From NCBI RefSeq assembly GCF_900114185.1, contig NZ_FOSE01000003.1, forward strand, positions 186,001 to 250,000: a stretch of 64,000 nt of DNA, read 5' to 3'. The notes under the pieces are model-generated. The model made no database searches and was not told where the DNA came from. It saw only the letters and a program-made list of their open reading frames with translations. The position numbers were made by a program, and so were the translations under genes. This stretch comes from Cellulomonas sp. KH9. Its GTDB lineage: Bacteria; Actinomycetota; Actinomycetes; Actinomycetales; Cellulomonadaceae. Positions 1 through 64,000 of the stretch are shown here, one piece after another. Each line of letters starts with the position of its first letter. Position 1 is the first letter of the stretch.

Positions 1-906
1 GGCCACGTCTGGGACGGCGTGCTGTACGTCTACACGTCGCACGACGAGGAGACCGGCGTCCCGCGCGACGACGACGGCAGCCAGTACGACATGCGCGACT
101 ACCACGTCCTGGAGCTGCGCGACGTGTCCGGGCCCGTCGTCGACCACGGGCCGGTGCTGCACGTGGCCGACGTGCCGTGGGCCGCACGCCAGATGTGGGC
201 CCCGGACGCGGCCCGTCGCGGCGACACGTACTACCTGTTCTTCCCCGCCAAGGACGCCGACGGCGTGTTCCGCATCGGCGTCGCGACGTCGTGCTCGCCG
301 ACGGGCCCGTTCGTCGCCGAGCCGGAGCCGCTCGCCGGCGTCGGCAGCATCGACCCCGCCGTGCTGACGGACCACGACGGCTCCGCGTACCTGTACGTCG
401 GCGGCATCATGGGCGGCCAGCTGCAGCGCTGGGACGGGGACACGTACACCGGCCGGGACGCCTACCCGGCACCCGGTGCCCCCGCGCTGGGGCCGCGCAT
501 CGCCCGGCTCACCGACGACCTGCTCGCGCTCGCGGAGCCGACGCGCGAGGTCGTCGTCGTCGACGAGGCGGGGGAGCCGCTCACGCAGGGCGACCCGCGC
601 CGGTTCTTCGAGGGGCCCTGGGTCTCGCGGATCGACGGGCTCTACCACCTGCTGTACTCCACCGGCGAGGCGCACACGCTGGTCCACGCGACGTCGGACT
701 CGCCGTACGGGCCGTTCACGTACCGGGGAACCGTCCTCGAGCCGGTCGCCGGCTGGACCACGCAGGGCTCGCTCGTGGAGCTGGCCGGGCGCTGGTACCT
801 GCTGTACCACGACGCCCACGTGTCCGGCCGCGACCACCTGCGCAACGTGCGGATCGCCCCGCTCACGGTGCACCCCGACGGGCGGCTGACGGCCGACGTG
901 CGCTGA
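1..906 (+). CDS. Glycoside hydrolase family 43-type glycosidase, 3' part
   Basis: The reading frame is open from base 1, so the true start lies outside the window; about 301 C-terminal residues are visible. The protein looks like a five-bladed beta-propeller GH43 arabinofuranosidase/xylosidase that trims hemicellulose side chains. Seen: the MWAPDA and YYLFFPAKD blade motifs, SIDPAVL carrying the candidate pKa-modulating Asp, and RRFFEGPWV carrying the candidate acid Glu. The catalytic-base Asp of the first blade would lie upstream of the window. Repeated SPYGPF/SPTGPF strings fit the propeller. There is no carbohydrate-binding module before the stop. The family is a confident call; substrate specificity is not readable from this fragment. 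Confidence 0.85.
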   Translation, partial: GHVWDGVLYVYTSHDEETGVPRDDDGSQYDMRDYHVLELRDVSGPVVDHGPVLHVADVPWAARQMWAPDAARRGDTYYLFFPAKDADGVFRIGVATSCSPTGPFVAEPEPLAGVGSIDPAVLTDHDGSAYLYVGGIMGGQLQRWDGDTYTGRDAYPAPGAPALGPRIARLTDDLLALAEPTREVVVVDEAGEPLTQGDPRRFFEGPWVSRIDGLYHLLYSTGEAHTLVHATSDSPYGPFTYRGTVLEPVAGWTTQGSLVELAGRWYLLYHDAHVSGRDHLRNVRIAPLTVHPDGRLTADVR

Positions 907-981
907 CGCCCCGGACGCCCGGCCCGCCCGTGCCCCGGGCAGGCCGGGCGGCCCCGGCGTCGTCGTCTCGGCGTCGTCGGC

Positions 982-1545
982 TCAGCGCCGCCGACGCAGC
1001 GCACGCAGCAGTGCGAACGCCGCGGCGCCGCCGGCGATCCACGGCCCGGCGACGATCAGCGCGTCGAGCGGCTGGTGCCGCACGTCGACACGCCCACGAC
1101 GTGACGCCACCGGGTGCCGGTGCAGCTCGGACAGCACCCCGGTCTCGGTGACCGGGTTGTCCGGTCGCAGCGTGGCGAACGAGCGCAGGTGCGCACCCGC
1201 GGCGTCCACGCGGTCCGCGGCGATCAGCAGCAGCCAGTGCGCGGCCCGCCCCTCGCTGAAGCGCTCGTAGGAGTAGCGGCGGATCGCGCCCGACAGCCCG
1301 TGCGGCGGCTGCGCCGTCCCGAACACGGGTGTGAGCATCTCGTGCTCGATCGACCGCTCACGGGGGTAGGTCTCCTCCTGGCGGTCCGGGAAGTCCCAGT
1401 GCGCGCCCGTGGGCGGCAGGTCGGAGCGCTCGCGCGGCACGGACGGACGGTCGGCGGGGTCGAGGTCGGCGCCCCAGCCGGGGATGCGTGCGCGCAGCTG
1501 CTCGGGGGTCTCGGGCAGCGGGGGCTTGCTGGCGGTGTACGGCAT
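982..1545 (-). CDS. Hypothetical protein with C-terminal membrane anchor, downstream of alcohol dehydrogenase
   Basis: This 187-residue protein has no recognisable enzyme motif. The N-terminal two thirds is polar and rich in Pro, Arg and Glu (SIEHEMLTPVFGTAQPPHG). A single hydrophobic segment near the C-terminus (ALIVAGPWIAGGAAAFALL) is followed by a run of Arg, suggesting a tail anchor with a cytosolic C-terminus. I chose ATG 1545 because AGAGGA lies 7 bases upstream; a GTG two codons earlier would sit too close to it. The gene starts 12 bases after the stop of the alcohol dehydrogenase and is probably co-transcribed with it. The function is unknown. Confidence 0.7.
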   Translation of the reverse strand: MPYTASKPPLPETPEQLRARIPGWGADLDPADRPSVPRERSDLPPTGAHWDFPDRQEETYPRERSIEHEMLTPVFGTAQPPHGLSGAIRRYSYERFSEGRAAHWLLLIAADRVDAAGAHLRSFATLRPDNPVTETGVLSELHRHPVASRRGRVDVRHQPLDALIVAGPWIAGGAAAFALLRALRRRR

Positions 1546-1557
1546 GTCCACGTCCTC

Positions 1558-2706
1558 TCAGTCCGTGCCGGGCACGATGACGGGCTTGATGCAGCCGTCG
1601 AGCTTGGCCGACATCACGTGGTAGCCCTCGGCGATGTGCTCGAGCGGGATGCGGTGGGTGATGACGTCGCTGGGCTTGAGGTAGCCGGCCTGGATGTGCT
1701 CGAGCAGCCGCGGCCACTGCCGCTTGGCGGGCGCCTGGTTCATGCGCAGCGTGAGGCCCTTGTTCATGGCGTCGCCGAACTTCACGGCCGAGAACATGGG
1801 CCCGTACGCGCCCATGACCGACACCGTGCCGCCCTTGCGCACGCCGTCGATCGCCCAGTTCAGCGCGACCGGTGAGCCGCCCTGCAGCTTGAGCTTGGCG
1901 GCGGTCACGTGCTGGATGAGGTTGCCGTCCGCCTCGGCGCCGACGGCCTCGATCACGCGGTCCGCGCCCAGCCCGTCGGTCGCCTTCTTCATCTCGACGA
2001 CGATGTCGTCGTAGTGCGTGTAGTTGCGCGTCTCCGCGAACGCGAACTCGCGCGCCTTCTCCAGCCGGTAGTCCAGCTGGTCCACGACGATCACGCGCCC
2101 GGCGCCCATGAGCCACGCGGACCGGGCCGCGAACAGCCCCACCGGGCCGGCGCCGAGCACGACGACCGTGTCGCCCTCGACGATGTCCGCGAGCTGCGCA
2201 CCGAAGTACCCGGTGGCCAGCGCGTCGGTCATCATCAGCGCGTCCTCGTCGTCGAGCCAGTCCGGGATCTTCGACGGGCCGACGTCCGCGAACGGCACGC
2301 GCACGTACTCGGCCTGGCCGCCGTCGTAGCCACCCGTGGTGTGCGAGTACCCGTAGATGCCGCCGACGGCCGTGGCGTTGGGGTTCACGTTGTGGCAGTT
2401 GGAGTACAGGCCGCGTGCGCAGAAGAAGCACGTGCCGCAGTAGATGGTGAACGGGACCATCACGCGGTCGCCCACCTGCAGGTTCTGCACGGACGGGCCG
2501 ACCTGCTCGACCACGCCGACGAACTCGTGGCCGAACGTGTGGCCGATCCGTGTGTCCGGCATCATCCCGTGGTAAAGGTGCAGGTCGGAGCCGCAGATGG
2601 CGGCCCGCGCGACGCGCACGACCGCGTCGTTCGGGTGCTCGATCGCCGGGACGTCCTTCTCCTCGACGCGGACCTTGTAGGGCCCGCGGTAGACCATCGC
2701 TCGCAT
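1558..2706 (-). CDS. Zinc-dependent alcohol dehydrogenase (MDR family)
   Basis: This 382-residue NAD(P)-dependent dehydrogenase should oxidise an alcohol or aldehyde adduct. Seen: catalytic-zinc ligands in AAICGSDLHLYHG and FGHEFVG; the structural-zinc lobe with four Cys (CGTCFFCARGLYSNC); and a Rossmann GAGPVG motif followed by an Asp in VVDQLDY, which fits NAD preference. An insert after the Rossmann fold, together with the length, resembles glutathione-independent formaldehyde dehydrogenase-like MDR enzymes; the substrate is inferred only. ATG 2706 was chosen because GGAGG lies 5 bases upstream; the longer upstream open frame is low-complexity and lacks a ribosome-binding site. A strong hairpin separates it from the upstream glp genes. 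Confidence 0.9.
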   Translation of the reverse strand: MRAMVYRGPYKVRVEEKDVPAIEHPNDAVVRVARAAICGSDLHLYHGMMPDTRIGHTFGHEFVGVVEQVGPSVQNLQVGDRVMVPFTIYCGTCFFCARGLYSNCHNVNPNATAVGGIYGYSHTTGGYDGGQAEYVRVPFADVGPSKIPDWLDDEDALMMTDALATGYFGAQLADIVEGDTVVVLGAGPVGLFAARSAWLMGAGRVIVVDQLDYRLEKAREFAFAETRNYTHYDDIVVEMKKATDGLGADRVIEAVGAEADGNLIQHVTAAKLKLQGGSPVALNWAIDGVRKGGTVSVMGAYGPMFSAVKFGDAMNKGLTLRMNQAPAKRQWPRLLEHIQAGYLKPSDVITHRIPLEHIAEGYHVMSAKLDGCIKPVIVPGTD

Positions 2707-2887
2707 CGGATCCTCCGGGTCGGGTGCCCACCAGGGTGCGGACACCACGGCGATCGCGTATCCCGAGGGGCGGGGTCCGCTTCCGCGCGCGGACTCCGTG
2801 ACGGCATGCCGACGACCCCGAGATGCAGGGCCGCAGGAGGAGCGTCGTCGGGAGGCCGAGGACACGCGACCGGCTCGTCCCGGGGCA

Positions 2888-2927
2888 TGACGTGGGCCCG
2901 GGACCTCCCCGTCCCGGGCCCACGTCA
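2888..2927 (-). terminator. 17-bp perfect hairpin downstream of glpK
   Basis: The arms 2888-2904 and 2911-2927 are perfect inverted complements around a 6-base loop (CTCCCC). It begins 34 bases after the glpK stop and ends about 180 bases before the alcohol dehydrogenase start. There is no U-tract, which is usual for high-GC actinobacterial terminators. It probably ends the glpD-glpF-glpK transcript. Confidence 0.75.
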
Positions 2928-2960
2928 CCCCGGTGCCCCACGGGCACCGGCGCTCACGGC

Positions 2961-4481
2961 TCAGCGCACGTCGTCGTCCACCCAGTCGAACGACTTCGTC
3001 ACGGCCTTCTTCCACAGCCGGTACTGCCGGTCGCGCTCGTCGTCCGCCATGGCGGGCTCCCAGCGCTTGTCCTCCGACCAGTTGTCGATGACGTCCTGCT
3101 CGCCGGACCAGTAGCCGACGGCGATGCCCGCCGCGTACGCGGCGCCCAGCGCGGTGGTCTCGGCGATCTTCGGCCGGATCACCGGCACGCCGAGGATGTC
3201 GGCCTGGAACTGCATGAGCGCGTCGTTCGCGACCATGCCGCCGTCGACCTTCAGCTCGGTGAGGTCGACGCCCGAGTCGGCGTTCATCGCGTCGAGCACC
3301 TCCCGCGTCTGGAAGGCGGTGGCCTCCAGCGCGGCCCGGGCGATGTGCGCCTTGGTGACGTAGCGCGTCAGGCCGACGAGCGCGCCGCGGGCGTCGGAGC
3401 GCCAGTACGGGGCGAACAGGCCCGAGAACGCGGGGACGAAGTACGCCCCGCCGTTGTCCTCGACGCTCGCGGCGAGCTTCTCGACCTCGGGGGCCGAGGA
3501 GATGATCCCCAGGTTGTCGCGCAGCCACTGCACCAGCGACCCCGTCACCGCGATCGAGCCCTCGAGCGCGTACACCGTGTCACGGTCGCCGATCTTGTAG
3601 CAGACCGTGGTGAGCAGGCCGTTCTTCGACGCGATCGGCTCGGTGCCGGTGTTGATGAGCATGAAGTTGCCGGTGCCGTAGGTGTTCTTGGCGTGGCCCA
3701 CCTCGAAGCACGCCTGCCCGAACGTCGCGGCCTGCTGGTCGCCCAGGATCCCGGCGATCGGCACACCCGGCAGCAGACCGCCCTTGCGGCCCTCGCCGTA
3801 CACCTCGGACGACGAGCGGATCTCCGGCAGCATCGACACCGGGATCCCCATCTCACCGGCGATCTCCTCGTTCCACGTGAGCGAGTCGATGTTCATGAGC
3901 ATGGTGCGCGACGCGTTCGTCGGGTCCGTGACGTGGATCCCGCCCCGGGTGCCGCCCGTCATGTTCCACAGGATCCAGGAGTCGGTGTTGCCGAACGCGA
4001 GCCGGCCAGCCTCGGCCTTCTCCCGCGCGCCGGCGACGTTGTCGAGGATCCACCGGATCTTGGGGCCGGAGAAGTACGTGGCCAGCGGCAGGCCGACGCG
4101 GTCCTTGTAGCGCTCGGCGCCGCCGCCCAGGGCCGCGAGCTCGTCGCAGATCTTCTGCGTGCGGGTGTCCTGCCAGACGATCGCGTTGTAGACCGGCTCA
4201 CCGGTCTCCCGGTCCCAGACGACCGCGGTCTCGCGCTGGTTGGTGATGCCGACGGCGGCCATCTCCTCGTGCGTGAGGCTGGCGCGGCCCAGCGCCTGGC
4301 CGACGACCTCGCGGGTGTTGGTCCAGATCTCCTTCGGGTCGTGCTCGACCCACCCGGCCTTCGGGAAGATCTGCTCGTGCTCCTTCTGTCCCACCGAGAC
4401 GACGTCGCCCTGGTGGTCGAAGATCATCGCGCGGGTCGAGGTGGTGCCCTGGTCGATCGCCAGGACGTACTGGTCGGTCAT
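2961..4481 (-). CDS. glpK: Glycerol kinase
   Basis: This 506-residue FGGY-family kinase phosphorylates glycerol to sn-glycerol-3-phosphate using ATP in the cytosol. Seen: the N-terminal phosphate-binding loop [12 protein letters not shown], the glycerol-binding region with [14 protein letters not shown] and [18 protein letters not shown], and [18 protein letters not shown] in the C-terminal ATPase lobe. The length matches the family norm of about 500. ATG 4481 has AAAGG 7 bases upstream. It lies 41 bases downstream of glpF on the same strand, so glycerol uptake and phosphorylation are co-expressed. A Zn-ADH lies further downstream beyond a terminator-like hairpin. Confidence 0.97.
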
Positions 4482-4522
4482 CGGGGAGCCTTTCGTCGGG
4501 ACGGTCGTTCGAAGGGGTGGGG

Positions 4523-5260
4523 TCAGCCGACGTAGACGCCGGCCAGGAGGCCCGCGAGCACGCCGCCGACGAGCGGGCCGGCGATCGGCACCCACGCGTA
4601 GGCCCAGTCGGACGAGCCCTTGCCCTTGATGGGCAGCAGCGCGTGGGCGATGCGTGGCCCGAGGTCACGCGCGGGGTTGATCGCGTAGCCGGTGGGGCCG
4701 CCGAGGCTCGCGCCGATGCCGACCACGATCAGCGCCACGGCCAGCGGGCCGATCTCGGCGGGCGTCTCACCGAACGCGAGCACGAAGAAGACGAGCACGA
4801 ACGTCGCGAGGACCTCGGTGAGGAAGTTCCAGCCGTACGAGCGCAGCTCGGGCCCGGTCGAGAACACACCCAGCTTGACGGCCGGGTCGGCGTCCTCGTC
4901 GAAGTGCTTCTTGTACGCGAGGTACGCCAGCCCCGCGCCGACGGCCGCGCCGAGCATCTGCGCCGTCACGTACAGCACGCCGTTGAGCGCGGTCACCGGG
5001 ATGCCCGGTGCGAACTCCTCGCGACCGCCGGCCCAGATGCCGATCGTCACGGCGGGATTCAGGTGGGCGCCGGACTTGTACGCCGCGTACACGCCGGCGA
5101 ACACCGCCAGGCCCCATCCGAAGTTGATCATCAGCCAGCCGCCGCCGAACCCCTTGGTGCGCGGCAGGATCGCGTTGGCCACGACCCCCGCCCCCAGCAG
5201 GATCAGGATCGCGGTGCCGATGGTCTCCGACCAGAACGCATCACCGATCGTGTAGTCCAC
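4523..5260 (-). CDS. glpF: Glycerol facilitator, aquaglyceroporin
   Basis: This 245-residue MIP-family channel has about six membrane helices and passes glycerol across the cytoplasmic membrane. Both NPA boxes are present: LNPAVT (Asn68) and INPARD (Asn195). The Asp after the second box is typical of glycerol facilitators rather than strict water channels. The GTG start at 5260 is supported by AGAGAGG 6 bases upstream. It sits between glpD (116 bases upstream, separated by a hairpin) and glpK (41 bases downstream). Confidence 0.96.
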
Positions 5261-5336
5261 TTCAGACCTCTCTCGTCGACGTCGTTGTCACGCGGGTCAC
5301 CGCCGGGGGCTCACGTCGCCGCACGGGTGCGGCGGG

Positions 5337-5372
5337 CCGGTGGTGCGGGGCGGCGGTGCCCCGCACCACCGG
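5337..5372 (-). terminator. 15-bp hairpin between glpD and glpF
   Basis: Arms 5337-5351 and 5358-5372 pair perfectly around a GGCGGT loop, starting 4 bases after the glpD stop. No U-tract is seen. As glpF and glpK follow on the same strand, it may be a partial terminator, or a 3'-end stabiliser that lowers glpFK expression relative to glpD. Confidence 0.65.
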
Positions 5373-5376
5373 TGCC

Positions 5377-7188
5377 TCAGGTGCCCGCCGGGCCGGCCGC
5401 GCCGCGGCCCGACGGCGAGCCGGGCTTGGTGCCGGGGTCGGCGTCCTCGCCCAGCGGGAGCAGCGGCGCCAGGTCCGGCGCCCGCAGGCGCACCTCCTCG
5501 GCGGAGGCGTCGTCCGGCTGCGCCGCGGCGGCCTCCTCCGCCTCCGCGCGGGCGCGGTACGCCTCGATCTCCCGGGCGCGGGTCGCGTCGTCCCACCCGA
5601 GCACGGGCGCGAGCAGGTCCGCGATCTCGTCGAGCGCGCCCACCCCCCGGTCCGCCTGCTCGTAGTTCAGGCGCGTGCGGTGCATGAGGACGTCGTCCAG
5701 GTGCAGCGCACCCTCGTGGCTCGCCGCGTAGACGATCTCGGCCCCGATGTACGCCGGGGCGTGCTCGAGCGGCTGCGCCAGCTCCGGCCGCTCGTCGCAC
5801 AGGTCCGTCAGCTCCTGCAGCAGCGACCCGTACCGGTGCAGCAGGTGGTCCATGCGCGGGCGGTCCCACCCGTACCGGGCGCCGATGGCGCGGGCCTGGC
5901 GCTGCACGACCTTGAGTCCCTCGGCGCCCACCAGCGGCACGTCCTGCGTGATCGACGGCAGGGTCGTGGCGCGTGAGCCGAGCGCGAAGTCGACGGCGTC
6001 CTTGGCCATGACGCGGTACGTGGTGAGCTTGCCGCCCGCGACGACCGTGAGGCCGGGCGTCGGGGACGCGACGGTGTGCTCGCGCGACACCTTCGCCGAC
6101 GACGTGCCCTCCTTGGTGCCCGGCTGCAGCAGCGGGCGCAGGCCCGCCCAGGTCCCGATGACGTCCTCACGGGTCAGGGGACGCGAGAGCACCTGGTTGG
6201 CGTGCTCGATGACGTAGTCGATGTCGGCGCTGGTGGCGACGGGGTGCGTGAGCTCCTGCTCCCACGGGGTGTCCGTGGTGCCGATCACCCAGTAGCGGGA
6301 CCACGGGATGATGAACAGCACCGACTTCTCGGTCTGCAGGATCAGGCCCGTGTTGCCCTCGATCCGCGTGCGCGGCACGACGATGTGGATGCCCTTGGAC
6401 GCCAGCACCCGCAGGCCGCCGTCGCTGCCCGCCAGGGACTCGGTCTGCTCGGTCCACACGCCGGTGGCGTTGATGACGTGGCGCGCGCGCACGTCGATCC
6501 GGTCGCCCGTCTCCAGGTCCACGACCTCGGCGCCGGTCACGGCACCGCCGGTCGTGGTCTGCAGGTCGACGACCTGCGTACGGGACGCGGCGTGCGCGCC
6601 GTAGCTGACGGCCGTGCGGACCAGCGTCTCGACCAGCCGTGCGTCGTCGACGCTGGCGTCCCAGTACCGCACCGCGCCGATCGCGGCGTCGTGGCGCAGG
6701 TCGGGGAACAGTCGCTCCATCCCCTTGCGGGTCAGGTGGCGGTGGATCGGCATGGCGCGGTGGCTCCCGGAGACCGACGCCAGCGTGTCGTACAGCGCGA
6801 CGCCCGCGCCGACGTACGCCCGCTCCCACACACGGTTCTCGAGCGGGTAGAGGAAGCTGACGGGCTTGACCAGGTGCGGCGCGAGCCGCGTGATGAGCAG
6901 GTCACGCTCGGTCAGGGCCTCACGGACCAGGTGGAAGTCGAGCATCTGCAGGTAGCGCAGGCCCCCGTGGACGAGCTTGCTCGAGCGGCTCGACGTCCCG
7001 GACGCCCAGTCCTGCCCCTCGACGATCGCCGTGGACAGGCCGCGGGTCACGGCGTCGAGGGCGATGCCGGCGCCGGTCACGCCACCGCCGACGACGAGGA
7101 CGTCGAGCTCCTGGCCGACCTCCGAGCTGCGGCGCAGTGCGCCGAGCGCGTCCTGGCGGGCCTGAGCTGTCAGCGGTGCGGTCCTCAT
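5377..7188 (-). CDS. glpD: Aerobic glycerol-3-phosphate dehydrogenase
   Basis: This 603-residue FAD enzyme oxidises glycerol-3-phosphate to dihydroxyacetone phosphate and passes electrons to menaquinone at the membrane. Seen: the FAD dinucleotide fold VVGGGVTGAGIALDAV near residue 32, SKLVHGGLRYLQ, the substrate-region string WVIGTTDTPWE, a second FAD contact TVVAGGKLTTYRVMA, and a C-terminal DAO_C-type helical domain. The last 30 or so residues are a Gly/Pro-rich tail with no counterpart in most homologues. The start ATG 7188 is the only sensible one. It is the first gene of the minus-strand glp cluster and is divergent from the SorC-type regulator. Confidence 0.95.
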   Translation of the reverse strand: MRTAPLTAQARQDALGALRRSSEVGQELDVLVVGGGVTGAGIALDAVTRGLSTAIVEGQDWASGTSSRSSKLVHGGLRYLQMLDFHLVREALTERDLLITRLAPHLVKPVSFLYPLENRVWERAYVGAGVALYDTLASVSGSHRAMPIHRHLTRKGMERLFPDLRHDAAIGAVRYWDASVDDARLVETLVRTAVSYGAHAASRTQVVDLQTTTGGAVTGAEVVDLETGDRIDVRARHVINATGVWTEQTESLAGSDGGLRVLASKGIHIVVPRTRIEGNTGLILQTEKSVLFIIPWSRYWVIGTTDTPWEQELTHPVATSADIDYVIEHANQVLSRPLTREDVIGTWAGLRPLLQPGTKEGTSSAKVSREHTVASPTPGLTVVAGGKLTTYRVMAKDAVDFALGSRATTLPSITQDVPLVGAEGLKVVQRQARAIGARYGWDRPRMDHLLHRYGSLLQELTDLCDERPELAQPLEHAPAYIGAEIVYAASHEGALHLDDVLMHRTRLNYEQADRGVGALDEIADLLAPVLGWDDATRAREIEAYRARAEAEEAAAAQPDDASAEEVRLRAPDLAPLLPLGEDADPGTKPGSPSGRGAAGPAGT

Positions 7189-7262
7189 GTGGCGGTCCCC
7201 TCCCGGTGGAGCCGTGGCTCGGTGGTCGCGGCTCCCGGCGGGGGCCCCCTCGCTCGCCGGGT

Positions 7263-7321
7263 GCGTCCGATATGGTCATCACGTCCAGAACGGACGCGCA
7301 ACTCGAATGCACCAACGTGCA
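7263..7321. promoter_or_regulatory. Candidate operator region between glpD and its divergent regulator
   Basis: The 179-base spacer between glpD and the regulator contains a relatively AT-rich island. Two inverted repeats lie in it: GCGTCCG (7263-7269) against CGGACGC (7291-7297), and TGCAC-CAAC-GTGCA (7308-7321). Their position fits a shared operator for a SorC-family regulator controlling itself and the glp operon. No clear -35/-10 pair was identified, so this is inferred from symmetry and location. Confidence 0.4.
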
Positions 7322-7367
7322 GCACGGGGGGTCGCGGCCGTCGTGCCCGGCGGAGGGTGGGTGGCGC

Positions 7368-8348
7368 GTGTTCGTGGAGCGGGAGCAGGACGTGCTGCGC
7401 GCGGCCTCGATGTACTACCTCCAGGACCTCAAGATGGAGGTCATCGCCCGGCACCTCGGCACGTCGCGGTCCACCGTGTCGCGGCTGCTCAAGCGGGCGC
7501 GGGAGACCGGGCTCGTCGAGATCACGCTGCGGCCCTCCAGCACCCGGGCGCCCGGTCTCGGTCGCTCGATCTCCGCGGCCTTCGGCATCGACACCTACGT
7601 CGTGCCCGTGCCGGACTCCGCCGGCTCGGTGGAGCGGCTCGACCAGGTGGCCATGACCGCCGCACGTCTGATCGGCTCGTGGTTCGACTCCGACATGGTC
7701 ATGGGCATCGCCTGGGGCACCACGCTCGCGGCCGTCTCGCGGTACCTCGCCCCCAAGCCCACCCGCGGGTCCGCGGTCGTGCAGCTCAACGGCGCGGCGA
7801 ACATGCGCACCTCCGGCGTCGAGTACGCCTCCGACCTCATCTCGTCGTTCGGCTCCGCGTTCGCCGCCGCCGTGCACCACTTCTCGGTGCCGGCCTTCTT
7901 CGACTACCCCGACACCAAGGCCGCCATGTGGCGCGAGCGCTCGGTCCGCCGCGTGCTGGACATGCAGCGCCGCGCCGACATCGCCGTCTTCTCCACCGGT
8001 GCGGTCGCCGGCGCCGTCCCGTCGCACGTGTACTCCGCGGGCTACCTCGACGAGACCGACGTCCGCCGCCTGCACGACGAGGGCGTCGTCGGCGACGTGT
8101 GCACCGTCTTCCTGCGCGGCGACGGCTCGTGGGAGGACGTCTCGCTCAACAGCCGCGCCACCGGCCCCACCCCCGCCGAGCTGCAGCGGATCCCCCGGCG
8201 CGTGTGCGTCGTCGCGGGCGACAACAAGGTGGCGCCGCTGCTCGCCGCGCTGCACGCCCGGGTCGTCACCGACCTCGTGGTCGACGAGGTCACCGCGACA
8301 GCCCTGGTCGAGGCCGTCGCCGGGCGCGCGCCCGGACGCCACCGGTGA
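7368..8348 (+). CDS. SorC-family sugar-binding transcriptional regulator, probable glp regulator
   Basis: This 326-residue regulator has an N-terminal helix-turn-helix (MEVIARHLGTSRSTVSRLLK, about residues 24-43) and a C-terminal SorC-type effector-binding domain of the phosphosugar-isomerase fold (GIAWGTTLAAVSRYL; DVCTVFLRGDG; VAGDNKVAPLLAAL). GTG 7368 was chosen because it follows a GGAGGG 10 bases upstream and gives the usual family length; ATG 7272 would add about 32 unrelated residues across the putative operator. Divergent placement from glpD suggests that it controls glycerol use, with a phosphorylated intermediate as the likely effector (inference). Confidence 0.85.
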   Translation: MFVEREQDVLRAASMYYLQDLKMEVIARHLGTSRSTVSRLLKRARETGLVEITLRPSSTRAPGLGRSISAAFGIDTYVVPVPDSAGSVERLDQVAMTAARLIGSWFDSDMVMGIAWGTTLAAVSRYLAPKPTRGSAVVQLNGAANMRTSGVEYASDLISSFGSAFAAAVHHFSVPAFFDYPDTKAAMWRERSVRRVLDMQRRADIAVFSTGAVAGAVPSHVYSAGYLDETDVRRLHDEGVVGDVCTVFLRGDGSWEDVSLNSRATGPTPAELQRIPRRVCVVAGDNKVAPLLAALHARVVTDLVVDEVTATALVEAVAGRAPGRHR

Positions 8349-8383
8349 CGGCGCGGGTGCACGTCCGTGCGTAGGTTGTGCGC

Positions 8384-8899
8384 GTGAGCACCACCGTCCC
8401 GGTCGAGATCGCCCCCGCCCTGCCGTCCGACGTCCGCGCGATCCACCGCCTGGTGGAGCCCTACACGCGGGAGCGCATCCTCATCGCCAAGGAGTGGGTC
8501 GGGTACTACGAGGCCGTCCAGGAGTTCCTCGTCGCGCGTCCCACCGCCGGCGGGGACCTGGTCGGGTGCGGCGCGCTGCACGTCATGTGGGAGGACCTCG
8601 CGGAGATCCGGACCCTCGCGGTGGCGCCCGAGTACCGCGGCCGCGCCGTCGGGCACCTGCTGGTCGACGCGCTGCTGGACCGCGCCCGCCGGCTCGGGCT
8701 GCGGCGCGTGTTCTGCCTGACGTTCGAGGTCGACTTCTTCGCCCGGCACGGGTTCCGCGAGATCGACGGCACCCCGGTGCCGCCCGACGTGTACGTCGAG
8801 CTGCTGCGCTCCCACGACGACGGGATCGCCGAGTTCCTCGACCTGGCGCGCGTGAAGCCCAACACCCTCGGCAACACGCGCATGCTCCTCGAGCTCTGA
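8384..8899 (+). CDS. ArgA-like amino-acid N-acetyltransferase (GNAT)
   Basis: This 171-residue GNAT protein closely matches the short actinobacterial N-acetylglutamate synthase type (Mycobacterium Rv2747-like). Shared stretches are YEAVQEF, GCGALHVMWEDLAEIRTLAV, FFARHGFREIDGTPVP and KPNTLGNTRMLLEL. It would make N-acetylglutamate for arginine synthesis. The acetyl-CoA loop is APEYRGRAVGHLL. GTG 8384 sits exactly 6 bases after TAGGTT (8372-8377), the arrangement of a leaderless mRNA; GTG 8378 is the alternative. It converges with mutY, 5 bases separating the two stops. No arg genes are adjacent. Confidence 0.88.
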   Translation: MSTTVPVEIAPALPSDVRAIHRLVEPYTRERILIAKEWVGYYEAVQEFLVARPTAGGDLVGCGALHVMWEDLAEIRTLAVAPEYRGRAVGHLLVDALLDRARRLGLRRVFCLTFEVDFFARHGFREIDGTPVPPDVYVELLRSHDDGIAEFLDLARVKPNTLGNTRMLLEL

Positions 8900-8904
8900 C
8901 CCGG

Positions 8905-9849
8905 TCAGTGCGGCAGCCGGTAGGTGGCCGCCGCCGGGTCCGGGTCGTCGCCCGGCGCCGGGTCCCGCGTCACCAGGCCGTCCGCGACGAGCGCGTCGAC
9001 GCAACGGGCCAGCTGGCCGGCGTCCGGCCACACCGCGGCCAGCACGTCGTGCGGCACCGGGGCGAGGGCCTCCCGCAGCAGCGCCATGACCCGGCCGCGC
9101 ACCTGCCGGTCCGTACCCGTCCACGCCTGCGTCCGGCGTCGGTGCGCGTGCGCGTCCGCCGGCCGGCCGGCGGCCAGCCACCGGCACCGGTCCGCCACCG
9201 GGCACGCGCCGCACCGCGGGGTGCGCGCCGTGCAGACCAGCGCCCCCAGCTCCATCGACGCGGCCGACCAGCGTGCCGCCGCCGCGTCGTCGTCCGGCAC
9301 CCACGCGGCCGCCCGGCGGACCTCCGCCGCCGTCTGCGCGGGCGCCGGCAGCGCCTCGCCCGCCGCGACGCGGGCCAGGACCCGGCGCACGTTGGTGTCC
9401 AGCACCACCGACCGGCGGCCGAACGCGAACGCGCGCACCGCCGCCGCGGTGTACGCCCCGACGCCCGGCAGGGCCAGCAGCGCGGCCTCGTCGTCCGGCA
9501 CCACCCCGCCGTGCCGCTCGACCACCACGCGGGCGCACTCCTGCAGGCGCAGCGCGCGGCGCGGGTAGCCCAGCCGGTCCCACGCCCGCAGCACGTCCGA
9601 CGTCGGTGCGGCGGCCAGGTCCGCGGGTGTCGGCCACCGTGCCAGCCAGGCGCGCCACGCCGGCTCCACCCGCACCACGGGGGTCTGCTGCAGCATCACC
9701 TCGCTGACGAGCACGCCCCACGGGGTGCGGTCGGCGGCACGCCACGGCAGGTCGCGCGCGTGCCGGTCGAACCACGCCACCACGTCCGCGCGCACCGACG
9801 GGTCGGGTGTGTCGGTCACCGGGGACGGGGTCTGCTGCGCGGCGGGCAC
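8905..9849 (-). CDS. mutY: A/G-specific adenine DNA glycosylase
   Basis: This 314-residue base-excision repair enzyme removes adenine mispaired with 8-oxoguanine. Seen: SEVMLQQTPV with catalytic Glu50, the helix-hairpin-helix LPGVGAYTAAAVRAFAF, catalytic Asp151 in VVLDTNVRR, and the 4Fe-4S ligands Cys206, Cys213, Cys216 and Cys222 with C-x6-C-x2-C-x5-C spacing. The C-terminal Nudix-like 8-oxoG recognition domain of E. coli MutY is missing or much shortened, common in actinobacteria. GTG 9849 is the start. It is transcribed alone and converges with the acetyltransferase gene. Confidence 0.93.
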   Translation of the reverse strand: MPAAQQTPSPVTDTPDPSVRADVVAWFDRHARDLPWRAADRTPWGVLVSEVMLQQTPVVRVEPAWRAWLARWPTPADLAAAPTSDVLRAWDRLGYPRRALRLQECARVVVERHGGVVPDDEAALLALPGVGAYTAAAVRAFAFGRRSVVLDTNVRRVLARVAAGEALPAPAQTAAEVRRAAAWVPDDDAAAARWSAASMELGALVCTARTPRCGACPVADRCRWLAAGRPADAHAHRRRTQAWTGTDRQVRGRVMALLREALAPVPHDVLAAVWPDAGQLARCVDALVADGLVTRDPAPGDDPDPAAATYRLPH

Positions 9850-10039
9850 GCCTCATGGTGCCGGTGACGGTCGGGTGTGCCAACTCGCCCCGGGCCGTCG
9901 TCGGGGCGTGCGAGGACGGGCGGCGGGGCCGGGCGCGTCGGCGCGCCGTGCAGCGCGTCGGGCGGCGCGCGGGGCGGCGGGCTCGTACCGTGGTCGCGCA
10001 CAGCCAGCCCGCGCGCGGAGCCCACCTCGGAGGTCCTGC

Positions 10040-10666
10040 ATGAACGACCGGACGCCCCCGGCGGCGCGCGCGCCCCGGCCGGTGCCGCCGCCGCGGCCGC
10101 CCGCCCGGGTGTTCTGGATCCGGCGGTTCGTGGTGCTCGGGCTGCCGGTGCTGCTGATCGTGCTGCTCGTCGTCTGGCTGACGGGCCGTGGCGGTGACGG
10201 TGAGCCCGGTGCCGCGCCCTCGCCCGAGGCGCCGCAGGTCACACCGTCGACGCCGCCCGTCGACGAGCCCGGGGTGGGTGACTGCACCCCCGAGCAGCTC
10301 GTCCTGGCGATCACCCCCGGGGCCGAGACGTTCCCCGCCGCGGTGGACCCCACCTTCGAGGTCGGGGTCACCAACTCCGGTGCCGAGCCGTGCCTCGTCG
10401 ACGTCGGGGACGCCCAGCGGGAGGTCCTCATCACGTCCGGCGACGACCGTGTGTGGTCGAGCCGTGACTGCGCGGCCGAGGACGCCGCGCCCCGGACCCT
10501 GCTGCTCGCCGGGGGGCAGTCGGACGTCACGCAGCTCGTGTGGCCGCGGGAGCGGTCCGCCGCCGGCTGCGCGGGCGGTCTGCCGGACCCGGGGGCCGGC
10601 ACCTACTCGGTCACCCTGACGGCGGCCGGTGCGACCTCACCGCCGGCGGTGTTCGGCCTGGGCTGA
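10040..10666 (+). CDS. Membrane-anchored secreted-domain protein, unknown function
   Basis: This 208-residue protein has a Pro-rich cytosolic leader, one membrane helix (FVVLGLPVLLIVLLVVWLTG, about residues 30-50), a Pro/Ala linker, and an extracytoplasmic domain of about 130 residues. That domain contains Cys at CTPEQ, EPCLVD, RDCAA and AAGCAGG, so disulfides are likely. The fold resembles small immunoglobulin-like domains (FEVGVTNSGAEPCLVDVG), but I cannot name a family. ATG 10040 follows GGAGG. TACCGT at 9986-9991 could be its -10 element, giving a leader of about 45 bases. It converges with disA. Confidence 0.8.
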   Translation: MNDRTPPAARAPRPVPPPRPPARVFWIRRFVVLGLPVLLIVLLVVWLTGRGGDGEPGAAPSPEAPQVTPSTPPVDEPGVGDCTPEQLVLAITPGAETFPAAVDPTFEVGVTNSGAEPCLVDVGDAQREVLITSGDDRVWSSRDCAAEDAAPRTLLLAGGQSDVTQLVWPRERSAAGCAGGLPDPGAGTYSVTLTAAGATSPPAVFGLG

Positions 10667-10684
10667 GGCCGCACCGCGGTGCGC

Positions 10685-10738
10685 CGGACGCAGCGCCGGC
10701 GCCGGACGCAGCGCCGGGATCGGACGCAGCGCCGGGGC
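10685..10738. repeat. Three tandem 18-bp repeats between convergent genes
   Basis: Three head-to-tail copies of CGGACGCAGCGCCGGNNN occupy 10685-10702, 10703-10720 and 10721-10738. The array starts 19 bases after the stop of the upstream membrane protein, and its last base is shared with the disA stop codon. It is not part of either annotated protein. Possible roles are a bidirectional transcription end or slippage-derived junk; neither can be decided here. Confidence 0.8.
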
Positions 10739-11859
10739 TAGACGTACCGCTCGAGGATGCTCGACTCCGCGAGCCGCGACAGCCCCTCACGGACCGAGCG
10801 TGCGCGCTGCTCACCCACGCCGTCGACCGCCATGAGGTCGTCGATGGTGGCGGCCAGGAGCTTCTGCAGCCCGCCGAAGTGCCCGACCAGCCGGTCGACG
10901 ACCGGGCCGGGCAGCCGGGGCACCTTGGACAGCAGCCGGTAGCCGCGGGGCCCGACCGCGGCGTCGAGCTCCTCGCCGCCGCCCGGCAGGCCCAGGACGC
11001 GGGCGATGTGCGCGATGTCGAGCAGCTGCGTCGAGTCGAGCTCGGCGAGCGCGCCCGGGACCGTCTCGACGGTACGCCGGGAGGTGTCCACGTAGTCGCG
11101 GATCACGAGCTCGCGCTCCGTGCCGACGCCGCCGACGAGCTCGTCGAGCTGCAGGGTCAGCAGGCGGCCGTCGGTGCCGAGCTCCACCACGTAGCCGGCG
11201 ATCTCGTCGGAGATGCGGCGGACCATCTCGAGGCGCTGGACGACCGCGGACACGTCGCGGACGGTGACGAGGTCCTCGATCTCGAGCGCCGACAGGGTGC
11301 CGCTGACCTCGTCGAGGCGGGCCTTGTACCGCTCGAGCGTGGCGAGGGCCTGGTTGGCGCGCGACAGGATCGTCGTGGAGTCCTCGAGCACGTAGCGCTG
11401 CGCCCCGACGTACAGGGCGACGATCCGCATGGACGCGGACACCGAGATGACCGGCAGGCCGGTCTGCTTGGCGACCCGCTCCGCGGTGCGGTGCCGGGTG
11501 CCGGACTCGGACGTCTGGATCGACGGGTCCGGCAGGAGCTGTACCGCCGCCCGCACGATGCGGTCGCGGACGGGGTCGATGACGACCGCGCCGTCCATCT
11601 TGGCCAGCTCGCGCAGGCGGGTGGCGGAGAACTCGACGTCGAGCACGAACCCCCCGGAGCACAGCGACTCCACGGTGGGGTCCATGCCGAGGACGATGAG
11701 CGCCCCCGTGCGGCCGCGCAGGATCCGCTCGAGGCCGTCGCGGAGCTCCGATCCGGGGGCGACAGCGGCGAGCGTGGACCTCAGCAGGTCCTCCTGGTGC
11801 GAGTGGGGCACCTGCGAATCGTATCGGGGGCGTGACGTGTTGTCCGAGCGCTTGCTCAC
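10738..11859 (-). CDS. disA: DNA integrity scanning diadenylate cyclase
   Basis: This 373-residue enzyme makes c-di-AMP from two ATP and scans DNA for recombination intermediates. Seen: the DAC catalytic domain at about residues 20-150, with the DGA motif at 89-91 and RHR at 122-124; a helical linker; and a C-terminal RuvA-like helix-hairpin-helix domain ([21 protein letters not shown]). The length matches the family. Its GTG start overlaps the radA stop by 4 bases (GTGA), so translation is probably coupled to radA. A tandem-repeat array lies immediately after its stop. Confidence 0.97.
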
Positions 11860-13277
11860 GCGTCGGCGGCCGGTGCGAGCCCGGCCAGGACGGCGGCCGC
11901 CAGGTCCGGGGCCTCGACGACGCGCAGACCGTCCGGCACGGCCACCTCCGCGAGCGTGCCGGCCGGGACCACGGCGCGCAGGCAGCCGAGGCGGGCGGCC
12001 TCCGCGAGCCGGCGCCCGACGCCGGGGACGGGGCGGATCTCACCGGCCAGCCCCACCTCGCCGATCGCCACGAGACCGGCGTGCACGGGCACGTTCTCCC
12101 GCCCGCTGACGGCGGCCAGCGCGAGCGCCAGGTCCGCGGCGGGCTCGACGACCCGGGCCCCGCCGACGGTCGAGACGTACACGTCCTGGTCGGCCAGCCG
12201 TGCGCCGAGGCGCCGCTGCAGCACGGCCAGGACCATGGCGAGGCGGCTGCCGTCCACGCCGCTGGTGGTGCGCCGCGGGTTGGGCACCACGCTGGGCGCC
12301 ACCAGGGCCTGGACCTCGGCCGCGAGCGGTCGTCGGCCCTCGAGCGTGACGGTGAGGCAGGTGCCGGGCACGTCGCTGACCAGCCGGGACGTGAACAGCC
12401 CGGACGGGTCGGCCAGCCCGACGATCCCGTGCTCCGAGAGGTCGAAGCAGCCGACCTCGTCGGTCGGTCCGTACCGGTTCTTGGTGGCGCGCAGCAGCCG
12501 CAGCCGGGAGTGCCGCTCACCCTCGAACTGGCAGACCACGTCGACCAGGTGCTCGAGCGTGCGCGGCCCTGCCACCGAGCCGTCCTTGGTGACGTGGCCG
12601 ACGAGCACCACGGGCAGCGCACGGGACTTGGCGGCGGTGATCAGCGCCGCCGTGACCTCGCGCACCTGGGAGACGCCGCCGGGCGCGCCCTCGACCTGGG
12701 CCGACGTGAAGGTCTGCACCGAGTCCAGCACGAGCAGGTCGGGGTCGACGCTCTCGACGTGGCCCAGCACGGTGCCCAGGTCCGTCTCCGCGGCGAGCAG
12801 GAGCGTCGGCGCCAGCGCGTGGATCCGCCCCGCGCGCAGCCGCACCTGCGCCGCCGACTCCTCGCCGGTGACGTACAGGACGCGCCGGCCGGTGCGCGCG
12901 GCCCGGGCCGCGACGTCCAGCAGCAGCGTCGACTTGCCGACGCCGGGCTCGCCCGCCAGCAGCACGACGGCGCCGGGCACGAGCCCGCCGCCCAGCACGC
13001 GGTCGAGCTCGTCGACGCCCGTCGGGCGGGCGGCGGCCGCGTCGACGTCGATCTCCTCGATGGGGCGGGCCGGGTTGCGCGTCGGGGCGACGGCGACGGT
13101 GCGCGGCCCGCCGGAGCCGGGGCCGGCGTCCTCGACCACCGAGCCCCACTCCTGGCACTCGCCGCACCGTCCCACCCACTTGGTGGTGGTCCACCCGCAC
13201 TCGGTGCAGCGGAACCCGGGGCGCTCGGTGGCGCGCTCGGTGCCGGGGCGGGTGCGGCGGGTGGTCGTCTGGCTCAC
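11856..13277 (-). CDS. radA: DNA repair protein RadA
   Basis: This 473-residue RecA-like branch-migration ATPase acts in recombination repair. Seen: an N-terminal zinc finger with Cys24, Cys27, Cys38 and Cys41; Walker [10 protein letters not shown] at 109-117; the RadA signature KNRYG; and a C-terminal Lon-protease-like domain ([18 protein letters not shown]). GTG 13277 was chosen because TACCGT lies exactly 7 bases upstream, consistent with a leaderless transcript. It is the upstream partner of disA with a GTGA overlap, a conserved arrangement in actinobacteria. It is divergent from the TetR regulator. Confidence 0.96.
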
Positions 13278-13358
13278 GGGACGCACGGTACGTGCCTCCA
13301 CCGACACCGGCGTCGGACCGCGCGGGCGGGGCTGGACGCACCTGTCCCGGGCAGGGGG

Positions 13359-13404
13359 TTGTGGCAGCCCTGAACGAGCGTTTAGTATGCTGAACGTGCG
13401 ATCA
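13359..13404 (+). promoter_or_regulatory. Promoter with two tandem operator palindromes for the TetR-ABC operon
   Basis: A -35-like TTGTGG (13359-13364), an 18-base spacer and a -10 TAGTAT (13383-13388) lead to a GTG 7 bases on. Two near-perfect 14-bp palindromes flank the -10: TGAACG-AG-CGTTTA (13371-13384) and TGAACG-TG-CGATCA (13391-13404), 20 bp centre to centre. Each has one mismatched pair. Two helical turns between the sites suits two TetR dimers on one face of the DNA, so autorepression is likely. Confidence 0.65.
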
Positions 13405-14058
13405 GTCGACGACCTCACCGCGCGTGCGCGGATCCGTGACGCGGCGATGCTGCGGTTCGGGCGCGACGGGTTCGGTGCCGGCCTGCGGCAGGTCGCCGCC
13501 GACGCCGGCGTGAGCCCCGCGCTCGTGCTGCACCACTTCGGGTCGAAGGGCGGGCTGCGCGAGGCCTGCGACCGCTACGTGCACGACGAGCTGCGGGCCG
13601 TGAAGTCCGACGCGCTGGACCGCCCGGCCGGCGAGGTCGTGGCCGAGCTCGCCGCGACGGCGCAGTACGCGCCGCTGGTCACGTACCTCGTGCGCGTGGT
13701 CCTCGACGGCGGGCCCGGGGCCGCGGCGTTCGTCGACGGGCTCGTCGCCGACACGGCCGCGTACCTCGAGCACGGTGAGCGCACCGGCACCGTGCGCCCC
13801 ACGTCCGACCCGCAGGGGCGGGCCCGCTACGTCGTCGCCGGCCAGCTCGGGCTGCTGCTGCTCACGCAGCTCGAGGCGGCCGCGGGTCGTGCGCCGTCGC
13901 CGACGACCGACCCGGCGGCGGCCCTCGCCCACATCACCGCCACGACCATGCAGGCCGGCCTGGAGCTCTTCACGCACGGCCTGCTCACCGACTCCACCTA
14001 CCTCGACGCGTGGCGCGCCGGGGAGCGCACCGCCCCACCCGCCCGGGAGCAGCCATGA
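13396..14058 (+). CDS. TetR-family regulator of the adjacent ABC exporter
   Basis: This 220-residue repressor has an N-terminal TetR helix-turn-helix (LRQVAADAGVSPALVLHHFGSK) and a variable ligand domain. GTG 13396 was chosen because a good -10 (TAGTAT) ends 7 bases before it, fitting a leaderless mRNA; ATG 13387 would add three residues but lies against that -10. Two tandem palindromes overlap the promoter. The stop overlaps the ATG of the ABC ATPase gene (ATGA), so the three genes form one coupled operon. By analogy with similar operons it probably senses the toxic substrate that the transporter exports. Confidence 0.88.
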   Translation: MRSVDDLTARARIRDAAMLRFGRDGFGAGLRQVAADAGVSPALVLHHFGSKGGLREACDRYVHDELRAVKSDALDRPAGEVVAELAATAQYAPLVTYLVRVVLDGGPGAAAFVDGLVADTAAYLEHGERTGTVRPTSDPQGRARYVVAGQLGLLLLTQLEAAAGRAPSPTTDPAAALAHITATTMQAGLELFTHGLLTDSTYLDAWRAGERTAPPAREQP

Positions 14059-14975
14059 CGGACGCGATCGCGGTCCGGGGCCTGGTCAAGACGTTCGGCC
14101 GCACGCGCGCGCTCGACGGTCTCGACCTGCACGTGCGCACCGGGGAGGTGCACGGGTTCCTCGGCCCCAACGGTGCCGGCAAGTCGACGACGATCCGGGT
14201 GCTGCTGGGGCTGCTGCGGGCGGACGCGGGCGAGGCGCGGCTGCTCGGCGGCGACCCGTGGGGCGACGCGGTCGCGCTGCACCGCCGGGTCGCGCACGTG
14301 CCGGCCGACGTGACGCTGTGGCCGCAGCTGACGGGCGGCGAGACGATCGACCTGCTCGGCAGGCTGCGCGGCGGTGTGGACCCGCGGCGGCGCGACGCGC
14401 TGGTCGAGCGGTTCGAGCTCGACCCGCGGGTGCGGGCGCGCGCCTACTCGACGGGCAACCGCAAGAAGGTCGCACTGGTCGCGGCGCTCGCGGCGGACGT
14501 CGACCTGCTCCTGCTCGACGAGCCCACGTCCGGCCTGGACCCGCTGATGGGGGCCGTGTTCCAGGAGGTCGTGCGGGAGGCCGCCGCCGACGGGCGCACC
14601 GTGCTGCTGTCGAGCCACGTGCTCGCGGAGGTCGAGGCGCTCGCGGACCGCGTGACGATCATCCGGCGCGGCCGTGCCGTGAGCACCGGCACGCTGGAGG
14701 ACCTGCGCGGGCTGACGCGCACGACCGTGGTCGCCGGCGTCGCGGACGTCGCCGGTGCCCGCCGGGCGCTCACGGCGCTCGAGGGCGTCCACCACCTGGC
14801 CGCCGACGACGCGCACGTGACGCTCGCCGTCGACGCCCCCGCGCTCGGTGCGGTGCTGGCGGCGCTCGCCGCGCACGGCGTGCGGTCCGTCGTGGCGCAC
14901 CCGCCGACCCTGGAGGACGTGTTCCTGCGGCAGTACGGCGACGAGCTCGCCGGCCTCGGTGTGGGGGACCGGTGA
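14055..14975 (+). CDS. ABC transporter ATP-binding protein (drug-export type)
   Basis: This 306-residue ATPase of the DrrA/CcmA-like class energises the permease encoded next. Seen: Walker A GPNGAGKST at 37-45, a divergent signature motif (YSTGNRKKVAL in place of LSGGQ, normal for this subfamily), Walker B LLLLDEPTSGLD, and the switch His in LLSSHVLAEVE. A C-terminal extension of about 80 residues, ending TLEDVFLRQYG, is typical of antibiotic-export ATPases. It overlaps its neighbours by ATGA at the start and GTGA at the end. Confidence 0.94.
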   Translation: MTDAIAVRGLVKTFGRTRALDGLDLHVRTGEVHGFLGPNGAGKSTTIRVLLGLLRADAGEARLLGGDPWGDAVALHRRVAHVPADVTLWPQLTGGETIDLLGRLRGGVDPRRRDALVERFELDPRVRARAYSTGNRKKVALVAALAADVDLLLLDEPTSGLDPLMGAVFQEVVREAAADGRTVLLSSHVLAEVEALADRVTIIRRGRAVSTGTLEDLRGLTRTTVVAGVADVAGARRALTALEGVHHLAADDAHVTLAVDAPALGAVLAALAAHGVRSVVAHPPTLEDVFLRQYGDELAGLGVGDR

Positions 14976-16612
14976 CGACCGCCGCGGTCCGGCCGGGTCC
15001 GGCGCCCGGGCGCGGGGTCACGACGCCTCACGGACCGCTCGCGGGCACCGGCCGGCTGCTGCGGCTGGCGCTGCGCACGGACCGCTGGACGACCGCCGTC
15101 TGGGCCGTCGCCGTCGCCGGGCTCACGCACGCGTCGGTCGTCGCCCTGGCCGAGCTGTACCGGGCGCCGGAGCAGCAGGCGGCGCGGGCGGAGCTGATCG
15201 CCGCGCCCGCCGCGACGGCGCTCGCGGGCCCGGGCCACGGGCTCGACGACTACACGCTCGGCGCGATGACGGCGAACGAGCTGGGGCTGTGGGTGATGGT
15301 CCCGGTCGCGATCATGGGCGTGCTCGCGGTGTCGCGGCACCTGCGGGCGCCGGAGGAGGACGGGCGGCTGGAGATCCTGCGCTCGCAGCCGGTCGGGCGC
15401 GCGGCGCCGGTCGTCGCCGGGCTGCTGGCGGCCGCGACGGGCGTCCTCGTCGTCGGGGCCGTGCTGCTGGCCGCGCTGCTGACGACCGACCTGGACCCCG
15501 GCGGCTCGGTGCTGCTGGTCGCCTCCGTGGTCGCCGTCGCGCTGGTGCTCGCGTCGGCGACGGCCGTGGTCGCCCAGCTCACGACCCACGCGCGCACGTC
15601 CGACGCGCTGGGCATGGCGCTGCTCGGCCTCGCGTTCCTGCTGCGCGCCGTCGGCGACGTCCGGGGGCCGCGCAGCACGAGCGTGTGGACGTGGGCGTCA
15701 CCGTTCGGGTGGTCGCAGGCGACGGCGCCGTACACGCTGGACCGCTGGTGGCCGCTGCTCGCGAGCGTCGCCGCGGTCGTCGTCGACGTGCTGGTCGCGG
15801 CCGTGCTCGTACGGCGGCGGGACCTGGGCACCGGCCTGCTGCCGGAGCGGCCGGGCCCCGCGCGCGGGCGCGTGGCCGGGCTCGTCGGGCTCGCGTGGCG
15901 CTCGCGGCGCACGGCGGTGCTGTCGTGGGGGACCGGTGTCGTCGTGACCGGTGCGCTCATCGGGGTGCTCGCCGCGGCCGTCGTCGACTTCGTGGACGGC
16001 GACGCGGACCTCGCGGCGATCCTGGGCGAGCCGGACGACGCGGTCGCGGCCGTGCTCGCGCTGTACGTCGTGGTCCTCGCGGTCGCCGCCGCCGCGTACG
16101 TGGCCACCGCCGTGGGCGCCGCGCGCGCCGACGAGACGTCCGGTCGCGCCGCAGGGCTGCTGGTGCTGCCCGTCCCGCGCGTGCGCTGGCTCGGCGCGCA
16201 CGTCGGGCTCGCGGCCGTCGCCGCGACGGCGATGATGCTGCTGGCCGGCCTCCTCATGGGCGCGGGGGCCGCCGTGACGCTGCACGACGCCGGCCAGGTC
16301 GGCAGGCTCGCGGGCGCCGCGGCCGTCACGGTGCCGGGGGTCCTCGTCGTCCTCGGGGTGGCGACGGCGCTGCTGGGCCTGCTGCCGCGGGCGACCGGCG
16401 CCGTGTGGGCGTACGTCGCGTACGTCGGGACCGTCGGGCTCTTCGGCGAGCTGCTGCCGGACGGCGCCGACGCGCTGTCGCCGTTCACCCACCTGCCGGC
16501 CCTGCCGGCCGCACCCATGGACTGGCCGCCGGTCCTCGCCGTGACGGCGGTCGCGGTGCTGCTCGTCGCCGCGGGCCTCGCCGGGGTGCGGCGTCGCGAC
16601 GTCGACGGCTGA
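14972..16612 (+). CDS. ABC transporter permease, polyketide-antibiotic exporter type
   Basis: This 546-residue membrane protein has about 12 hydrophobic helices in two similar halves, like the TnrB3/OleC5-type permeases that export polyketide antibiotics in actinomycetes. Recognisable features are HLRAPEEDGRLEILRSQPVGR after the first helices and the matching ADETSGRAAGLLVLPVPRVRWLGAH in the second half. These are the coupling-helix regions expected to contact the ATPase. It is the last gene of the TetR-ATPase-permease operon (GTGA overlap). The substrate is unknown. Confidence 0.88.
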   Translation: MTTAAVRPGPAPGRGVTTPHGPLAGTGRLLRLALRTDRWTTAVWAVAVAGLTHASVVALAELYRAPEQQAARAELIAAPAATALAGPGHGLDDYTLGAMTANELGLWVMVPVAIMGVLAVSRHLRAPEEDGRLEILRSQPVGRAAPVVAGLLAAATGVLVVGAVLLAALLTTDLDPGGSVLLVASVVAVALVLASATAVVAQLTTHARTSDALGMALLGLAFLLRAVGDVRGPRSTSVWTWASPFGWSQATAPYTLDRWWPLLASVAAVVVDVLVAAVLVRRRDLGTGLLPERPGPARGRVAGLVGLAWRSRRTAVLSWGTGVVVTGALIGVLAAAVVDFVDGDADLAAILGEPDDAVAAVLALYVVVLAVAAAAYVATAVGAARADETSGRAAGLLVLPVPRVRWLGAHVGLAAVAATAMMLLAGLLMGAGAAVTLHDAGQVGRLAGAAAVTVPGVLVVLGVATALLGLLPRATGAVWAYVAYVGTVGLFGELLPDGADALSPFTHLPALPAAPMDWPPVLAVTAVAVLLVAAGLAGVRRRDVDG

Positions 16613-16676
16613 GCCCTCGGTAGGCTGCGCGTGGCTCGGCAGCCGCGGGCCACGCGACACGAGGAGACATCCGCGC

Positions 16677-17438
16677 ATGAGCGACACGGGACGACCCGGG
16701 CAGCCCCAGTGGGTGCCGGGTGCCACGGGACCGACGCACCGACCGGCCGTGACGCCGCAGGGAGTGCCCGGCCCCGTCGTCGGTGACGACGGCCCCGACG
16801 ACGGCGCACCGGGCGGCCGGCCCCGCTGGCTGCTGCCCGTGGTCATCGGCGCCGCGGTGCTCGTCGTCGCCGGCCTCGTCGCGGGTGCCGTCGCGCTCCT
16901 CGGCGGGGGCGAGGACGAGCCCGCGCCCGCCGAGACCGTCGTGCTGCCGGTCCCGACGCCGGCCGTCGCGCCCGCCGCCCGCCCCGCCACCACGGCGTTC
17001 GCGTCGGCGCTGCCGGCCTCGGTGCTGCAGTACGCGCTGGAGTCCTCGCAGGACGACGCCGAGTGGGTCGGCGCGGGTGCGCTGGAGGCGTACACCGAGA
17101 CGTTCACCGACGGCGACGGTGGCACGCTGACGGTCCGGGCCGCCCAGCTCGAGACGGCGGAGGAGGCCACGGCGTTCCTGCAGGGCCTCACCGCCGCGCT
17201 GCCGGCCGCCGCGCCGGACGCCGGTGAGCCCGCGTCCACCGAGCCGGCGCAGGCCGACGGCGCAGCCCTGCCGCAGACGGGGGAGGTCACGGTCGGCGGC
17301 GAGCCCGTCGGGACGTTCACGGTCGTCGACGCGGGGGACGGCACGGGCGTGGCGGTCTGGCAGAACGCCACCGCGGTGTTCCGGCTCACGGCGCCCCTCG
17401 CCGACGTCCTCGACGCGTACGCCGCCTACGGGCTGTAG
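16677..17438 (+). CDS. Membrane-anchored protein with extracytoplasmic domain, unknown
   Basis: This 253-residue protein has a Pro/Gly-rich cytosolic N-terminus, one membrane helix (WLLPVVIGAAVLVVAGLVAG, about residues 51-70), an acidic/Pro linker, and an extracytoplasmic alpha/beta domain of about 150 residues with no Cys and no catalytic motif I recognise. ATG 16677 has GAGGAG about 10 bases upstream. TAGGCT at 16620-16625 may be its -10. It converges with the histidine kinase gene, and nothing ties it functionally to that system. Confidence 0.75.
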   Translation: MSDTGRPGQPQWVPGATGPTHRPAVTPQGVPGPVVGDDGPDDGAPGGRPRWLLPVVIGAAVLVVAGLVAGAVALLGGGEDEPAPAETVVLPVPTPAVAPAARPATTAFASALPASVLQYALESSQDDAEWVGAGALEAYTETFTDGDGGTLTVRAAQLETAEEATAFLQGLTAALPAAAPDAGEPASTEPAQADGAALPQTGEVTVGGEPVGTFTVVDAGDGTGVAVWQNATAVFRLTAPLADVLDAYAAYGL

Positions 17439-17454
17439 CCGCCCCCGGCCGACG

Positions 17455-19047
17455 TCACGGGCCGGCGGCCGGCACACGCACGACGAACGACGTGCGCCCG
17501 GGCGCGCTGTCGCACGTCAGCGTGCCGCCGTGGGCGGCGACCACCGCCTGGGCGATCGACAGCCCCAGGCCCGTGGACCCCGCGGCGCGGTTGCGGGACT
17601 CGTCGCCGCGCGCGAACCGCTCGAACAGCCGGTCGCGCAGCGCGGGCGGCACGCCCGGCCCGTCGTCGGTCACGGACACCACGACGTCGGCGCCGTCGCG
17701 GCGGACCGCGACCGTCACGTGCGTCCCGGCCGGGGTGTGCCGGCGCGCGTTGGACGTGAGGTTGCCCAGCACCTGGCGCAGCCGGTGGTCGTCGCCGAGG
17801 ACCGTCAGGGCCCCGACCTCGTCGTCGGGCGCGCCCGCGTCCGCCGGCCCCGGCAGGTCCAGGCGCCACACGTGGTCCGGGCCGGCGACGTGCGCGTCGG
17901 CCACCGCGTCGACCGCCAGCGCGGCGAGGTCCACCGGTGCGCGCTCCAGGGGGCGGCCCGCGTCGAGGCGCGCGAGCAGCAGCAGGTCGTCGACCAGCGC
18001 GCTCATGCGCGTGGCCTCGGACTCCACGCGCGCGAGCGCGGCACGGGCGTCCGGCGGCAGCTCCTCGGGGGAGCGGCGCACCAGCTCGGTGTAGCCGCGG
18101 ACCGACGCCAGCGGCGTGCGCAGCTCGTGGCTCGCGTCGGCGACGAACCGGCGGACCTGCTGCTCGGAGTGCTCCCGCTCGGCCAGGGCACGCTCGACGT
18201 GCCCGAGCATCCGGTCGAGCGCCGCGCCGACCTGCCCGACCTCCGTCGACGGGTCGGTGTCACGCTCGTCGACCCGTGCGGTGATCGCGACCTCCCCGCG
18301 GCCCAGGGGCTGCTCGGCCACGCGGGTGGCCGTCGCGGCCAGGCGCGTCAGGGGCGCCAGCTCCCGGCGCACCAGCAGCGACCCGCCGACCCCCGCCACC
18401 AGCAGGGCCCCCGCGGTCGCCAGCACCTCGACGGCCACGTACCGTCCCACGGTCGCCTCGACGCCCGCCGACGGCAGTGCCGTGACCACCAGGTCGTCGT
18501 CGTCCGTGCGCAGCGCCACGGCCCGGTACGCGCCCAGCCCGCCGAGGGTGACCGGGTGCACGCGGCCGTCGGCCGGCACGTCGAGCAGCGCGTCGACCTG
18601 CGCGTCGGACAGGTCCACGAAGGAGGCCTCGGCGTCGAGGTACTGCGCGCGCGTCACACCGTCGCCGACCACCAGGCTGACCGTGCCGACGTCCTGGCCG
18701 GGGGCGTCCAGCGAGGGCGGCGGCCCACCGCGGCGTCCCCGGCCGCCGTCGCCACCGCGCCCGGGGTCGCCACCGCGTCCGGCGTCCGCAGCGGGACCGC
18801 CGTCCGCACCGGGGCCCTCGGCCGGGTCCTCGGGGAACGGTGACGCCTGCGTCGCACGGACGGCGCGTCCCGCCGCGGCCACGGTCCGCTCGTCCACCTG
18901 CGCGAGCAGGGAGCCGCGCAGCGCGACGGTCGACACGACGCCCGTCACCACGCCCACCAGCAGGACGAGGCCCAGCACGACGGCCACGAGGCGGCGCCGC
19001 AACGACCACCGCCGCCCGCCGCGCCCCGGGGCCGGGGCCGGGGCCAT
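17455..19047 (-). CDS. Sensor histidine kinase
   Basis: This 530-residue membrane kinase pairs with the response regulator upstream. Order: a short cytosolic Arg-rich start, first membrane helix (LVAVVLGLVLLVGVVTGVVS), an extracytoplasmic sensor of about 175 residues with a Gly/Arg/Pro-rich disordered insert, a second helix (VLATAGALLVAGVGGSLLV), HAMP, HisKA with His307 in DASHELRTPLASVRGYTEL, and HATPase_c with N-box NLTSNARRHTP and GLGLSIAQAVV. ATG 19047 starts 2 bases after the regulator stop, so the genes are coupled. The signal is unknown. The open frame continues far upstream but is only a shadow of the regulator gene. Confidence 0.93.
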   Translation of the reverse strand: MAPAPAPGRGGRRWSLRRRLVAVVLGLVLLVGVVTGVVSTVALRGSLLAQVDERTVAAAGRAVRATQASPFPEDPAEGPGADGGPAADAGRGGDPGRGGDGGRGRRGGPPPSLDAPGQDVGTVSLVVGDGVTRAQYLDAEASFVDLSDAQVDALLDVPADGRVHPVTLGGLGAYRAVALRTDDDDLVVTALPSAGVEATVGRYVAVEVLATAGALLVAGVGGSLLVRRELAPLTRLAATATRVAEQPLGRGEVAITARVDERDTDPSTEVGQVGAALDRMLGHVERALAEREHSEQQVRRFVADASHELRTPLASVRGYTELVRRSPEELPPDARAALARVESEATRMSALVDDLLLLARLDAGRPLERAPVDLAALAVDAVADAHVAGPDHVWRLDLPGPADAGAPDDEVGALTVLGDDHRLRQVLGNLTSNARRHTPAGTHVTVAVRRDGADVVVSVTDDGPGVPPALRDRLFERFARGDESRNRAAGSTGLGLSIAQAVVAAHGGTLTCDSAPGRTSFVVRVPAAGP

Positions 19048-19049
19048 CG

Positions 19050-19802
19050 TCAGGAGGCCGGGCGGAGCACGTACCCCACGCCGCGCAGCGTGTGCAGCAT
19101 CGGCTCGCGACCCTTGTCGATCTTGCGGCGCAGGTACGACACGTACAGCTCGACGATGTTCGCCTGCCCGCCGAAGTCGTACTGCCACACCCGGTCGAGG
19201 ATCTGCGCCTTGCTCAGCACGCGGCGCGGGTTGCGCATGAAGTACCGCAGCAGCTCGAACTCGGTGGCGGTCAGGCGGATCGCGTCGTCGCCGCGCCACA
19301 CCTCGTGGCTGTCCTCGTCCATCCGCAGGTCGCCGACCACCAGCACGGAGTCCTCGCGCTGCTCGACCGCGCCGGCCCGGCGCAGCAGCGCGCGCAGGCG
19401 CGCCACGACCTCCTCGAGGCTGAACGGCTTGGTCACGTAGTCGTCGCCGCCGGCGGTGAGGCCGGCCACGCGGTCCTCGACCGCGTCGCGCGCGGTGAGG
19501 AACAGGACGGGGACCGTGGGGTGGGTCTGCCGGATGCGCCGCAGGACGTCGAGCCCCGACATGTCGGGGAGCATCACGTCCAGCAGGACCACGTCGGGGT
19601 CGAGCGCGCGGGCCTTGCGGACGGCCTGGTGGCCCGTGTGCGCCTGCTCGGTCTGCCAGCCCTCGTAGCGCAGCACGGTGCACAGGAGCTCGGCGAGGTT
19701 CGTCTCGTCGTCGACCACCAGCGCACGGATGGGTGACCCGTCCGCACGGGCCAGGGCGTCGGGCCGGTGCGACGGGTGCGTGGCGGATGCTGTCGTCGTC
19801 AT
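19050..19802 (-). CDS. OmpR/PhoB-family response regulator
   Basis: This 250-residue regulator has a receiver domain with acidic pocket Asp31/Asp32, phospho-acceptor Asp75 (VVLLDVMLPDMSG), Thr in FLTARD and Lys in DDYVTKPFSLEEV. Its winged-helix DNA-binding domain (ATEFELLRYFMRNPRRVLSK; NIVELYVSYLRRKID) is followed by GVGYVLRPAS. The receiver resembles the PhoP/TrcR type. The first 24 residues are an extra, probably disordered leader. ATG 19802 is followed 2 bases after the stop by the kinase gene. Confidence 0.94.
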   Translation of the reverse strand: MTTTASATHPSHRPDALARADGSPIRALVVDDETNLAELLCTVLRYEGWQTEQAHTGHQAVRKARALDPDVVLLDVMLPDMSGLDVLRRIRQTHPTVPVLFLTARDAVEDRVAGLTAGGDDYVTKPFSLEEVVARLRALLRRAGAVEQREDSVLVVGDLRMDEDSHEVWRGDDAIRLTATEFELLRYFMRNPRRVLSKAQILDRVWQYDFGGQANIVELYVSYLRRKIDKGREPMLHTLRGVGYVLRPAS

Positions 19803-19938
19803 GTGACCAGGCTGTGCGACCGCCCTGAGGTGCGGCTGGAGCGTCCCTGTGAGTTCCCTGAGCCGCGGGGCCCGTGCGGCGGGGCGGGAGGCCCCCGGGC
19901 GGTCACCCGACGTCCCCCGGGTGGCCTACCGTGTGACG

Positions 19939-20895
19939 GTGCACGAGGGTCCTGTCGTCCGGGTGGTCCCGGACCAGCGGCGTCGGCCGCGTGCGCGCGG
20001 CGGGGTCGTGGCCGCGTGCGGTGTCGTGGTCGTCGCGTGCGCCGTGGGCGTGTGGCTGCTGTGGCGGGCGTTCGTCGAGACGTGGGCCGGGCAGCGCGTC
20101 GAGGACGCGGCGCTCGACGGCGCCGCGTTCGGGCAGGGCCGGCTGTGGGCCGTCGCCGAGCCCGTGCTCGACGTCGTGTCCGTCGGCTTCGTCGCCGGCG
20201 GCCTGCTCGGCGCCGCCGTCGTCGCCCTGGTGCGCCGTCGGCTGTCGCTGGCGGTGCAGGTCGCGGTGCTCGTCGGCGGGGCCAACCTGACCACGCGCGT
20301 CGTCAAGCACGCGGTGCTGGACCGTCCCCTGCTGGGCGTGGGTGCGGACTACGGCAACACGCTGCCCAGCGGGCACACCACCGCGGCGGGGTCCGTGGCG
20401 GCGGCGCTGCTGCTCGTCGCGCCGCCGCGCGCCCGTCCCGTCGTCGCGGTGCTCGGCGCCGGGTACACGGCGCTGACCGGGGTCTCGACGCTCGTGGGGC
20501 AGTGGCACCGGCCGTCGGACGTGGTGGCCGGCACGCTCGTCGTGCTCGGCTGGACCGCGCTCGTCTGCGGTGCCATGGCGGCCCGGCCCGGGGTCGCCCC
20601 GACCGCGACGTCGACCCTGCCGCGGGTCGGCGCCGGGGACCCGTGGTGGCAGCGCACGCGACGCACCGCGCTGGGCCTCGCCGTCCTGGGGGCGGCGGCC
20701 GGTGCGGTGGCCGGCGTGCTCCTGGCCCGCACGTGGGCGTACCGCGCGGGGGTCGCGGGTCGCGGCCACGAGCTGCTGGCCTACGGTGGGGGCGTGGCGG
20801 GGGTGGTCGCGGCGTGCTGCCTGACGTTCGCGGCGATGCTCGTGCTGCGGCACGCCGCCGGTTCGCGGGACGAGACGACGTCGGCTCCGGGTTGA
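19939..20895 (+). CDS. PAP2-superfamily membrane phosphatase
   Basis: This 318-residue integral membrane protein carries the acid phosphatase signature in three parts: KHAVLDRP, PSGHTTAAGS and GQWHRPSDVVAG, with the conserved catalytic His in the second and third. Such proteins dephosphorylate lipid phosphates, for example undecaprenyl pyrophosphate or phosphatidylglycerol phosphate, on the outer face of the membrane. About six helices are visible, plus two after the third motif. I chose GTG 19939 because TACCGT ends 6 bases before it; GTG 19849 would add 30 low-complexity residues. It is divergent from the two-component genes. Confidence 0.83.
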   Translation: MHEGPVVRVVPDQRRRPRARGGVVAACGVVVVACAVGVWLLWRAFVETWAGQRVEDAALDGAAFGQGRLWAVAEPVLDVVSVGFVAGGLLGAAVVALVRRRLSLAVQVAVLVGGANLTTRVVKHAVLDRPLLGVGADYGNTLPSGHTTAAGSVAAALLLVAPPRARPVVAVLGAGYTALTGVSTLVGQWHRPSDVVAGTLVVLGWTALVCGAMAARPGVAPTATSTLPRVGAGDPWWQRTRRTALGLAVLGAAAGAVAGVLLARTWAYRAGVAGRGHELLAYGGGVAGVVAACCLTFAAMLVLRHAAGSRDETTSAPG

Positions 20896-20999
20896 CGCCA
20901 GGACGTAGAGTCCCCTCGGAAGCGGTGTCCACGCGTCGTGGCGCGCCCACGGCCGCCACGAGACCGTCGTCACACCCCTCGGCACGGAAGGCCGTTCAG

Positions 21000-23723
21000 A
21001 TGTCTGCAGGTCGCAAGCTCGTCATCGTGGAGTCCCCCGCGAAGGCGCGCACGATCGCCGGGTACCTCGGCGACGGGTACGACGTGGAGGCGTCGGTCGG
21101 GCACATCCGGGACCTCCCGCAGCCCTCGGAGCTGCCCGCGGACATGAAGAAGGGTCCGTACGGCAAGTTCGCCGTCGACGTCGAGAACGGGTTCGCGCCG
21201 TACTACGTCGTCGACGCGGACAAGAAGAAGAAGGTCGCCGAGCTCAAGAAGCTCCTCAAGGAGTCCGACGAGCTCTACCTCGCCACCGATGAGGACCGCG
21301 AGGGCGAGGCCATCGCGTGGCACCTGCTGGCCGAGCTGAAGCCCAAGATCCCCGTCAAGCGCATGGTGTTCCACGAGATCACGCGCGAGGCGATCGCCCG
21401 CGCGCTGGAGAACACCCGCGAGCTCGACGAGCGGCTGGTGGACGCGCAGGAGACCCGCCGGATTCTCGACCGCCTGTACGGCTACGAGGTCAGCCCGGTG
21501 CTGTGGCGCAAGGTCCGCCAGGGCCTGTCCGCCGGACGCGTGCAGTCGGTGGCGACGCGCCTGGTCGTCGAGCGCGAGCGCGAGCGCATGGCGTTCGTCG
21601 CGGCGGAGTACTGGGACGTGACCGGCACGTTCGCCGTGGCCGACGACGCCGAGCCGACGTTCGCCGCACGCCTGACCGGTGTGGGCGGTGCGCGCGTCGC
21701 GTCGGGCCGTGACTTCGACGACCGCGGCGGGCTGAAGTCCCGCGACACGGTCGCGCTCGACGAGGCGCGGGCGACCGCGCTGGTCGCCGGGCTCGAGGGC
21801 GCCGCGTTCACGGTGCAGTCCCTGGAGACCAAGCCGTACACCCGCCGCCCGGCGGCGCCGTTCACGACGTCGACCCTGCAGCAGGAGGCGTCGCGCAAGC
21901 TCCGCATGAGCTCGCGGCAGGCCATGCGCACCGCGCAGTCGCTGTACGAGAACGGCTACATCACCTACATGCGGACCGACTCGCCCGCGCTGTCCACGCA
22001 GGCCGTCGACGCCGCCCGGCGGCAGGTCGCCGAGCTGTACGGCTCGGAGTACGTGCCGGACAAGCCGCGCATCTACACGTCGAAGGCCAAGGGCGCCCAG
22101 GAGGCGCACGAGGCCATCCGCCCCGCCGGTGACCACTTCCGCACCCCGGCGCAGGTGGCGCGCGAGCTGTCCGGCGACCAGTTCAAGCTCTACGAGCTGA
22201 TCTGGAAGCGCACGGTCGCCTCGCAGATGGCCGACGCCCGCGGCCAGACGGCCTCCGTGCGCCTCGCGGCCACGGCCACGCCCGCCGACGGCCCGGTGGA
22301 GACGGTGTTCTCCGCGTCCGGCACGGTCATCACGTTCCGCGGCTTCCTCGCCGCCTACGAGGAGGGCCGCGACCGCGGCCGGTACGACGAGTCCGAGGCC
22401 GGCGCGGCGGGCAAGGACGACGCCCGGCTCCCGCAGATGGCCCAGGGCGACCCGCTCAGCGCGTCCGGGCTCACGGCCGACGGCCACCGCACGTCCCCGC
22501 CGCCGCGCTTCACGGAGGCCTCGCTGGTCAAGGCGCTCGAGGAGCGCGGCATCGGCCGCCCCTCGACGTACGCCGCGACGATCGGCGTCATCCAGGACCG
22601 CGGGTACGTCACCAACCGCGGGCAGGCGCTGGTGCCGACGTGGCTCGCGTTCGCCGTCACGCGGCTGCTGGAGGAGAACTTCGACCGGCTCGTGGACTAC
22701 AACTTCACCGCCGGCATGGAGGAGGACCTCGACGCCATCGCCGCCGGTCAGAAGGAGCGCGTCGACTGGCTGGAGCAGTTCTACTTCGGTGACCGGTCCG
22801 ACTCCGTCCAGACCGGCGGCCTGCGCGGGCTCGTCGACAACCTCGGCGAGATCGACGCGCGCGAGGTCAACTCGATCGACATCGGCGACGGCATCACGCT
22901 GCGCGTCGGCCGGTACGGGCCGTACCTCGAGGCACCCGGCGACGGGCCGGACGCCGACCCGCGTCGCGCCTCCGTGCCGGACGACCTGGCCCCCGACGAG
23001 CTGACGGTCGAGAAGGCCCGCGAGCTGCTCGAGACCATGCCCGACGGCGACAAGGTGCTCGGCACCGACCCGGCGACCGGGCACGAGATCGTCGCGCGCA
23101 ACGGCCGCTACGGCCCGTACGTCACCGAGGTGCTGCCGGAGCCCGAGTTCGACCCGAACCTGTCCGCCGCCGCCCGCAAGAAGGCGCTGGCCGCAGCCCC
23201 CAAGCCGCGCACCGGCTCGCTGTTCTCCTCGATGTCGCTGGCGACCGTGACCCTCGACGACGCGCTGCGGCTGCTGTCGCTGCCGCGCGTGGTCGGCGTG
23301 GACCCCGAGTCCGGCGCCGAGATCACCGCCCAGAACGGCCGCTACGGGCCGTACCTGAAGAAGGGCACGGACTCCCGGACCCTGGCGTCGGAGGAGCAGC
23401 TCTTCGACATCACCCTCGACGAGGCGCTCGCGATCTACGCGCAGCCCAAGCGGGGGCGCGGGCAGACGGCGACCCCGCCGCTGCGCGAGCTCGGCACCGA
23501 CCCGACGAGCGGCAGGCCGATCGTCGTCAAGGACGGCCGGTTCGGCGCGTACGTCACCGACGGCGAGACCAACCGGACCCTGCCGCGGGACGTCACCCCG
23601 GAGTCGATCACCCCGGAGCAGGCCGTGGAGCTGCTGGCCGAGAAGCGCGCGGCCGGCCCGGCCAAGAAGCGCACCACGACCCGCAAGGCCCCGGCGCGGA
23701 AGAAGTCCGCCGCCAAGGGCTGA
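21000..23723 (+). CDS. topA: DNA topoisomerase I
   Basis: This 907-residue type IA topoisomerase relaxes negative supercoils. Seen: the Toprim domain from residue 5 (KLVIVESPAKARTIAGYL; ATDEDREGEAIAWHL), catalytic Tyr323 in YITYMRTDS, and at the C-terminus four topo-repeats marked by GRYGPYL, GRYGPYV, GRYGPYL and GRFGAYV. A Lys/Arg/Ala-rich tail (KKRTTTRKAPARKKSAAKG) follows, as in mycobacterial TopA; no zinc fingers are present. ATG 21000 follows GGAAGG. The reading frame is open far upstream, but that part overlaps the PAP2 gene and is a shadow. Confidence 0.97.
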   Translation: MSAGRKLVIVESPAKARTIAGYLGDGYDVEASVGHIRDLPQPSELPADMKKGPYGKFAVDVENGFAPYYVVDADKKKKVAELKKLLKESDELYLATDEDREGEAIAWHLLAELKPKIPVKRMVFHEITREAIARALENTRELDERLVDAQETRRILDRLYGYEVSPVLWRKVRQGLSAGRVQSVATRLVVERERERMAFVAAEYWDVTGTFAVADDAEPTFAARLTGVGGARVASGRDFDDRGGLKSRDTVALDEARATALVAGLEGAAFTVQSLETKPYTRRPAAPFTTSTLQQEASRKLRMSSRQAMRTAQSLYENGYITYMRTDSPALSTQAVDAARRQVAELYGSEYVPDKPRIYTSKAKGAQEAHEAIRPAGDHFRTPAQVARELSGDQFKLYELIWKRTVASQMADARGQTASVRLAATATPADGPVETVFSASGTVITFRGFLAAYEEGRDRGRYDESEAGAAGKDDARLPQMAQGDPLSASGLTADGHRTSPPPRFTEASLVKALEERGIGRPSTYAATIGVIQDRGYVTNRGQALVPTWLAFAVTRLLEENFDRLVDYNFTAGMEEDLDAIAAGQKERVDWLEQFYFGDRSDSVQTGGLRGLVDNLGEIDAREVNSIDIGDGITLRVGRYGPYLEAPGDGPDADPRRASVPDDLAPDELTVEKARELLETMPDGDKVLGTDPATGHEIVARNGRYGPYVTEVLPEPEFDPNLSAAARKKALAAAPKPRTGSLFSSMSLATVTLDDALRLLSLPRVVGVDPESGAEITAQNGRYGPYLKKGTDSRTLASEEQLFDITLDEALAIYAQPKRGRGQTATPPLRELGTDPTSGRPIVVKDGRFGAYVTDGETNRTLPRDVTPESITPEQAVELLAEKRAAGPAKKRTTTRKAPARKKSAAKG

Positions 23724-23753
23724 CAGGCTCCGGCCCGGCAGGCTCCGGCCCGG
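23724..23753. repeat. Tandem duplicate of 15 bp after topA
   Basis: CAGGCTCCGGCCCGG occurs twice head to tail (23724-23738 and 23739-23753), starting at the base after the topA stop. It is noncoding. It may be part of the transcript end, but I could not fold it into a convincing terminator. Confidence 0.75.
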
Positions 23754-23829
23754 CTGTCGGTGCCCGGCACCGGCGCGGCGTGCAGGGACGGCCTGCCGGG
23801 CGTGCCCGGCTGGCACTAGGTTGGGCGCC

Positions 23830-24843
23830 ATGGCACGCACCGAGGACCCCCGCACCGCCCCGCCGATCCGCTGGGGCATCATCGGCGCCGGCGGCATCGC
23901 CAGCCAGTTCGCCCACTCCGTGCGCGAGTTCACGCGCGCGCAGCTCGTGGCGGTCGGCTCGCGGCACCGTGACCGCGCCGAGCGGTTCGCCACCGCGCAC
24001 GGCATCCCCACGACGCACGTCGGCTACCGGGACCTCGTCGAGGACCCGCAGGTCGACGCGGTGTACGTGGCGACCCCGCACTCCGAGCACCGCGAGCACG
24101 CGCTGCTGGCGATCCGGGCCGGCAAGCACGTGCTGGTCGAGAAGTCGTTCACCCGCAACGTCGCCGAGGCGCAGGAGGTCTTCGACGCCGCCCGCGCCGC
24201 CGGGGTCTTCGTCATGGAGGCGATGTGGACGCGGTTCCTGCCGCACGTCGCCGCGCTGCGCCAGGTGATCGAGGCCGGTGAGATCGGCGACATCGTCAAC
24301 ATCCGCGCCGACCACGGGCAGTACTTCGCGTTCGACCCGGCCAGCCGCCTGTACGACCCGGCGCTCGCCGGCGGGGCCCTGCTGGACCTCGGCGTGTACC
24401 CCGTGTCGTGGGCGCACGACTTCCTCGGGGTGCCCACGGCGGTGCACGCGTTCGGGCAGCTCACGGAGACGGGCGTCGACGGCCAGGTCTCGATGGTCCT
24501 CGACTACGGCCAGGGCCGGCAGGCGACGCTGAACACGACGCTGTGGTCCAAGACCCCGACGACGTCCTCGATCTCCGGCACCGAGGGCTACATCCGCGTG
24601 GCGGGACCGTTCTACGCGCCGACGACCTTCCGCCTGGCGCGCCGCGACGGCCGGGAGTGGACGTTCGACCAGCCCGCAGCCCGCGGCCTGCAGTACGAGG
24701 CGGCCGAGGTGGCCCGCCGGGTCGCCGCCGGGGACACCGAGAGCCCGCTGATGACCTGGCAGGGCACGCTGGACGTGCTGACGACGATGGACGAGGTGCG
24801 TCGGCAGATCGGCGTGACGTACCCGGGGGAGCAGCTCGGCTGA
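23830..24843 (+). CDS. Gfo/Idh/MocA-family oxidoreductase
   Basis: This 337-residue NAD(P)-dependent sugar or inositol dehydrogenase-like protein has an N-terminal Rossmann fold (IRWGIIGAGGIASQFAHS), the family signature AGKHVLVEKSFTRN with the catalytic-region Lys, and a C-terminal alpha/beta domain (GGALLDLGVYPVSWAHDFLG with a candidate catalytic His). It most resembles dihydrodiol dehydrogenase-like members (VMEAMWTRFLP). ATG 23830 lies exactly 7 bases after TAGGTT (23817-23822), a leaderless arrangement. It is not in an operon, so the substrate cannot be inferred. Confidence 0.88.
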   Translation: MARTEDPRTAPPIRWGIIGAGGIASQFAHSVREFTRAQLVAVGSRHRDRAERFATAHGIPTTHVGYRDLVEDPQVDAVYVATPHSEHREHALLAIRAGKHVLVEKSFTRNVAEAQEVFDAARAAGVFVMEAMWTRFLPHVAALRQVIEAGEIGDIVNIRADHGQYFAFDPASRLYDPALAGGALLDLGVYPVSWAHDFLGVPTAVHAFGQLTETGVDGQVSMVLDYGQGRQATLNTTLWSKTPTTSSISGTEGYIRVAGPFYAPTTFRLARRDGREWTFDQPAARGLQYEAAEVARRVAAGDTESPLMTWQGTLDVLTTMDEVRRQIGVTYPGEQLG

Positions 24844-24948
24844 CCCCCGGCGCAGCCGCAGCGCTCCCGGTACGGCGCAGCGCTCCCGCGTGCCCGGGAG
24901 GACCGGGGGCGGTGCGGTGCTGTGGGTACCGGCGACTAGCCTGACGGC

Positions 24949-25659
24949 GTGAGCACCGACCGCACCCCCCGCCCCGACCCGGCACCCGGGGACGCGGTGC
25001 CGCCCGGGGTGCTCGTGTCCTTCGAGGGCGGCGACGGGGTCGGCAAGTCCACGCAGGTCGCCCTGCTGGGGCACCACCTGACGGCGCTCGGGCGCGAGGT
25101 CGTCGTGACCCGGGAGCCCGGCGGCACGCCGCTGGGCCTGGAGCTGCGTCGCGCGGTGCTGCACGGCGAGGACCTGGACCCGCGCACGGAGGCGCTGCTG
25201 TACGCCGCCGACCGCGCGCACCACGTGGCCTCGCTGGTGCGACCCGCCCTCGCACGCGGTGCCGTGGTGCTCACCGACCGCTACCTGGACTCGTCCGTGG
25301 CCTACCAGGGGACGGGCCGCGGGCTCGGCGCGGACGACGTCGAGCAGCTCTCGCTGTGGGCCGTGCAGGGGCTGCTCCCGCACGTCACCGTGCTGCTCGA
25401 CCTGGACCCGGCGGTCGGGCTGGCGCGCCTCACCGGCGACCCGGACCGGCTCGAGGCGGCCGGCGACGAGTTCCACCGGCGCACCCGTGAGGCGTTCCTC
25501 GCCCGCGCCGCGGCGGACCCCGGGCGCTGGCTGGTCCTCGACGCCTCCCAGCCGGCCGAGGTCGTCGCCGCGCAGGTGCGTGCCCGGGTCGCGCCGCTGC
25601 TCGGTGCCTCGCCCGTCGGCGCGGGACCCGTCGGTGCGTCGACCGGGGGTGCGGCGTGA
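24949..25659 (+). CDS. tmk: Thymidylate kinase
   Basis: This 236-residue kinase phosphorylates dTMP to dTDP. Seen: P-loop FEGGDGVGKST at 25-35, the substrate motif TREPGGTPLG, DRYLDSSVAYQGTGRGL, and a C-terminal lid region. Both ends are extended: about 20 Pro-rich residues at the N-terminus and a Gly/Ala tail. GTG 24949 lies 6 bases after TAGCCT (24937-24942). The stop overlaps the holB start as GTGA, the common tmk-holB coupling. Confidence 0.95.
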   Translation: MSTDRTPRPDPAPGDAVPPGVLVSFEGGDGVGKSTQVALLGHHLTALGREVVVTREPGGTPLGLELRRAVLHGEDLDPRTEALLYAADRAHHVASLVRPALARGAVVLTDRYLDSSVAYQGTGRGLGADDVEQLSLWAVQGLLPHVTVLLDLDPAVGLARLTGDPDRLEAAGDEFHRRTREAFLARAAADPGRWLVLDASQPAEVVAAQVRARVAPLLGASPVGAGPVGASTGGAA

Positions 25660-26792
25660 GCGTCTGGGACGACCTGGTCGGCCAGGAGCCGGCCGTCGCG
25701 GTGCTGCGCCGTGCGGTGACCGACCCGTCCGCGATGACGCACGCGTGGCTGCTCACCGGCCCCCCGGGGTCCGGTCGCTCCAACGCCGCGCGCGCCTTCG
25801 CCGCCGCGCTCCAGTGCCCGGCGGGTGGGTGCGGCACCTGTCACGCCTGCACCACCGTGCTGGCGGGTGCGCACCCGGACGTCACGTTCGTCGCGACCGA
25901 GGGCGTGTTCATCCGCGTGGACACGACGCGCCCGCTCGTCGAGCTCGCGCAGCGGTCACCGTCGCAGGGCCGGTGGCGCGTGATCGTCGTGGAGGACGCC
26001 GACCGCTTCAACGACCAGAGCGCGAACGTGCTGCTCAAGGCGATCGAGGAGCCCCCGGCGCGGACCGTGTGGCTGCTGTGCGCCCCGAGCCCGGAGGACG
26101 TGCTCGTGACGATCCGCTCCCGCAGCCGCTCCGTCGCGCTGCGGGTGCCGCCGGTCGACGCGGTCGCCGACCTGCTGGTGCGGCGCGACGGCGCCGACCC
26201 CCGGGTGGCGCAGGTCGCGGCCCGCGCCGCCCAGAGCCACATCGGCATCGCACGCCGGCTCGCGCGGGACCCGCAGGCGCGGGAGCGGCGTGCGGCCGTG
26301 CTGTCCCTCGCGTCGCGCGTGCGCGGGGTGGGTGACGCGGTGCTCGCGGCGGGGGAGCTCGTCGAGACCGCGCAGGCCGACGCGAAGGCCGCCACCGAGG
26401 AGCGGGACGCCGCCGAGCGGAACGAGCTGCTGCGTGGCATGGGCGCGGACGGTGCGCAGCAGCTGCCGCCGTCGCTGCGCGCGCAGGTGCGTCAGCTCGA
26501 GGAGGAGCAGAAGCGCCGGGCGACGCGGGCGCAGCGCGATGTCCTCGACCGGGCGATGGTGGACCTGCTCTCGCTGTACCGCGACGTGCTCGTGGTGCAG
26601 CTCGGCGCCGGCGTGGACCTGGTGAACGTGGAGCAGGAGGCGGAGGTCCGTGCGCTGGCGGCCGGGAGCACGCCGGAGCAGACGCTGCGGCGCATGGACG
26701 CGGTCGGGCAGGCCCGCACGCGCCTGGCGGGAAACGTCGCCCCGCTGCTCGCCGTGGAGGCCATGGCGATCGCCCTGCGACCGCAGGGCTGA
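25656..26792 (+). CDS. holB: DNA polymerase III delta' subunit
   Basis: This 378-residue clamp-loader subunit helps load the beta sliding clamp. Seen: a P-loop in which the Lys is replaced by Arg (GPPGSGRSN), normal for delta', which does not hydrolyse ATP; a zinc module (CPAGGCGTCHAC); VEDADRFNDQSANVLLKAIEEPP as the degenerate Walker B/sensor region; and IRSRSRSVALR in the sensor 1 area. A C-terminal helical collar follows, containing a Glu/Arg-rich coiled stretch (VRQLEEEQKRRATRAQRD). It is translationally coupled to tmk. Confidence 0.94.
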   Translation: MSVWDDLVGQEPAVAVLRRAVTDPSAMTHAWLLTGPPGSGRSNAARAFAAALQCPAGGCGTCHACTTVLAGAHPDVTFVATEGVFIRVDTTRPLVELAQRSPSQGRWRVIVVEDADRFNDQSANVLLKAIEEPPARTVWLLCAPSPEDVLVTIRSRSRSVALRVPPVDAVADLLVRRDGADPRVAQVAARAAQSHIGIARRLARDPQARERRAAVLSLASRVRGVGDAVLAAGELVETAQADAKAATEERDAAERNELLRGMGADGAQQLPPSLRAQVRQLEEEQKRRATRAQRDVLDRAMVDLLSLYRDVLVVQLGAGVDLVNVEQEAEVRALAAGSTPEQTLRRMDAVGQARTRLAGNVAPLLAVEAMAIALRPQG

Positions 26793-26864
26793 CGCGCGCC
26801 GTCCGGCGACGACAGGCCCCGCGGACGGTGCCTGACGCGCCGGTCCGGCGGCTACCGTAGGGGC

Positions 26865-28391
26865 ATGCCGACGCGACCCACCCTGCGCCGGTGCGCCCTC
26901 GTCGCCCTCCTCGCCCTCGGCCTCGCCGGTTGCGTCGCGCCGAAGCACCAGGCCTCCGCCCCCACCTCGGCCGCGTCCGCGACCTCCGGGACGTCCGACC
27001 CGGCGCTCGCGCGCTTCTACGACCAGGTGCTGGAGTGGACGACCTGCGGCAGCGAGCAGTGCGCCGACGCCACGGTGCCGCTCGACTGGACGGAGCCCGA
27101 CGGGGACACCATCACGGTCGCGCTGCGCCGGGTGCCCGCGTCGTCGGGCGAGCCCGTCGGGTCGCTGCTCGTGAACCCCGGGGGGCCGGGGCGCTCGGCC
27201 ATCGACACCCTCGGCTTCTTCCGGCAGGTCGTCTCGCGCGAGGTGCTCGCGGCGTACGACCTGGTCGCGTTCGACCCGCGGGGCGTGCAGCACTCGTCGC
27301 CCGTGACGTGCGTGGAGCCCGCCGAGCTCGACGCCCTGACGTCGTGGGTGCCGGACCTCTCGACGGACGAGGGGATCGCGGAGGCCGTCGAGCGCAACGG
27401 GGAGTTCGGGCAGGCGTGCCTGGAGCGCACCGGTCCGCTGCTCGGGCACGTCGACACCGTCAGCGCGGCGCGGGACATGGACGTGCTGCGTGCCGCCCTG
27501 GGCGACGAGGCCCTGACGTACCTGGGGTTCTCCTACGGCACCGAGCTGGGCGCGACCTACGCGGCGCTGTTCCCCGAGCGCGTCGGGCGCATGGTGCTGG
27601 ACGGTGCGATGGACCCGACGCTCGACTCCGGTGAGGTGGCCGCCGGGCAGGCCGCCGGCTTCGAGGGTGCGCTGCGCGCGTACGTGGCCGACTGCCAGGC
27701 CGGTGCCGCGTGCCCCCTGGACGGCGACGTCGACGCCGGGCTGACGCAGATCACCCGCATGTTCGACCGGATCGCCGCGAACCCGCTGCCCACCGGCACG
27801 GACCGCGAGCTGACCCTGGCGCTCGCGTTCAGCGGCGTCGCCGCGCCGCTGTACGCGCAGGCGAGCTGGCCGCTGCTCACGCAGGCGCTGACCGCGGCGA
27901 TCGAGGAGGGCGACGGGTCGGTGCTGCTGCAGCTCGCCGACAGCTACTACGGGCGCGCCCCCGACGGCACGTACTCCTCGAACCAGAACGAGGCGTTCTC
28001 CGCGATCCTGTGCCTGGACGACCGCCCGTCGGCCGACCCGGACGACATGCGCGCGGACGCGGCGGAGGTCGCGGCGGTCGCCCCCACGGTCGGGCGGTTC
28101 TTCTCCTACGGCGGCGTGGCGTGCGAGGCGTGGCCGGTGCCCGCCGTCGGCGCGCTGGAGTCGTACGCCGCGGACGGTGCCGCACCCGTCCTGGTGATCG
28201 GCACGACGAACGACCCGGCGACGCCGTACGCGTGGGCGGAGCAGCTCGCGGAGATCATGTCCTCCGGCGTGCTGCTCACCTACGAGGGCGAGGGGCACAC
28301 CGCGTACGGCCGCTCGAACCAGTGCGTCAAGGGCGCCGTGGACACCTACCTGCTCACCGGTGAGGCGCCGGCCGACGGGACCCGCTGCTGA
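26865..28391 (+). CDS. Secreted TAP-type alpha/beta-hydrolase lipoprotein
   Basis: This 508-residue lipoprotein hydrolase resembles Streptomyces tripeptidyl aminopeptidases (SlpD/SlpE) and mycobacterial CaeA/Hip1. A lipobox LAGC (Cys23) ends the signal peptide. Catalytic triad: Ser223 in GFSYG, Asp450 in GTTNDPATPY and His478 in GEGHTAYG. The oxyanion motif is NPGGPGRS, and a TAP C-terminal domain follows. Several Cys suggest disulfides outside the cell. ATG 26865 lies 6 bases after TACCGT (26853-26858). It probably trims peptides at the cell surface. Confidence 0.92.
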   Translation: MPTRPTLRRCALVALLALGLAGCVAPKHQASAPTSAASATSGTSDPALARFYDQVLEWTTCGSEQCADATVPLDWTEPDGDTITVALRRVPASSGEPVGSLLVNPGGPGRSAIDTLGFFRQVVSREVLAAYDLVAFDPRGVQHSSPVTCVEPAELDALTSWVPDLSTDEGIAEAVERNGEFGQACLERTGPLLGHVDTVSAARDMDVLRAALGDEALTYLGFSYGTELGATYAALFPERVGRMVLDGAMDPTLDSGEVAAGQAAGFEGALRAYVADCQAGAACPLDGDVDAGLTQITRMFDRIAANPLPTGTDRELTLALAFSGVAAPLYAQASWPLLTQALTAAIEEGDGSVLLQLADSYYGRAPDGTYSSNQNEAFSAILCLDDRPSADPDDMRADAAEVAAVAPTVGRFFSYGGVACEAWPVPAVGALESYAADGAAPVLVIGTTNDPATPYAWAEQLAEIMSSGVLLTYEGEGHTAYGRSNQCVKGAVDTYLLTGEAPADGTRC

Positions 28392-28469
28392 CTTTGGTGT
28401 CCGGGCGTGCGCCGGGTACAGTGGGCGCGCTCGCCGATCGGTCGCGCACGTGCGCGGTCGGACGACGAT

Positions 28470-28542
28470 GCCGCCTTAGCTCAGTCGGCAGAGCGTCTCA
28501 CTCGTAATGAGAAGGTCAAGGGTTCGATTCCCTTAGGCGGCT
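28470..28542 (+). tRNA. tRNA-Thr (anticodon CGU)
   Basis: This is a complete cloverleaf of 73 bases. The acceptor stem is GCCGCCT/AGGCGGC, the D stem GCTC/GAGC, and the anticodon stem TCTCA/TGAGA around CTCGTAA, with anticodon CGT at 28503-28505 reading ACG. The T arm is AAGGG-TTCGATT-CCCTT. The discriminator base is T and no CCA is encoded. A 16-bp terminator follows directly. Confidence 0.97.
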
Positions 28543-28546
28543 CCGG

Positions 28547-28583
28547 GACGAAGGCCCCGCACGGTGCGTGCGGGGCCTTCGTC
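28547..28583 (+). terminator. 16-bp terminator hairpin after tRNA-Thr
   Basis: Arms 28547-28562 and 28568-28583 are perfect complements around a GGTGC loop. It starts 4 bases after the tRNA 3' end, is GC-rich and lacks a long U-tract. Confidence 0.85.
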
Positions 28584-28704
28584 GTCCCCGGCGGGGGACG
28601 GCCCGGGTCGCACCACGGACGGAGGTCCCGGGTCCGGGGTCGCGCGTCCTTCTAGCCTGCGGGAACGGCCCGAGAGGGCAGGGCGCATCGGCAAGGAGGC
28701 CGAC

Positions 28705-28896
28705 ATGCACGTCCGTCCGTACCACTCCGCTCGCAGCAACGCCCCGCACGTCTTCCACGAGGACGACGACTGCCCCGCCGGTCGGACCCTCGCGTGGTTC
28801 GACAAGGTCGAGGGCACCGAGGGCTGCGAGCCGTGCCCGCAGTGCGTCCGCACCGCGGCGACGTGCCCGGAGCATCCGGTGGGTGCAACGCACTGA
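28705..28896 (+). CDS. Small Cys-rich protein (63 aa), possible zinc ribbon
   Basis: This 63-residue protein has AAGGAGG 5 bases before ATG 28705; the upstream in-frame extension covers the tRNA terminator and is not credible. It contains a C-terminal cluster CEPCPQC with a later CPEH, which could bind one zinc, and a His/Asp-rich centre (HVFHEDDDCPAG). It looks like a small conserved actinobacterial protein, but I cannot assign a function. It precedes the LiaF-like gene by 52 bases, which has its own -10 element. Confidence 0.75.
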   Translation: MHVRPYHSARSNAPHVFHEDDDCPAGRTLAWFDKVEGTEGCEPCPQCVRTAATCPEHPVGATH

Positions 28897-28948
28897 CCTG
28901 CGACTTCGGTCCGTGACGGTGGGGCCGGCAGCCGATAGCGTGGGGGTC

Positions 28949-29659
28949 GTGGACGGTCGTCGCTCGCTCGGTCAGGTGCTCCTCGGTGTGCTCGTCGTGC
29001 TCGCGGGGGTGGTGCTGCTGCTGGAGCGGACCGGCGTCGTCGAGATCGACCTGGGCATGGTCGCCTCGACGCTGTGGCCGCTGCTGGTGGTGCTGGCCGG
29101 TCTGACGTCGCTGCTGCTCGTGCCGCGGGCGTGGTTCGGCCCGGTCGTCATCACGGCCGCCGGTGTGGTGCTGCTGCTGGACCGGCTCGACGTGCTCGAC
29201 GTCGACGTGTGGGACTACCTGTGGCCGGTCGCGGTGATCCTCATCGGCCTGGGCATCACGTTCGGCGCCGCGTCGCGCGAGCAGCAGGACGACCGCATCA
29301 CGGCGCTCGCCTTCTGGTGGGGCACGGAGCGGCGCAGCCGGTCCCCGCACTTCCGGTCCGCGAGCCTGACGGCGATCATGGGCGGCGTCGAGCTGGACCT
29401 GCGCGAGGCCGACATCCAGGGCACCGCACGCATCGACGTGTTCACGTTCTGGGGCGGGGTGGACATCAAGGTGCCCCGCACCTGGGACGTCCGCACGTCG
29501 GGGCTGCCGCTGCTCGGTGGCTGGGAGAACAAGACCCAGCCGCCCGTCGGCGGCGGGCCCGTGCTCGACGTCCGCATCGTGGCGATCATGGGGGGCGCCG
29601 AGGTGCGGCACGGCAAGAAGCAGGCCGAGCCGGTGGTCACCGACGCGCCCGTCGTCTGA
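28949..29659 (+). CDS. LiaF-like membrane protein (LiaI/LiaF transmembrane region plus LiaF C-terminal domain)
   Basis: This 236-residue protein has four hydrophobic helices arranged as two pairs (LGQVLLGVLVVLAGVVLLLE; LWPLLVVLAGLTSLLLV; FGPVVITAAGVVLLLD; LWPVAVILIGLGITF). A cytosolic beta-rich domain follows with the repeating LTAIMGGVELDLREADI / VDIKVPRTWDV / RIVAIMGGAEV pattern of cell-wall-active-antibiotic response proteins. LiaF in Firmicutes modulates the LiaRS stress system; no liaRS genes are adjacent here, so the partner is unknown. GTG 28949 lies 7 bases after TAGCGT (28936-28941). Confidence 0.85.
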   Translation: MDGRRSLGQVLLGVLVVLAGVVLLLERTGVVEIDLGMVASTLWPLLVVLAGLTSLLLVPRAWFGPVVITAAGVVLLLDRLDVLDVDVWDYLWPVAVILIGLGITFGAASREQQDDRITALAFWWGTERRSRSPHFRSASLTAIMGGVELDLREADIQGTARIDVFTFWGGVDIKVPRTWDVRTSGLPLLGGWENKTQPPVGGGPVLDVRIVAIMGGAEVRHGKKQAEPVVTDAPVV

Positions 29660-29668
29660 CGCCTGCGG

Positions 29669-30012
29669 TCAGCCGCCGACGAACGTCAGGGACTCCCCGA
29701 GCAGCACCCGCCAGACGTCGGGGTCGTCCGACGCGACCGCCACCCACTCGCGCATCGGCGGCCGGCCCGTCGGGAAGGGCAGCCGTCGCCGGACGCGACC
29801 AGTGCGGCCACCCTGTCGGCGGGGAGCTTGACCACCAGCCGGTCCTCGGGCGTGAAGGCGGCGATGCGGCCCTCGACGCGCAGCATCGCGGTGCCGACGT
29901 GCCGCCGGCCGTCCGCGGGCAGCACCACGCCGGGCACGTCGGCGAGCTCCTGCGCCACCCGGTGCAGGCGCTCCTCCGCCGCCGCGTGGGCGGGCGTGTC
30001 ACGGTCGGCCAC
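29669..30012 (-). pseudogene. TfoX/Sxy-like protein gene broken by a frameshift
   Basis: The minus-strand frame from ATG 30012 encodes a TfoX N-domain-like start (AEERLHRVAQELADVPGVV, then RLVVKLPADRVAALVASGDG) and then shifts into nonsense. The expected end (FPTGRPPMREWVAVASDDPD, then VWRVLLGESLTFVGG and a TGA at 29671-29669) is present in another frame. Joining the frames near 29780 needs one extra base and gives about 114 residues, the size of actinobacterial TfoX/Sxy proteins. Either the gene is a recent pseudogene or the sequence lacks one base there. It converges with the LiaF-like gene. Confidence 0.8.
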
Positions 30013-30039
30013 GGGCCGATCGTCGGACGGGACCCCGTG

Positions 30040-30062
30040 GGCCGCGCGGCGGTCGCGCGGCC
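30040..30062 (-). terminator. 9-bp hairpin after the repeat-bearing DUF3806 gene
   Basis: GGCCGCGCG (30040-30048) pairs with CGCGCGGCC (30054-30062) around a 5-base loop, 23-45 bases downstream of the stop at 30085 on the minus strand. It also lies just upstream of the TfoX-like gene start. Confidence 0.5.
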
Positions 30063-30084
30063 GCTCCGGGGTGCCGCCGGACGG

Positions 30085-31605
30085 TCAGAGGACCGGTGCC
30101 GACTGCCCGACGACGAGCGGTCCGCCGACCTCGTGGCCGCCGCGCTCGTCGTGCGTGTACGAGTGCGCGACCCGGATGCCGGGGCGGCCCGCCGCGGACG
30201 CGTCGACGACGACCCGGGGGTGGGGGCGCGTCGCGTCGGCCGGGCTGGTCCACGCGACCGCGGCCGCCGTGTACCCGCCGGACCGGGCCGCGTCGCGCGC
30301 CTGCGCCAGGCCGGCGTCGGAGTGCGGGAAGTCCAGCACCTCGACGTCGTACCCCTCGCGCACCAGCACGAACGGGGCGGACCCCGCGGCGTCCGCGACG
30401 GCCCGGTCCAGCGCGAGCTCGAGGGCCCGCAGCGCCAGGTCCTGCACCCGCTCCGAGGGGCGGTGCGGCAGGTCCTCCGGCGTGAGGTGCTGGTGCGCCG
30501 TGACCGGCAGGCCGCGACCGGGCGTGACGGTCGACTGCGGCGCGACGGCGGGCTCCTCGACGAGCGAGGGCTCCTCGACGAGCGCGGGGTCCTCGACGAG
30601 CGAGGGCGCCGCGGCCACGTCGGCCGCGAACGGCTCGGACGCGTCCTCGACGAACGTCGGGGTCCAGGCGGGCGGCTCGTCGGCGGCGTCGTCGGGTCCG
30701 GTGTCCTCGACGAACGTGGGGGTCCAGGCGGCGGGCTCCGGGGAGGTGACCGGGAGGTCGGCGTCGTCGGGCCCGGTGTCCTCGACGAACGTGGGCGTCC
30801 AGGCGGCGGGCTCCGGGGAGGTGACCGGGAGGTCGGCGTCGTCGGTCCCGGTGCCCTCGACGAACGTCGGGGTCCACGCGGCAGGCTCCCGGGCGGGGTC
30901 GTCGAGCCCGGCGTCGCGCGCGGCCAGGTCGCTGCCGGTGTCCTCGACGAACGTCGGGCTCCAGGCGGCGGGCTGCGGGGCGGGCTCGTCGGGCGCGGTG
31001 TCCTCGACGAACGTGGGGGTCCACGCGGCGGGCTGCGGGGCGGGCTCGTCGGCGGGGGAGTCCGGGGCCACGGCCGGCGCCCGGGCCGGCTCGGGCGCGG
31101 TCGCGGCGGGTGCCTGCTCGGAGGCGGGCGCAGGGTGCTGCGTGGGGACCTGCTGCCGGCCGGACACCAGGTGCGCGGCCGCCCGCTGGACGTAGTCGAC
31201 CGTCCACGAGGCCGACCGCACACGCCAGCGCTGGTGGGCGTCGAGCACGGGCAGGACGGGCATGTGGGGCCGGTCCGGCACCAGCACGCCGGGGGTCGCA
31301 CCGTCGGGGCCGGGGCACATCATCCACACCGCGTCGGTGACCGACGCGAGCAGGAGGTCGCCGACCGCGATCCCGAGCGCGGCGGACACGCCGGCGGGTG
31401 CGGGTGCGTCCGCCGGGTGCGTCTGCAGCAGGCGCGCCCAGCGTGCGTCGAGCGCCGCGGCGTCGCGCGCGTCGGTGCCGTCCTCCTGCAGCCAGGCGCG
31501 CAGGCGGTCGAGGTGGGCGGACTCCCCGGGAGTCAGCGGGCGTGCGAGCAAGGGTGCCGTGGGGGCGGCGGACCTCGCCGCGGGCGCGGGCGAGACGGTG
31601 TCCAT
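30085..31605 (-). CDS. DUF3806-like protein with six AWTPTFVED repeats
   Basis: This 506-residue protein has no signal peptide or membrane helix. Residues about 25-145 look like a DUF3806 domain (ALDARWARLLQTHP; ALGIAVGDLLLASVTDAVWM; LVPDRPHMPVLPVLDAHQRW). Residues about 185-325 hold six copies of a PAAWTPTFVED(T) motif spaced by acidic Asp/Gly/Pro linkers; two copies come from a 75-bp tandem duplication. A further acidic stretch (SLVEDPALVEEPSLVEEP) leads to a C-terminal alpha/beta domain of about 150 residues (FVLVREGYDVEVLDFPHSDAG) that I cannot name. The role is unknown; the regular Trp/Phe motifs suggest multivalent binding (inference). Confidence 0.8.
   Translation of the reverse strand: MDTVSPAPAARSAAPTAPLLARPLTPGESAHLDRLRAWLQEDGTDARDAAALDARWARLLQTHPADAPAPAGVSAALGIAVGDLLLASVTDAVWMMCPGPDGATPGVLVPDRPHMPVLPVLDAHQRWRVRSASWTVDYVQRAAAHLVSGRQQVPTQHPAPASEQAPAATAPEPARAPAVAPDSPADEPAPQPAAWTPTFVEDTAPDEPAPQPAAWSPTFVEDTGSDLAARDAGLDDPAREPAAWTPTFVEGTGTDDADLPVTSPEPAAWTPTFVEDTGPDDADLPVTSPEPAAWTPTFVEDTGPDDAADEPPAWTPTFVEDASEPFAADVAAAPSLVEDPALVEEPSLVEEPAVAPQSTVTPGRGLPVTAHQHLTPEDLPHRPSERVQDLALRALELALDRAVADAAGSAPFVLVREGYDVEVLDFPHSDAGLAQARDAARSGGYTAAAVAWTSPADATRPHPRVVVDASAAGRPGIRVAHSYTHDERGGHEVGGPLVVGQSAPVL
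30701..30850. repeat. 75-bp tandem duplication inside the AWTPTFVED-repeat gene
   Basis: Bases 30701-30775 and 30776-30850 are nearly identical (a few substitutions) and encode two 25-residue units. Near-identity at silent positions indicates recent unequal crossing-over or slippage. Other copies of the core motif in the same gene are more diverged. Confidence 0.9.
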
Positions 31606-31773
31606 GCCCGCTCATCGGCGTCGCCGGCGCGCGCCTTGAGGACCCGGACGTGTGAGTCGTGGTGACCGCGCCGTCCCGACGCGCCCGGCCCTGCCCCCGC
31701 CCACCCGGCGTCCCGGGTGCGCCCCTCGCCACCGGCGTCCCGCCCGGTGGCGCTCCGCGCGGGCTCGGCTACC

Positions 31774-32838
31774 GTGACGACGGTCCCCGGGGAGGTCCTC
31801 ATCCGTCGCGTCGCCGTCGCCGCCGTCACCGCGGCCTCCCTCGCCCTCGGGGTGGGCGTGGGCGTGCAGACCTGGACCGCGGCCGAGCGACGCGAGGCGC
31901 AGGCCGCGCGGGAGGCGGCGCTCGGGCGCGTCGACGACGCGCTCGCGGTGGTGCACGCGGACGTGGCCGCCCGGGCCGTCGAGGGGGCGACGTCCGACGC
32001 GGCGGGGTCGTCCGCCCTGCTGACCGGCGCCCGCTCCGCGCTCGCGGCGGCGCTCGCGCACGGGCAGCAGACGCTGGAGGCGTCCGCGGACCGCGTCGGT
32101 GACGACGAGGCGCCACGCACCGCGCTGGCCGCGCACCTCGCGGCGGGCCGCGCGGCGGCACCCACCGCGTCGCCGCTGGTCGCGCGACGACTGACGGCCG
32201 AGCTGACTGCCGCCGAGCAGGCCGTGCACGCGGCGGTCGCGGCGGAGCAGGCCCGCGTGGCCGAGCAGGAGGCGGCCCGGGCCGCGGCCGAGGCCGCGCG
32301 GGCGGCGCGGGCGACCACCCGGCCCGGGACCCCCGCGCCCGCGGCGGGCGGGGGTGCCGACCGCTGCGCGACGACCTACGGCGGCCCCGCGTTCTACACG
32401 TCGGTGCCCACGGAAGGGGGTGACGGGTCGAACGGCCGGCTGCCGCCCTCCGCGCTCACCGCCGTGTCCTGGACGCGCGACTCCCGCGGCACCCCCTTCT
32501 ACCTGCGCGCCGACGCGGCGGCCGCGCTCGAGCGGCTCAACCGGGCGTTCCGTGCCGCGCTCGGGCACGACCTCGCGCTGGACCTCACGTACCGCGACCT
32601 CGACACCCAGGTGGCGATGCGCGAGGCGCTCGGGTCGGTCGCGGCCGTGCCCGGCACGTCCTCGCACGGCACCGGCCTGGCCCTGGACGTGCCGGAGCTG
32701 CCCTGCGAGTACGGCTGGGACTCCCCGGCGCGCGCCTGGCTGGTGGCCCACGGCCCCGCGTACGGCTGGGTCTCGCCCACGTGGGCCCGGCAGGGCGGCT
32801 CGAACCCCGAGTACTGGCACTACGAGTACCGGGGGTGA
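31774..32838 (+). CDS. VanY-type D-alanyl-D-alanine carboxypeptidase (peptidase M15)
   Basis: This secreted protein has a signal-peptide-like start (RRVAVAAVTAASLALGVGVG), a long Ala/Arg helical stretch predicted as coiled coil (about 130 residues), and a C-terminal M15 zinc peptidase domain with SSHGTGLALDV and YWHYEYRG carrying the metal and catalytic His/Asp/Glu. It would cleave the D-Ala-D-Ala end of peptidoglycan stems. The start is unresolved. GTG 31774 gives 354 residues, but the best ribosome-binding site (GGGGAGG, 31788-31794) points to an ATC codon at 31801, exactly where the signal peptide begins. The domain call is firm, the start is not. Confidence 0.85.
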   Translation: MTTVPGEVLIRRVAVAAVTAASLALGVGVGVQTWTAAERREAQAAREAALGRVDDALAVVHADVAARAVEGATSDAAGSSALLTGARSALAAALAHGQQTLEASADRVGDDEAPRTALAAHLAAGRAAAPTASPLVARRLTAELTAAEQAVHAAVAAEQARVAEQEAARAAAEAARAARATTRPGTPAPAAGGGADRCATTYGGPAFYTSVPTEGGDGSNGRLPPSALTAVSWTRDSRGTPFYLRADAAAALERLNRAFRAALGHDLALDLTYRDLDTQVAMREALGSVAAVPGTSSHGTGLALDVPELPCEYGWDSPARAWLVAHGPAYGWVSPTWARQGGSNPEYWHYEYRG

Positions 32839-32840
32839 CG

Positions 32841-32862
32841 GCGTCCCGGCCGGCCGGGACGC
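32841..32862. terminator. 22-bp perfect palindrome between convergent genes
   Basis: Bases 32841-32862 are self-complementary end to end (11-bp arms, no loop), lying between the convergent stops of the VanY-type peptidase and the LigD-domain gene. The symmetry suits a bidirectional terminator. Confidence 0.6.
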
Positions 32863-32884
32863 GTCGGACGCCCGGCCCGGCGCG

Positions 32885-33949
32885 TCAGCGGGGGCGGTCG
32901 CGGTCCTTGCTGGGCTGCACGCGCTTGGGCTCGCCCGGCATCTTCGGGTACTCCGGCGGGTAGGGCAGGTCGCCGTGCCCCTCGTCGCTCTCCTGACGGT
33001 CCGCGAGCTCCAGCAGGGAGTCCAGGCGGTACCGGGGCGTGCCCCCGGCCACGAGCGGGGCGAACAGGTCACCGACGGCCGCGAACCGGGCGGGCATGGT
33101 CGACACGTCGAAGTCGTCCGGGTGCGCGTCGCCGACCTCGTCCCACGTCAGCGGCGCCGACACCGTCGCGCGCGGGTTGGAGCGGATCGAGTACGCGGAC
33201 GCGATCGTGCGGTCCCGGGCCATCTGGTTGTAGTCGACGAAGATCTTGCGGCCGCGCTCCTCCTTCCACCACCGCATCGTCACCTGGTCGGGCAGGCGGC
33301 GCTCCAGCTCGCGGCCGAACGCGATGGTGGCGCGGCGGGCGTCGGTGAACGTCCACTCCGGCTCGATCGGCACGAAGACGTGCAGCCCTCGCCCGCCCGA
33401 CGTCTTGGGGGTCCCCTCCATCCCGTGCTCCGCGAGCAGCTCGCGCACGTGCGGGGCGACGCGCGCGGCGTCGGCGAAGTCGGTGCCCGGCTGCGGGTCG
33501 AGGTCGATGCGCACCTGGTCGGGCCGGTCGACGTCGTCGCGCACCACCGGCCACGGGTGGAAGGTCAGGGTCCCCAGGTTCGCGGCCCACGCCACGACCG
33601 CCAGCTCGGTGGGCGCCACCTCGTCGGCGGTGCGCCCCGAGGGGAAGGCGATGCGGGACGTCTCGACGTACCCCGGTGCGCCCTGCGGGACCCGCTTCTG
33701 GTAGAACGCGTCACCCGAGGAGTCCTGCCGGGTCGCCATGCGGGCGCCCTCGAAGACGCCCTTCGGCCAGCGCTCCAGGGTGGTGGGGCGGTCACGCAGC
33801 GCGCCGAGGATCCCGTCGCCCACGGCCAGGAAGTACTGCACCACGTCCAGCTTGGTCAGGCCGCGCTCCGGGAACACGACGCGGTCCGGGCTGCTGACCC
33901 GCACCGTGCGCCCCCGGACGTCCAGCTCCACCGCCGAGGTCTGTGCCAT
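32885..33949 (-). CDS. Stand-alone LigD-type polymerase/primase domain protein
   Basis: This 354-residue protein matches the AEP-type polymerase domain (PolDom) of bacterial NHEJ ligase D. Seen: RVVFPERGLTKLDVVQYF, RWPKGVFEGARMATRQDS, metal-binding RIDLDPQPGTDF, TSGGRGLHVFVPIEP, and IFVDYNQMARDRTIASAYS with the third acidic residue. Ligase and nuclease domains are absent, and no ku gene is in the window. Such proteins fill gaps or insert ribonucleotides during repair. ATG 33949 lies 7 bases after a minus-strand TACGGT, fitting a leaderless start. A Lys/Arg/Pro-rich tail ends the protein. Confidence 0.93.
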   Translation of the reverse strand: MAQTSAVELDVRGRTVRVSSPDRVVFPERGLTKLDVVQYFLAVGDGILGALRDRPTTLERWPKGVFEGARMATRQDSSGDAFYQKRVPQGAPGYVETSRIAFPSGRTADEVAPTELAVVAWAANLGTLTFHPWPVVRDDVDRPDQVRIDLDPQPGTDFADAARVAPHVRELLAEHGMEGTPKTSGGRGLHVFVPIEPEWTFTDARRATIAFGRELERRLPDQVTMRWWKEERGRKIFVDYNQMARDRTIASAYSIRSNPRATVSAPLTWDEVGDAHPDDFDVSTMPARFAAVGDLFAPLVAGGTPRYRLDSLLELADRQESDEGHGDLPYPPEYPKMPGEPKRVQPSKDRDRPR

Positions 33950-34115
33950 GGGTCACACCGTAGAGGTCGGCGCCCACGCGCGCCCTCCGCGGGCGTCCGG
34001 GCGGCTGCCCCCCGGGGGCGGGCCGGGGTCGTCTCAGGGTCGGGTCCGGGGCCGCCCCGGAGGCGTCCACGCGGACGGCCGTCCAGACTCGTCGTACCGA
34101 CGACGAGGAGGACCG

Positions 34116-34349
34116 ATGGACGGCATACGTGGGGCGTTCGCCCGGGCAGGGCTGGTGCGACCGCAGAACGGACGGTGGCTGGCGGGGGTGTGCGCGGGTG
34201 TCGCGGCACGCACCGGGATCGACGCGTGGATGGTGCGCCTCGCGCTGCTGCTCCTGACGATCCTGCCCGGCAGCGCGGTCGTCGTGTACGCGGTGCTGTG
34301 GTTCTGCATGCCCCCGCAGGGGTGGGTGCCGCCGACCCGGACGGCCTGA
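34116..34349 (+). CDS. PspC-domain membrane protein
   Basis: This 77-residue protein is essentially one PspC domain: RPQNGRWLAGVCAGVAARTGID followed by a membrane segment (MVRLALLLLTILPGSAVVVY) and VLWFCMPP. PspC proteins sense or respond to envelope stress. ATG 34116 has GAGGAG 5 bases upstream. It lies 7 bases before the anti-sigma-type ATPase gene and may share its transcript. Confidence 0.88.
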   Translation: MDGIRGAFARAGLVRPQNGRWLAGVCAGVAARTGIDAWMVRLALLLLTILPGSAVVVYAVLWFCMPPQGWVPPTRTA

Positions 34350-34356
34350 CCGCATC

Positions 34357-34860
34357 GTGCTGGTCACCCGTCCGGGTCGTGGTCCCAGGCGGCAGGACGG
34401 CGTCTCGTCGGGCACGCTGGTGCCTGTGGGAGAAGTCCGTGACCTTCGCAGCCGCCGCGGCACCCCCCCGCCCGTGCTCGACGACGAGGTGGTCCTGACC
34501 GCCGAGCGCAGCGCCCCTCGGCACGCACGTCACTGGGTCATGCGGGCCATCGCCGGAGCGGGTGTCGGAGGTGCGTCCAACCAGGTCATCGAGCTGCTCG
34601 CGGGTGAGCTCGTGTCCAACGCGGTGATCCACGGGCCGGCCGGCGAGCCGGTCCGCGTGGCCGTGCGCGTCGACGGTGGCGTCGTGCGCGTCGCCGTCAC
34701 CGACCGCGGGGGCGGCGTGCCGCGGGTCCGGCACCCCGAGCCCACCGAGCCCAACGGGCGGGGCATGGCCCTGGTCGACGCGCTGTCCACCGCGTGGGGC
34801 TCGGCCCGGCTGCCCGACGGCGGCACGACCGTGTGGTTCGAGGTCGAGACCGACGACTGA
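34357..34860 (+). CDS. Anti-sigma-factor-type serine kinase/ATPase (HATPase_c_2)
   Basis: This protein of up to 167 residues is a GHKL ATPase of the RsbW/SpoIIAB type. Seen: N-box ELLAGELVSNAVIHG, G1 box VTDRGGGVP and G2 box PNGRGMALVDALS. Such proteins bind sigma factors or phosphorylate anti-anti-sigma partners; many actinobacterial copies are orphans like this one. GTG 34357 gives the longest form; GTG 34420, 21 codons later, is also plausible. An ECF sigma gene lies 2 kb downstream, but classic RsbW partners are SigB-type, so no link is claimed. Confidence 0.83.
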   Translation: MLVTRPGRGPRRQDGVSSGTLVPVGEVRDLRSRRGTPPPVLDDEVVLTAERSAPRHARHWVMRAIAGAGVGGASNQVIELLAGELVSNAVIHGPAGEPVRVAVRVDGGVVRVAVTDRGGGVPRVRHPEPTEPNGRGMALVDALSTAWGSARLPDGGTTVWFEVETDD

Positions 34861-34862
34861 CG

Positions 34863-34887
34863 CCCGCCGCCGGCGACGGGCGGCGGG
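34863..34887 (+). terminator. Hairpin after the anti-sigma-type ATPase gene
   Basis: CCCGCCGC (34863-34870) pairs with GCGGCGGG (34880-34887), 2 bases after the stop. It is GC-rich and has no U-tract. Confidence 0.55.
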
Positions 34888-34933
34888 GTGTGCGCTGGGC
34901 CACGGGTGCACGGTGCGCTGCGGGCGACGTCCG

Positions 34934-34964
34934 TTGTGCGCGTCTGCTGGTCTGACGATACGTT
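34934..34964 (+). promoter_or_regulatory. Candidate promoter for the ParA/MinD-like gene
   Basis: TTGTGC (34934-34939) and TACGTT (34959-34964) are separated by 19 bases (17 if the -10 is read as GATACG). A transcript from here would have a leader of about 70 bases before the start at 35045. Confidence 0.4.
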
Positions 34965-35044
34965 CGTCCAGGATGTGGCGTGCTCGCGCCTGCGGGGTGC
35001 CGGTGACGGTGGGTCGCGTGCCGGGCAGGACGTAGGGAGCAGAC

Positions 35045-36553
35045 ATGACGGGCAAGAACGGCAACGTGGCCACGGAGCCGGGAGCCACGACGGGCGCGGT
35101 CCCGACGGCGACCGGTTCGGTCACGGCGGTGGACGGCGACGACGCGCTCCTGCGTCTGCCGCAGATCACGGCCGAGGTCCGCGAGGACGGTACGGGCGAG
35201 ATCTCCGTCGACGGCGTCCGGGAGACCATCGCGATGGCCGACCTCGCGCAGGCGGGTGCCGCCGTGACCGGGCGCATCGCGGCGCTCGCGGCCGACGCGG
35301 GCCGTGCGCTGCCCGTCGAGGTCCGCGACCCCGACGGGCTGTGGGCCCTGCTGATCCACCCCGACGGTCGCGTCGACGAGGCGGACGAGCGGGACCTCGC
35401 GCTCAGCGCGCCGGTGCCCGTCGTCGAGCCGGCCGCGTGGTCCACGCCCGACCCGGTGTCGACGCCGACGCCGCTCGTGCCCAGCGGGGCGACCCCCGTG
35501 GTCGGGGACGACGCGGCACCGGGCGCGCCCGCCACGACGTCCGGGCCCGTGCCCGCGGTGGCCGCCGGCGCGGCGACGTCGGGGACCCGCGCCGAGCGGC
35601 GCGCGTCGGACCCGGCGACCCTGCCCACGCTCGACGACCTGCTCGCCGCCCGGCACCCCGGCCACGAGGGCCCGGCCGAGCAGGGCTGGCAGCGCACGGT
35701 CCGCCGCCTCACCTTCGGTGCGGTCAAGCCGCGCCCCGGCGCCGCCGAGCGCACGCGCCGGTCCCAGGTCGAGGCGATCCGCCGCACCTTCGACGGCCCG
35801 CGCACGGTCGTCGTCGTCAACCCCAAGGGCGGCGCGCACAAGACCACCGCCACGATGCTGCTGGCCTCGACGTTCGGGCTCGCCCGCGGCGGGTACACCC
35901 TGGCCTGGGACAACAACGAGACCCGCGGCACGCTGGGCTGGCGCTCCTCGCACGGGGACCACACGCGCACCGCGGTGGACCTGCTGCACTCCCTGCCGGA
36001 CCTCACGCAGCGCGGCACCCTGCGCATCGGCGACCTCGACCAGTTCGTGCGCACGCAGCAGGACGAGCAGTTCGACGTCCTGGCCTCGGACGAGAACGCG
36101 GCGTCGATCGAGAGCGTCGATGCGGCGTCGTACCGGGCGCTGCACGACGTGCTGACGCAGTTCTACCGGGTGCTGGTCGTGGACACGGGCAACAACATGC
36201 GCGCCTCGAACTGGCAGGCGGCGGTGCGCTCGGCCGATCAGCTGGTCGTGGTGTCGACGCTGCGCGAGGACACCGCGCAGTCCGCCGCGTGGGCGCTCGA
36301 CGCGCTGCGGGCGACGGGCCAGGAGGAGCTCGTGCGGCAGGCCGTGACGATCCTGTCGTTCCCCGAGCCCAAGGTCGACAAGGACCTGCGGCAGCGGCTG
36401 CGCTCGCACTTCGGTGCACTGACGCGGGCTGTGGTCGAGGTCCCGCACGACAAGGCGCTGGTGTCCGGCGGACCGATCGACCACGCCTCGCTGCGCCCCG
36501 CGACGCGCGACGCGTGGCTCCGTGCGACCGCCGTGGTGGCCGACGGCCTGTGA
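35045..36553 (+). CDS. ParA/MinD-like ATPase with long N-terminal extension
   Basis: In this 502-residue protein, residues about 30-125 form an acidic alpha/beta region (LPQITAEVREDGTGEISVDG), residues about 130-215 are a Pro/Ala/Thr-rich linker, and the rest is a deviant-Walker ATPase: VVVVNPKGGAHKTTATMLLA with Lys261 and Lys266, then LVVDTGNNMRASNWQAA as the Walker B-like region. This layout resembles EspI-like and other actinobacterial MinD-like proteins rather than chromosomal ParA. No ParB, parS site or type VII secretion gene is in the window. ATG 35045 follows GGGAG. What it positions is unknown. Confidence 0.82.
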   Translation: MTGKNGNVATEPGATTGAVPTATGSVTAVDGDDALLRLPQITAEVREDGTGEISVDGVRETIAMADLAQAGAAVTGRIAALAADAGRALPVEVRDPDGLWALLIHPDGRVDEADERDLALSAPVPVVEPAAWSTPDPVSTPTPLVPSGATPVVGDDAAPGAPATTSGPVPAVAAGAATSGTRAERRASDPATLPTLDDLLAARHPGHEGPAEQGWQRTVRRLTFGAVKPRPGAAERTRRSQVEAIRRTFDGPRTVVVVNPKGGAHKTTATMLLASTFGLARGGYTLAWDNNETRGTLGWRSSHGDHTRTAVDLLHSLPDLTQRGTLRIGDLDQFVRTQQDEQFDVLASDENAASIESVDAASYRALHDVLTQFYRVLVVDTGNNMRASNWQAAVRSADQLVVVSTLREDTAQSAAWALDALRATGQEELVRQAVTILSFPEPKVDKDLRQRLRSHFGALTRAVVEVPHDKALVSGGPIDHASLRPATRDAWLRATAVVADGL

Positions 36554-36742
36554 CGGGACGGGTCGCCGGCGCGCAGCGTCGGCGACCCTGCCGGCCGGTG
36601 CGGCGCGCACGACGGGCCGTCCCCGCGACGACGTCCCGACCGGGCCGTGCAAGATCGGGACACGTCGCGACACCGGGAGGGTGAGGGTGGTGCCCGCACC
36701 GTCCCGACCGACGTCCGACGCACGCCCGACCCGGGAGCCGCA

Positions 36743-37348
36743 GTGCCCGCGCACCCTGAGCACGACACCGACCCCCGCACCGACCCGACCGCGGTCGGCA
36801 CCGCGCACGGCGACGCCGTGCCCACCGGTGCGCCGGACCCCGACACCGTCGCCGCGGACGGTGGGCGCGGTGCGGCGTGGTTCGAGGACCTGGTGCGCGC
36901 GCACGCCACCGCCGTGCACCGGTACGTCCTGCGGCGGGTCGCCCCGTCGGACGTCGAGGACCTGACGGCCGACGTCCTGACGGTCGCCTGGCGGCGCCGC
37001 GACGACGTGCCGGAGGGCGCCGAGCTGCCGTGGCTCTACCGCACCGCGGGCTACGTCGTGGCCAACCACCGGCGCAAGAGCCGGCCCGTGCCCGTCGCGG
37101 ACGTCCCCGAGGAGACGGACGCCGACGACCCCGCGCTGCGGGCCGTGCGTGACGACACCGTGCGGACCGTGCTCGCGGGCCTGTCGGCGCGCGACCGCGA
37201 GGTGCTGCTGCTGCACGCCTGGGAGGGCCTGACGGGGGACGCGCTGGCCGCCGCGCTCGGCACCGGCCGGGGCGGGGCCGACGCGGCGCTGTCCCGCGCC
37301 CGTGCGCGCCTGCGGACCGCGTTCGCCGCGGCGGGCGTCGACGGCTGA
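36743..37348 (+). CDS. ECF-type RNA polymerase sigma factor
   Basis: This 201-residue sigma-70-like protein has region 2 (WFEDLVRAHATAVHRYVLRR; DVEDLTADVLTVAWRRRDD; LPWLYRTAGYVVANHRR) and region 4 (LSARDREVLLLHAWEGLTGD; GRGGADAALSRARARLRTAF). The N-terminus is a disordered Asp/Pro-rich stretch. GTG 36743 follows GGGAG by 5 bases; GTG 36647 would add 32 residues with no ribosome-binding site. The next gene, 122 bases downstream, encodes a single-pass membrane protein that may be its anti-sigma factor. Confidence 0.85.
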   Translation: MPAHPEHDTDPRTDPTAVGTAHGDAVPTGAPDPDTVAADGGRGAAWFEDLVRAHATAVHRYVLRRVAPSDVEDLTADVLTVAWRRRDDVPEGAELPWLYRTAGYVVANHRRKSRPVPVADVPEETDADDPALRAVRDDTVRTVLAGLSARDREVLLLHAWEGLTGDALAAALGTGRGGADAALSRARARLRTAFAAAGVDG

Positions 37349-37470
37349 CCGCCGCCCCGACCCCGGCCGACATCACCGGCCCCGACGTCCCACCGCTGCA
37401 AGACCCGCCGCCCCCGGCACACAGACAGGGCAGGAACGGACACGGGCCGAGCCCGCCCCAGGAGGACCAC

Positions 37471-38997
37471 ATGGACGACACGCGCGACCCCGGCACCGGC
37501 GTCCCCGGCACCGGCGTCCCCGACGACGACGCCCCCGACGCCCCGGGCCGCGGCGGCACCGCCGACGCCCCGGGCACCGCCGACGCCCCGGGCACCGCCG
37601 ACGCCCCGGGCACCGCCGACGCCCCGGGCACCGCCGACGCCGCCGTGGCCCGCGTGCGCGCCGCCGACCCGGCGGCCGGTGCGGAGCCCGACCCCGCGCG
37701 GCTGCGGGCACGCCTCGCCGTGAGCACCGGCGTGCGGCTCGGACCCGGCGGTGCCGCACCCGCGCCGGACGAGCTCGCGGCCGCCCGTGCCCGGCGACGC
37801 CCCGCCCGGTGGCTGCAGGTGGCCGCCGTCGCCGCGGGCATCGCGGTCGTCGGTGGCGGCGGGTACGCGGTCGGTGCCGCCGGGCCGGACGAGCCGGCCG
37901 CGCCCGCGATCGCCCTGCAGGGCGGTGGCGCGGGCGCGGCCGAGATGGCGGCGGACGCGCGCATGGCCGGCGGGTGGTTCGGCGGGCGCACCGTGTTCAC
38001 GGGCAGCGGCCTGGAGGGTGCGGCGGGGTCCGCGCAGGCATGGGCGCTCGACGCGTCGCAGGCCGCCACGGCGCAGACGGCCGCGCAGGTGGCCGACGTG
38101 CTCGGTGTGCCCGGCGAGCCGCGGCAGGAGTGGGGGCAGTGGGTCGTCGGCTCGGCCGACGGCACGTCCGCGACGGTCCAGGTGGGCATCGACGGGTACG
38201 CGAGCGTCTGGTTCTACGACCCCGCCCACGACCCCTCGTCCTGCACGGGGGGGACGTCGGGCGGACCGGACGACAGCGCGTCCGTCGAGCCGGCGGCACC
38301 GGGGTCCGTCGAGGGAGCGGCGGCCGCCCCGGAGGGCGGTGGGCCGGACGTCTCGATCCAGCCCGATCCCGGAGCGTGCGACCCCGCCGGCACCCCGACC
38401 GGTGACGCGGCGATCGAGCGGGCCCGCGACCTCATGGCGGAGCTCGGGGTGGGACCCGACGGCTACGAGGTGACGGTGGCCGACGAGACCGGCGTGCCCG
38501 GCCTGGTGAACGTGACCGGCACGCAGGTCGTCGACGGTAACCAGACCGGGATGGGGTGGTCGGTGCAGCTGGCGGGGGACGGCGTGCAGTCGCTCTACGG
38601 CACGCTCGCGCCCCTCGTGCCGCTCGGCACGTACGACGTGATCAGCGCCGACGAGGCCGTCGAGCGGCTGAACGACCCCCGGTTCGGTGCGTCGCCCAGC
38701 GGCGTCGTGCCGCTCGCCGCGCGCGCCGAGGGCGGCGTCGCGACGCTCGACGAGACCGCGACGATGCTGCCGGAGCCGGTCGAGCCGACCGTGCCCCCGG
38801 TGCCCGCGCCCGGTGACCCCGTGGCCTGGCCCGTGCAGCAGGTGACCCTGACCGGCGCCCGACTGGGTGTCACGGTGCTCACCGCGCCGGACGGCGCCGT
38901 GCTCGTCGTCCCGGCGTGGGAGCTCACCGACGCCGACGGCGGCACGTGGAGCGTCGTCGCGGTGGTGGAGGACCAGCTCGACCTGAGCCCCGCCTGA
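37471..38997 (+). CDS. Single-pass membrane protein after the ECF sigma gene, possible anti-sigma factor
   Basis: In this 508-residue protein, residues 1-60 are low complexity with four exact TADAPG repeats. A short cytosolic helical region (ADPARLRARLAVSTG) precedes one membrane helix (WLQVAAVAAGIAVVGGGGYAVG, about residues 113-134). The outside part of about 370 residues is acidic and contains paired Cys (SSCTGG, GACDPAG). There is no classic zinc anti-sigma HxxxCxxC motif. The position after a sigma gene suggests a regulatory partner, but the sequence alone does not prove it. ATG 37471 has AGGAGG 5 bases upstream. Confidence 0.75.
   Translation: MDDTRDPGTGVPGTGVPDDDAPDAPGRGGTADAPGTADAPGTADAPGTADAPGTADAAVARVRAADPAAGAEPDPARLRARLAVSTGVRLGPGGAAPAPDELAAARARRRPARWLQVAAVAAGIAVVGGGGYAVGAAGPDEPAAPAIALQGGGAGAAEMAADARMAGGWFGGRTVFTGSGLEGAAGSAQAWALDASQAATAQTAAQVADVLGVPGEPRQEWGQWVVGSADGTSATVQVGIDGYASVWFYDPAHDPSSCTGGTSGGPDDSASVEPAAPGSVEGAAAAPEGGGPDVSIQPDPGACDPAGTPTGDAAIERARDLMAELGVGPDGYEVTVADETGVPGLVNVTGTQVVDGNQTGMGWSVQLAGDGVQSLYGTLAPLVPLGTYDVISADEAVERLNDPRFGASPSGVVPLAARAEGGVATLDETATMLPEPVEPTVPPVPAPGDPVAWPVQQVTLTGARLGVTVLTAPDGAVLVVPAWELTDADGGTWSVVAVVEDQLDLSPA
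37558..37641. repeat. 18-bp tandem repeat coding TADAPG
   Basis: Four identical copies of ACCGCCGACGCCCCGGGC occupy 37558-37629, and a partial fifth copy ends at 37641. It is in frame in the membrane-protein gene. Exact identity implies recent slippage expansion. Confidence 0.92.
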
Positions 38998-39124
38998 CGG
39001 GGCCGGGCCGGGCCGCGGGTCCGGCGGACCCGCCGACCGGTGGCGTCGCGCCGTGGTGGAGGGCCACGGCACGGCGCCACCGGCGTCCCCTCCCGGCGGG
39101 CCGGCGGATCGGTAGCGTTCCCCC

Positions 39125-40108
39125 ATGACCGCCACCGCCGGACCCGCCGGGCGTCTGCTGCTCCTGGACTCCGCCTCGCTGTACTTCCGCGCCTTCTTCG
39201 GCGTCCCCGACTCCGTGCGCGCCCCCGACGGCACGCCCGTCAACGCGGTGCGCGGGCTCCTCGAGATGATCGCCCGGCTGGTGGCGGACCGTCACCCGAC
39301 CCGCCTGGTCGCCTGCTGGGACGACGACTGGCGTCCGGCGTTCCGCGTCGAGGCCGTGCCGTCGTACAAGGCGCACCGCGTCGCGCGCGAGGTCCCGGGC
39401 ACCACCGGGGTCGAGGAGGTCCCCGACGCGCTCACCGCGCAGGTGCCCGTCATCGTCGACGTGCTGGCGGCGCTGGGCATCCCGCGGCTGGGCGCGCCCG
39501 GCTTCGAGGCGGACGACGTCATCGGCACCCTCGTCGCACGCGAGGCGGCGCGGGACCCCGGGGAGCGCGCCGCGGTCGACGTCGTGACCGGCGATCGGGA
39601 CCTCTTCCAGCTGGTGGACGACGACGTCCCGGTGCGGGTGCTGTACCCGGTGAAGGGCGTCAAGGACCTGCTGGTGGTCGACCAGCAGGTGCTGCAGGAG
39701 CGGTACGGGGTGAGCACCGGACGCGCGTACGCCGACATGGCCGTGCTGCGCGGTGACCCGAGCGACGGGCTGCCCGGCGTCCCCGGGGTCGGGGAGAAGA
39801 CCGCGGCCGCGCTGCTGCGTCGCTACGGGACCCTCGAGGGCGTGCTCGCGGCGCGCGACGCCGGGGACCGGGGCCTGACGGCGACGCAGCGCACCCGGCT
39901 CACCGACGCGGCCGACTACCTCGCGGTCGCGCCCCGCGTGGTGACCGTCGCACCCGACGCACCCGTCGAGGACGTGGACGACCGCCTGCCGACGGTGCCC
40001 GCCGACCCGGACGCGCTCGTCGCGCTCGCGGAGCGGTGGGGTCTCGCGTCCAGCGTGCGCCGGCTGGTGGACGTGCTGACCGCGGCGGGTGAGCGCCGGG
40101 ACGGCTGA
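39125..40108 (+). CDS. Stand-alone 5'-3' exonuclease (FEN-like, PolI N-domain homologue)
   Basis: This 327-residue protein corresponds to the N-terminal 5' nuclease domain of DNA polymerase I, like mycobacterial Rv2090. Seen: LLLLDSASLYFRAFFG with the first metal Asp, VACWDDDWRP, the basic gateway motif VEAVPSYKAHR, GFEADDVIGTLV, VVTGDRDLFQLV, and the H3TH GLPGVPGVGEKTAAALL. No polymerase domain follows. ATG 39125 is 6 bases after TAGCGT (39113-39118), a leaderless arrangement. It would act on flaps in repair or Okazaki processing. Confidence 0.93.
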   Translation: MTATAGPAGRLLLLDSASLYFRAFFGVPDSVRAPDGTPVNAVRGLLEMIARLVADRHPTRLVACWDDDWRPAFRVEAVPSYKAHRVAREVPGTTGVEEVPDALTAQVPVIVDVLAALGIPRLGAPGFEADDVIGTLVAREAARDPGERAAVDVVTGDRDLFQLVDDDVPVRVLYPVKGVKDLLVVDQQVLQERYGVSTGRAYADMAVLRGDPSDGLPGVPGVGEKTAAALLRRYGTLEGVLAARDAGDRGLTATQRTRLTDAADYLAVAPRVVTVAPDAPVEDVDDRLPTVPADPDALVALAERWGLASSVRRLVDVLTAAGERRDG

Positions 40109-40117
40109 CCGCGGGGG

Positions 40118-40651
40118 TCAGCCTGCCGGGGGTGCGTCCAGCACCCACACGTTCGCGCCCGCGGCGCGCCACCCCTCGGACGCGTCGGGGGCGGGCGCGG
40201 TGTCGGTGCCCAGCCGCACACGCGACTCGTCGGGCCCCGTGAGCGTGGCCGTGGCCGCCGCGGACGGCGCGACGCAGACCACGCGGGCGGCGTCCCCGTC
40301 CGGCACCGCCACCAGGCACAGGCTGCCGTCCCACCGCAGCGCCGCGTAGTGCTGGCCGGCGGCCGTGCGGACGGCGAAGCGCGAGCTCGTCGGGTCGACG
40401 CCCGTCTGCTCGACGACCTCGGAGGGGAGCACGTCCGTGGGCTCCGCCTGGCGGTCGAGCAGCGCGACGGAGAGCTGCTCCGGGGCGGGCGCATCGGCCG
40501 ACCGCGCCAGCAGCAGCCACGTCACGCCCGCGACGACCAGGGCGGCCGCGACCACCAGCACAGCGACCACACGCGCGCGCTGCGGTCGCTCGGGAGCGTC
40601 CTGCTCCTCGTCGACCAGCTCGAAGATGCCGGTGTCGTCGAACGTCGTCAC
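40118..40651 (-). CDS. Single-pass membrane protein, unknown
   Basis: This 177-residue protein has an acidic cytosolic start (TTFDDTGIFELVDEEQ), one membrane helix (VVAVLVVAAALVVAGVTWLLL, about residues 30-50) and an outside domain of about 120 residues (FAVRTAAGQHYAALRWDGSL with later VVCVAPSAAA). GTG 40651 was chosen because GATACT lies 6 bases upstream and a G-run directly precedes it. No family recognised. It converges with the exonuclease gene, 9 bases separating the stops. Confidence 0.72.
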   Translation of the reverse strand: MTTFDDTGIFELVDEEQDAPERPQRARVVAVLVVAAALVVAGVTWLLLARSADAPAPEQLSVALLDRQAEPTDVLPSEVVEQTGVDPTSSRFAVRTAAGQHYAALRWDGSLCLVAVPDGDAARVVCVAPSAAATATLTGPDESRVRLGTDTAPAPDASEGWRAAGANVWVLDAPPAG

Positions 40652-40724
40652 CCCCCCAGTATCGGCATCCCGGGCGTCCGGCATGACATCGGGCGTCCGC
40701 GGCGCGTCGCGGACGTGCGCAGCA

Positions 40725-40774
40725 GCGGGCCCCGGCCACCTCTCCCGGGGGGTGGGGAGGTGGCCGGGGCCCGC
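40725..40774 (-). terminator. 17-bp hairpin after the second DUF3806 gene
   Basis: Arms 40725-40741 and 40758-40774 pair perfectly; the 16-base loop can extend the stem further. It starts 11 bases after the stop at 40786 (minus strand) and lies upstream of the next minus-strand gene. Confidence 0.8.
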
Positions 40775-40785
40775 AGATCAGGGGG

Positions 40786-41997
40786 TCAGGCGTCGTGCGG
40801 TGCACCGTCCGGACGGACGCCCCGCAGCACCGTCGCCAGGTGCGCCACGAACCAGCCGGGTCCGGCGGTCGGCCAGTCGCGCGCGACCGACGCGATCGGG
40901 TAGACGAGCACCTCGGGGTCCTCGCGGGCCAGCACGATCTCGGTGCCGAACCGGTCGCTGCACGTCGCCCAGCCCAGGTCGGGCACCTCGGCGCACACGA
41001 GGTCGCCGAGCGCGACGCCGAACGCGTCCGCCAGGGGCCGCGGGTCGGGCCGGTCGTCCGCCTGGGTCCACTGCTCGTGCACGCGGTCGAACAGCGCGCC
41101 GACCGCGTCGGCGTCGAACGGGTCGCGGCACAGCTCCGCGACCATGGCCCGCTGCTGCCCGAGGAACAGCCGCTCGGCCGGGTTGAGCTCGTCGATCCGG
41201 TGCCGCGTGTCCGACAGCGCCGTCGCCACGGGACCGACGGGGGCGGGCGGCGCCACCGCCGGGTCGGGGCCGGGGGTCGGCCCGGTGTCCGGGAGCGCCG
41301 CGTCGTCCGTGAGCTCCGTGTCGTCCGTGAGCTCCGCGTCGTCCGTGAGCGCCACGTCGTCGGGGGGCTCGGTGCCCGTGGGTTCGTCGTCGGCGGGGGT
41401 GTCCGCGGGTTCCTCGTCGGTGCTGGCGGGGTCCGCCGGATCGTCACCCTCGGCGTCCGGTGCCACGTCGTCCGGTGCGGCTGCTCCCTCGTCCGCACCG
41501 GGGAGCGCCGGCTCGTCGTCGGCGGCGGGTGCGGGACCGGGGGCGTCCTCCGCTGCCGGGTCCTCCGGTGCCACGTCCTCAGCGGCGTCCTCGGCAGCCT
41601 CGGCGTCGGCGACGTCCTCGGCGACGACAGCCTCCTCGGCGTCGGCGACCTCGGTGGCGTCGGCGACCCCGGTGGCCACCTCGGCGTCGGCAGCCTCCGC
41701 AGCGTCTGCAGCCTCCGCAGCGTCGGCAGCCTCCGCAGCGTCGGCAGCCTCCGCGGCGTCCGCAGCGTCCTCGACCTCCTCGGCACCCTCGGGTGACGCG
41801 GGACGCTGCCGTTCCGCGTCGTCCGGCTCGTCGGGTACCTCGGCGAGGTGCTCGACCACGCGCAGCAGCGCGACCGTGTCCGGCGTGCCGCCCTCCGCCA
41901 CGGCGGCCGGCCCCTCGGGCGGGGACGCGTCGGTCGGTCCGTGGGGGGTGGGCAGCACGGATCCGCTCCCTTGCGGTGTCCGTCGGTCCAGTCCCAT
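40786..41997 (-). CDS. Second DUF3806-like protein with long acidic repeat region
   Basis: In this 403-residue protein, residues about 30-60 contain a helix (TVALLRVVEHLAEVPDEPDD). Residues about 75-260 are extremely acidic and Ala/Pro-rich, with AEAADA hexapeptides and (A/E)LTDD(A/T/D)E repeats. The C-terminal 140 residues look like a DUF3806 domain (LNPAERLFLGQQRAMVAELC; FDRVHEQWTQADD; AFGVALGDLVCAEVPDLGWA; LVYPIASVARDWP). It is therefore a domain relative of the 30085-31605 product with the module order reversed. ATG 41997 is chosen over a GTG two codons upstream. Function unknown. Confidence 0.8.
   Translation of the reverse strand: MGLDRRTPQGSGSVLPTPHGPTDASPPEGPAAVAEGGTPDTVALLRVVEHLAEVPDEPDDAERQRPASPEGAEEVEDAADAAEAADAAEAADAAEAADAAEAADAEVATGVADATEVADAEEAVVAEDVADAEAAEDAAEDVAPEDPAAEDAPGPAPAADDEPALPGADEGAAAPDDVAPDAEGDDPADPASTDEEPADTPADDEPTGTEPPDDVALTDDAELTDDTELTDDAALPDTGPTPGPDPAVAPPAPVGPVATALSDTRHRIDELNPAERLFLGQQRAMVAELCRDPFDADAVGALFDRVHEQWTQADDRPDPRPLADAFGVALGDLVCAEVPDLGWATCSDRFGTEIVLAREDPEVLVYPIASVARDWPTAGPGWFVAHLATVLRGVRPDGAPHDA
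41293..41364. repeat. Imperfect 18-bp tandem repeat (four copies)
   Basis: Four units of the type GAGCTCCGCGTCGTCCGT (41293-41310, 41311-41328, 41329-41346, 41347-41364) encode ALTDDA/ELTDDT-like hexapeptides in the second DUF3806 gene. Confidence 0.85.
41690..41761. repeat. 18-bp tandem repeat coding AEAADA
   Basis: Four units of GCAGCCTCCGCAGCGTCG with one or two changes lie at 41690-41707, 41708-41725, 41726-41743 and 41744-41761. They encode acidic Ala-rich hexapeptides in the second DUF3806 gene. Confidence 0.9.
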
Positions 41998-42100
41998 GCG
42001 CACGCATCGGCCGCGCGGCGCCCCGGCTTGACACGTGCGAGCGGGTGTCGCCCGGTCGGCCCCCGGGCGGCACCCGCTCGATGCGCGGTGCGGACGCGTG

Positions 42101-45100
42101 TCAGCCCACGCGCACCACCTGCGCGGCCGCGCCCGGCAGGTACCCGCCGCCGCCGCCGTACAGCACCGTGAGGACGCCGGTGGAGCGGACGGCGGGCAGC
42201 GTGACGCTCGCCGCGCCGTCCGTCAGCCGGTAGGTGCCGAGCGACCGCAGCCCGAGCAGCACCGTGACGCGACCGGTGGCCGCCGGTGCGCCCTCGCCGC
42301 CGCCCACGCGCACGGTCACCGTGGGGGTGCTCCCGCGGGGGACGGTCCAGTCGTCCGCCGCGAGGGTCACGGCCGCGGGTGCCGGCGTCACGCGCAGCTG
42401 CGCGCCGGCCTGCGAGGCCTCGACGTCGGTGGTCCCGGCGAACTCCGCGACGAGCCGGTGGGTGCCGGTCGCCAGGTCGCGCGGCAGCTCGACCGTCGCG
42501 GTGCCGGTCAGCTCGTCGACCGTGAGGTCGGCGGTCCCCAGGACCTTGTCGCGCTCGCGGATCGTCACCGCGCCGGACGGTGCCCAGCTCCCGCCGGTCA
42601 CCGTGACCGTGGCCGTGGCCGGCTGCCCGTAGCGCACGCTCGCTGGCGAGACGCTCAGCGTCGTGGTGGACGTGGACGGCGCCAGCGTCACCTCCACGAC
42701 CGGCGACGACGACGGCTCCCACCGCGGGGAGGCCGGCGTGAACTCCGCGCGGAACCGGTACGTGCCGGCCCCGAGCGACCACGTGCTCCACACGCCGCCG
42801 CCGTCCACGACCTCGGTCGTGCCGATCTGCGTGTCGCCGTCGTAGAGCGTGAACGTGCCCTCGGCGTCCCGCGGGGCGACCGTCATCTGCAGCAGGTTGC
42901 CCTGGCCGGCGGTGCGCCCCGAGTCCACCTCGAGGGTCGTCGTCGTCGCGATGGCCTCCGGCACGGTCACGTCCACCACCTGTGCACGGTCGCCCGCGCC
43001 GTTGAGGTGGTGCAGCACCAGCACGTCGGCGTCGGCCGCCCCCGGGCCGCCGTGGACGGTGATCGAGCTGCCGTCGGACGCCGGGGCGACGAACAGGTCG
43101 TCGGTGGCCGGCTCGAACCACAGCGGCGGGTCGTACGGGTCGACCGTGAACGGGCCGACCGAGTCGACGACCCCGTCGCCCGACACGGCGTACGGGCTGC
43201 GCATCTGCGCCCAGACGCCGACGTCGGTGCCGGCCTCGACCCCGAGCGCCGCGAGCGGCACCGGCACCACGACCGTGCTGTTGTCGAAGGCGCCCATCTC
43301 GAGCCCGCCGGCGACCGGGTACAGCAGCTCGGGCCCGGCCAGCAGGTCACCGGTCTCCCAGTCGTACGTCTCGACGACGGTGTAGTCGGTGTCGGTCATC
43401 TTGCTGGCGATCGCCACCACGTCGGGCTCGGCGTCGCCGTCCGTGTCGACGAGCACCCACGGCCGCAGGGCGTGGCCCAGGACCGCCCAGTCGCCGTCGG
43501 TGGCGATGCCCACCCCGAGGTACCCGTCGAGCGTCGGGTCACCGCCACCGTCCACCACCGCGGGTGCGGTGGACGCCCAGCCGACGTGCCGGATGTCGCC
43601 GGCCGCGATCGTCGAGCGCGACGTCTCGACGCCCGCGGGCAGCGCCTCGAGCCGCGGCGAGTCCGCGGCGTGCACCAGCGGCGAGGCGAGGCCCGCCCAG
43701 CCCTCGGCCTCGACGTCACGACCGCTGAGCACCAGATCCGCGGTCTGCGCCGCGGCGTCGGGGAACGCCACGGCGGCGGCCTCGAGGTCGGTGGTGGGGC
43801 GCGGCGTGCCCTGCACCGGCAGCCGCCACTGCGTGCCCCCGGACGTGAGGACCAGGCGACCCGACACCTGCGAGACGTACTCGCGGGGCAGGTCGGGGAT
43901 CTGCTCGGCCTGCTGCGTGGGGTCGATCTGCCGTGCGACGGTCGCCGGGTCGGCCGTGAACGTGAGCGTCACGACGCCGGTGCCGCCGGCCGGCACCCGC
44001 AGGCTGGCGGGCGAGGCCGTGATGGTGGCGGCGCCCGCCGTGGTGCTCGAGGTGACCTGCGTGCTGTAGGTGCGGGCGGTCGACCCGAGGTTCTGCACGG
44101 TGACCGCCTTGCGGATCGTCACCGGCTCGTCCGCCAGCGGCACGACGCCGAAGCTCACCGACGTCTGCTGGGGCTGCTGCGCGTTGTACAGGAGCGTGCT
44201 GCTGGTCACCGCGGCGAGCGCGTCGACGCGGCCGGACCCGACACGGGCCGGGCCGTAGAACAGGTCGCCGCCGACCTCGGTGGCCAGGTCGTGCGTCGCG
44301 GTGTTGACGATCGCGGCCTTGATCTGCGCCGCGGACCACCCCGGGTGCGCCTCGCGGACGAGCGCGGCGATGCCGGCGACGTGCGGGGCCGCCATCGACG
44401 TCCCGTTCTTCGACGACCCGCCGTTGCCCGACCCGACGGCCGCGGACACGATCTGCTGACCGGGTGCCGCCACGTCGGGCTTGCCCCAGCCGAGCGAGCC
44501 GTGCACACCGCGCGACGAGGAAGGGCTGAGCGTGTCCGCGCCGACGTCCTGCCGGGTGCTGAGCGCGAGCGACGGACCGATGTGCGCCACGAGCGTGCCG
44601 GCCTCGATCTCGGGCAGCAGCGCGTCGGTGGCCGCCGCGGTGAGCTGGAACCCCGGGATCGCGTCGTTGCCGGAGATGCCCGCGGCGAACACGGTCATCC
44701 CGGTGGGCAGGAGCACCCCGACCGCGCCGGCGGCCGTCGCGTTGTCGAACCGCGCGACCGACCCGCACGTGCGGGTCGCGTCGTCGTCGTCCCACCACAG
44801 GTAGGCGATCTTGCCGGCGACGGTCGCGGACTGCTCGGGCGTGAAGGCGGTGCACCCGTCGAACCGCTCACCGAGGAAGGCGACCGGCGCGGTGACGTCC
44901 TCACCGGCGTAGGCGACGGAGTTCTGGCCGGCGTGGCGGCCGACGAGGGCGGGGTCGGACGCCTCGACGACCTCGAGGGCGTCGAACGCGAGGTCCTTGC
45001 CGATCGACCAGGCGACCGTCAGCCCGGCGAACCCGTTGCCGGGCGAGCCGCCGATGTCCTCGATGTCACCCTCGTTGCCGGCGGAGAGCACGACGGTGGT

Positions 45101-46225
45101 GCCGAGCGCCGTGAGCTCGGCGACCTGCGCCGACTCGGGGTCGTCCGCGGGGGAGCCGGACGCCCCCAGCGACAGGTTGAGCACGTCGAGGCGGTCGTCG
45201 AAGGAGCCGTCGCCGTCCGGGTCGGCCGCCCAGTCGAGCGCGAGCGCCGACAGGCTGCTCGAGCCGGCGACGTCGCCGAACACCTTGAGCGAGTACAGCC
45301 CGGCCGCGGGCGCGGTGCCCGGGCCGACGGGCCAGTCGTGCACGGACCCGAGCTCCGAGTAGTCGCCCTCGAACGTCTCGCCGTCGGGCGTCACGCCGTA
45401 CCCGGCGGCGGTGCCGGCCACGTGCGTGCCGTGGCCGTTCACGTCGATCGGGTTGTCGTCGGGCACGGGCACCAGCTGGGCACCCTCGCCGCCGGCGTCG
45501 TAGTCGGTCCCGGCGAAGTCGTAGCCGCCGAGGTACTTGGTCGGGTCGTACGACCCCTGCGGCGCCGGTCCGCTGCCGTTCTCGCCGTACGCGGCCTCGT
45601 AGGCCTCGACCGTGCCCGGTCCGCCGAAGGTGGCGTGGGTGTAGTCGATCCCGGTGTCGATGACGCCGATCGTGACGTCGGTGCCGAGGACCCCGGTGTC
45701 CTGCCACGTGGCCAGGGTCCGGGTGAACTCGACCTGGGCGGCGTTGTCGGGGGTGCGCTCGGCGACCAGGCGCACGGCGCGCACGCCGGGCTCGTCGGCC
45801 AGGGCGCGGAGCTGGGCCGCGTCGCCGAGCACGAGGGCACCGGACACGAGGTTGGTGACGGTCGCGAGGCGCTGCGGCTGCGCGGTGGCGGAGCGGGCGG
45901 TGGCCCCGGCCTCGGCCGGGACGACGTCCTCGGCTGCTGCCTGCGTGGCGGATGCCGCGTCGCGGACGTCGGCCGGGGTGCCGCCGTCGGCGATGACCTC
46001 GACGCCCGAGGGCGTGTCGAGCTCGACGAACGCGGTGACGGTGCCCTCGGCCGCGGCGAGCGCGTCGCCCACGCCCTCGGTCCGCTGGACCGGGACGTCG
46101 CGGCCGACCAGCAGGCCGGCGAGGTCGTCCGGCGGGGGTGCCGCGGTCGCGGCCGGTGTGCCGAGCAGCGCGGCGGTGAGGACGACGGAGGCGGCGGTCA
46201 GGCCGGCGAGCAGGCGACGTGGCAT
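42101..46225 (-). CDS. Secreted multidomain subtilisin-like serine protease (S8)
   Basis: This 1374-residue exported protease has a signal peptide (LLAGLTAASVVLTAALLGTPAATAA), an inhibitor-like prodomain, and an S8 domain with catalytic Asp190 (VIDTGIDYTH), His265 (NGHGTHVAGT) and Ser610 (NGTSMAAPHVAG). A PA-type insert lies between His and Ser, around residues 430-560. After the protease domain come an Fn3-like stretch, a long domain of unknown type, and two or three C-terminal Ig-like repeats (STTTLSVSPASVRYGQPATA; VTVRVGGGEG). No sortase or cell-wall anchor is visible, so it is probably released. It is unlinked to neighbours. Confidence 0.94.
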   Translation of the reverse strand: MPRRLLAGLTAASVVLTAALLGTPAATAAPPPDDLAGLLVGRDVPVQRTEGVGDALAAAEGTVTAFVELDTPSGVEVIADGGTPADVRDAASATQAAAEDVVPAEAGATARSATAQPQRLATVTNLVSGALVLGDAAQLRALADEPGVRAVRLVAERTPDNAAQVEFTRTLATWQDTGVLGTDVTIGVIDTGIDYTHATFGGPGTVEAYEAAYGENGSGPAPQGSYDPTKYLGGYDFAGTDYDAGGEGAQLVPVPDDNPIDVNGHGTHVAGTAAGYGVTPDGETFEGDYSELGSVHDWPVGPGTAPAAGLYSLKVFGDVAGSSSLSALALDWAADPDGDGSFDDRLDVLNLSLGASGSPADDPESAQVAELTALGTTVVLSAGNEGDIEDIGGSPGNGFAGLTVAWSIGKDLAFDALEVVEASDPALVGRHAGQNSVAYAGEDVTAPVAFLGERFDGCTAFTPEQSATVAGKIAYLWWDDDDATRTCGSVARFDNATAAGAVGVLLPTGMTVFAAGISGNDAIPGFQLTAAATDALLPEIEAGTLVAHIGPSLALSTRQDVGADTLSPSSSRGVHGSLGWGKPDVAAPGQQIVSAAVGSGNGGSSKNGTSMAAPHVAGIAALVREAHPGWSAAQIKAAIVNTATHDLATEVGGDLFYGPARVGSGRVDALAAVTSSTLLYNAQQPQQTSVSFGVVPLADEPVTIRKAVTVQNLGSTARTYSTQVTSSTTAGAATITASPASLRVPAGGTGVVTLTFTADPATVARQIDPTQQAEQIPDLPREYVSQVSGRLVLTSGGTQWRLPVQGTPRPTTDLEAAAVAFPDAAAQTADLVLSGRDVEAEGWAGLASPLVHAADSPRLEALPAGVETSRSTIAAGDIRHVGWASTAPAVVDGGGDPTLDGYLGVGIATDGDWAVLGHALRPWVLVDTDGDAEPDVVAIASKMTDTDYTVVETYDWETGDLLAGPELLYPVAGGLEMGAFDNSTVVVPVPLAALGVEAGTDVGVWAQMRSPYAVSGDGVVDSVGPFTVDPYDPPLWFEPATDDLFVAPASDGSSITVHGGPGAADADVLVLHHLNGAGDRAQVVDVTVPEAIATTTTLEVDSGRTAGQGNLLQMTVAPRDAEGTFTLYDGDTQIGTTEVVDGGGVWSTWSLGAGTYRFRAEFTPASPRWEPSSSPVVEVTLAPSTSTTTLSVSPASVRYGQPATATVTVTGGSWAPSGAVTIRERDKVLGTADLTVDELTGTATVELPRDLATGTHRLVAEFAGTTDVEASQAGAQLRVTPAPAAVTLAADDWTVPRGSTPTVTVRVGGGEGAPAATGRVTVLLGLRSLGTYRLTDGAASVTLPAVRSTGVLTVLYGGGGGYLPGAAAQVVRVG

Positions 46226-46489
46226 GTGGTCTCATCCCGGGTGTCGGACGACGCGGAGCGATCGGCGCCCCGCGGGCAGCCGCGAGGCGTCACATCCGGG
46301 TATGGCTGTTGTCACAGGTGCCCGGCGCTCCGTGAACGGTACTGACCGGTAGGCGTTTCGTCACCCCTTCTCCACAACCTGGTCGTCCGCGAGGTTCGTC
46401 GGCTTCGCGCGGTCGGCCCGGCGCACGCGCGGCGCAGGGAGGGGGAGGACCGGGACCAGGGCCGGGATCGGCCCGGGGTCGACCCGGTG

Positions 46490-46987
46490 TCAGCGGGTGC
46501 GGAGCGCCCCGACGGGCTGCGTCGCGTCGCTCGCGGCGACGGTCGGGACCGTTGCGGGGGACGCGACGCCGGGGGAGCCGAGGGGCTGGTCCGCGCCGGC
46601 GACGCCGTCGGGCACGGTCCGTGCGGTGACGAGCGGGATGGCGCCCGTGCGGGGGGCCACCACGGGGACGGACCCGGTGCGCGGCACGTCGGCAGCGGCA
46701 GGTGCCGAGGTGAAGCGGGGTTTGCGGCCCGGGCGGCGCCGGAAGCGCCGGTCCTCGATGCCCTCGAGCGTCGACGCGCGCCAGACCGCACCGCCGTTGA
46801 GCCGGCCGTCCGGGGGCGGCAGCCACGGCACCTTGCGGGACAGCCAGACGCGGATCGTCGCGTGCTCCACGTCGAGCCGCCGTGCGAGGCGGGCGATGTC
46901 GTAGAGGTCGTCCAGGCCCCCGCCGTCCGCGGCGGACGGCGGGGTGACGGTCCTCGCCGTGTCGTGGCGGACGTCGTCTGCGGGCAC
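46490..46987 (-). CDS. Small HTH-domain protein, putative DNA-binding regulator
   Basis: This 165-residue protein carries a MerR/excisionase-like helix-turn-helix at about residues 30-75 (LYDIARLARRLDVEHATIRV, then WLSRKVPWLPPPDGR). A basic patch (RRFRRRPGRKPRF) and a low-complexity Pro/Val/Thr tail follow. GTG 46987 was chosen because TACGCT lies 7 bases upstream on the minus strand. It is divergent from the VanY-type peptidase gene across a 128-base spacer, making that gene a candidate target (inference). No phage genes are nearby. Confidence 0.7.
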   Translation of the reverse strand: MPADDVRHDTARTVTPPSAADGGGLDDLYDIARLARRLDVEHATIRVWLSRKVPWLPPPDGRLNGGAVWRASTLEGIEDRRFRRRPGRKPRFTSAPAAADVPRTGSVPVVAPRTGAIPLVTARTVPDGVAGADQPLGSPGVASPATVPTVAASDATQPVGALRTR

Positions 46988-47115
46988 GGGCGTCAGCGTA
47001 GTCGGCCGCCGTGCGGGTGGTGTGTCGACGTGGTAACAGAACGTGCACACGATCTTCGCGGTCTCTCGGCCTCAACTTTTCTGGACGCCGGTCCGAGACA
47101 CATAACGTGTTGCGC

Positions 47116-48453
47116 GTGAGTAACAGATTGATCACCGTTCGGCGACGGGCGGGAGGCAAGCACGCCGCCCCCCGCCCCCAGCGGACGGCAGCACCCAGCA
47201 CCGCGCGCGTCCCCCGTCTCGCCATCCGTACCGCCCAGGGCGGCATCGCCCTGGCCCTCGTCCTCAGCATGGGCGCGGTCGTCATGACGACCGACGCCGA
47301 CCCGTCCGTCGCCGCAGTGGCCGGTGACGACTCCTCCCTCACCCGGGCAGCGGCCGACCGCGCGGCCGACGCGTACACCGCGCAGCTGCGCGCGCAGGCC
47401 GTCGATGCGGCGCAGGCCGCCGTCGACGAGGCCGCCGCCGTCCGCGCGGACGCCGCCGACGCCGCCGTCCCCGCCGAGCTGCTCGCCGAGCTCGACACCG
47501 CGACCGCCGAGCTGCAGGCCGCCATGGCCGACGTCGAGATCCCCGACATCGTCGAGCGGACCCGCAGCGCCTCGCGCGGTGCGGAGCGCGGCGAGCAGGA
47601 CGCCGCCGACACGGGCGCCGCGCAGACCGTCGACGCGACCGTCGACGCGGCGGACGGCGCGACCGCCGAGGACGCCGCCGCCGCCGAGGCCGCCGCGGCC
47701 GCCGCCGAGGCCGCCGCGGCCGCCGCCGAGGCGCCGGCCCAGGACGCGCAGGCCGAGCCCGCGCCCGCCGAGCAGGCTCCCGCCGAGGGCGCCCCGGCGG
47801 AGGAGGACGCGTCCGAGCGGATCGCCGACGTGACGCTGCCCCCCACCACCGACCCCGCGACCACGCCGCTGCGTGCGGCGCTCGACCGCGTCAAGGAGGT
47901 GGCCCAGGCCGTCTCCGGCACCGCGGAGCAGAAGCGGGCCGAGGCCGCGGCGGCGCAGGCCGCCGCCGAGGCCGCCGCGCAGGCCGCCGCCGAGGAGGCG
48001 GCACGCGTCGCCGCCGAGCAGGAGGCGCAGCGCGCCGCGTGGAAGGTGTCCCTGCAGGGCTACGCGAACGGGCGCATCCCCGGCGAGGCGCTGTGCGGGG
48101 TCTCCTTCGACGCCAACGCCAAGCTGCGCTGCGACGCGGCCGAGGCCCTCGAGTCGCTCAACAACGCGTTCACCGCGCACTTCGGCCGGCCGCTGCACGT
48201 GACCGACTCCTACCGGTCCTACGGTGCGCAGGTCGCGTGCCGCGCCAACAAGGGTGGCCTGTGCGCCACGCCCGGCACGTCCAACCACGGCTGGGGTCTC
48301 GCGGTCGACCTGGCCGGCGGGGTGCAGGGCTTCGGCACCGCCGAGCACCGGTGGATGCGCGAGAACGCCGGGTCGTTCCAGTGGGTCCACCCCGGCTGGG
48401 CGCAGGCCGGCGGCAGCAAGCCGGAGCCGTGGCACTGGGAGTACGTGGGCTGA
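47116..48453 (+). CDS. Secreted VanY-type carboxypeptidase (peptidase M15) with Ala-rich coiled-coil region
   Basis: This 445-residue protein has a basic start, a hydrophobic export or anchor segment (GGIALALVLSMGAVVMTT), and about 230 residues of Ala/Glu-rich helix likely to form a coiled coil or cell-wall spacer. The C-terminal M15 domain (VTDSYRSYGAQVACRANKGG; TSNHGWGLAVDL; EPWHWEYVG) has the expected zinc and catalytic residues plus Cys pairs. It should trim peptidoglycan stem peptides. GTG 47116 lies 7 bases after TAACGT (47103-47108). It is the second M15 protein of this layout in the window. Confidence 0.9.
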   Translation: MSNRLITVRRRAGGKHAAPRPQRTAAPSTARVPRLAIRTAQGGIALALVLSMGAVVMTTDADPSVAAVAGDDSSLTRAAADRAADAYTAQLRAQAVDAAQAAVDEAAAVRADAADAAVPAELLAELDTATAELQAAMADVEIPDIVERTRSASRGAERGEQDAADTGAAQTVDATVDAADGATAEDAAAAEAAAAAAEAAAAAAEAPAQDAQAEPAPAEQAPAEGAPAEEDASERIADVTLPPTTDPATTPLRAALDRVKEVAQAVSGTAEQKRAEAAAAQAAAEAAAQAAAEEAARVAAEQEAQRAAWKVSLQGYANGRIPGEALCGVSFDANAKLRCDAAEALESLNNAFTAHFGRPLHVTDSYRSYGAQVACRANKGGLCATPGTSNHGWGLAVDLAGGVQGFGTAEHRWMRENAGSFQWVHPGWAQAGGSKPEPWHWEYVG

Positions 48454-48469
48454 GTCATACGATCGGGGC

Positions 48470-49624
48470 ATGACCGAGCCGACCTCCCGCGCGCGCCCGC
48501 TCGTCGGGCGCGGGGCCGAGCTCGACGACATCGACGAGCTGCTCTCCTCCGTCGCGACCGGTGGCGGTGCCACGGTGCTGCTGGAGGGTGAGGCCGGCGT
48601 CGGTCGCACCCGGTTGGTCGAGGCGCTGCAGGGCGCCGCCGGGCTCCTGGGCATCGAGGTGTGCCTCGGGCGCGCGGTCGGTCCCGCGGCCCCGCCGTAC
48701 ACGCTGCTCACCGACGCGCTGCTCGGGCCGTCGCGCGGCCGGGACGGGCGGGGCCCGGTCGTGGCCGAGCTCGCGGCGCTGCTGGACGTCCTGCCGCCCG
48801 GACGTGCCGACGCCCCGGCGCGCTTCGCGCGGGCGGACGAGCTGTTCGCCGCCCTGGTGCGGCGCCGCGGTGAGCTCGGCCCGTGGGTGCTGGTGCTCGA
48901 GGACGTGCACCTGGCCGACCCGTGCAGCCTGCACCTGCTGGCCGACCTGGCGGGCGAGGGGGCGCTGCCCAGCGCCCTGACGGTCATGACGATGCGCGGG
49001 GTGCCGCACCGCGCCGAGCTGGACGTGGTCGTCGCCGGCTGGACCCGCGCGGGGGCCCGCTACCTGGAGCTGCGCCCGCTGGGGCCGGCCGCGACCGTCG
49101 AGCTGGCCGAGCACCTGCTGCGCGGGAGCGTCGGGCCGGCGCTGCGCGGCGTGCTCGCGACGACCGGCGGCAACCCGCGGCTCGTGGTCGACGTGCTGCG
49201 GACCGCCGAGGCGTGCGGGGTGCTGGAACGCTCGGGCGGGGTGGTCGAGGCCGTGGGCACCGGCTGGCTCGACGAGCTCGACGAGGTGGGGCGCGCCCAC
49301 GTGCAGCACCTGGGACCGCAGGTCCTCACGATGCTCGGGCAGGCGTCGGTGCTGGGCGCGTCGTTCGTCGTCGGGGACCTCGCCGCGCTGGCGGGCGAGC
49401 CCGTCACGGAGTGCTGGCGGACGCTGCGCCACGGTCTGGCCGCCGGCGTGGTCCACGCGCGCGGCGACCGCCTGGTGTTCCGCCACGACCTGGTCCGCAC
49501 GTCCCTGTACGCCGCGCTCGACGAGGGGCAGCGCCGGGCGCTGCACGCCCGCGCCGCCTGGGCGCTGCGGGCCGCGGGTGCGCCGCCGCACGTGGTCGCC
49601 GCGCACCTGGAGCGCGCGCGCTGA
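48470..49624 (+). CDS. AAA ATPase resembling the N-half of a LuxR-type (LAL) regulator
   Basis: This 384-residue protein matches the NTPase module of large ATP-binding LuxR regulators: PLVGRGAELDDIDELL, a P-loop with Arg in place of Lys (LLEGEAGVGRTRLVEAL), Walker B LVLEDVHLADP, LELRPLGPAAT and TTGGNPRLVVDVL. The usual TPR region and C-terminal LuxR helix-turn-helix are absent; the frame stops at 49624 and the downstream 70 bases carry no continuation. ATG 48470 lies 6 bases after TACGAT (48458-48463). It may be an inactive or protein-binding derivative. Confidence 0.83.
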   Translation: MTEPTSRARPLVGRGAELDDIDELLSSVATGGGATVLLEGEAGVGRTRLVEALQGAAGLLGIEVCLGRAVGPAAPPYTLLTDALLGPSRGRDGRGPVVAELAALLDVLPPGRADAPARFARADELFAALVRRRGELGPWVLVLEDVHLADPCSLHLLADLAGEGALPSALTVMTMRGVPHRAELDVVVAGWTRAGARYLELRPLGPAATVELAEHLLRGSVGPALRGVLATTGGNPRLVVDVLRTAEACGVLERSGGVVEAVGTGWLDELDEVGRAHVQHLGPQVLTMLGQASVLGASFVVGDLAALAGEPVTECWRTLRHGLAAGVVHARGDRLVFRHDLVRTSLYAALDEGQRRALHARAAWALRAAGAPPHVVAAHLERAR

Positions 49625-49695
49625 CGCGGGGCACCCCCGTAGGGTCGCTGGGGGGCGCGTCTCGCGCCCACCCACCGACGGACGAAGGAGTGGTC

Positions 49696-50136
49696 ATGCC
49701 CACGCGCACCGCACGCACCGCCTGGAACGGCACGCTGCAGGACGGCGGCGGCCAGGTCGAGCTGAGCAGCTCGAAGGTCGGCACGTACGACGTCTCGTTC
49801 CCGAAGCGGGCGGCCGAGGACGCCGGCGGCACGACGAGCCCCGAGGAGCTCATCGCCGCGGCGCACTCGTCGTGCTACGCCATGCAGCTGTCCGCGGACA
49901 TCGCCGAGGCCGGCGGGACGCCCGTCGCCCTCGAGGTGACGGCCGACGTCAGCCTCGGCCCGGACCCGGCGGGCGGCTTCCGCATCACCGGCATCGCCCT
50001 GAAGGTCCGGGGTGAGGTCGAGGGCCTCGACGAGGCCGGGTTCCAGCAGGCGGCCGAGAAGGCCAAGGCGGGATGCCCTGTCAGCAAGGCGCTGACGGGC
50101 ACGGACATCACGCTCGACGCAGCCCTGGAGTCCTGA
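49696..50136 (+). CDS. OsmC-family peroxiredoxin
   Basis: This 146-residue thiol peroxidase reduces organic hydroperoxides. Both redox Cys are present: Cys60 (AAAHSSCYAMQLS) and Cys127 (AKAGCPVSKALTG). The N-terminal beta strands (TAWNGTLQDGGGQVELSSS) and EELIAAAHSSC fit the OsmC rather than the Ohr branch. ATG 49696 has GAAGGAG 5 bases upstream. It converges with an MFS exporter gene. Confidence 0.93.
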   Translation: MPTRTARTAWNGTLQDGGGQVELSSSKVGTYDVSFPKRAAEDAGGTTSPEELIAAAHSSCYAMQLSADIAEAGGTPVALEVTADVSLGPDPAGGFRITGIALKVRGEVEGLDEAGFQQAAEKAKAGCPVSKALTGTDITLDAALES

Positions 50137-50142
50137 CACCGG

Positions 50143-50180
50143 GGCGCCCGGCGGCGCAGCGGGTCGCGCGGCCGGGCGCC
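50143..50180. terminator. Hairpin between convergent osmC-type and MFS genes
   Basis: GGCGCCCGGC (50143-50152) pairs with GCCGGGCGCC (50171-50180) around an 18-base loop that can fold further. It fills the 44-base gap between the two convergent stops, suiting a bidirectional terminator. Confidence 0.55.
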
Positions 50181-51524
50181 TCAGCCGCCGACCGCCGCCG
50201 CGCCGCGGCGCCCCGCGTCGGTCCGCCCGGCGCGCCACGACCAGGCCGCCGTGACCGCCGCCCCGAGCGCCGCCGCGGCCCATCCCCACGTCACCGACGT
50301 CACGCCGGCGACCATGACGAGGACGGCGGTGCCGAGCGCGGTGCCGAGCTGTGCGCCGGTGTTGAGGATGCCGCTGGCACTGCCCGCGAGGTGCTCCGGC
50401 ACGTCGGTCCCCAGCGCCGTCGCCGCGACCGACGCCACGCCGAGCCCCAGGCCGAGGACCGCGGCACCCGCCCCGACCGCCGCCCAGGTCGCGCCGCCCG
50501 CGACGAGGACGACGTCACCGCCGGCGACCACCGCCAGCCCCAGCCCCGCCACCGTGCGCGGTGCCCGGCGGTCGAGCAGCGGCTTGGCCGCCGCGGCCCC
50601 GACGACGACGAGCGCGCTGAGCCCGAGCAGCGTGAGCCCGGTCGCGAGCGCGGACAGGCCGAGCCGGTCCTGCAGGTGGAGGGTCGCGAGCACCGCCGCG
50701 CTGCTGGTGGTGGCGGTGTTGACGAACGACAGCACCGTCCCGTCGCGCAGCGGGACCGACCGCCACGCGGCCGGCGGGACGAGCGGGTCCGTGGCCCGCC
50801 GCATCCGTGCCACGAACCCGACGGCGGCCACCGTGCCTGCCAGGAGGAGCAGGCCGGAGCGCCCCGCCCCGGCACCCTGCTCGACGGCCGCGGCCCCCGC
50901 CACGACGCACATCACCGACGCGACGAGCAGGGCCCCGCCCACCAGGTCGAGCCCGGTCGTGCGGTCGTCGGGCGCGAGCGCGGGCACGACGAGCAGCACG
51001 CCGACCAGCAGCAGCGCCCCGACCGGCGCGTTGACCCAGAACACGGCGCGCCAGTCGAGCGCCTCGACGAGCGCGCCGCCCACGACGAACCCGGCGGCGC
51101 CCGCGGCGGCGCCGGCCGCGCTCCACGCGGCCAGCGCGGTGCGCCGGGCGTCGGCCTCGGGCGTGGCGTGCAGCAGCAGCCGCAGCGCGGACGGGACCGA
51201 CATCGCCGCGGCGGCGCCCTGCAGCGCACGCGCGGCGAGCACCTGCGCGAGCGACCCGGCGAGCCCGCCGACGAGGGACACCGCGGCGAACCCCACGAGC
51301 CCCGCGGCCAGCACCCGGCGGTGGCCGTAGCGGTCCCCGAGGCGCGCGCCGACCACCAGCAGACCTCCGAAGAACATCGCGTACGTCGTCGCGAGCGGGC
51401 CCGCGGCGTGCGCGTCCAGGCCGAGGCCCTCGAGGACGGCGGGGATCGCGGTCGTCGCGCTCGTGACGCCGAGGACGTCGACGAACTGGACCGCGCACAG
51501 GACCGTGACCGGGGCTTTCCGCAC
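50181..51524 (-). CDS. MFS transporter, drug-export type
   Basis: This 447-residue protein has 12 or more hydrophobic helices. Seen: the motif A loop RLGDRYGHRR, the helix-5 motif C-like stretch AAGAAGFVVGGALVEALDWR, and the periplasmic start FVDVLGVTSATTAIPAVLEG, all typical of EmrB/QacA-like drug/proton antiporters. GTG 51524 lies exactly 6 bases after a minus-strand TACCGT; the longer open frame upstream is not credible. The substrate is unknown, and no regulator is adjacent. Confidence 0.88.
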   Translation of the reverse strand: MRKAPVTVLCAVQFVDVLGVTSATTAIPAVLEGLGLDAHAAGPLATTYAMFFGGLLVVGARLGDRYGHRRVLAAGLVGFAAVSLVGGLAGSLAQVLAARALQGAAAAMSVPSALRLLLHATPEADARRTALAAWSAAGAAAGAAGFVVGGALVEALDWRAVFWVNAPVGALLLVGVLLVVPALAPDDRTTGLDLVGGALLVASVMCVVAGAAAVEQGAGAGRSGLLLLAGTVAAVGFVARMRRATDPLVPPAAWRSVPLRDGTVLSFVNTATTSSAAVLATLHLQDRLGLSALATGLTLLGLSALVVVGAAAAKPLLDRRAPRTVAGLGLAVVAGGDVVLVAGGATWAAVGAGAAVLGLGLGVASVAATALGTDVPEHLAGSASGILNTGAQLGTALGTAVLVMVAGVTSVTWGWAAAALGAAVTAAWSWRAGRTDAGRRGAAAVGG

Positions 51525-51613
51525 GGCCCGACGGTACGACGCGCCTCCCACACGGGCGCTGCCGACTGGACGGCCCGTGCAGGTCCCGGTGGCGTGGTGG
51601 GACACTGCCGGAC

Positions 51614-54568
51614 GTGGCTGTGACGACTGACGCGTCCGGGACCGACGTCCGGGACCTCGTGCACGCGCTGCGCGACGTCGTGCGCGGGAGCGTCGACGAC
51701 TCCTCCCGGCGCCGGGCCGAGTACTCGACCGACGCCTCCAACTACCGCGTGGTGCCGCAGGTCGTGGTCTTCCCGCGGGACACGGACGACGTGCTCGCGG
51801 CACTGTCCGTCGCGCGCGAGACCGGCACGCCGCTGACGTCCCGCGGCGGCGGCACGTCGGTGGCGGGCAACGCGGTCGGCACGGGCATCGTGCTGGACTT
51901 CTCGCGCCACGTGAACAGGGTGCTGGAGGTCGACCCCGAGGCGCGTACGGCGCGCGTCGAGCCGGGCGTCGTCATGTCCCACCTGCAGCGGGCCGCGGCC
52001 CCCCACGGGCTGCGGTTCGGGCCCGACCCGTCCACGCAGGCCCGGGCGACGCTCGGCGGCATGATCGGCAACAACGCGTGCGGGCCGCGGGCCGTGGCCT
52101 TCGGGCGGACCGCCGACAACGTGGTGGACCTCGACGTCGTCGACGGCACCGGGCGGCGCTTCACCGCGCGCTCGGGCGCCGGTGCGCTCGACGCGGTCCC
52201 GGGGCTCGACGCGCTGGTCCGTGCGCACCTCGACGTGGTCCGCACGGAGCTCGGCCGGTTCCGCCGGCAGGTGTCCGGGTACTCGCTGGAGCACCTGACC
52301 CCCGAGAACGGCACCGACCTGGCCAAGATGCTCGTGGGCACCGAGGGCACGCTGGTGACGGTGCTCGGGGCCACCGTGAACCTGGTGCCCGTGCCGTCGG
52401 CACCGGTGCTGGTGGTGCTGGGCTACCCGGACATGCCGACGGCCGCGGACGCCGTGCCCGCCCTGCTCGCGCACGCGCCGCTCGCGATCGAGGGCATGGA
52501 CTCGCGTCTGGTCGACGTGGTGCGCCGGGTCAAGGGCGCGTCGGCGGTGCCCGACCTGCCCCCGGGCGGTGGCTGGCTGATGTGCGAGGTCGGCGGGCCG
52601 ACCCTGGACGAGGCGCTGGCGGCGGCGCGCGCGCTCGCGGCCGACGCGGGCACCGACGCGGTCGGCATCTTCCCGCCCGGGCCGGACGCGGCGGCGATGT
52701 GGCGGATCCGCGAGGACGGTGCCGGGCTGGGTGGTCGCACGCCGTCGGGCGAGCAGGCGTGGCCCGGGTTCGAGGACTCGGCGGTGCCGCCGGAGCGGCT
52801 GGGCGCCTACCTGCGCGAGCTCGAGGCGCTGATGGCCGACCACCGGGTCGACGGCCTGGCGTACGGGCACTTCGGCGACGGGTGCCTGCACCTGCGCCTG
52901 GACATCCCCCTGACGCGCTCGGGCGACCCGTTGCGGGCGTTCATGGAGGACGCCGCCGAGCTGGTCGCGCGCCACGGCGGGTCCCTGTCCGGGGAGCACG
53001 GCGACGGGCGCGCCCGCTCGGAGCTGCTGCCCGTCATGTACTCCCCGCGGGCGATCGAGCTGTTCGGCGCCGTGAAGGACCTGTTCGACCCGCGTGACCT
53101 GCTCAACCCGGGCGTGCTGGTGCGCCCCCGCCCGCTCGACGCCGACCTGCGCCGGCCCGCGGCGCGGCCCCTGCCCGCCGCGTCGGGCTTCTCGTTCGCG
53201 CACGACGGCGGCGACATGACGACCGCCGTGCACCGGTGCGTCGGCGTGGGCAAGTGCCGTGCGGACAACAGCGCGACGGGTGGCTTCATGTGCCCGTCGT
53301 ACCTGGCGACCAAGGACGAGAAGGACTCCACCCGCGGCCGGGCGCGCGTGCTGCAGGAGATGGCCAACGGCAGCCTGGTCGCGCGCGGGTGGTCCTCGCC
53401 CGAGGTGCACGAGGCTCTCGACCTGTGCCTGAGCTGCAAGGCGTGCTCGTCGGACTGCCCCGCGGGCGTGGACATGGCGCAGTACAAGGCGGAGGTGCTG
53501 CACCGCACGTACCGCCGTCGGCTGCGCCCGGTGAACCACTACGCGCTCGGCTGGCTGCCGCGCTGGGCGCGTCTCGTCACGGGCGTCCCGGGCCTGGCGG
53601 CCGTGGCCAACGCGGTGCTCGGCGTCCGGCCCGTCGCCAAGGCCGTGCTGGCGCTGGGCGGTATGGACACCCGGCGGCGCATGGTGCGCTTCGCCCGCGT
53701 CCCGTTCCGGGCGTGGGCGCGGCAGGCCGGGCGGCGGTCGGGCGACGTGCGCGTCGTGTCCCGTGACGACGCGGCGCGCGTGACGCTGCCCGCCGACGCG
53801 GACGCCGCCACGGGCGCGACGCCGCGCCCCCCGGTGCTGCTGTGGACCGACTCGTTCAGCGACACCCTCGCGCCGTCGGTGGCGCACGCGGCCGTGGCGG
53901 TCCTGCGGGACGCGGGCTACGAGGTCCTCGTGCCGGACCACGACGCGTGCTGCGGGCTGACCTGGATCAGCACCGGCCAGCTCGAGGGCGCACGCCACCA
54001 GCTCGAGCACCTGCTGGAGGTGCTCGGGCCGTTCGCGGTCAACGGCATCCCGATCGTGGGGCTCGAGCCGTCGTGCACGGCCGTGCTGCGCAGCGACCTG
54101 GTCGACCTGCTGCCCGACGACCCGCGTGCCGTGGCGGTGCAGCGCGAGACCCGCACGCTGGCGGAGCTGCTGACCGCGCCCGCACCGGTCGGCCCCGGCG
54201 ACCGCTGGCAGGTGCCGGACCTGTCCGACGTCACCGCCGTGGTGCAGCCGCACTGCCACCACTACTCGGTGATGACGTGGACGGCCGACCGTCGGCTGCT
54301 GACCGAGGCGGGTGCGCAGTTCTCGGCGCTCGCGGGGTGCTGCGGGCTCGCCGGCAACTTCGGCATGGAGAAGGGCCACTACGACGTCTCGGTGGCGGTC
54401 GCGGAGAACGCGCTGCTGCCGGCGCTGCGGGCCGCGGCCCCGGGGGACGTGTACCTGGCCGACGGGTACTCGTGCCGCACGCAGGCCGAGCAGCTCGCGG
54501 ACGTGCAGGGCGTGCACCTGGCCGAGCTGCTGGCCTCGCGGCTGGGGCGGGGGGCGTCGGAGGGCTGA
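51614..54568 (+). CDS. FAD/4Fe-4S oxidoreductase, YdiJ-like (D-2-hydroxyglutarate dehydrogenase type)
   Basis: This 984-residue fusion has, in order: FAD_binding_4 (TSRGGGTSVAGNAVGTGIVL; TLGGMIGNNACGPRA), a FAD-oxidase C-terminal domain (GHFGDGCLHLRLDI; SGEHGDGRARSELLP), a ferredoxin-like module with two Cys clusters (CVGVGKCRADN, FMCPSY; CLSCKACSSDCPAGVD), and two CCG heterodisulfide-reductase-type domains (DHDACCGLTW; LEPSCTA; ALAGCCGLAGNFG). This is the layout of E. coli YdiJ, which oxidises D-2-hydroxyglutarate. GTG 51614 is weakly supported by GACACT 7 bases upstream. It may alternatively be a D-lactate dehydrogenase. Confidence 0.9.
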   Translation: MAVTTDASGTDVRDLVHALRDVVRGSVDDSSRRRAEYSTDASNYRVVPQVVVFPRDTDDVLAALSVARETGTPLTSRGGGTSVAGNAVGTGIVLDFSRHVNRVLEVDPEARTARVEPGVVMSHLQRAAAPHGLRFGPDPSTQARATLGGMIGNNACGPRAVAFGRTADNVVDLDVVDGTGRRFTARSGAGALDAVPGLDALVRAHLDVVRTELGRFRRQVSGYSLEHLTPENGTDLAKMLVGTEGTLVTVLGATVNLVPVPSAPVLVVLGYPDMPTAADAVPALLAHAPLAIEGMDSRLVDVVRRVKGASAVPDLPPGGGWLMCEVGGPTLDEALAAARALAADAGTDAVGIFPPGPDAAAMWRIREDGAGLGGRTPSGEQAWPGFEDSAVPPERLGAYLRELEALMADHRVDGLAYGHFGDGCLHLRLDIPLTRSGDPLRAFMEDAAELVARHGGSLSGEHGDGRARSELLPVMYSPRAIELFGAVKDLFDPRDLLNPGVLVRPRPLDADLRRPAARPLPAASGFSFAHDGGDMTTAVHRCVGVGKCRADNSATGGFMCPSYLATKDEKDSTRGRARVLQEMANGSLVARGWSSPEVHEALDLCLSCKACSSDCPAGVDMAQYKAEVLHRTYRRRLRPVNHYALGWLPRWARLVTGVPGLAAVANAVLGVRPVAKAVLALGGMDTRRRMVRFARVPFRAWARQAGRRSGDVRVVSRDDAARVTLPADADAATGATPRPPVLLWTDSFSDTLAPSVAHAAVAVLRDAGYEVLVPDHDACCGLTWISTGQLEGARHQLEHLLEVLGPFAVNGIPIVGLEPSCTAVLRSDLVDLLPDDPRAVAVQRETRTLAELLTAPAPVGPGDRWQVPDLSDVTAVVQPHCHHYSVMTWTADRRLLTEAGAQFSALAGCCGLAGNFGMEKGHYDVSVAVAENALLPALRAAAPGDVYLADGYSCRTQAEQLADVQGVHLAELLASRLGRGASEG

Positions 54569-54574
54569 CGGCGG

Positions 54575-55090
54575 TCAGGCCCGCCGCACCAGCTCCCGCA
54601 CGGCGTCCTTGACGCGGCCGTCGAGCGCCGGGTCCCCGCCGCCCAGCAGGGCGTGCAGGAAGAGCCCGTCCCCGACGAGCTGGACGAGCCGCGCGAGCTC
54701 GGGGTCCGGCACCGCGCGGCGCAATCCGGCGGCCCAGGCGTCGAGGTAGCGCGCCATGCGGGCGCGCGCCGGTGCGTGGGTGCCCAGCAGGCGCAGCGCG
54801 GCGAGCAGCGTGCGCTCCTCGGGGCCGTCGGCGCTCTGCGAGCCGTCGAGGTACCAGCGCGCCGCGCCGTCGGGGTCGGCCGGGGTGGCGGCGTCCGCGG
54901 CCGCGGCGCCGGCGTCGAGCCGGTCGAGCAGGCCGGTGAACAGCTCGTCCTTGCTGCGGAAGTGGTAGAGCAGGCCGCCCTTGGAGACCGACGCGCGCTC
55001 GGCGACGGCGTCCAGCGTCGCGCCGCCGGGGCCGTCCTCGACGAGGGCGTCCTGCAGCGCGTCGAGGATGCGGTCGCGCGTGGTGGCCAT
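54575..55090 (-). CDS. TetR-family repressor divergent from an MFS exporter
   Basis: This 171-residue regulator has a helix-turn-helix at the N-terminus (RILDALQDALVEDGPGGATL; AVAERASVSKGGLLYHFRSK) and a short ligand domain. ATG 55090 is preceded by TACGCT 8 bases upstream on the minus strand. Two 16-bp palindromes in the spacer to the divergent MFS gene are its probable operators. It converges with the FAD/Fe-S gene, 6 bases between stops. By analogy with QacR-type pairs it should repress the exporter until a drug binds. Confidence 0.92.
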   Translation of the reverse strand: MATTRDRILDALQDALVEDGPGGATLDAVAERASVSKGGLLYHFRSKDELFTGLLDRLDAGAAAADAATPADPDGAARWYLDGSQSADGPEERTLLAALRLLGTHAPARARMARYLDAWAAGLRRAVPDPELARLVQLVGDGLFLHALLGGGDPALDGRVKDAVRELVRRA

Positions 55091-55124
55091 GGGCGACGAG
55101 CGTAGCGAGCGCGGTGGCCTTGTG

Positions 55125-55164
55125 CACCGTCCGGACGGTGACGTACTGTACCGGCTGGACGGTA
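55125..55164. promoter_or_regulatory. Two TetR operators in the tetR-MFS divergent promoter
   Basis: CACCG-TCCGGA-CGGTG (55125-55140) is a perfect 16-bp palindrome. TACCG-GCTGGA-CGGTA (55149-55164) repeats the same arms with a matching central GGA. The centres are 24 bp apart. A candidate promoter, TTGTGC (55120-55125) with 18 bases to TACTGT (55144-55149), overlaps the first operator and touches the second, so binding would block MFS transcription. Confidence 0.8.
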
Positions 55165-55278
55165 TAGCCGTCGGTGGCACGGGGACGCCCCGGCCGCCGG
55201 CCCGCGCCGGGGAGTGGACCCGGTGCGCGTGCACGCCCCCGGACCCGCCCGGTCAGCGCGGAGCTCGAAAGGCCCACC

Positions 55279-56868
55279 GTGCCCTCGCACGCCCCCGACC
55301 CCGTCGTCACGCCCGACGCCCGCACGCCCGACGCCGCCCCCGACGCCCGCACGTCCGACGCCCGCACGCCCGACGTGCCGCCGCGCGCGGGTGCGCGGCA
55401 GTGGCTGGCGCTCGCCGTCCTCATGCTCCCCGTGCTCGTCGTCGCGATCGACAACACCGTGCTGTCCTTCGCGCTGCCGCAGATCAGCCTGGCGCTGCGC
55501 CCCACGGGCGAGCAGCTGCTGTGGATCGTCGACGTGTACCCGCTCATGCTGGCGGGCCTGCTCGTCACCATGGGCACGCTCGGCGACCGCGTCGGGCGTC
55601 GGCTGCTGCTGGTCGTCGGGGCCGCGGGGTTCGGCGTCGTGTCGCTGCTCGCGGCGTTCTCCACCGACGCGGCGCACCTCGTCGCCGCGCGTGCGCTGCT
55701 CGGCGTGTTCGGCGCGACGCTCATGCCGTCGACCCTGTCGCTGCTGCGCAACGTCTTCCTCGACCCCGGCCAGCGTCGCCTCGCGATCGCGGTCTGGGCC
55801 TCGGGGTTCTCCGGCGGGACCGTGCTGGGGCCCGTCGTCGGCGGCTGGCTGCTGCAGCACTTCACGTGGGGCTCGATCTTCCTCGTCAACGTGCCCGTCG
55901 TCGTGGTGCTGCTGGTGGCCGCGCCGCTGCTGCTCCCCGAGTCGCGCAACCCCCGCGCGGGCCGGCTCGACCCGCCCAGCGTGGTGCTGTCGGTCGTCGC
56001 GATGCTGCCGCTCGTGTTCGGCATCAAGCACGTCGCCTCCCACGGCGTCGACGTGGTCGGGACGGCCGCGGCCGCGGTCGGCGTCACCATGGCCGTCGTC
56101 TTCGTGCGCCGCCAGCGCCGCCTCGCCGCGCCGCTGCTCGACGTCTCGCTGTTCGGCAGGCCCGTGTTCTCGGCGTCGGTCGGTGCCAACTTCACGGCGT
56201 CCTTCGCGATCGCCGGGCTCGTGCTGTTCCTGTCGCAGCACCTGCAGCTCGTCGTCGGGCTCGACCCCGTCCGCGCGGGGTTCGCGCTGCTGCCGGGCGC
56301 CGTCGCGTCGATCGCGGCCGGGCTGCTCGCGGTGCGGCTCGCGCGCTCGTTGCCGCTGTGGGTCCTGGTGCCGGCCGGCATGCTGCTGGCCGTCGCGGGC
56401 TACACCCTGGGCACCGCGCTGGGCTCCGACCACCGCAGCGGGGTCGTCGTCGCGACGTTCGCCCTGGTGGGCGCGGGGGTGGGGCTCGCCGAGACGCTGA
56501 CCAACGACGCGATCCTCGGGTCCGTCCCGCCCGAGCGCGCCGGCGCCGCGTCGGGCATCTCCGAGACGGCGTACGAGCTCGGGGCGTCGCTCGGCGTCGC
56601 CGTGCTGGGGTCCGTGCTCGCCGCCGTGTACCGGGCCGACCTGGTGCTGCCCGCCGGCCTGACGGACGCGCAGCGGGCCGACGCCGGCCAGACGCTCGGC
56701 GGTGCGGTCGGTCTCGCGGACGGCCTGCCGCCCGCACTGGCCGAGCAGGTGCTGACCTCGGCCCGTGACGCGTTCGGTCACGGCGTGGCCGTCACGTCCG
56801 GGCTCGGCGCGCTCGTGGTCGGCGTCGTGGCGCTCGTCGTGGGGGCGGTGCTGCGCCGCCACCGGTGA
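55279..56868 (+). CDS. MFS exporter, DHA2 (14-helix) type
   Basis: This 529-residue drug/proton antiporter has about 14 membrane helices. Seen: helix 1 LMLPVLVVAIDNTVLSFALP, loop GTLGDRVGRRLLL (motif A), motif C GFSGGTVLGPVVGGWLL, and the DHA2 motif WIVDVYPLMLAGLLVTMG. The first 40 residues contain a Pro/Asp/Ala/Arg repeat (TPDART, SDARTPD). GTG 55279 has GAAAGG 7 bases upstream; the in-frame extension upstream would run into the operators. It is almost certainly controlled by the divergent TetR gene. Confidence 0.92.
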   Translation: MPSHAPDPVVTPDARTPDAAPDARTSDARTPDVPPRAGARQWLALAVLMLPVLVVAIDNTVLSFALPQISLALRPTGEQLLWIVDVYPLMLAGLLVTMGTLGDRVGRRLLLVVGAAGFGVVSLLAAFSTDAAHLVAARALLGVFGATLMPSTLSLLRNVFLDPGQRRLAIAVWASGFSGGTVLGPVVGGWLLQHFTWGSIFLVNVPVVVVLLVAAPLLLPESRNPRAGRLDPPSVVLSVVAMLPLVFGIKHVASHGVDVVGTAAAAVGVTMAVVFVRRQRRLAAPLLDVSLFGRPVFSASVGANFTASFAIAGLVLFLSQHLQLVVGLDPVRAGFALLPGAVASIAAGLLAVRLARSLPLWVLVPAGMLLAVAGYTLGTALGSDHRSGVVVATFALVGAGVGLAETLTNDAILGSVPPERAGAASGISETAYELGASLGVAVLGSVLAAVYRADLVLPAGLTDAQRADAGQTLGGAVGLADGLPPALAEQVLTSARDAFGHGVAVTSGLGALVVGVVALVVGAVLRRHR

Positions 56869-56885
56869 GCCGGCGCGGGGGGCCC

Positions 56886-57179
56886 TCAGCCGTCGAGCAG
56901 GGCCTCGACCCGGGCGACCTTGCCGTCGAGCTCCCCGGTGTGCCCGGGGCGGATGTCCGCCTTGAGCACCAGGCTCACCCGGTGGCCGTGCGCGCCGACG
57001 GCCTCGGTGGCCCGCCGGACCACGTCCATCACCTCGTCCCACTCACCCTCGATCGTGGTGAACATGGCGTCGGTCCGGTGCGGCAGCCCGGAGTCGCGGA
57101 CGACCCGGACGGCGTCGGCGACGGCCTGGGAGACGGACTCGCCCGCACCGAGCGGGGCGACGGAGAAGGCGACGAGCAC
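56886..57179 (-). CDS. MTH1187/YkoF-like thiamine-binding protein
   Basis: This 97-residue protein matches the DUF77/MTH1187 family: [39 protein letters not shown] and [14 protein letters not shown]. The family forms ferredoxin-like tetramers that bind thiamine or its pyrimidine. GTG 57179 gives the usual start (MLVAFSV) and length; a GTG three codons upstream is an alternative. No thiamine genes or TPP riboswitch are visible. It converges with the MFS gene. Confidence 0.88.
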
Positions 57180-57406
57180 GGGTCCCACCCTGCCCGCAGC
57201 GGGCCCGCGCGTCCACCCGCGGGTGGACCCGGGGCCCCGGCACCCGGCCCCGCCGACGGACCCCACGTCCCCCGGACGACGGGCTGACCCGGCCCGGTCG
57301 GATGTGGGACAGTGGGCGGGCGACGACGCGCGCCCGGTCGGCACCGCGCCGGCGGGCGTGACGCCGTCCCGCCCGCCCCGCCGTGCAAGGAAGGCCCGGA
57401 CGCGAC

Positions 57407-58831
57407 ATGCCGATCTTCGAGCTCGACGACGGGCGCCCACGCCTCGTCCAGCCGATGCAGCCGCTCGCCGGGTCGTTCGCCCAGGAGGTCACCGCGCTCG
57501 TCACCCACCACCTCGCCGCCATCGCGGGGGAGCCCCTGTTCGTCGTGCGGGCGCGTGGCGCGTCGGACCGGTCGGACCTGCCCGAGCTGCTCGCGCTCGA
57601 CGCGTCGGGCCGTCCGGTGGTCGTGGCGGTCGCGCAGGTGCTCGACGAGGACGCGATCGTCGCCGCCCTGCGGCACGGGGGTGCGGCCGCGCGCATGACG
57701 ACGGCCGACCTCGCGCGCGCCTACCACGCGGACCCGTCGCGGTTCGCCGTGGACTTCGCGGCGTTCCGCGAGCACGTGCCGTTCGGCGCGGGCGCCGCGC
57801 GGTCCCGCGGGGGCGTGCGTCTGCTGCTGCTGTGCTCGGAGGTCGCCGCGGAGGCCGCGGACGCCCTCGGGTTCCTGCGCGGCGGCGAGCACCAGGTCGA
57901 CGTGATGCAGGTGGGCGTCGTGCGGGGCGACGAGCGTCGCCTGCTGGAGGTCTCCCCGCTCGCGCTGCACGAGGGGGTGCGTCGCACCGTCGAGCCGACG
58001 GCCCTGCGGCTGGTGCGCTCGAGCGAGGCGTTCGCGACCGCCATGGCGTACGAGCCGGAGCTCGAGCGCGGCCCCGGGTCCCCGGCCCCGCGCGGCCGGT
58101 CCCTGCCCACCGGCGAGCTGCGCGCGGTGACCCCGCCCGAGCGCACCGAGCCGCCCGCCCCCACGCCCATCGGCCGGCGCGGGAGCGTCACGGAGCCGAC
58201 CCCGCTGCCGTTCCGGACCGCGGGGCCGACGGCCCAGCCGCCGGAGCCCCCCGCGGAGACCCCGCGGCACGGCGGCCCCGGCCGCCCCGACGTCACCGAG
58301 TGGCCGCGCGACACGTCGGTGCCGCCGTCCGCGTCCATGCTCGAGGGGCCGCCCACGCTGACGCCCGTCGCCGGCCTGCGCGCCGCGGTGGTCGACGGGC
58401 CCCGCACGTCGGAGGGCCGGCACGCCGGTGACGACGCACGGACCGGTGGCGACGCACGGGCCGGTGACGACGCACGGGCCGGGTCCGACGCCACGGCGGC
58501 GCCCGGCGGGCACGCGCTGGCCGGCAGCCCGACCGACGCACCCCCTGCGCCCCGCCCGGAGCGGCCCGGCTGGCCGTACCCCGCGCTGGCGACGCTCGCC
58601 AAGAGTCGGCGTGCCGTGACGACGCTCGTGTGGGTGCGCGAGCGTCGCGGGCAGCGGTTCTCGGCGCTGCTGCGCCCCGACGGCATGATCGAGCTGCCCG
58701 ACGGCACGGTGCTGCCGGACCCGGACGACGCGGCGGCCGCGGTCTCGGGCGTCGAGGGCGTCGACGGCTGGCGTGCCTGGCGCCTGGGTGACGGCGGTCC
58801 CACGCTGTCGGAGGCCACGGGCGCGCTGTGA
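57407..58831 (+). CDS. RAMA-domain protein with N-terminal nuclease-like domain, function unknown
   Basis: In this 474-residue protein, residues about 15-215 form an alpha/beta domain containing [20 protein letters not shown], reminiscent of the Asp...(E)-x-K core of PD-(D/E)xK nucleases but without the Lys. Residues about 220-395 are a Pro/Arg/Asp-rich linker with an 18-bp repeat. Residues about 395-470 look like a RAMA domain ([49 protein letters not shown]), a module found with restriction and DNA-modification enzymes. ATG 57407 is chosen; AAGGAAGG lies 13 bases upstream, rather far. The protein may recognise modified DNA (inference). Confidence 0.75.
58427..58480. repeat. 18-bp tandem repeat in the RAMA-protein linker
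   Basis: Three near-identical units of GGTGACGACGCACGGGCC lie at 58427-58444, 58445-58462 and 58463-58480, in frame, encoding [18 protein letters not shown] hexapeptides in the linker. Confidence 0.9.
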
Positions 58832-58843
58832 CGCCCGGGCGGA

Positions 58844-59938
58844 TCAGGACCAGCCGTAGGCCGCCAGCCAGCGGGTCAGCTCGGCGTAGAACCGCTCGCG
58901 GGCGGGGCGCGCCGACAGCGTGAGGTCGTGCATGCCGCCGGGCACGCGCACCACCGTCACCACGGTGCCCAGCTGGACCGCCCGCCGTGAGATCGCCTCC
59001 ACGTCCAGCACGACGTCCGCGGACCGCATCTCCTCGCTCCACCGTGCGCTGATGAGCGTCCGGTCCGACATGGTCACCAGCACCGGCACGTCGATGCCCA
59101 GCCCGCGCGCGACCCCGGCGTGCCCGGCCATGACCGCGCTGAGCCATCCCGCGCGGACGGGGAACGACGGGGTGGGGCGCCACCGGTCGTCGACGGTCCA
59201 GTCCCCGCCGGTGGCGACGTCGATGGTGCGCGCGTAGTAGCCGGGGTCGATGTTGGGCAGCGCCGCCTTGGGGTTGAAGCGTGCGAGCCGGCTGATCGCC
59301 GGGGCCGACAGGTGCCGTGCCAGCGACGAGCCCTGCAGCTCGAGCCACGGGGAGTTCAGCACCAGGCCGCTCACGGCCCCCGGGTGGCGGGCGGCCCACA
59401 GGCTCAGCACCAGCCCACCGGTGGAGTGGCCCATGAGCATGACGCGCGCGACGGGCCCGAGCTCTGTGCGCACCACGGCGAGCGCCGCGCCGATCTCCTC
59501 GTCGTAGGTGCGCAGGTCGTCGACGTAGCCCGGGGTCTGGTGGGGCCGCAGCGAGCGGCCGGACTTGCGCAGGTCCAGCGCGTAGAACGCGGCGCCCTGC
59601 GCGCGCCAGAAGTGCGCGAGCGGCGTCTGGAAGAAGTAGTCCGACCAGCCGTGCACGTACAGGACCGCGCGCGCGGGGCGCAGGGCGGGGTCGGGGACGA
59701 GGCGCACCAGCGTGGCGGTGACCTCGCCCTCGTCGTCGTCCGCCAGGTCCAGGCGACGGGCCTCGAAGCCCTCGCCGAGCGCGTCGGGCGACCAGGTGGT
59801 GGTGAGCGTGGCGCCGTCCCAGCGGGCGGGCGGGACCGGCCCCGTCGGGGCCTCGGGGACCGGGCAGGCAGCCGCGTCCGTCGCGGCCCCGGCGTCGGCC
59901 GGGACGTCGGTGCTGCCGGGACCGGGTGACGACGTCAC
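58844..59938 (-). CDS. Alpha/beta hydrolase (serine aminopeptidase S33/monoacylglycerol lipase type)
   Basis: This 364-residue cytosolic hydrolase has the nucleophile elbow MGHSTGGLVLSLWAARHPG, an oxyanion HGWSDYFFQ, DLRKSGRS, and a C-terminal catalytic His in VPGGMHDLTLS. These features match the Hydrolase_4 family of lysophospholipases and related esterases. GTG 59938 starts 3 bases after the stop of the upstream oxidoreductase, so the two are co-translated. The first 35 residues are low complexity. It converges with the RAMA gene. Confidence 0.88.
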   Translation of the reverse strand: MTSSPGPGSTDVPADAGAATDAAACPVPEAPTGPVPPARWDGATLTTTWSPDALGEGFEARRLDLADDDEGEVTATLVRLVPDPALRPARAVLYVHGWSDYFFQTPLAHFWRAQGAAFYALDLRKSGRSLRPHQTPGYVDDLRTYDEEIGAALAVVRTELGPVARVMLMGHSTGGLVLSLWAARHPGAVSGLVLNSPWLELQGSSLARHLSAPAISRLARFNPKAALPNIDPGYYARTIDVATGGDWTVDDRWRPTPSFPVRAGWLSAVMAGHAGVARGLGIDVPVLVTMSDRTLISARWSEEMRSADVVLDVEAISRRAVQLGTVVTVVRVPGGMHDLTLSARPARERFYAELTRWLAAYGWS

Positions 59939-59941
59939 GCC

Positions 59942-60901
59942 TCAGACCTCGAGCACGATCTTGCCGACGTGCGCACCGGACGCCAGGCGGGCCAGCGCCT
60001 CGTGCGCGCGAGCCAGGGGGTACGTCGAGTCGACCAGCGGACGCACACCGGTCCGGGCCAGGAACGCGAGCACCTGCCCGAGCTCGTCCCGGGTGCCCAT
60101 GGTCGCGCCGACGATGCTGATCTCCTGGAAGAACACCCGCGTCAGGGACGCCGGCTCCGGGTCGCCCGAGGTCAGCCCCGCCACGACGACCCGCCCGCCG
60201 GGCCGCACGGAACGCACGGAGTGCTCCCACGTCGCCCGCCCCACGGTCTCCAGCACGACGTCCACCCGGCCGACCCGCGCGCCCGGCTCGACGGCCTGCG
60301 CGGCCCCCAGCGCCAGGGCGCGCTCCCGCTTGGCGGCGTCGCGGCCGGTCACCACCATCTCGAGTCCCGCCGCGGCGCCGAGCTGCACGGCGGCCACCGA
60401 CACGCCACCACCGGCGCCCTGCACCAGCACGCGCTGCCCCGGCTGCGCACCGCCCGAGCGGAACAGCATGCGGTACGCCGTCAGGTACGCGGTCGGCACG
60501 CACGCCGCCTCGACGAACGACAGCTCCGCGGGCTTGTCGACGAGGTTCCAGGCGGGGACGGCGACGCGCTCGGCGAACGTGCCGGGGTACCGCTCGGACA
60601 GCAGGCTGCGCGGCTCGTCCGCGGGGACCCCCCGGCCGTCGGGGCCGCCCACCACCGCGTGCACGACGACCTCCCGGCCGTCGGCCGTGACGCCGGCGGC
60701 GTCGGTGCCCAGCACCATCGGCAGCTGCTCGGCACGCAGTCCCACGCCGCGCAGCGACCACAGGTCGTGGTGGTTGAGCGAGGCGGCCCGGACGTCCACG
60801 ACGCTCCAGCCGTCCGGTGCGGGCGGCTGCGGCGCGTCACCGACGTCCAGGCCGGTCAGCGGGTCGTCGGGGGAGAAGGACACGACGCGGGCGCAGAGCA
60901 T
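59942..60901 (-). CDS. Zinc-free MDR-family oxidoreductase (quinone oxidoreductase type)
   Basis: This 319-residue NAD(P)H-dependent reductase lacks the zinc ligands of alcohol dehydrogenases. Seen: the GroES-like start (VRAASLNHHDLWSLRGVG; LGTDAAGV), the nucleotide-binding VLVQGAGGGVSVAAVQLG, and VDVVLETVGRATWEHSVRSV. ATG 60901 has TAGCGT 5 bases upstream on the minus strand, one base closer than other leaderless starts here. It is followed by the alpha/beta hydrolase gene after 3 bases, suggesting a shared but unidentified substrate pathway. Confidence 0.88.
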   Translation of the reverse strand: MLCARVVSFSPDDPLTGLDVGDAPQPPAPDGWSVVDVRAASLNHHDLWSLRGVGLRAEQLPMVLGTDAAGVTADGREVVVHAVVGGPDGRGVPADEPRSLLSERYPGTFAERVAVPAWNLVDKPAELSFVEAACVPTAYLTAYRMLFRSGGAQPGQRVLVQGAGGGVSVAAVQLGAAAGLEMVVTGRDAAKRERALALGAAQAVEPGARVGRVDVVLETVGRATWEHSVRSVRPGGRVVVAGLTSGDPEPASLTRVFFQEISIVGATMGTRDELGQVLAFLARTGVRPLVDSTYPLARAHEALARLASGAHVGKIVLEV

Positions 60902-60998
60902 GCCCCACGCTAGCCCGCCGGGGTCGCGCGGACCCGCCAGGAGGGCGGCCACCGCGCGTCGGGAGCCGCGGGGTGCGGCGGTCCGGTGCGGTCGGACG

Positions 60999-61721
60999 TC
61001 AGAGCAGCGGCAGCATGCGCCCGAGGTCGGGGACGGCGTCCGACGTGTAGCGCGCCTGCAGCGCGAGGGCCAGCTCGTCGACGTCGTACGGCGTGCGGCC
61101 GGTGGCCAGGCGCACCCAGCGCCGCGCGTCGACGACCTCCAGGTCCCACCCGCCGCGGGCGCGGACGATCGCCAGCAGCTCGTCCGCGACGAGCGCCAGC
61201 GCGCCGGGCTCCACCGGGTCGGCCACGGCGTCCGCGCCGCGCGCCCGCCGCACCGAGCGGTACAGGTCGTCACCGTGCACGACGAGCTCGACCAGGCGGG
61301 ACACCGTCATGGTGGACAGTCGGACCGGGCCGCGGCGGGCCTGCACCACCGGGTCCCCGTCGCCCAGCGCGTCGAGGGCGGCGAAGCCCGCACGGGCGGA
61401 CGCCGTGACGTACGCGACCGGGTCCGCGGCGTGCTCGGTCGCCAGGCGGCGGGTCGTCTCGGCGACGTCCTGCGCCCGGTTCCGGTACGACCCGAGGTAC
61501 TCGCCCAGGGTCAGCGGGACGGTGCCCGCGGGCTGCGGCGTGCAGACCGCCAGCGCGTCCATCGCCCGGCCCAGGTGCGCCCACAGCTCGACGATGCTCC
61601 ACCCGTCGAGGACCGACGCCTCCCGCCCCAGGCGCGGGTCCGCCATGAGCTCGACCCAGTCGTGCAGGCGCTCCCACTGGGCGCGCAGGGCGGTGGCGGC
61701 GGTCGCGACGTCGACGGACAT
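60999..61721 (-). CDS. Mycothiol-dependent maleylpyruvate isomerase-like DinB-fold protein
   Basis: This 240-residue protein has the DinB/MDMPI N-terminal four-helix fold: LRAQWERLHDWVELM, the metal-region motif WSIVELWAHLGRAMDAL, and VSRLVELVVHGDDLYRSV carrying the third His. The C-terminal part (VDARRWVRLATGRTPYDVDE) resembles an SCP2-like MDMPI domain. Such proteins use mycothiol, the actinobacterial thiol, in isomerase or transferase reactions. ATG 61721 is preferred over an upstream in-frame start. Substrate unknown. Confidence 0.82.
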   Translation of the reverse strand: MSVDVATAATALRAQWERLHDWVELMADPRLGREASVLDGWSIVELWAHLGRAMDALAVCTPQPAGTVPLTLGEYLGSYRNRAQDVAETTRRLATEHAADPVAYVTASARAGFAALDALGDGDPVVQARRGPVRLSTMTVSRLVELVVHGDDLYRSVRRARGADAVADPVEPGALALVADELLAIVRARGGWDLEVVDARRWVRLATGRTPYDVDELALALQARYTSDAVPDLGRMLPLL

Positions 61722-61782
61722 GCGCCCATGGTGCCGTGCCGGTGGCGCGGACCGCACTCCTGCGCCGGGCGCGCCGGGCGTG

Positions 61783-63084
61783 TCAGTGCGGGCGGGCGGT
61801 CTCCCGCAGGAAGTCCGCGACGTGCCGGCCGACCTGGTCCTCCTCGATGAGGAAGCCGTCGTGCCCGTAGTCGGAGTGCACGTACCGGACCGGCCCCGAC
61901 CCGGGGATCGCGGCCGCCACCCGCTCGGACTGCGCCGGGGTGAACAGCCGGTCGCTGTCGACCGCGATCACCAGGGCCCGCGCCGTGACCTGGGCGAGCG
62001 CAGCCTCCACCCCGCCGCGGTCGCGCCCCAGGTCGTGCGTGATCATGGTGCGCGTGAGCGTGACGTAGGTGTTGGCGTCGAACCGCCGGGACAGCTTGTC
62101 GCCGTGGTGGTCGAGGTACGACTGCACCGCGAACCGGCCGCCCTCCAGCGGGTCCTCGGCGCCCTGCGGGATGCGCCCGAACCGGGTGTCCAGCTCCGCG
62201 GCGGAGCGGTACGTCTGGTGGGCGATCTGCCGGGCGAGCCCGAGCCCGGCGTGCGGGCCCTCGCCGTCGGGCACGTCGTAGTAGTCGCCGCCGCGGTAGC
62301 GCGGGTCGGCGGTGATCGCGGCGAGCTGGGTGTGGAACCCGGCGATCTGGTCGCCCGACGTCTGCGCGCACGTCGCGATCGCGGCGATCGCGTCGACGCG
62401 GTCCGGCGCCGAGGCCGCCCACTCCAGCACGCGGTGCCCGCCCATGGAGGCACCGATGACCAGCGCCCACGAGTCGACGCCCAGCAGGTCCGCCAGGCGC
62501 AGCTCCGCCGCCACCTGGTCGCGGACGCTGAGCAGCGGGAACCGCCCGCCCCAGGGGCGCCCGTCGGGGGCGTCCGACGCGGGGCCCGTCGAGCCCTGGC
62601 ACCCGCCCAGCACGTTGGGTGCGACGACGAACCAGCGGTCGGTGTCGATGGGCGCGCCCGGGCCCACCATCGACTGCCACCACCCGGGCGTCGGGTGCCC
62701 CGGACCCGCGTCACCGGTGACGTGCGAGTCGCCCGTGAGCGCGTGCAGCACCAGCACGGCGTTGCCGCCGTCCTCGTCCAGCTCGCCCCACGTCTCGTAC
62801 GCCAGGCGGACGGCCGGCAGGCGACCGCCCGACTCCAGCTTCAGCGGACCCAGGTCGGCGAACTGCCGGCGGCCCGGGTCGGCGCCGTCGCGCCACGCCG
62901 CGCTCGCGGGCACGGGCGGTCGCTCGGGCAGCGGCCGGCGGCTGCCGAGCGTCCCGCCGCGGCGCGCGCGGCGCCCGACGAGCGGGTCCGGCACGTCGAC
63001 CGGGCCCGCCCCCGGTCCCGACACCGCGGGCGTCGCACGCCGGGCGGGCGCGGGGGTGTCGGGGCGGGGGTCGGGTCGGGTCAT
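61783..63084 (-). CDS. metX: Homoserine O-acetyltransferase
   Basis: This 433-residue alpha/beta-hydrolase-fold enzyme transfers acetyl from acetyl-CoA to homoserine in methionine synthesis. Seen: LVLHALTGDSHVTG, NVLGGCQGSTGPAS, nucleophile Ser213 in VIGASMGGHRVLEW, an acid in AVDSDRLF (Asp376/378), and His408 in SDYGHDGFL. The first 60 residues are an unusual Pro/Arg-rich extension. ATG 63084 begins 37 bases after the metY stop; the pair forms the standard metY-metX operon, giving direct sulfhydrylation of O-acetylhomoserine. Confidence 0.95.
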   Translation of the reverse strand: MTRPDPRPDTPAPARRATPAVSGPGAGPVDVPDPLVGRRARRGGTLGSRRPLPERPPVPASAAWRDGADPGRRQFADLGPLKLESGGRLPAVRLAYETWGELDEDGGNAVLVLHALTGDSHVTGDAGPGHPTPGWWQSMVGPGAPIDTDRWFVVAPNVLGGCQGSTGPASDAPDGRPWGGRFPLLSVRDQVAAELRLADLLGVDSWALVIGASMGGHRVLEWAASAPDRVDAIAAIATCAQTSGDQIAGFHTQLAAITADPRYRGGDYYDVPDGEGPHAGLGLARQIAHQTYRSAAELDTRFGRIPQGAEDPLEGGRFAVQSYLDHHGDKLSRRFDANTYVTLTRTMITHDLGRDRGGVEAALAQVTARALVIAVDSDRLFTPAQSERVAAAIPGSGPVRYVHSDYGHDGFLIEEDQVGRHVADFLRETARPH

Positions 63085-63121
63085 CGTGCGAGCGCCTCTC
63101 GTCGGTGCTGCGGTCGGGGTC

Positions 63122-64000
63122 TCAGGCGCCCTTGGCCGCGCGGAACCCCGCGTCCAGGTCGGCGAGGATGTCGTCGATGTGCTCGATGCCCACCGCGAGG
63201 CGCACGAGTCCCGGGGTGACGCCCGAGAGCGCCTGCTGCTCGGGGGTCAGCTGGCTGTGCGTCGTCGAGGCGGGGTGGATCACCAGGGAGCGCACGTCAC
63301 CGATGTTCGCGACGTTCGAGTGCAGCTCGAGCGCCGAGACGAACGCCTGCCCGGCCGCGGCGCCGCCGTCGAGCTCGAACGCCAGCACGGCGCCCGCGCC
63401 GCGCGGCGCGTACTTGAGCTGGTTGGCGTGCCACGGGCTGGACTCCAGGCCCGCGTAGTGCACGTGCCGGACCTCGTCGCGCGCCTCGAGCCACGCCGCG
63501 ACCTTCTGCGCGTTCTCGACGTGCCGCTCGACGCGCAGCGACAGCGTCTCGATGCCCTGGGCGATGAGGAACGCGTTGAACGGGCTGATCGCCGCACCGA
63601 GGTCGCGCAGCAGCTGGACCCGTGCCTTGAGGATGTAGGACAGGTTGACCCCGAACGCCCCGCCGACGCCCAGGTCCCGTGCGAACACCAGGCCGTCGTA
63701 CGACGGGTCGGGCGTGTTGAAGGCGGGGAACCGCTCGGGGTGCTGGGCGTAGTCGAACGTGCCGCCGTCGACGATCACGCCGCCGATCGCCGTGCCGTGC
63801 CCGCCCAGGTACTTGGTGGCCGAGTGCACGACCACGTCGGCGCCCCACTGCAGGGGGTTGATGAGGTACGGGGTGGCGACCGTGTTGTCGACCACGAGCG
63901 GCACGCCGTGCGCGTGGGCGACGTCGGCGACCAGCTCGATGTCGAGCACGTCGGACTTGGGGTTGGGGATCGTCTCGGCGAAGAACAGCTTGGTGTTCGG
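63122..64000 (-). CDS. metY: O-acetylhomoserine aminocarboxypropyltransferase (sulfhydrylase), 3' part
   Basis: The minus-strand frame is open to the window edge, so the N-terminal third is outside; about 292 residues are visible. It is a Cys/Met-metabolism PLP enzyme that makes homocysteine from O-acetylhomoserine and sulfide. Seen: TKLFFAETIPNPKSDVLDIE, LVVDNTVATPYLINPLQWGA, the PLP Lys in VVHSATKYLGGHG, and the C-terminal SLVIHPASTTHSQLTPEQQ. Upstream of metX in the same operon. A SAM or S-box element, if any, would be beyond the window. Confidence 0.95.
   Translation of the reverse strand, partial: PNTKLFFAETIPNPKSDVLDIELVADVAHAHGVPLVVDNTVATPYLINPLQWGADVVVHSATKYLGGHGTAIGGVIVDGGTFDYAQHPERFPAFNTPDPSYDGLVFARDLGVGGAFGVNLSYILKARVQLLRDLGAAISPFNAFLIAQGIETLSLRVERHVENAQKVAAWLEARDEVRHVHYAGLESSPWHANQLKYAPRGAGAVLAFELDGGAAAGQAFVSALELHSNVANIGDVRSLVIHPASTTHSQLTPEQQALSGVTPGLVRLAVGIEHIDDILADLDAGFRAAKGA

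Follow-up and report, generated by a model that had tools for sequence, protein, structure and literature searches.

A clade-specific array of AWTPT[FLV]V peptides in the linker of a DUF3806-like two-domain protein of Cellulomonas

A reading frame in the 64-kb stretch of Cellulomonas DNA analysed here (the whole stretch is called the window) encodes a protein in which a short tryptophan-containing peptide recurs six times between two domains. This raises the question whether the repeat is a module held by selection or a product of tandem duplication, how far it belongs to the protein family as such, and what it might do.

Occurrence and domain architecture

The frame (30085..31605, on the minus strand, as are all parts of it given below) opens with ATG and codes for 506 aa, arranged as a DUF3806-like domain, a disordered repeat linker and a C-terminal domain. 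It is a coding frame, and 57 Cellulomonas proteins with both domains, the window protein included, were used in the alignments and the tree; these remained from 61 loci after three with one domain only (L042, L043, L092) and a truncated one (L062) had been dropped. BLAST found the protein in 60 of 81 genomes of the genus, and profile matches, which include single-domain ones and some of a DUF3806 paralogue, were obtained in 88 of 221 genomes of the family and 27 of 297 genomes of the order. A contig scan yielded relatives in C. phragmiteti and in a Cellulomonas MAG, and a search of viral contigs returned no relative. The common gene order is target / VanY-like / LigD-polymerase, with a VanY or LigD neighbour at 52 of the 61 loci as counted from the listing, the window's own included; of the other nine loci, six are found close to or directly at the end of a contig, the exceptions being L069, L075 and L083. 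This conservation of the neighbourhood therefore supports the orthology of most of the aligned proteins. As observations on the surrounding genes, a MinD/ParA-like ATPase that bears a long extension at its N-terminus (35045-36553, plus strand) and is sub-threshold in Pfam is found near a subset of the homologous loci, and a sigma-70-like gene (36647-37348) precedes a 508-aa protein (37471-38997, plus strand) that has no Pfam match, carries a GTADAP tandem repeat close to the N-terminal end and, on visual inspection, seems to contain a membrane segment; from its position, the latter is possibly an anti-sigma factor.

The N-terminal domain (residues 18-146, 31168..31554) was delimited by our own profile, a sub-threshold PF12713 match and a fold match to 3hlz_A. 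A preliminary description had called the protein DUF3806-like, a fair term, if a weak one on sequence grounds, the window protein itself scoring 13.4 bits against the PF12713 (DUF3806) gathering cut-off of 21; four of ten homologues scanned singly (L085, L066, L054, L074) exceed that cut-off. L121 from another genus exceeds it as well, and matches at E up to 0.1 occur in 36 of the 57 proteins. With the window protein below and four homologues above the cut-off, we therefore speak of a DUF3806-like domain and not of a family member. On the structural side, the N domain of the short-linker homologue L066 aligned with residues 139-267 of PDB 3hlz at Z 13.2 (rmsd 2.6, 118 aligned residues) and that of the window protein at Z 12.9, the next structural matches for this region of L066 being under Z 3. 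The folds are similar at 16% identity, and the Foldseek E-values for the match are weak (0.054 and 0.11). A profile search of solved structures with the alignment gave no match, 3hlz included, and L121 and the paralogue, used as single-sequence structure queries, gave weak, unrelated-looking matches, again without 3hlz. By its PDB title, 3hlz is BT_1490 of Bacteroides thetaiotaomicron, and two papers (PMC8941943, PMC12751083) describe a BT_1490 that contains a beta-propeller and binds vitamin B12 through its C-terminal region; the protein so described may not be that of 3hlz, and we therefore assign no B12 function. In the literature collection searched, no paper contained the terms DUF3806 or PF12713. 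The likeness to the DUF3806 family lies in the N domain, and both the linker array and the C domain fall outside that family. About 10 kb away, the window also encodes a DUF3806 paralogue (40786-42003, minus strand; 29.5 bits, over the cut-off), whose N-terminal half is long, acidic and of low complexity (EAADA and LTDDAE repeats), and in several genomes of the genus a comparable second match is located no more than some 10-20 kb away from the first.

The linker (residues 147-373, 30487..31167) is acidic, with a net charge of -38. In a structure model of the window protein built from the 57-row alignment (mean pLDDT 70.8), the domains reached 87-98 and the linker 39-53 by ten-residue block, and a model of the short-linker L066, also from a 57-row alignment, likewise had two confident domains and a disordered linker, with a mean pLDDT of 87.1. 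The array thus sits between two confidently modelled domains, as first proposed, in a segment predicted to be disordered, and no export signal is visible by eye in the protein, again in line with the preliminary description. Linkers as short as 12 aa and as long as 265 aa occur among the 57 proteins.

Motif copies and their distribution

All six copies reported earlier were recovered as AW(T/S)PTFVE(D/G). Four read exactly AWTPTFVED, namely copy 1 (residues 194-202, 31000..31026), copy 4 (268-276, 30778..30804), copy 5 (293-301, 30703..30729) and copy 6 (313-321, 30643..30669), copy 2 has a serine (AWSPTFVED, 214-222, 30940..30966) and copy 3 ends in EG (AWTPTFVEG, 243-251, 30853..30879). Copies 4 and 5 lie in the 75-bp duplication, whose near identity was borne out at 73 of 75 bases, and a second duplication of 60 bp is identical at 55 of 60. 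An 18-bp tandem repeat (30550..30607) codes for part of PSLVEDPALVEEPSLVEEP, and the sister protein L033 reads VVLEEPAVVEEPAVVEEP at this position; the repeat may represent the array's end in degenerate form. Altogether, the tandem-repeat listing of the window has 47 rows, some of them overlapping. Against the six copies observed, 2000 shuffles of the linker averaged 0.013 occurrences of W.P.[FLV]V, and none of them contained as many as six.

Elsewhere in its own genome the repeat has no counterpart: all five matches to a W[TS]PT-type DNA pattern fall in the window gene, and a looser pattern gave eight matches, six in the gene and two at single sites elsewhere, with one in the control. Motif repeats are thus confined to this gene, and nothing here points to a network of proteins with a common partner. 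In several genomes a WAPTFV site is found some 50-70 kb away from the gene. It was set aside as unrelated, because in L106 it lies inside a gene that we take from its sequence to encode a lysyl-tRNA synthetase; the own-genome match at C5:287164 may lie in that synthetase gene as well.

We know of no named motif that matches the core W-x-P-T-[FLV]-V, and the earlier statement that no named repeat fits agrees with the profile searches, in which the sole repeat family to match was Fn_bind (PF02986, residues 198-207), at 11 bits far below its cut-off of 21.2. One of the 57 proteins matched it at E 0.001. In view of this score and of a protein without an export signal by eye, we took a fibronectin-binding repeat to be a chance match. 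Phosphorylation at the TP of the motif was likewise dropped, as the threonine at +1 is replaced by alanine or valine in 7 of 51 copies. A literature text search for WTPTF returned one paper, on tumour stroma.

Of the 57 proteins, 11 contain W[TSAV]P[TA][FLV]V. Ten of these make up one clade (SH-aLRT 93 in a quick tree without bootstrap); the other, L051, has a single WTPAVV, which is the second of the two changes that the tree requires at minimum. L044, which adjoins the motif clade, has no motif. The array itself has a single clade of origin. Its members carry one to nine copies each, 51 in total by a stricter pattern, at spacings of 14-35 residues. With the looser W.P.[FLV]V the count rises to 13 of 57, two relatives of L051 gaining one site each. 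Homologues with both flanking domains and no motif, which the preliminary description had named as counter-evidence, are in the majority, at 46 of 57 proteins (44 when counted with the looser pattern). The array is accordingly an elaboration peculiar to one clade and not a building block common to the family.

The linker is not empty of motifs elsewhere, however. Among the 47 proteins outside the motif clade, [LM]PxR was observed 49 times as against 1.9 expected from shuffles, and LPxR reaches three to seven copies in L081 and in a clade made up of L065, L077, L079, L082 and L085. Different lineages thus seem to accumulate different short motifs at this linker position.

Constraint within the copies

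In alignments of sister proteins, where repeat alignment favours pairing W with W, the tryptophan was kept in 34 of 35 cases, the proline in 35 of 35, the threonine at +3 in 31 of 35 and the valine in 34 of 35. Taken together, W0, P2, T3 and V5 were kept in 134 of 140 cases against 602 of 838 for spacer residues, although both directions of the three sister pairs are counted, so that counts are doubled and p values flattering. The variable hydrophobic site (19/35) and the acidic sites (21/35 each) were not kept in this way when set against the same 602 of 838. The claim that Trp, Phe and the acidic pair are all retained consequently stands for the tryptophan and is not supported for the other two.

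The codons of the core lead to a similar result. Silent to replacement changes in the P, T and V codons were 16:3 against 34:39 in the spacers (p 0.004), and 16:2 against 33:41 in the reverse direction (p 0.001). Counted by column, C/G exchanges in the motif gave 5/5 for silent and 6/14 for replacement ones (p 0.045), and in the spacers 8/8 and 19/23 (p 0.55). Moreover, copies from different species have diverged at silent sites (0.34) as far as the N domain (0.35) and the C domain (0.36) have, which means that the conservation is not a matter of recent origin alone. The ratio for the whole eight-codon motif was nonetheless null, at 0.41 in the sister pairs against 0.52 for the spacers (p = 1.0) and 0.11 for the domains.

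The choice of copies affects such ratios. The 51 copies chosen by pattern gave pN/pS from 0.20 (W..V) to 0.36 (-1..+7) against 1.15-1.25 in the spacers, which we do not use as main evidence because motif-based choice biases them low. With copies chosen by any linker Trp, the 3 of 63 without P at +2 being tabulated apart, pN/pS over +2..+5 was 0.46 against about 1.2 in the spacers, and with those chosen by W-x-P it was 0.85 over +1 and +3..+7, the N and C domains having 0.25 and 0.20. Core constraint is observed in three sister pairs, and from these sequence comparisons purifying selection looks to hold W-x-P-T-[FLV]-V, with the Phe and the acidic pair not specially kept. Greater constraint on the core than on the spacers, the pattern by which we would recognize a selected motif array, was thus found alongside a null ratio for the motif as a whole, and the earlier proposal of selection rather than plain slippage is supported for the core (16:3 against 34:39) and not for the full motif.

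Readings of the array and the C-terminal domain

Our tentative reading, to which we give somewhat less than even confidence, is that the linker forms a disordered acidic tether along which core-constrained, weak docking peptides for a putative partner are repeated. The linker would be a disordered, tolerant site between two domains, which in one Cellulomonas clade tandem duplication would have filled with AWTPT[FLV]V peptides at intervals of 14 to 35 residues; purifying selection would then keep W, P, T and V, with acidic and proline spacers, copy number and the residues after V left to drift. The peptides might act as weak stickers in an acidic spacer that dock on one putative partner surface, and repeated docking would give avidity or clustering; binding, multivalency and partner alike are what we infer. 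Short-linear-motif arrays in disordered regions likewise combine a short conserved core with variable spacers and copy number. Against this reading stand the null whole-motif ratio, the 0.85 obtained with copies chosen by W-x-P, both values well in excess of those of the domains, the 46 of 57 proteins in which the motif is absent, and a structure model in which the linker (pLDDT 39-53) does not dock.

The main rival, a near-neutral tandem expansion, possible though less likely in our view, would instead have slippage and unequal crossing-over in GC-rich DNA act on a linker that tolerates any disordered sequence, the conservation being apparent and due to frequent re-copying and motif-based copy choice. 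It would account for the near-identical 75-bp and 60-bp duplications, the 47 partly overlapping tandem-repeat rows of the window, the one to nine copies across the clade, the null whole-motif ratio and the 46 of 57 proteins without the motif, but it is at odds with a silent divergence between species equal to that of the domains, with the significant P/T/V contrast and with sister alignments that keep W in 34 and P in 35 of 35 cases. We regard it as decidedly unlikely that the motif docks within the molecule on its own domains, setting their spacing or covering a site, as the structure model predicts no docking of the linker (pLDDT 39-53) and 27 of the 47 proteins outside the clade lack a linker Trp; the confinement of the repeated motif to the window gene in its own genome, the one Trp in P-W-[IY] context in the very short linkers of L069, L070, L075, L078 and L083, and an AWTSP within the C domain in nine of the ten motif-clade proteins would nevertheless fit such an element. 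Very unlikely is a spacer or solubility role in which nothing beyond disorder, acidity and length would count and the motif would have no part: the 12 to 265 aa range and the acidity of all ten motif-clade linkers (net charge -13 to -48) suit it, yet it leaves the core constraint and the excess of LPxR in other proteins (49 seen, 1.9 expected in 47) unexplained.

If the array does bind, as in the docking reading that we favour, it would offer a compact bacterial system in which a docking motif arose, multiplied and held its core in close species, with motif-free homologues as natural controls. An unlikely extension would have the linker as a recurrent evolutionary site for motif arrays (AWTPT[FLV]V in one clade, LPxR in others) through whose sticker-and-spacer multivalency each lineage would connect a cytoplasmic two-domain hub to partners of its own, which, if true, would be a bacterial case of serial motif replacement within one linker.

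The analysis also draws attention to DUF3806 and to an actinobacterial C-terminal domain named in neither Pfam nor NCBIfam. This domain (residues 374-506, 30088..30486), alpha-beta in the structure model, was delimited by our own profile and has stand-alone relatives in other genera. Its best fold matches, to ComZ pilin at Z 6.7 and 6.3, lie in a range that possibly reflects a common arrangement only, and are not taken as a fold assignment. Six relatives of the domain (L112, L114, L115, L117, L121, L123) had no above-cut-off Pfam or NCBIfam match in it, and the gene neighbours of stand-alone relatives at five loci brought out no partner. In L121, which belongs to a different genus within the family, the N domain is followed almost directly by the C domain, and in another family of the order the relatives are open frames of 135 aa (L112, L113, L114). 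Together with its stand-alone relatives, the domain is a candidate new actinobacterial domain family. Relatives without a DUF3806-like domain were located at L112:3962-4363, L114:3917-4318, L115:4344-4772, L117:3726-4175 and L123:3715-4254, and L113 and L122 resemble these stand-alone forms.
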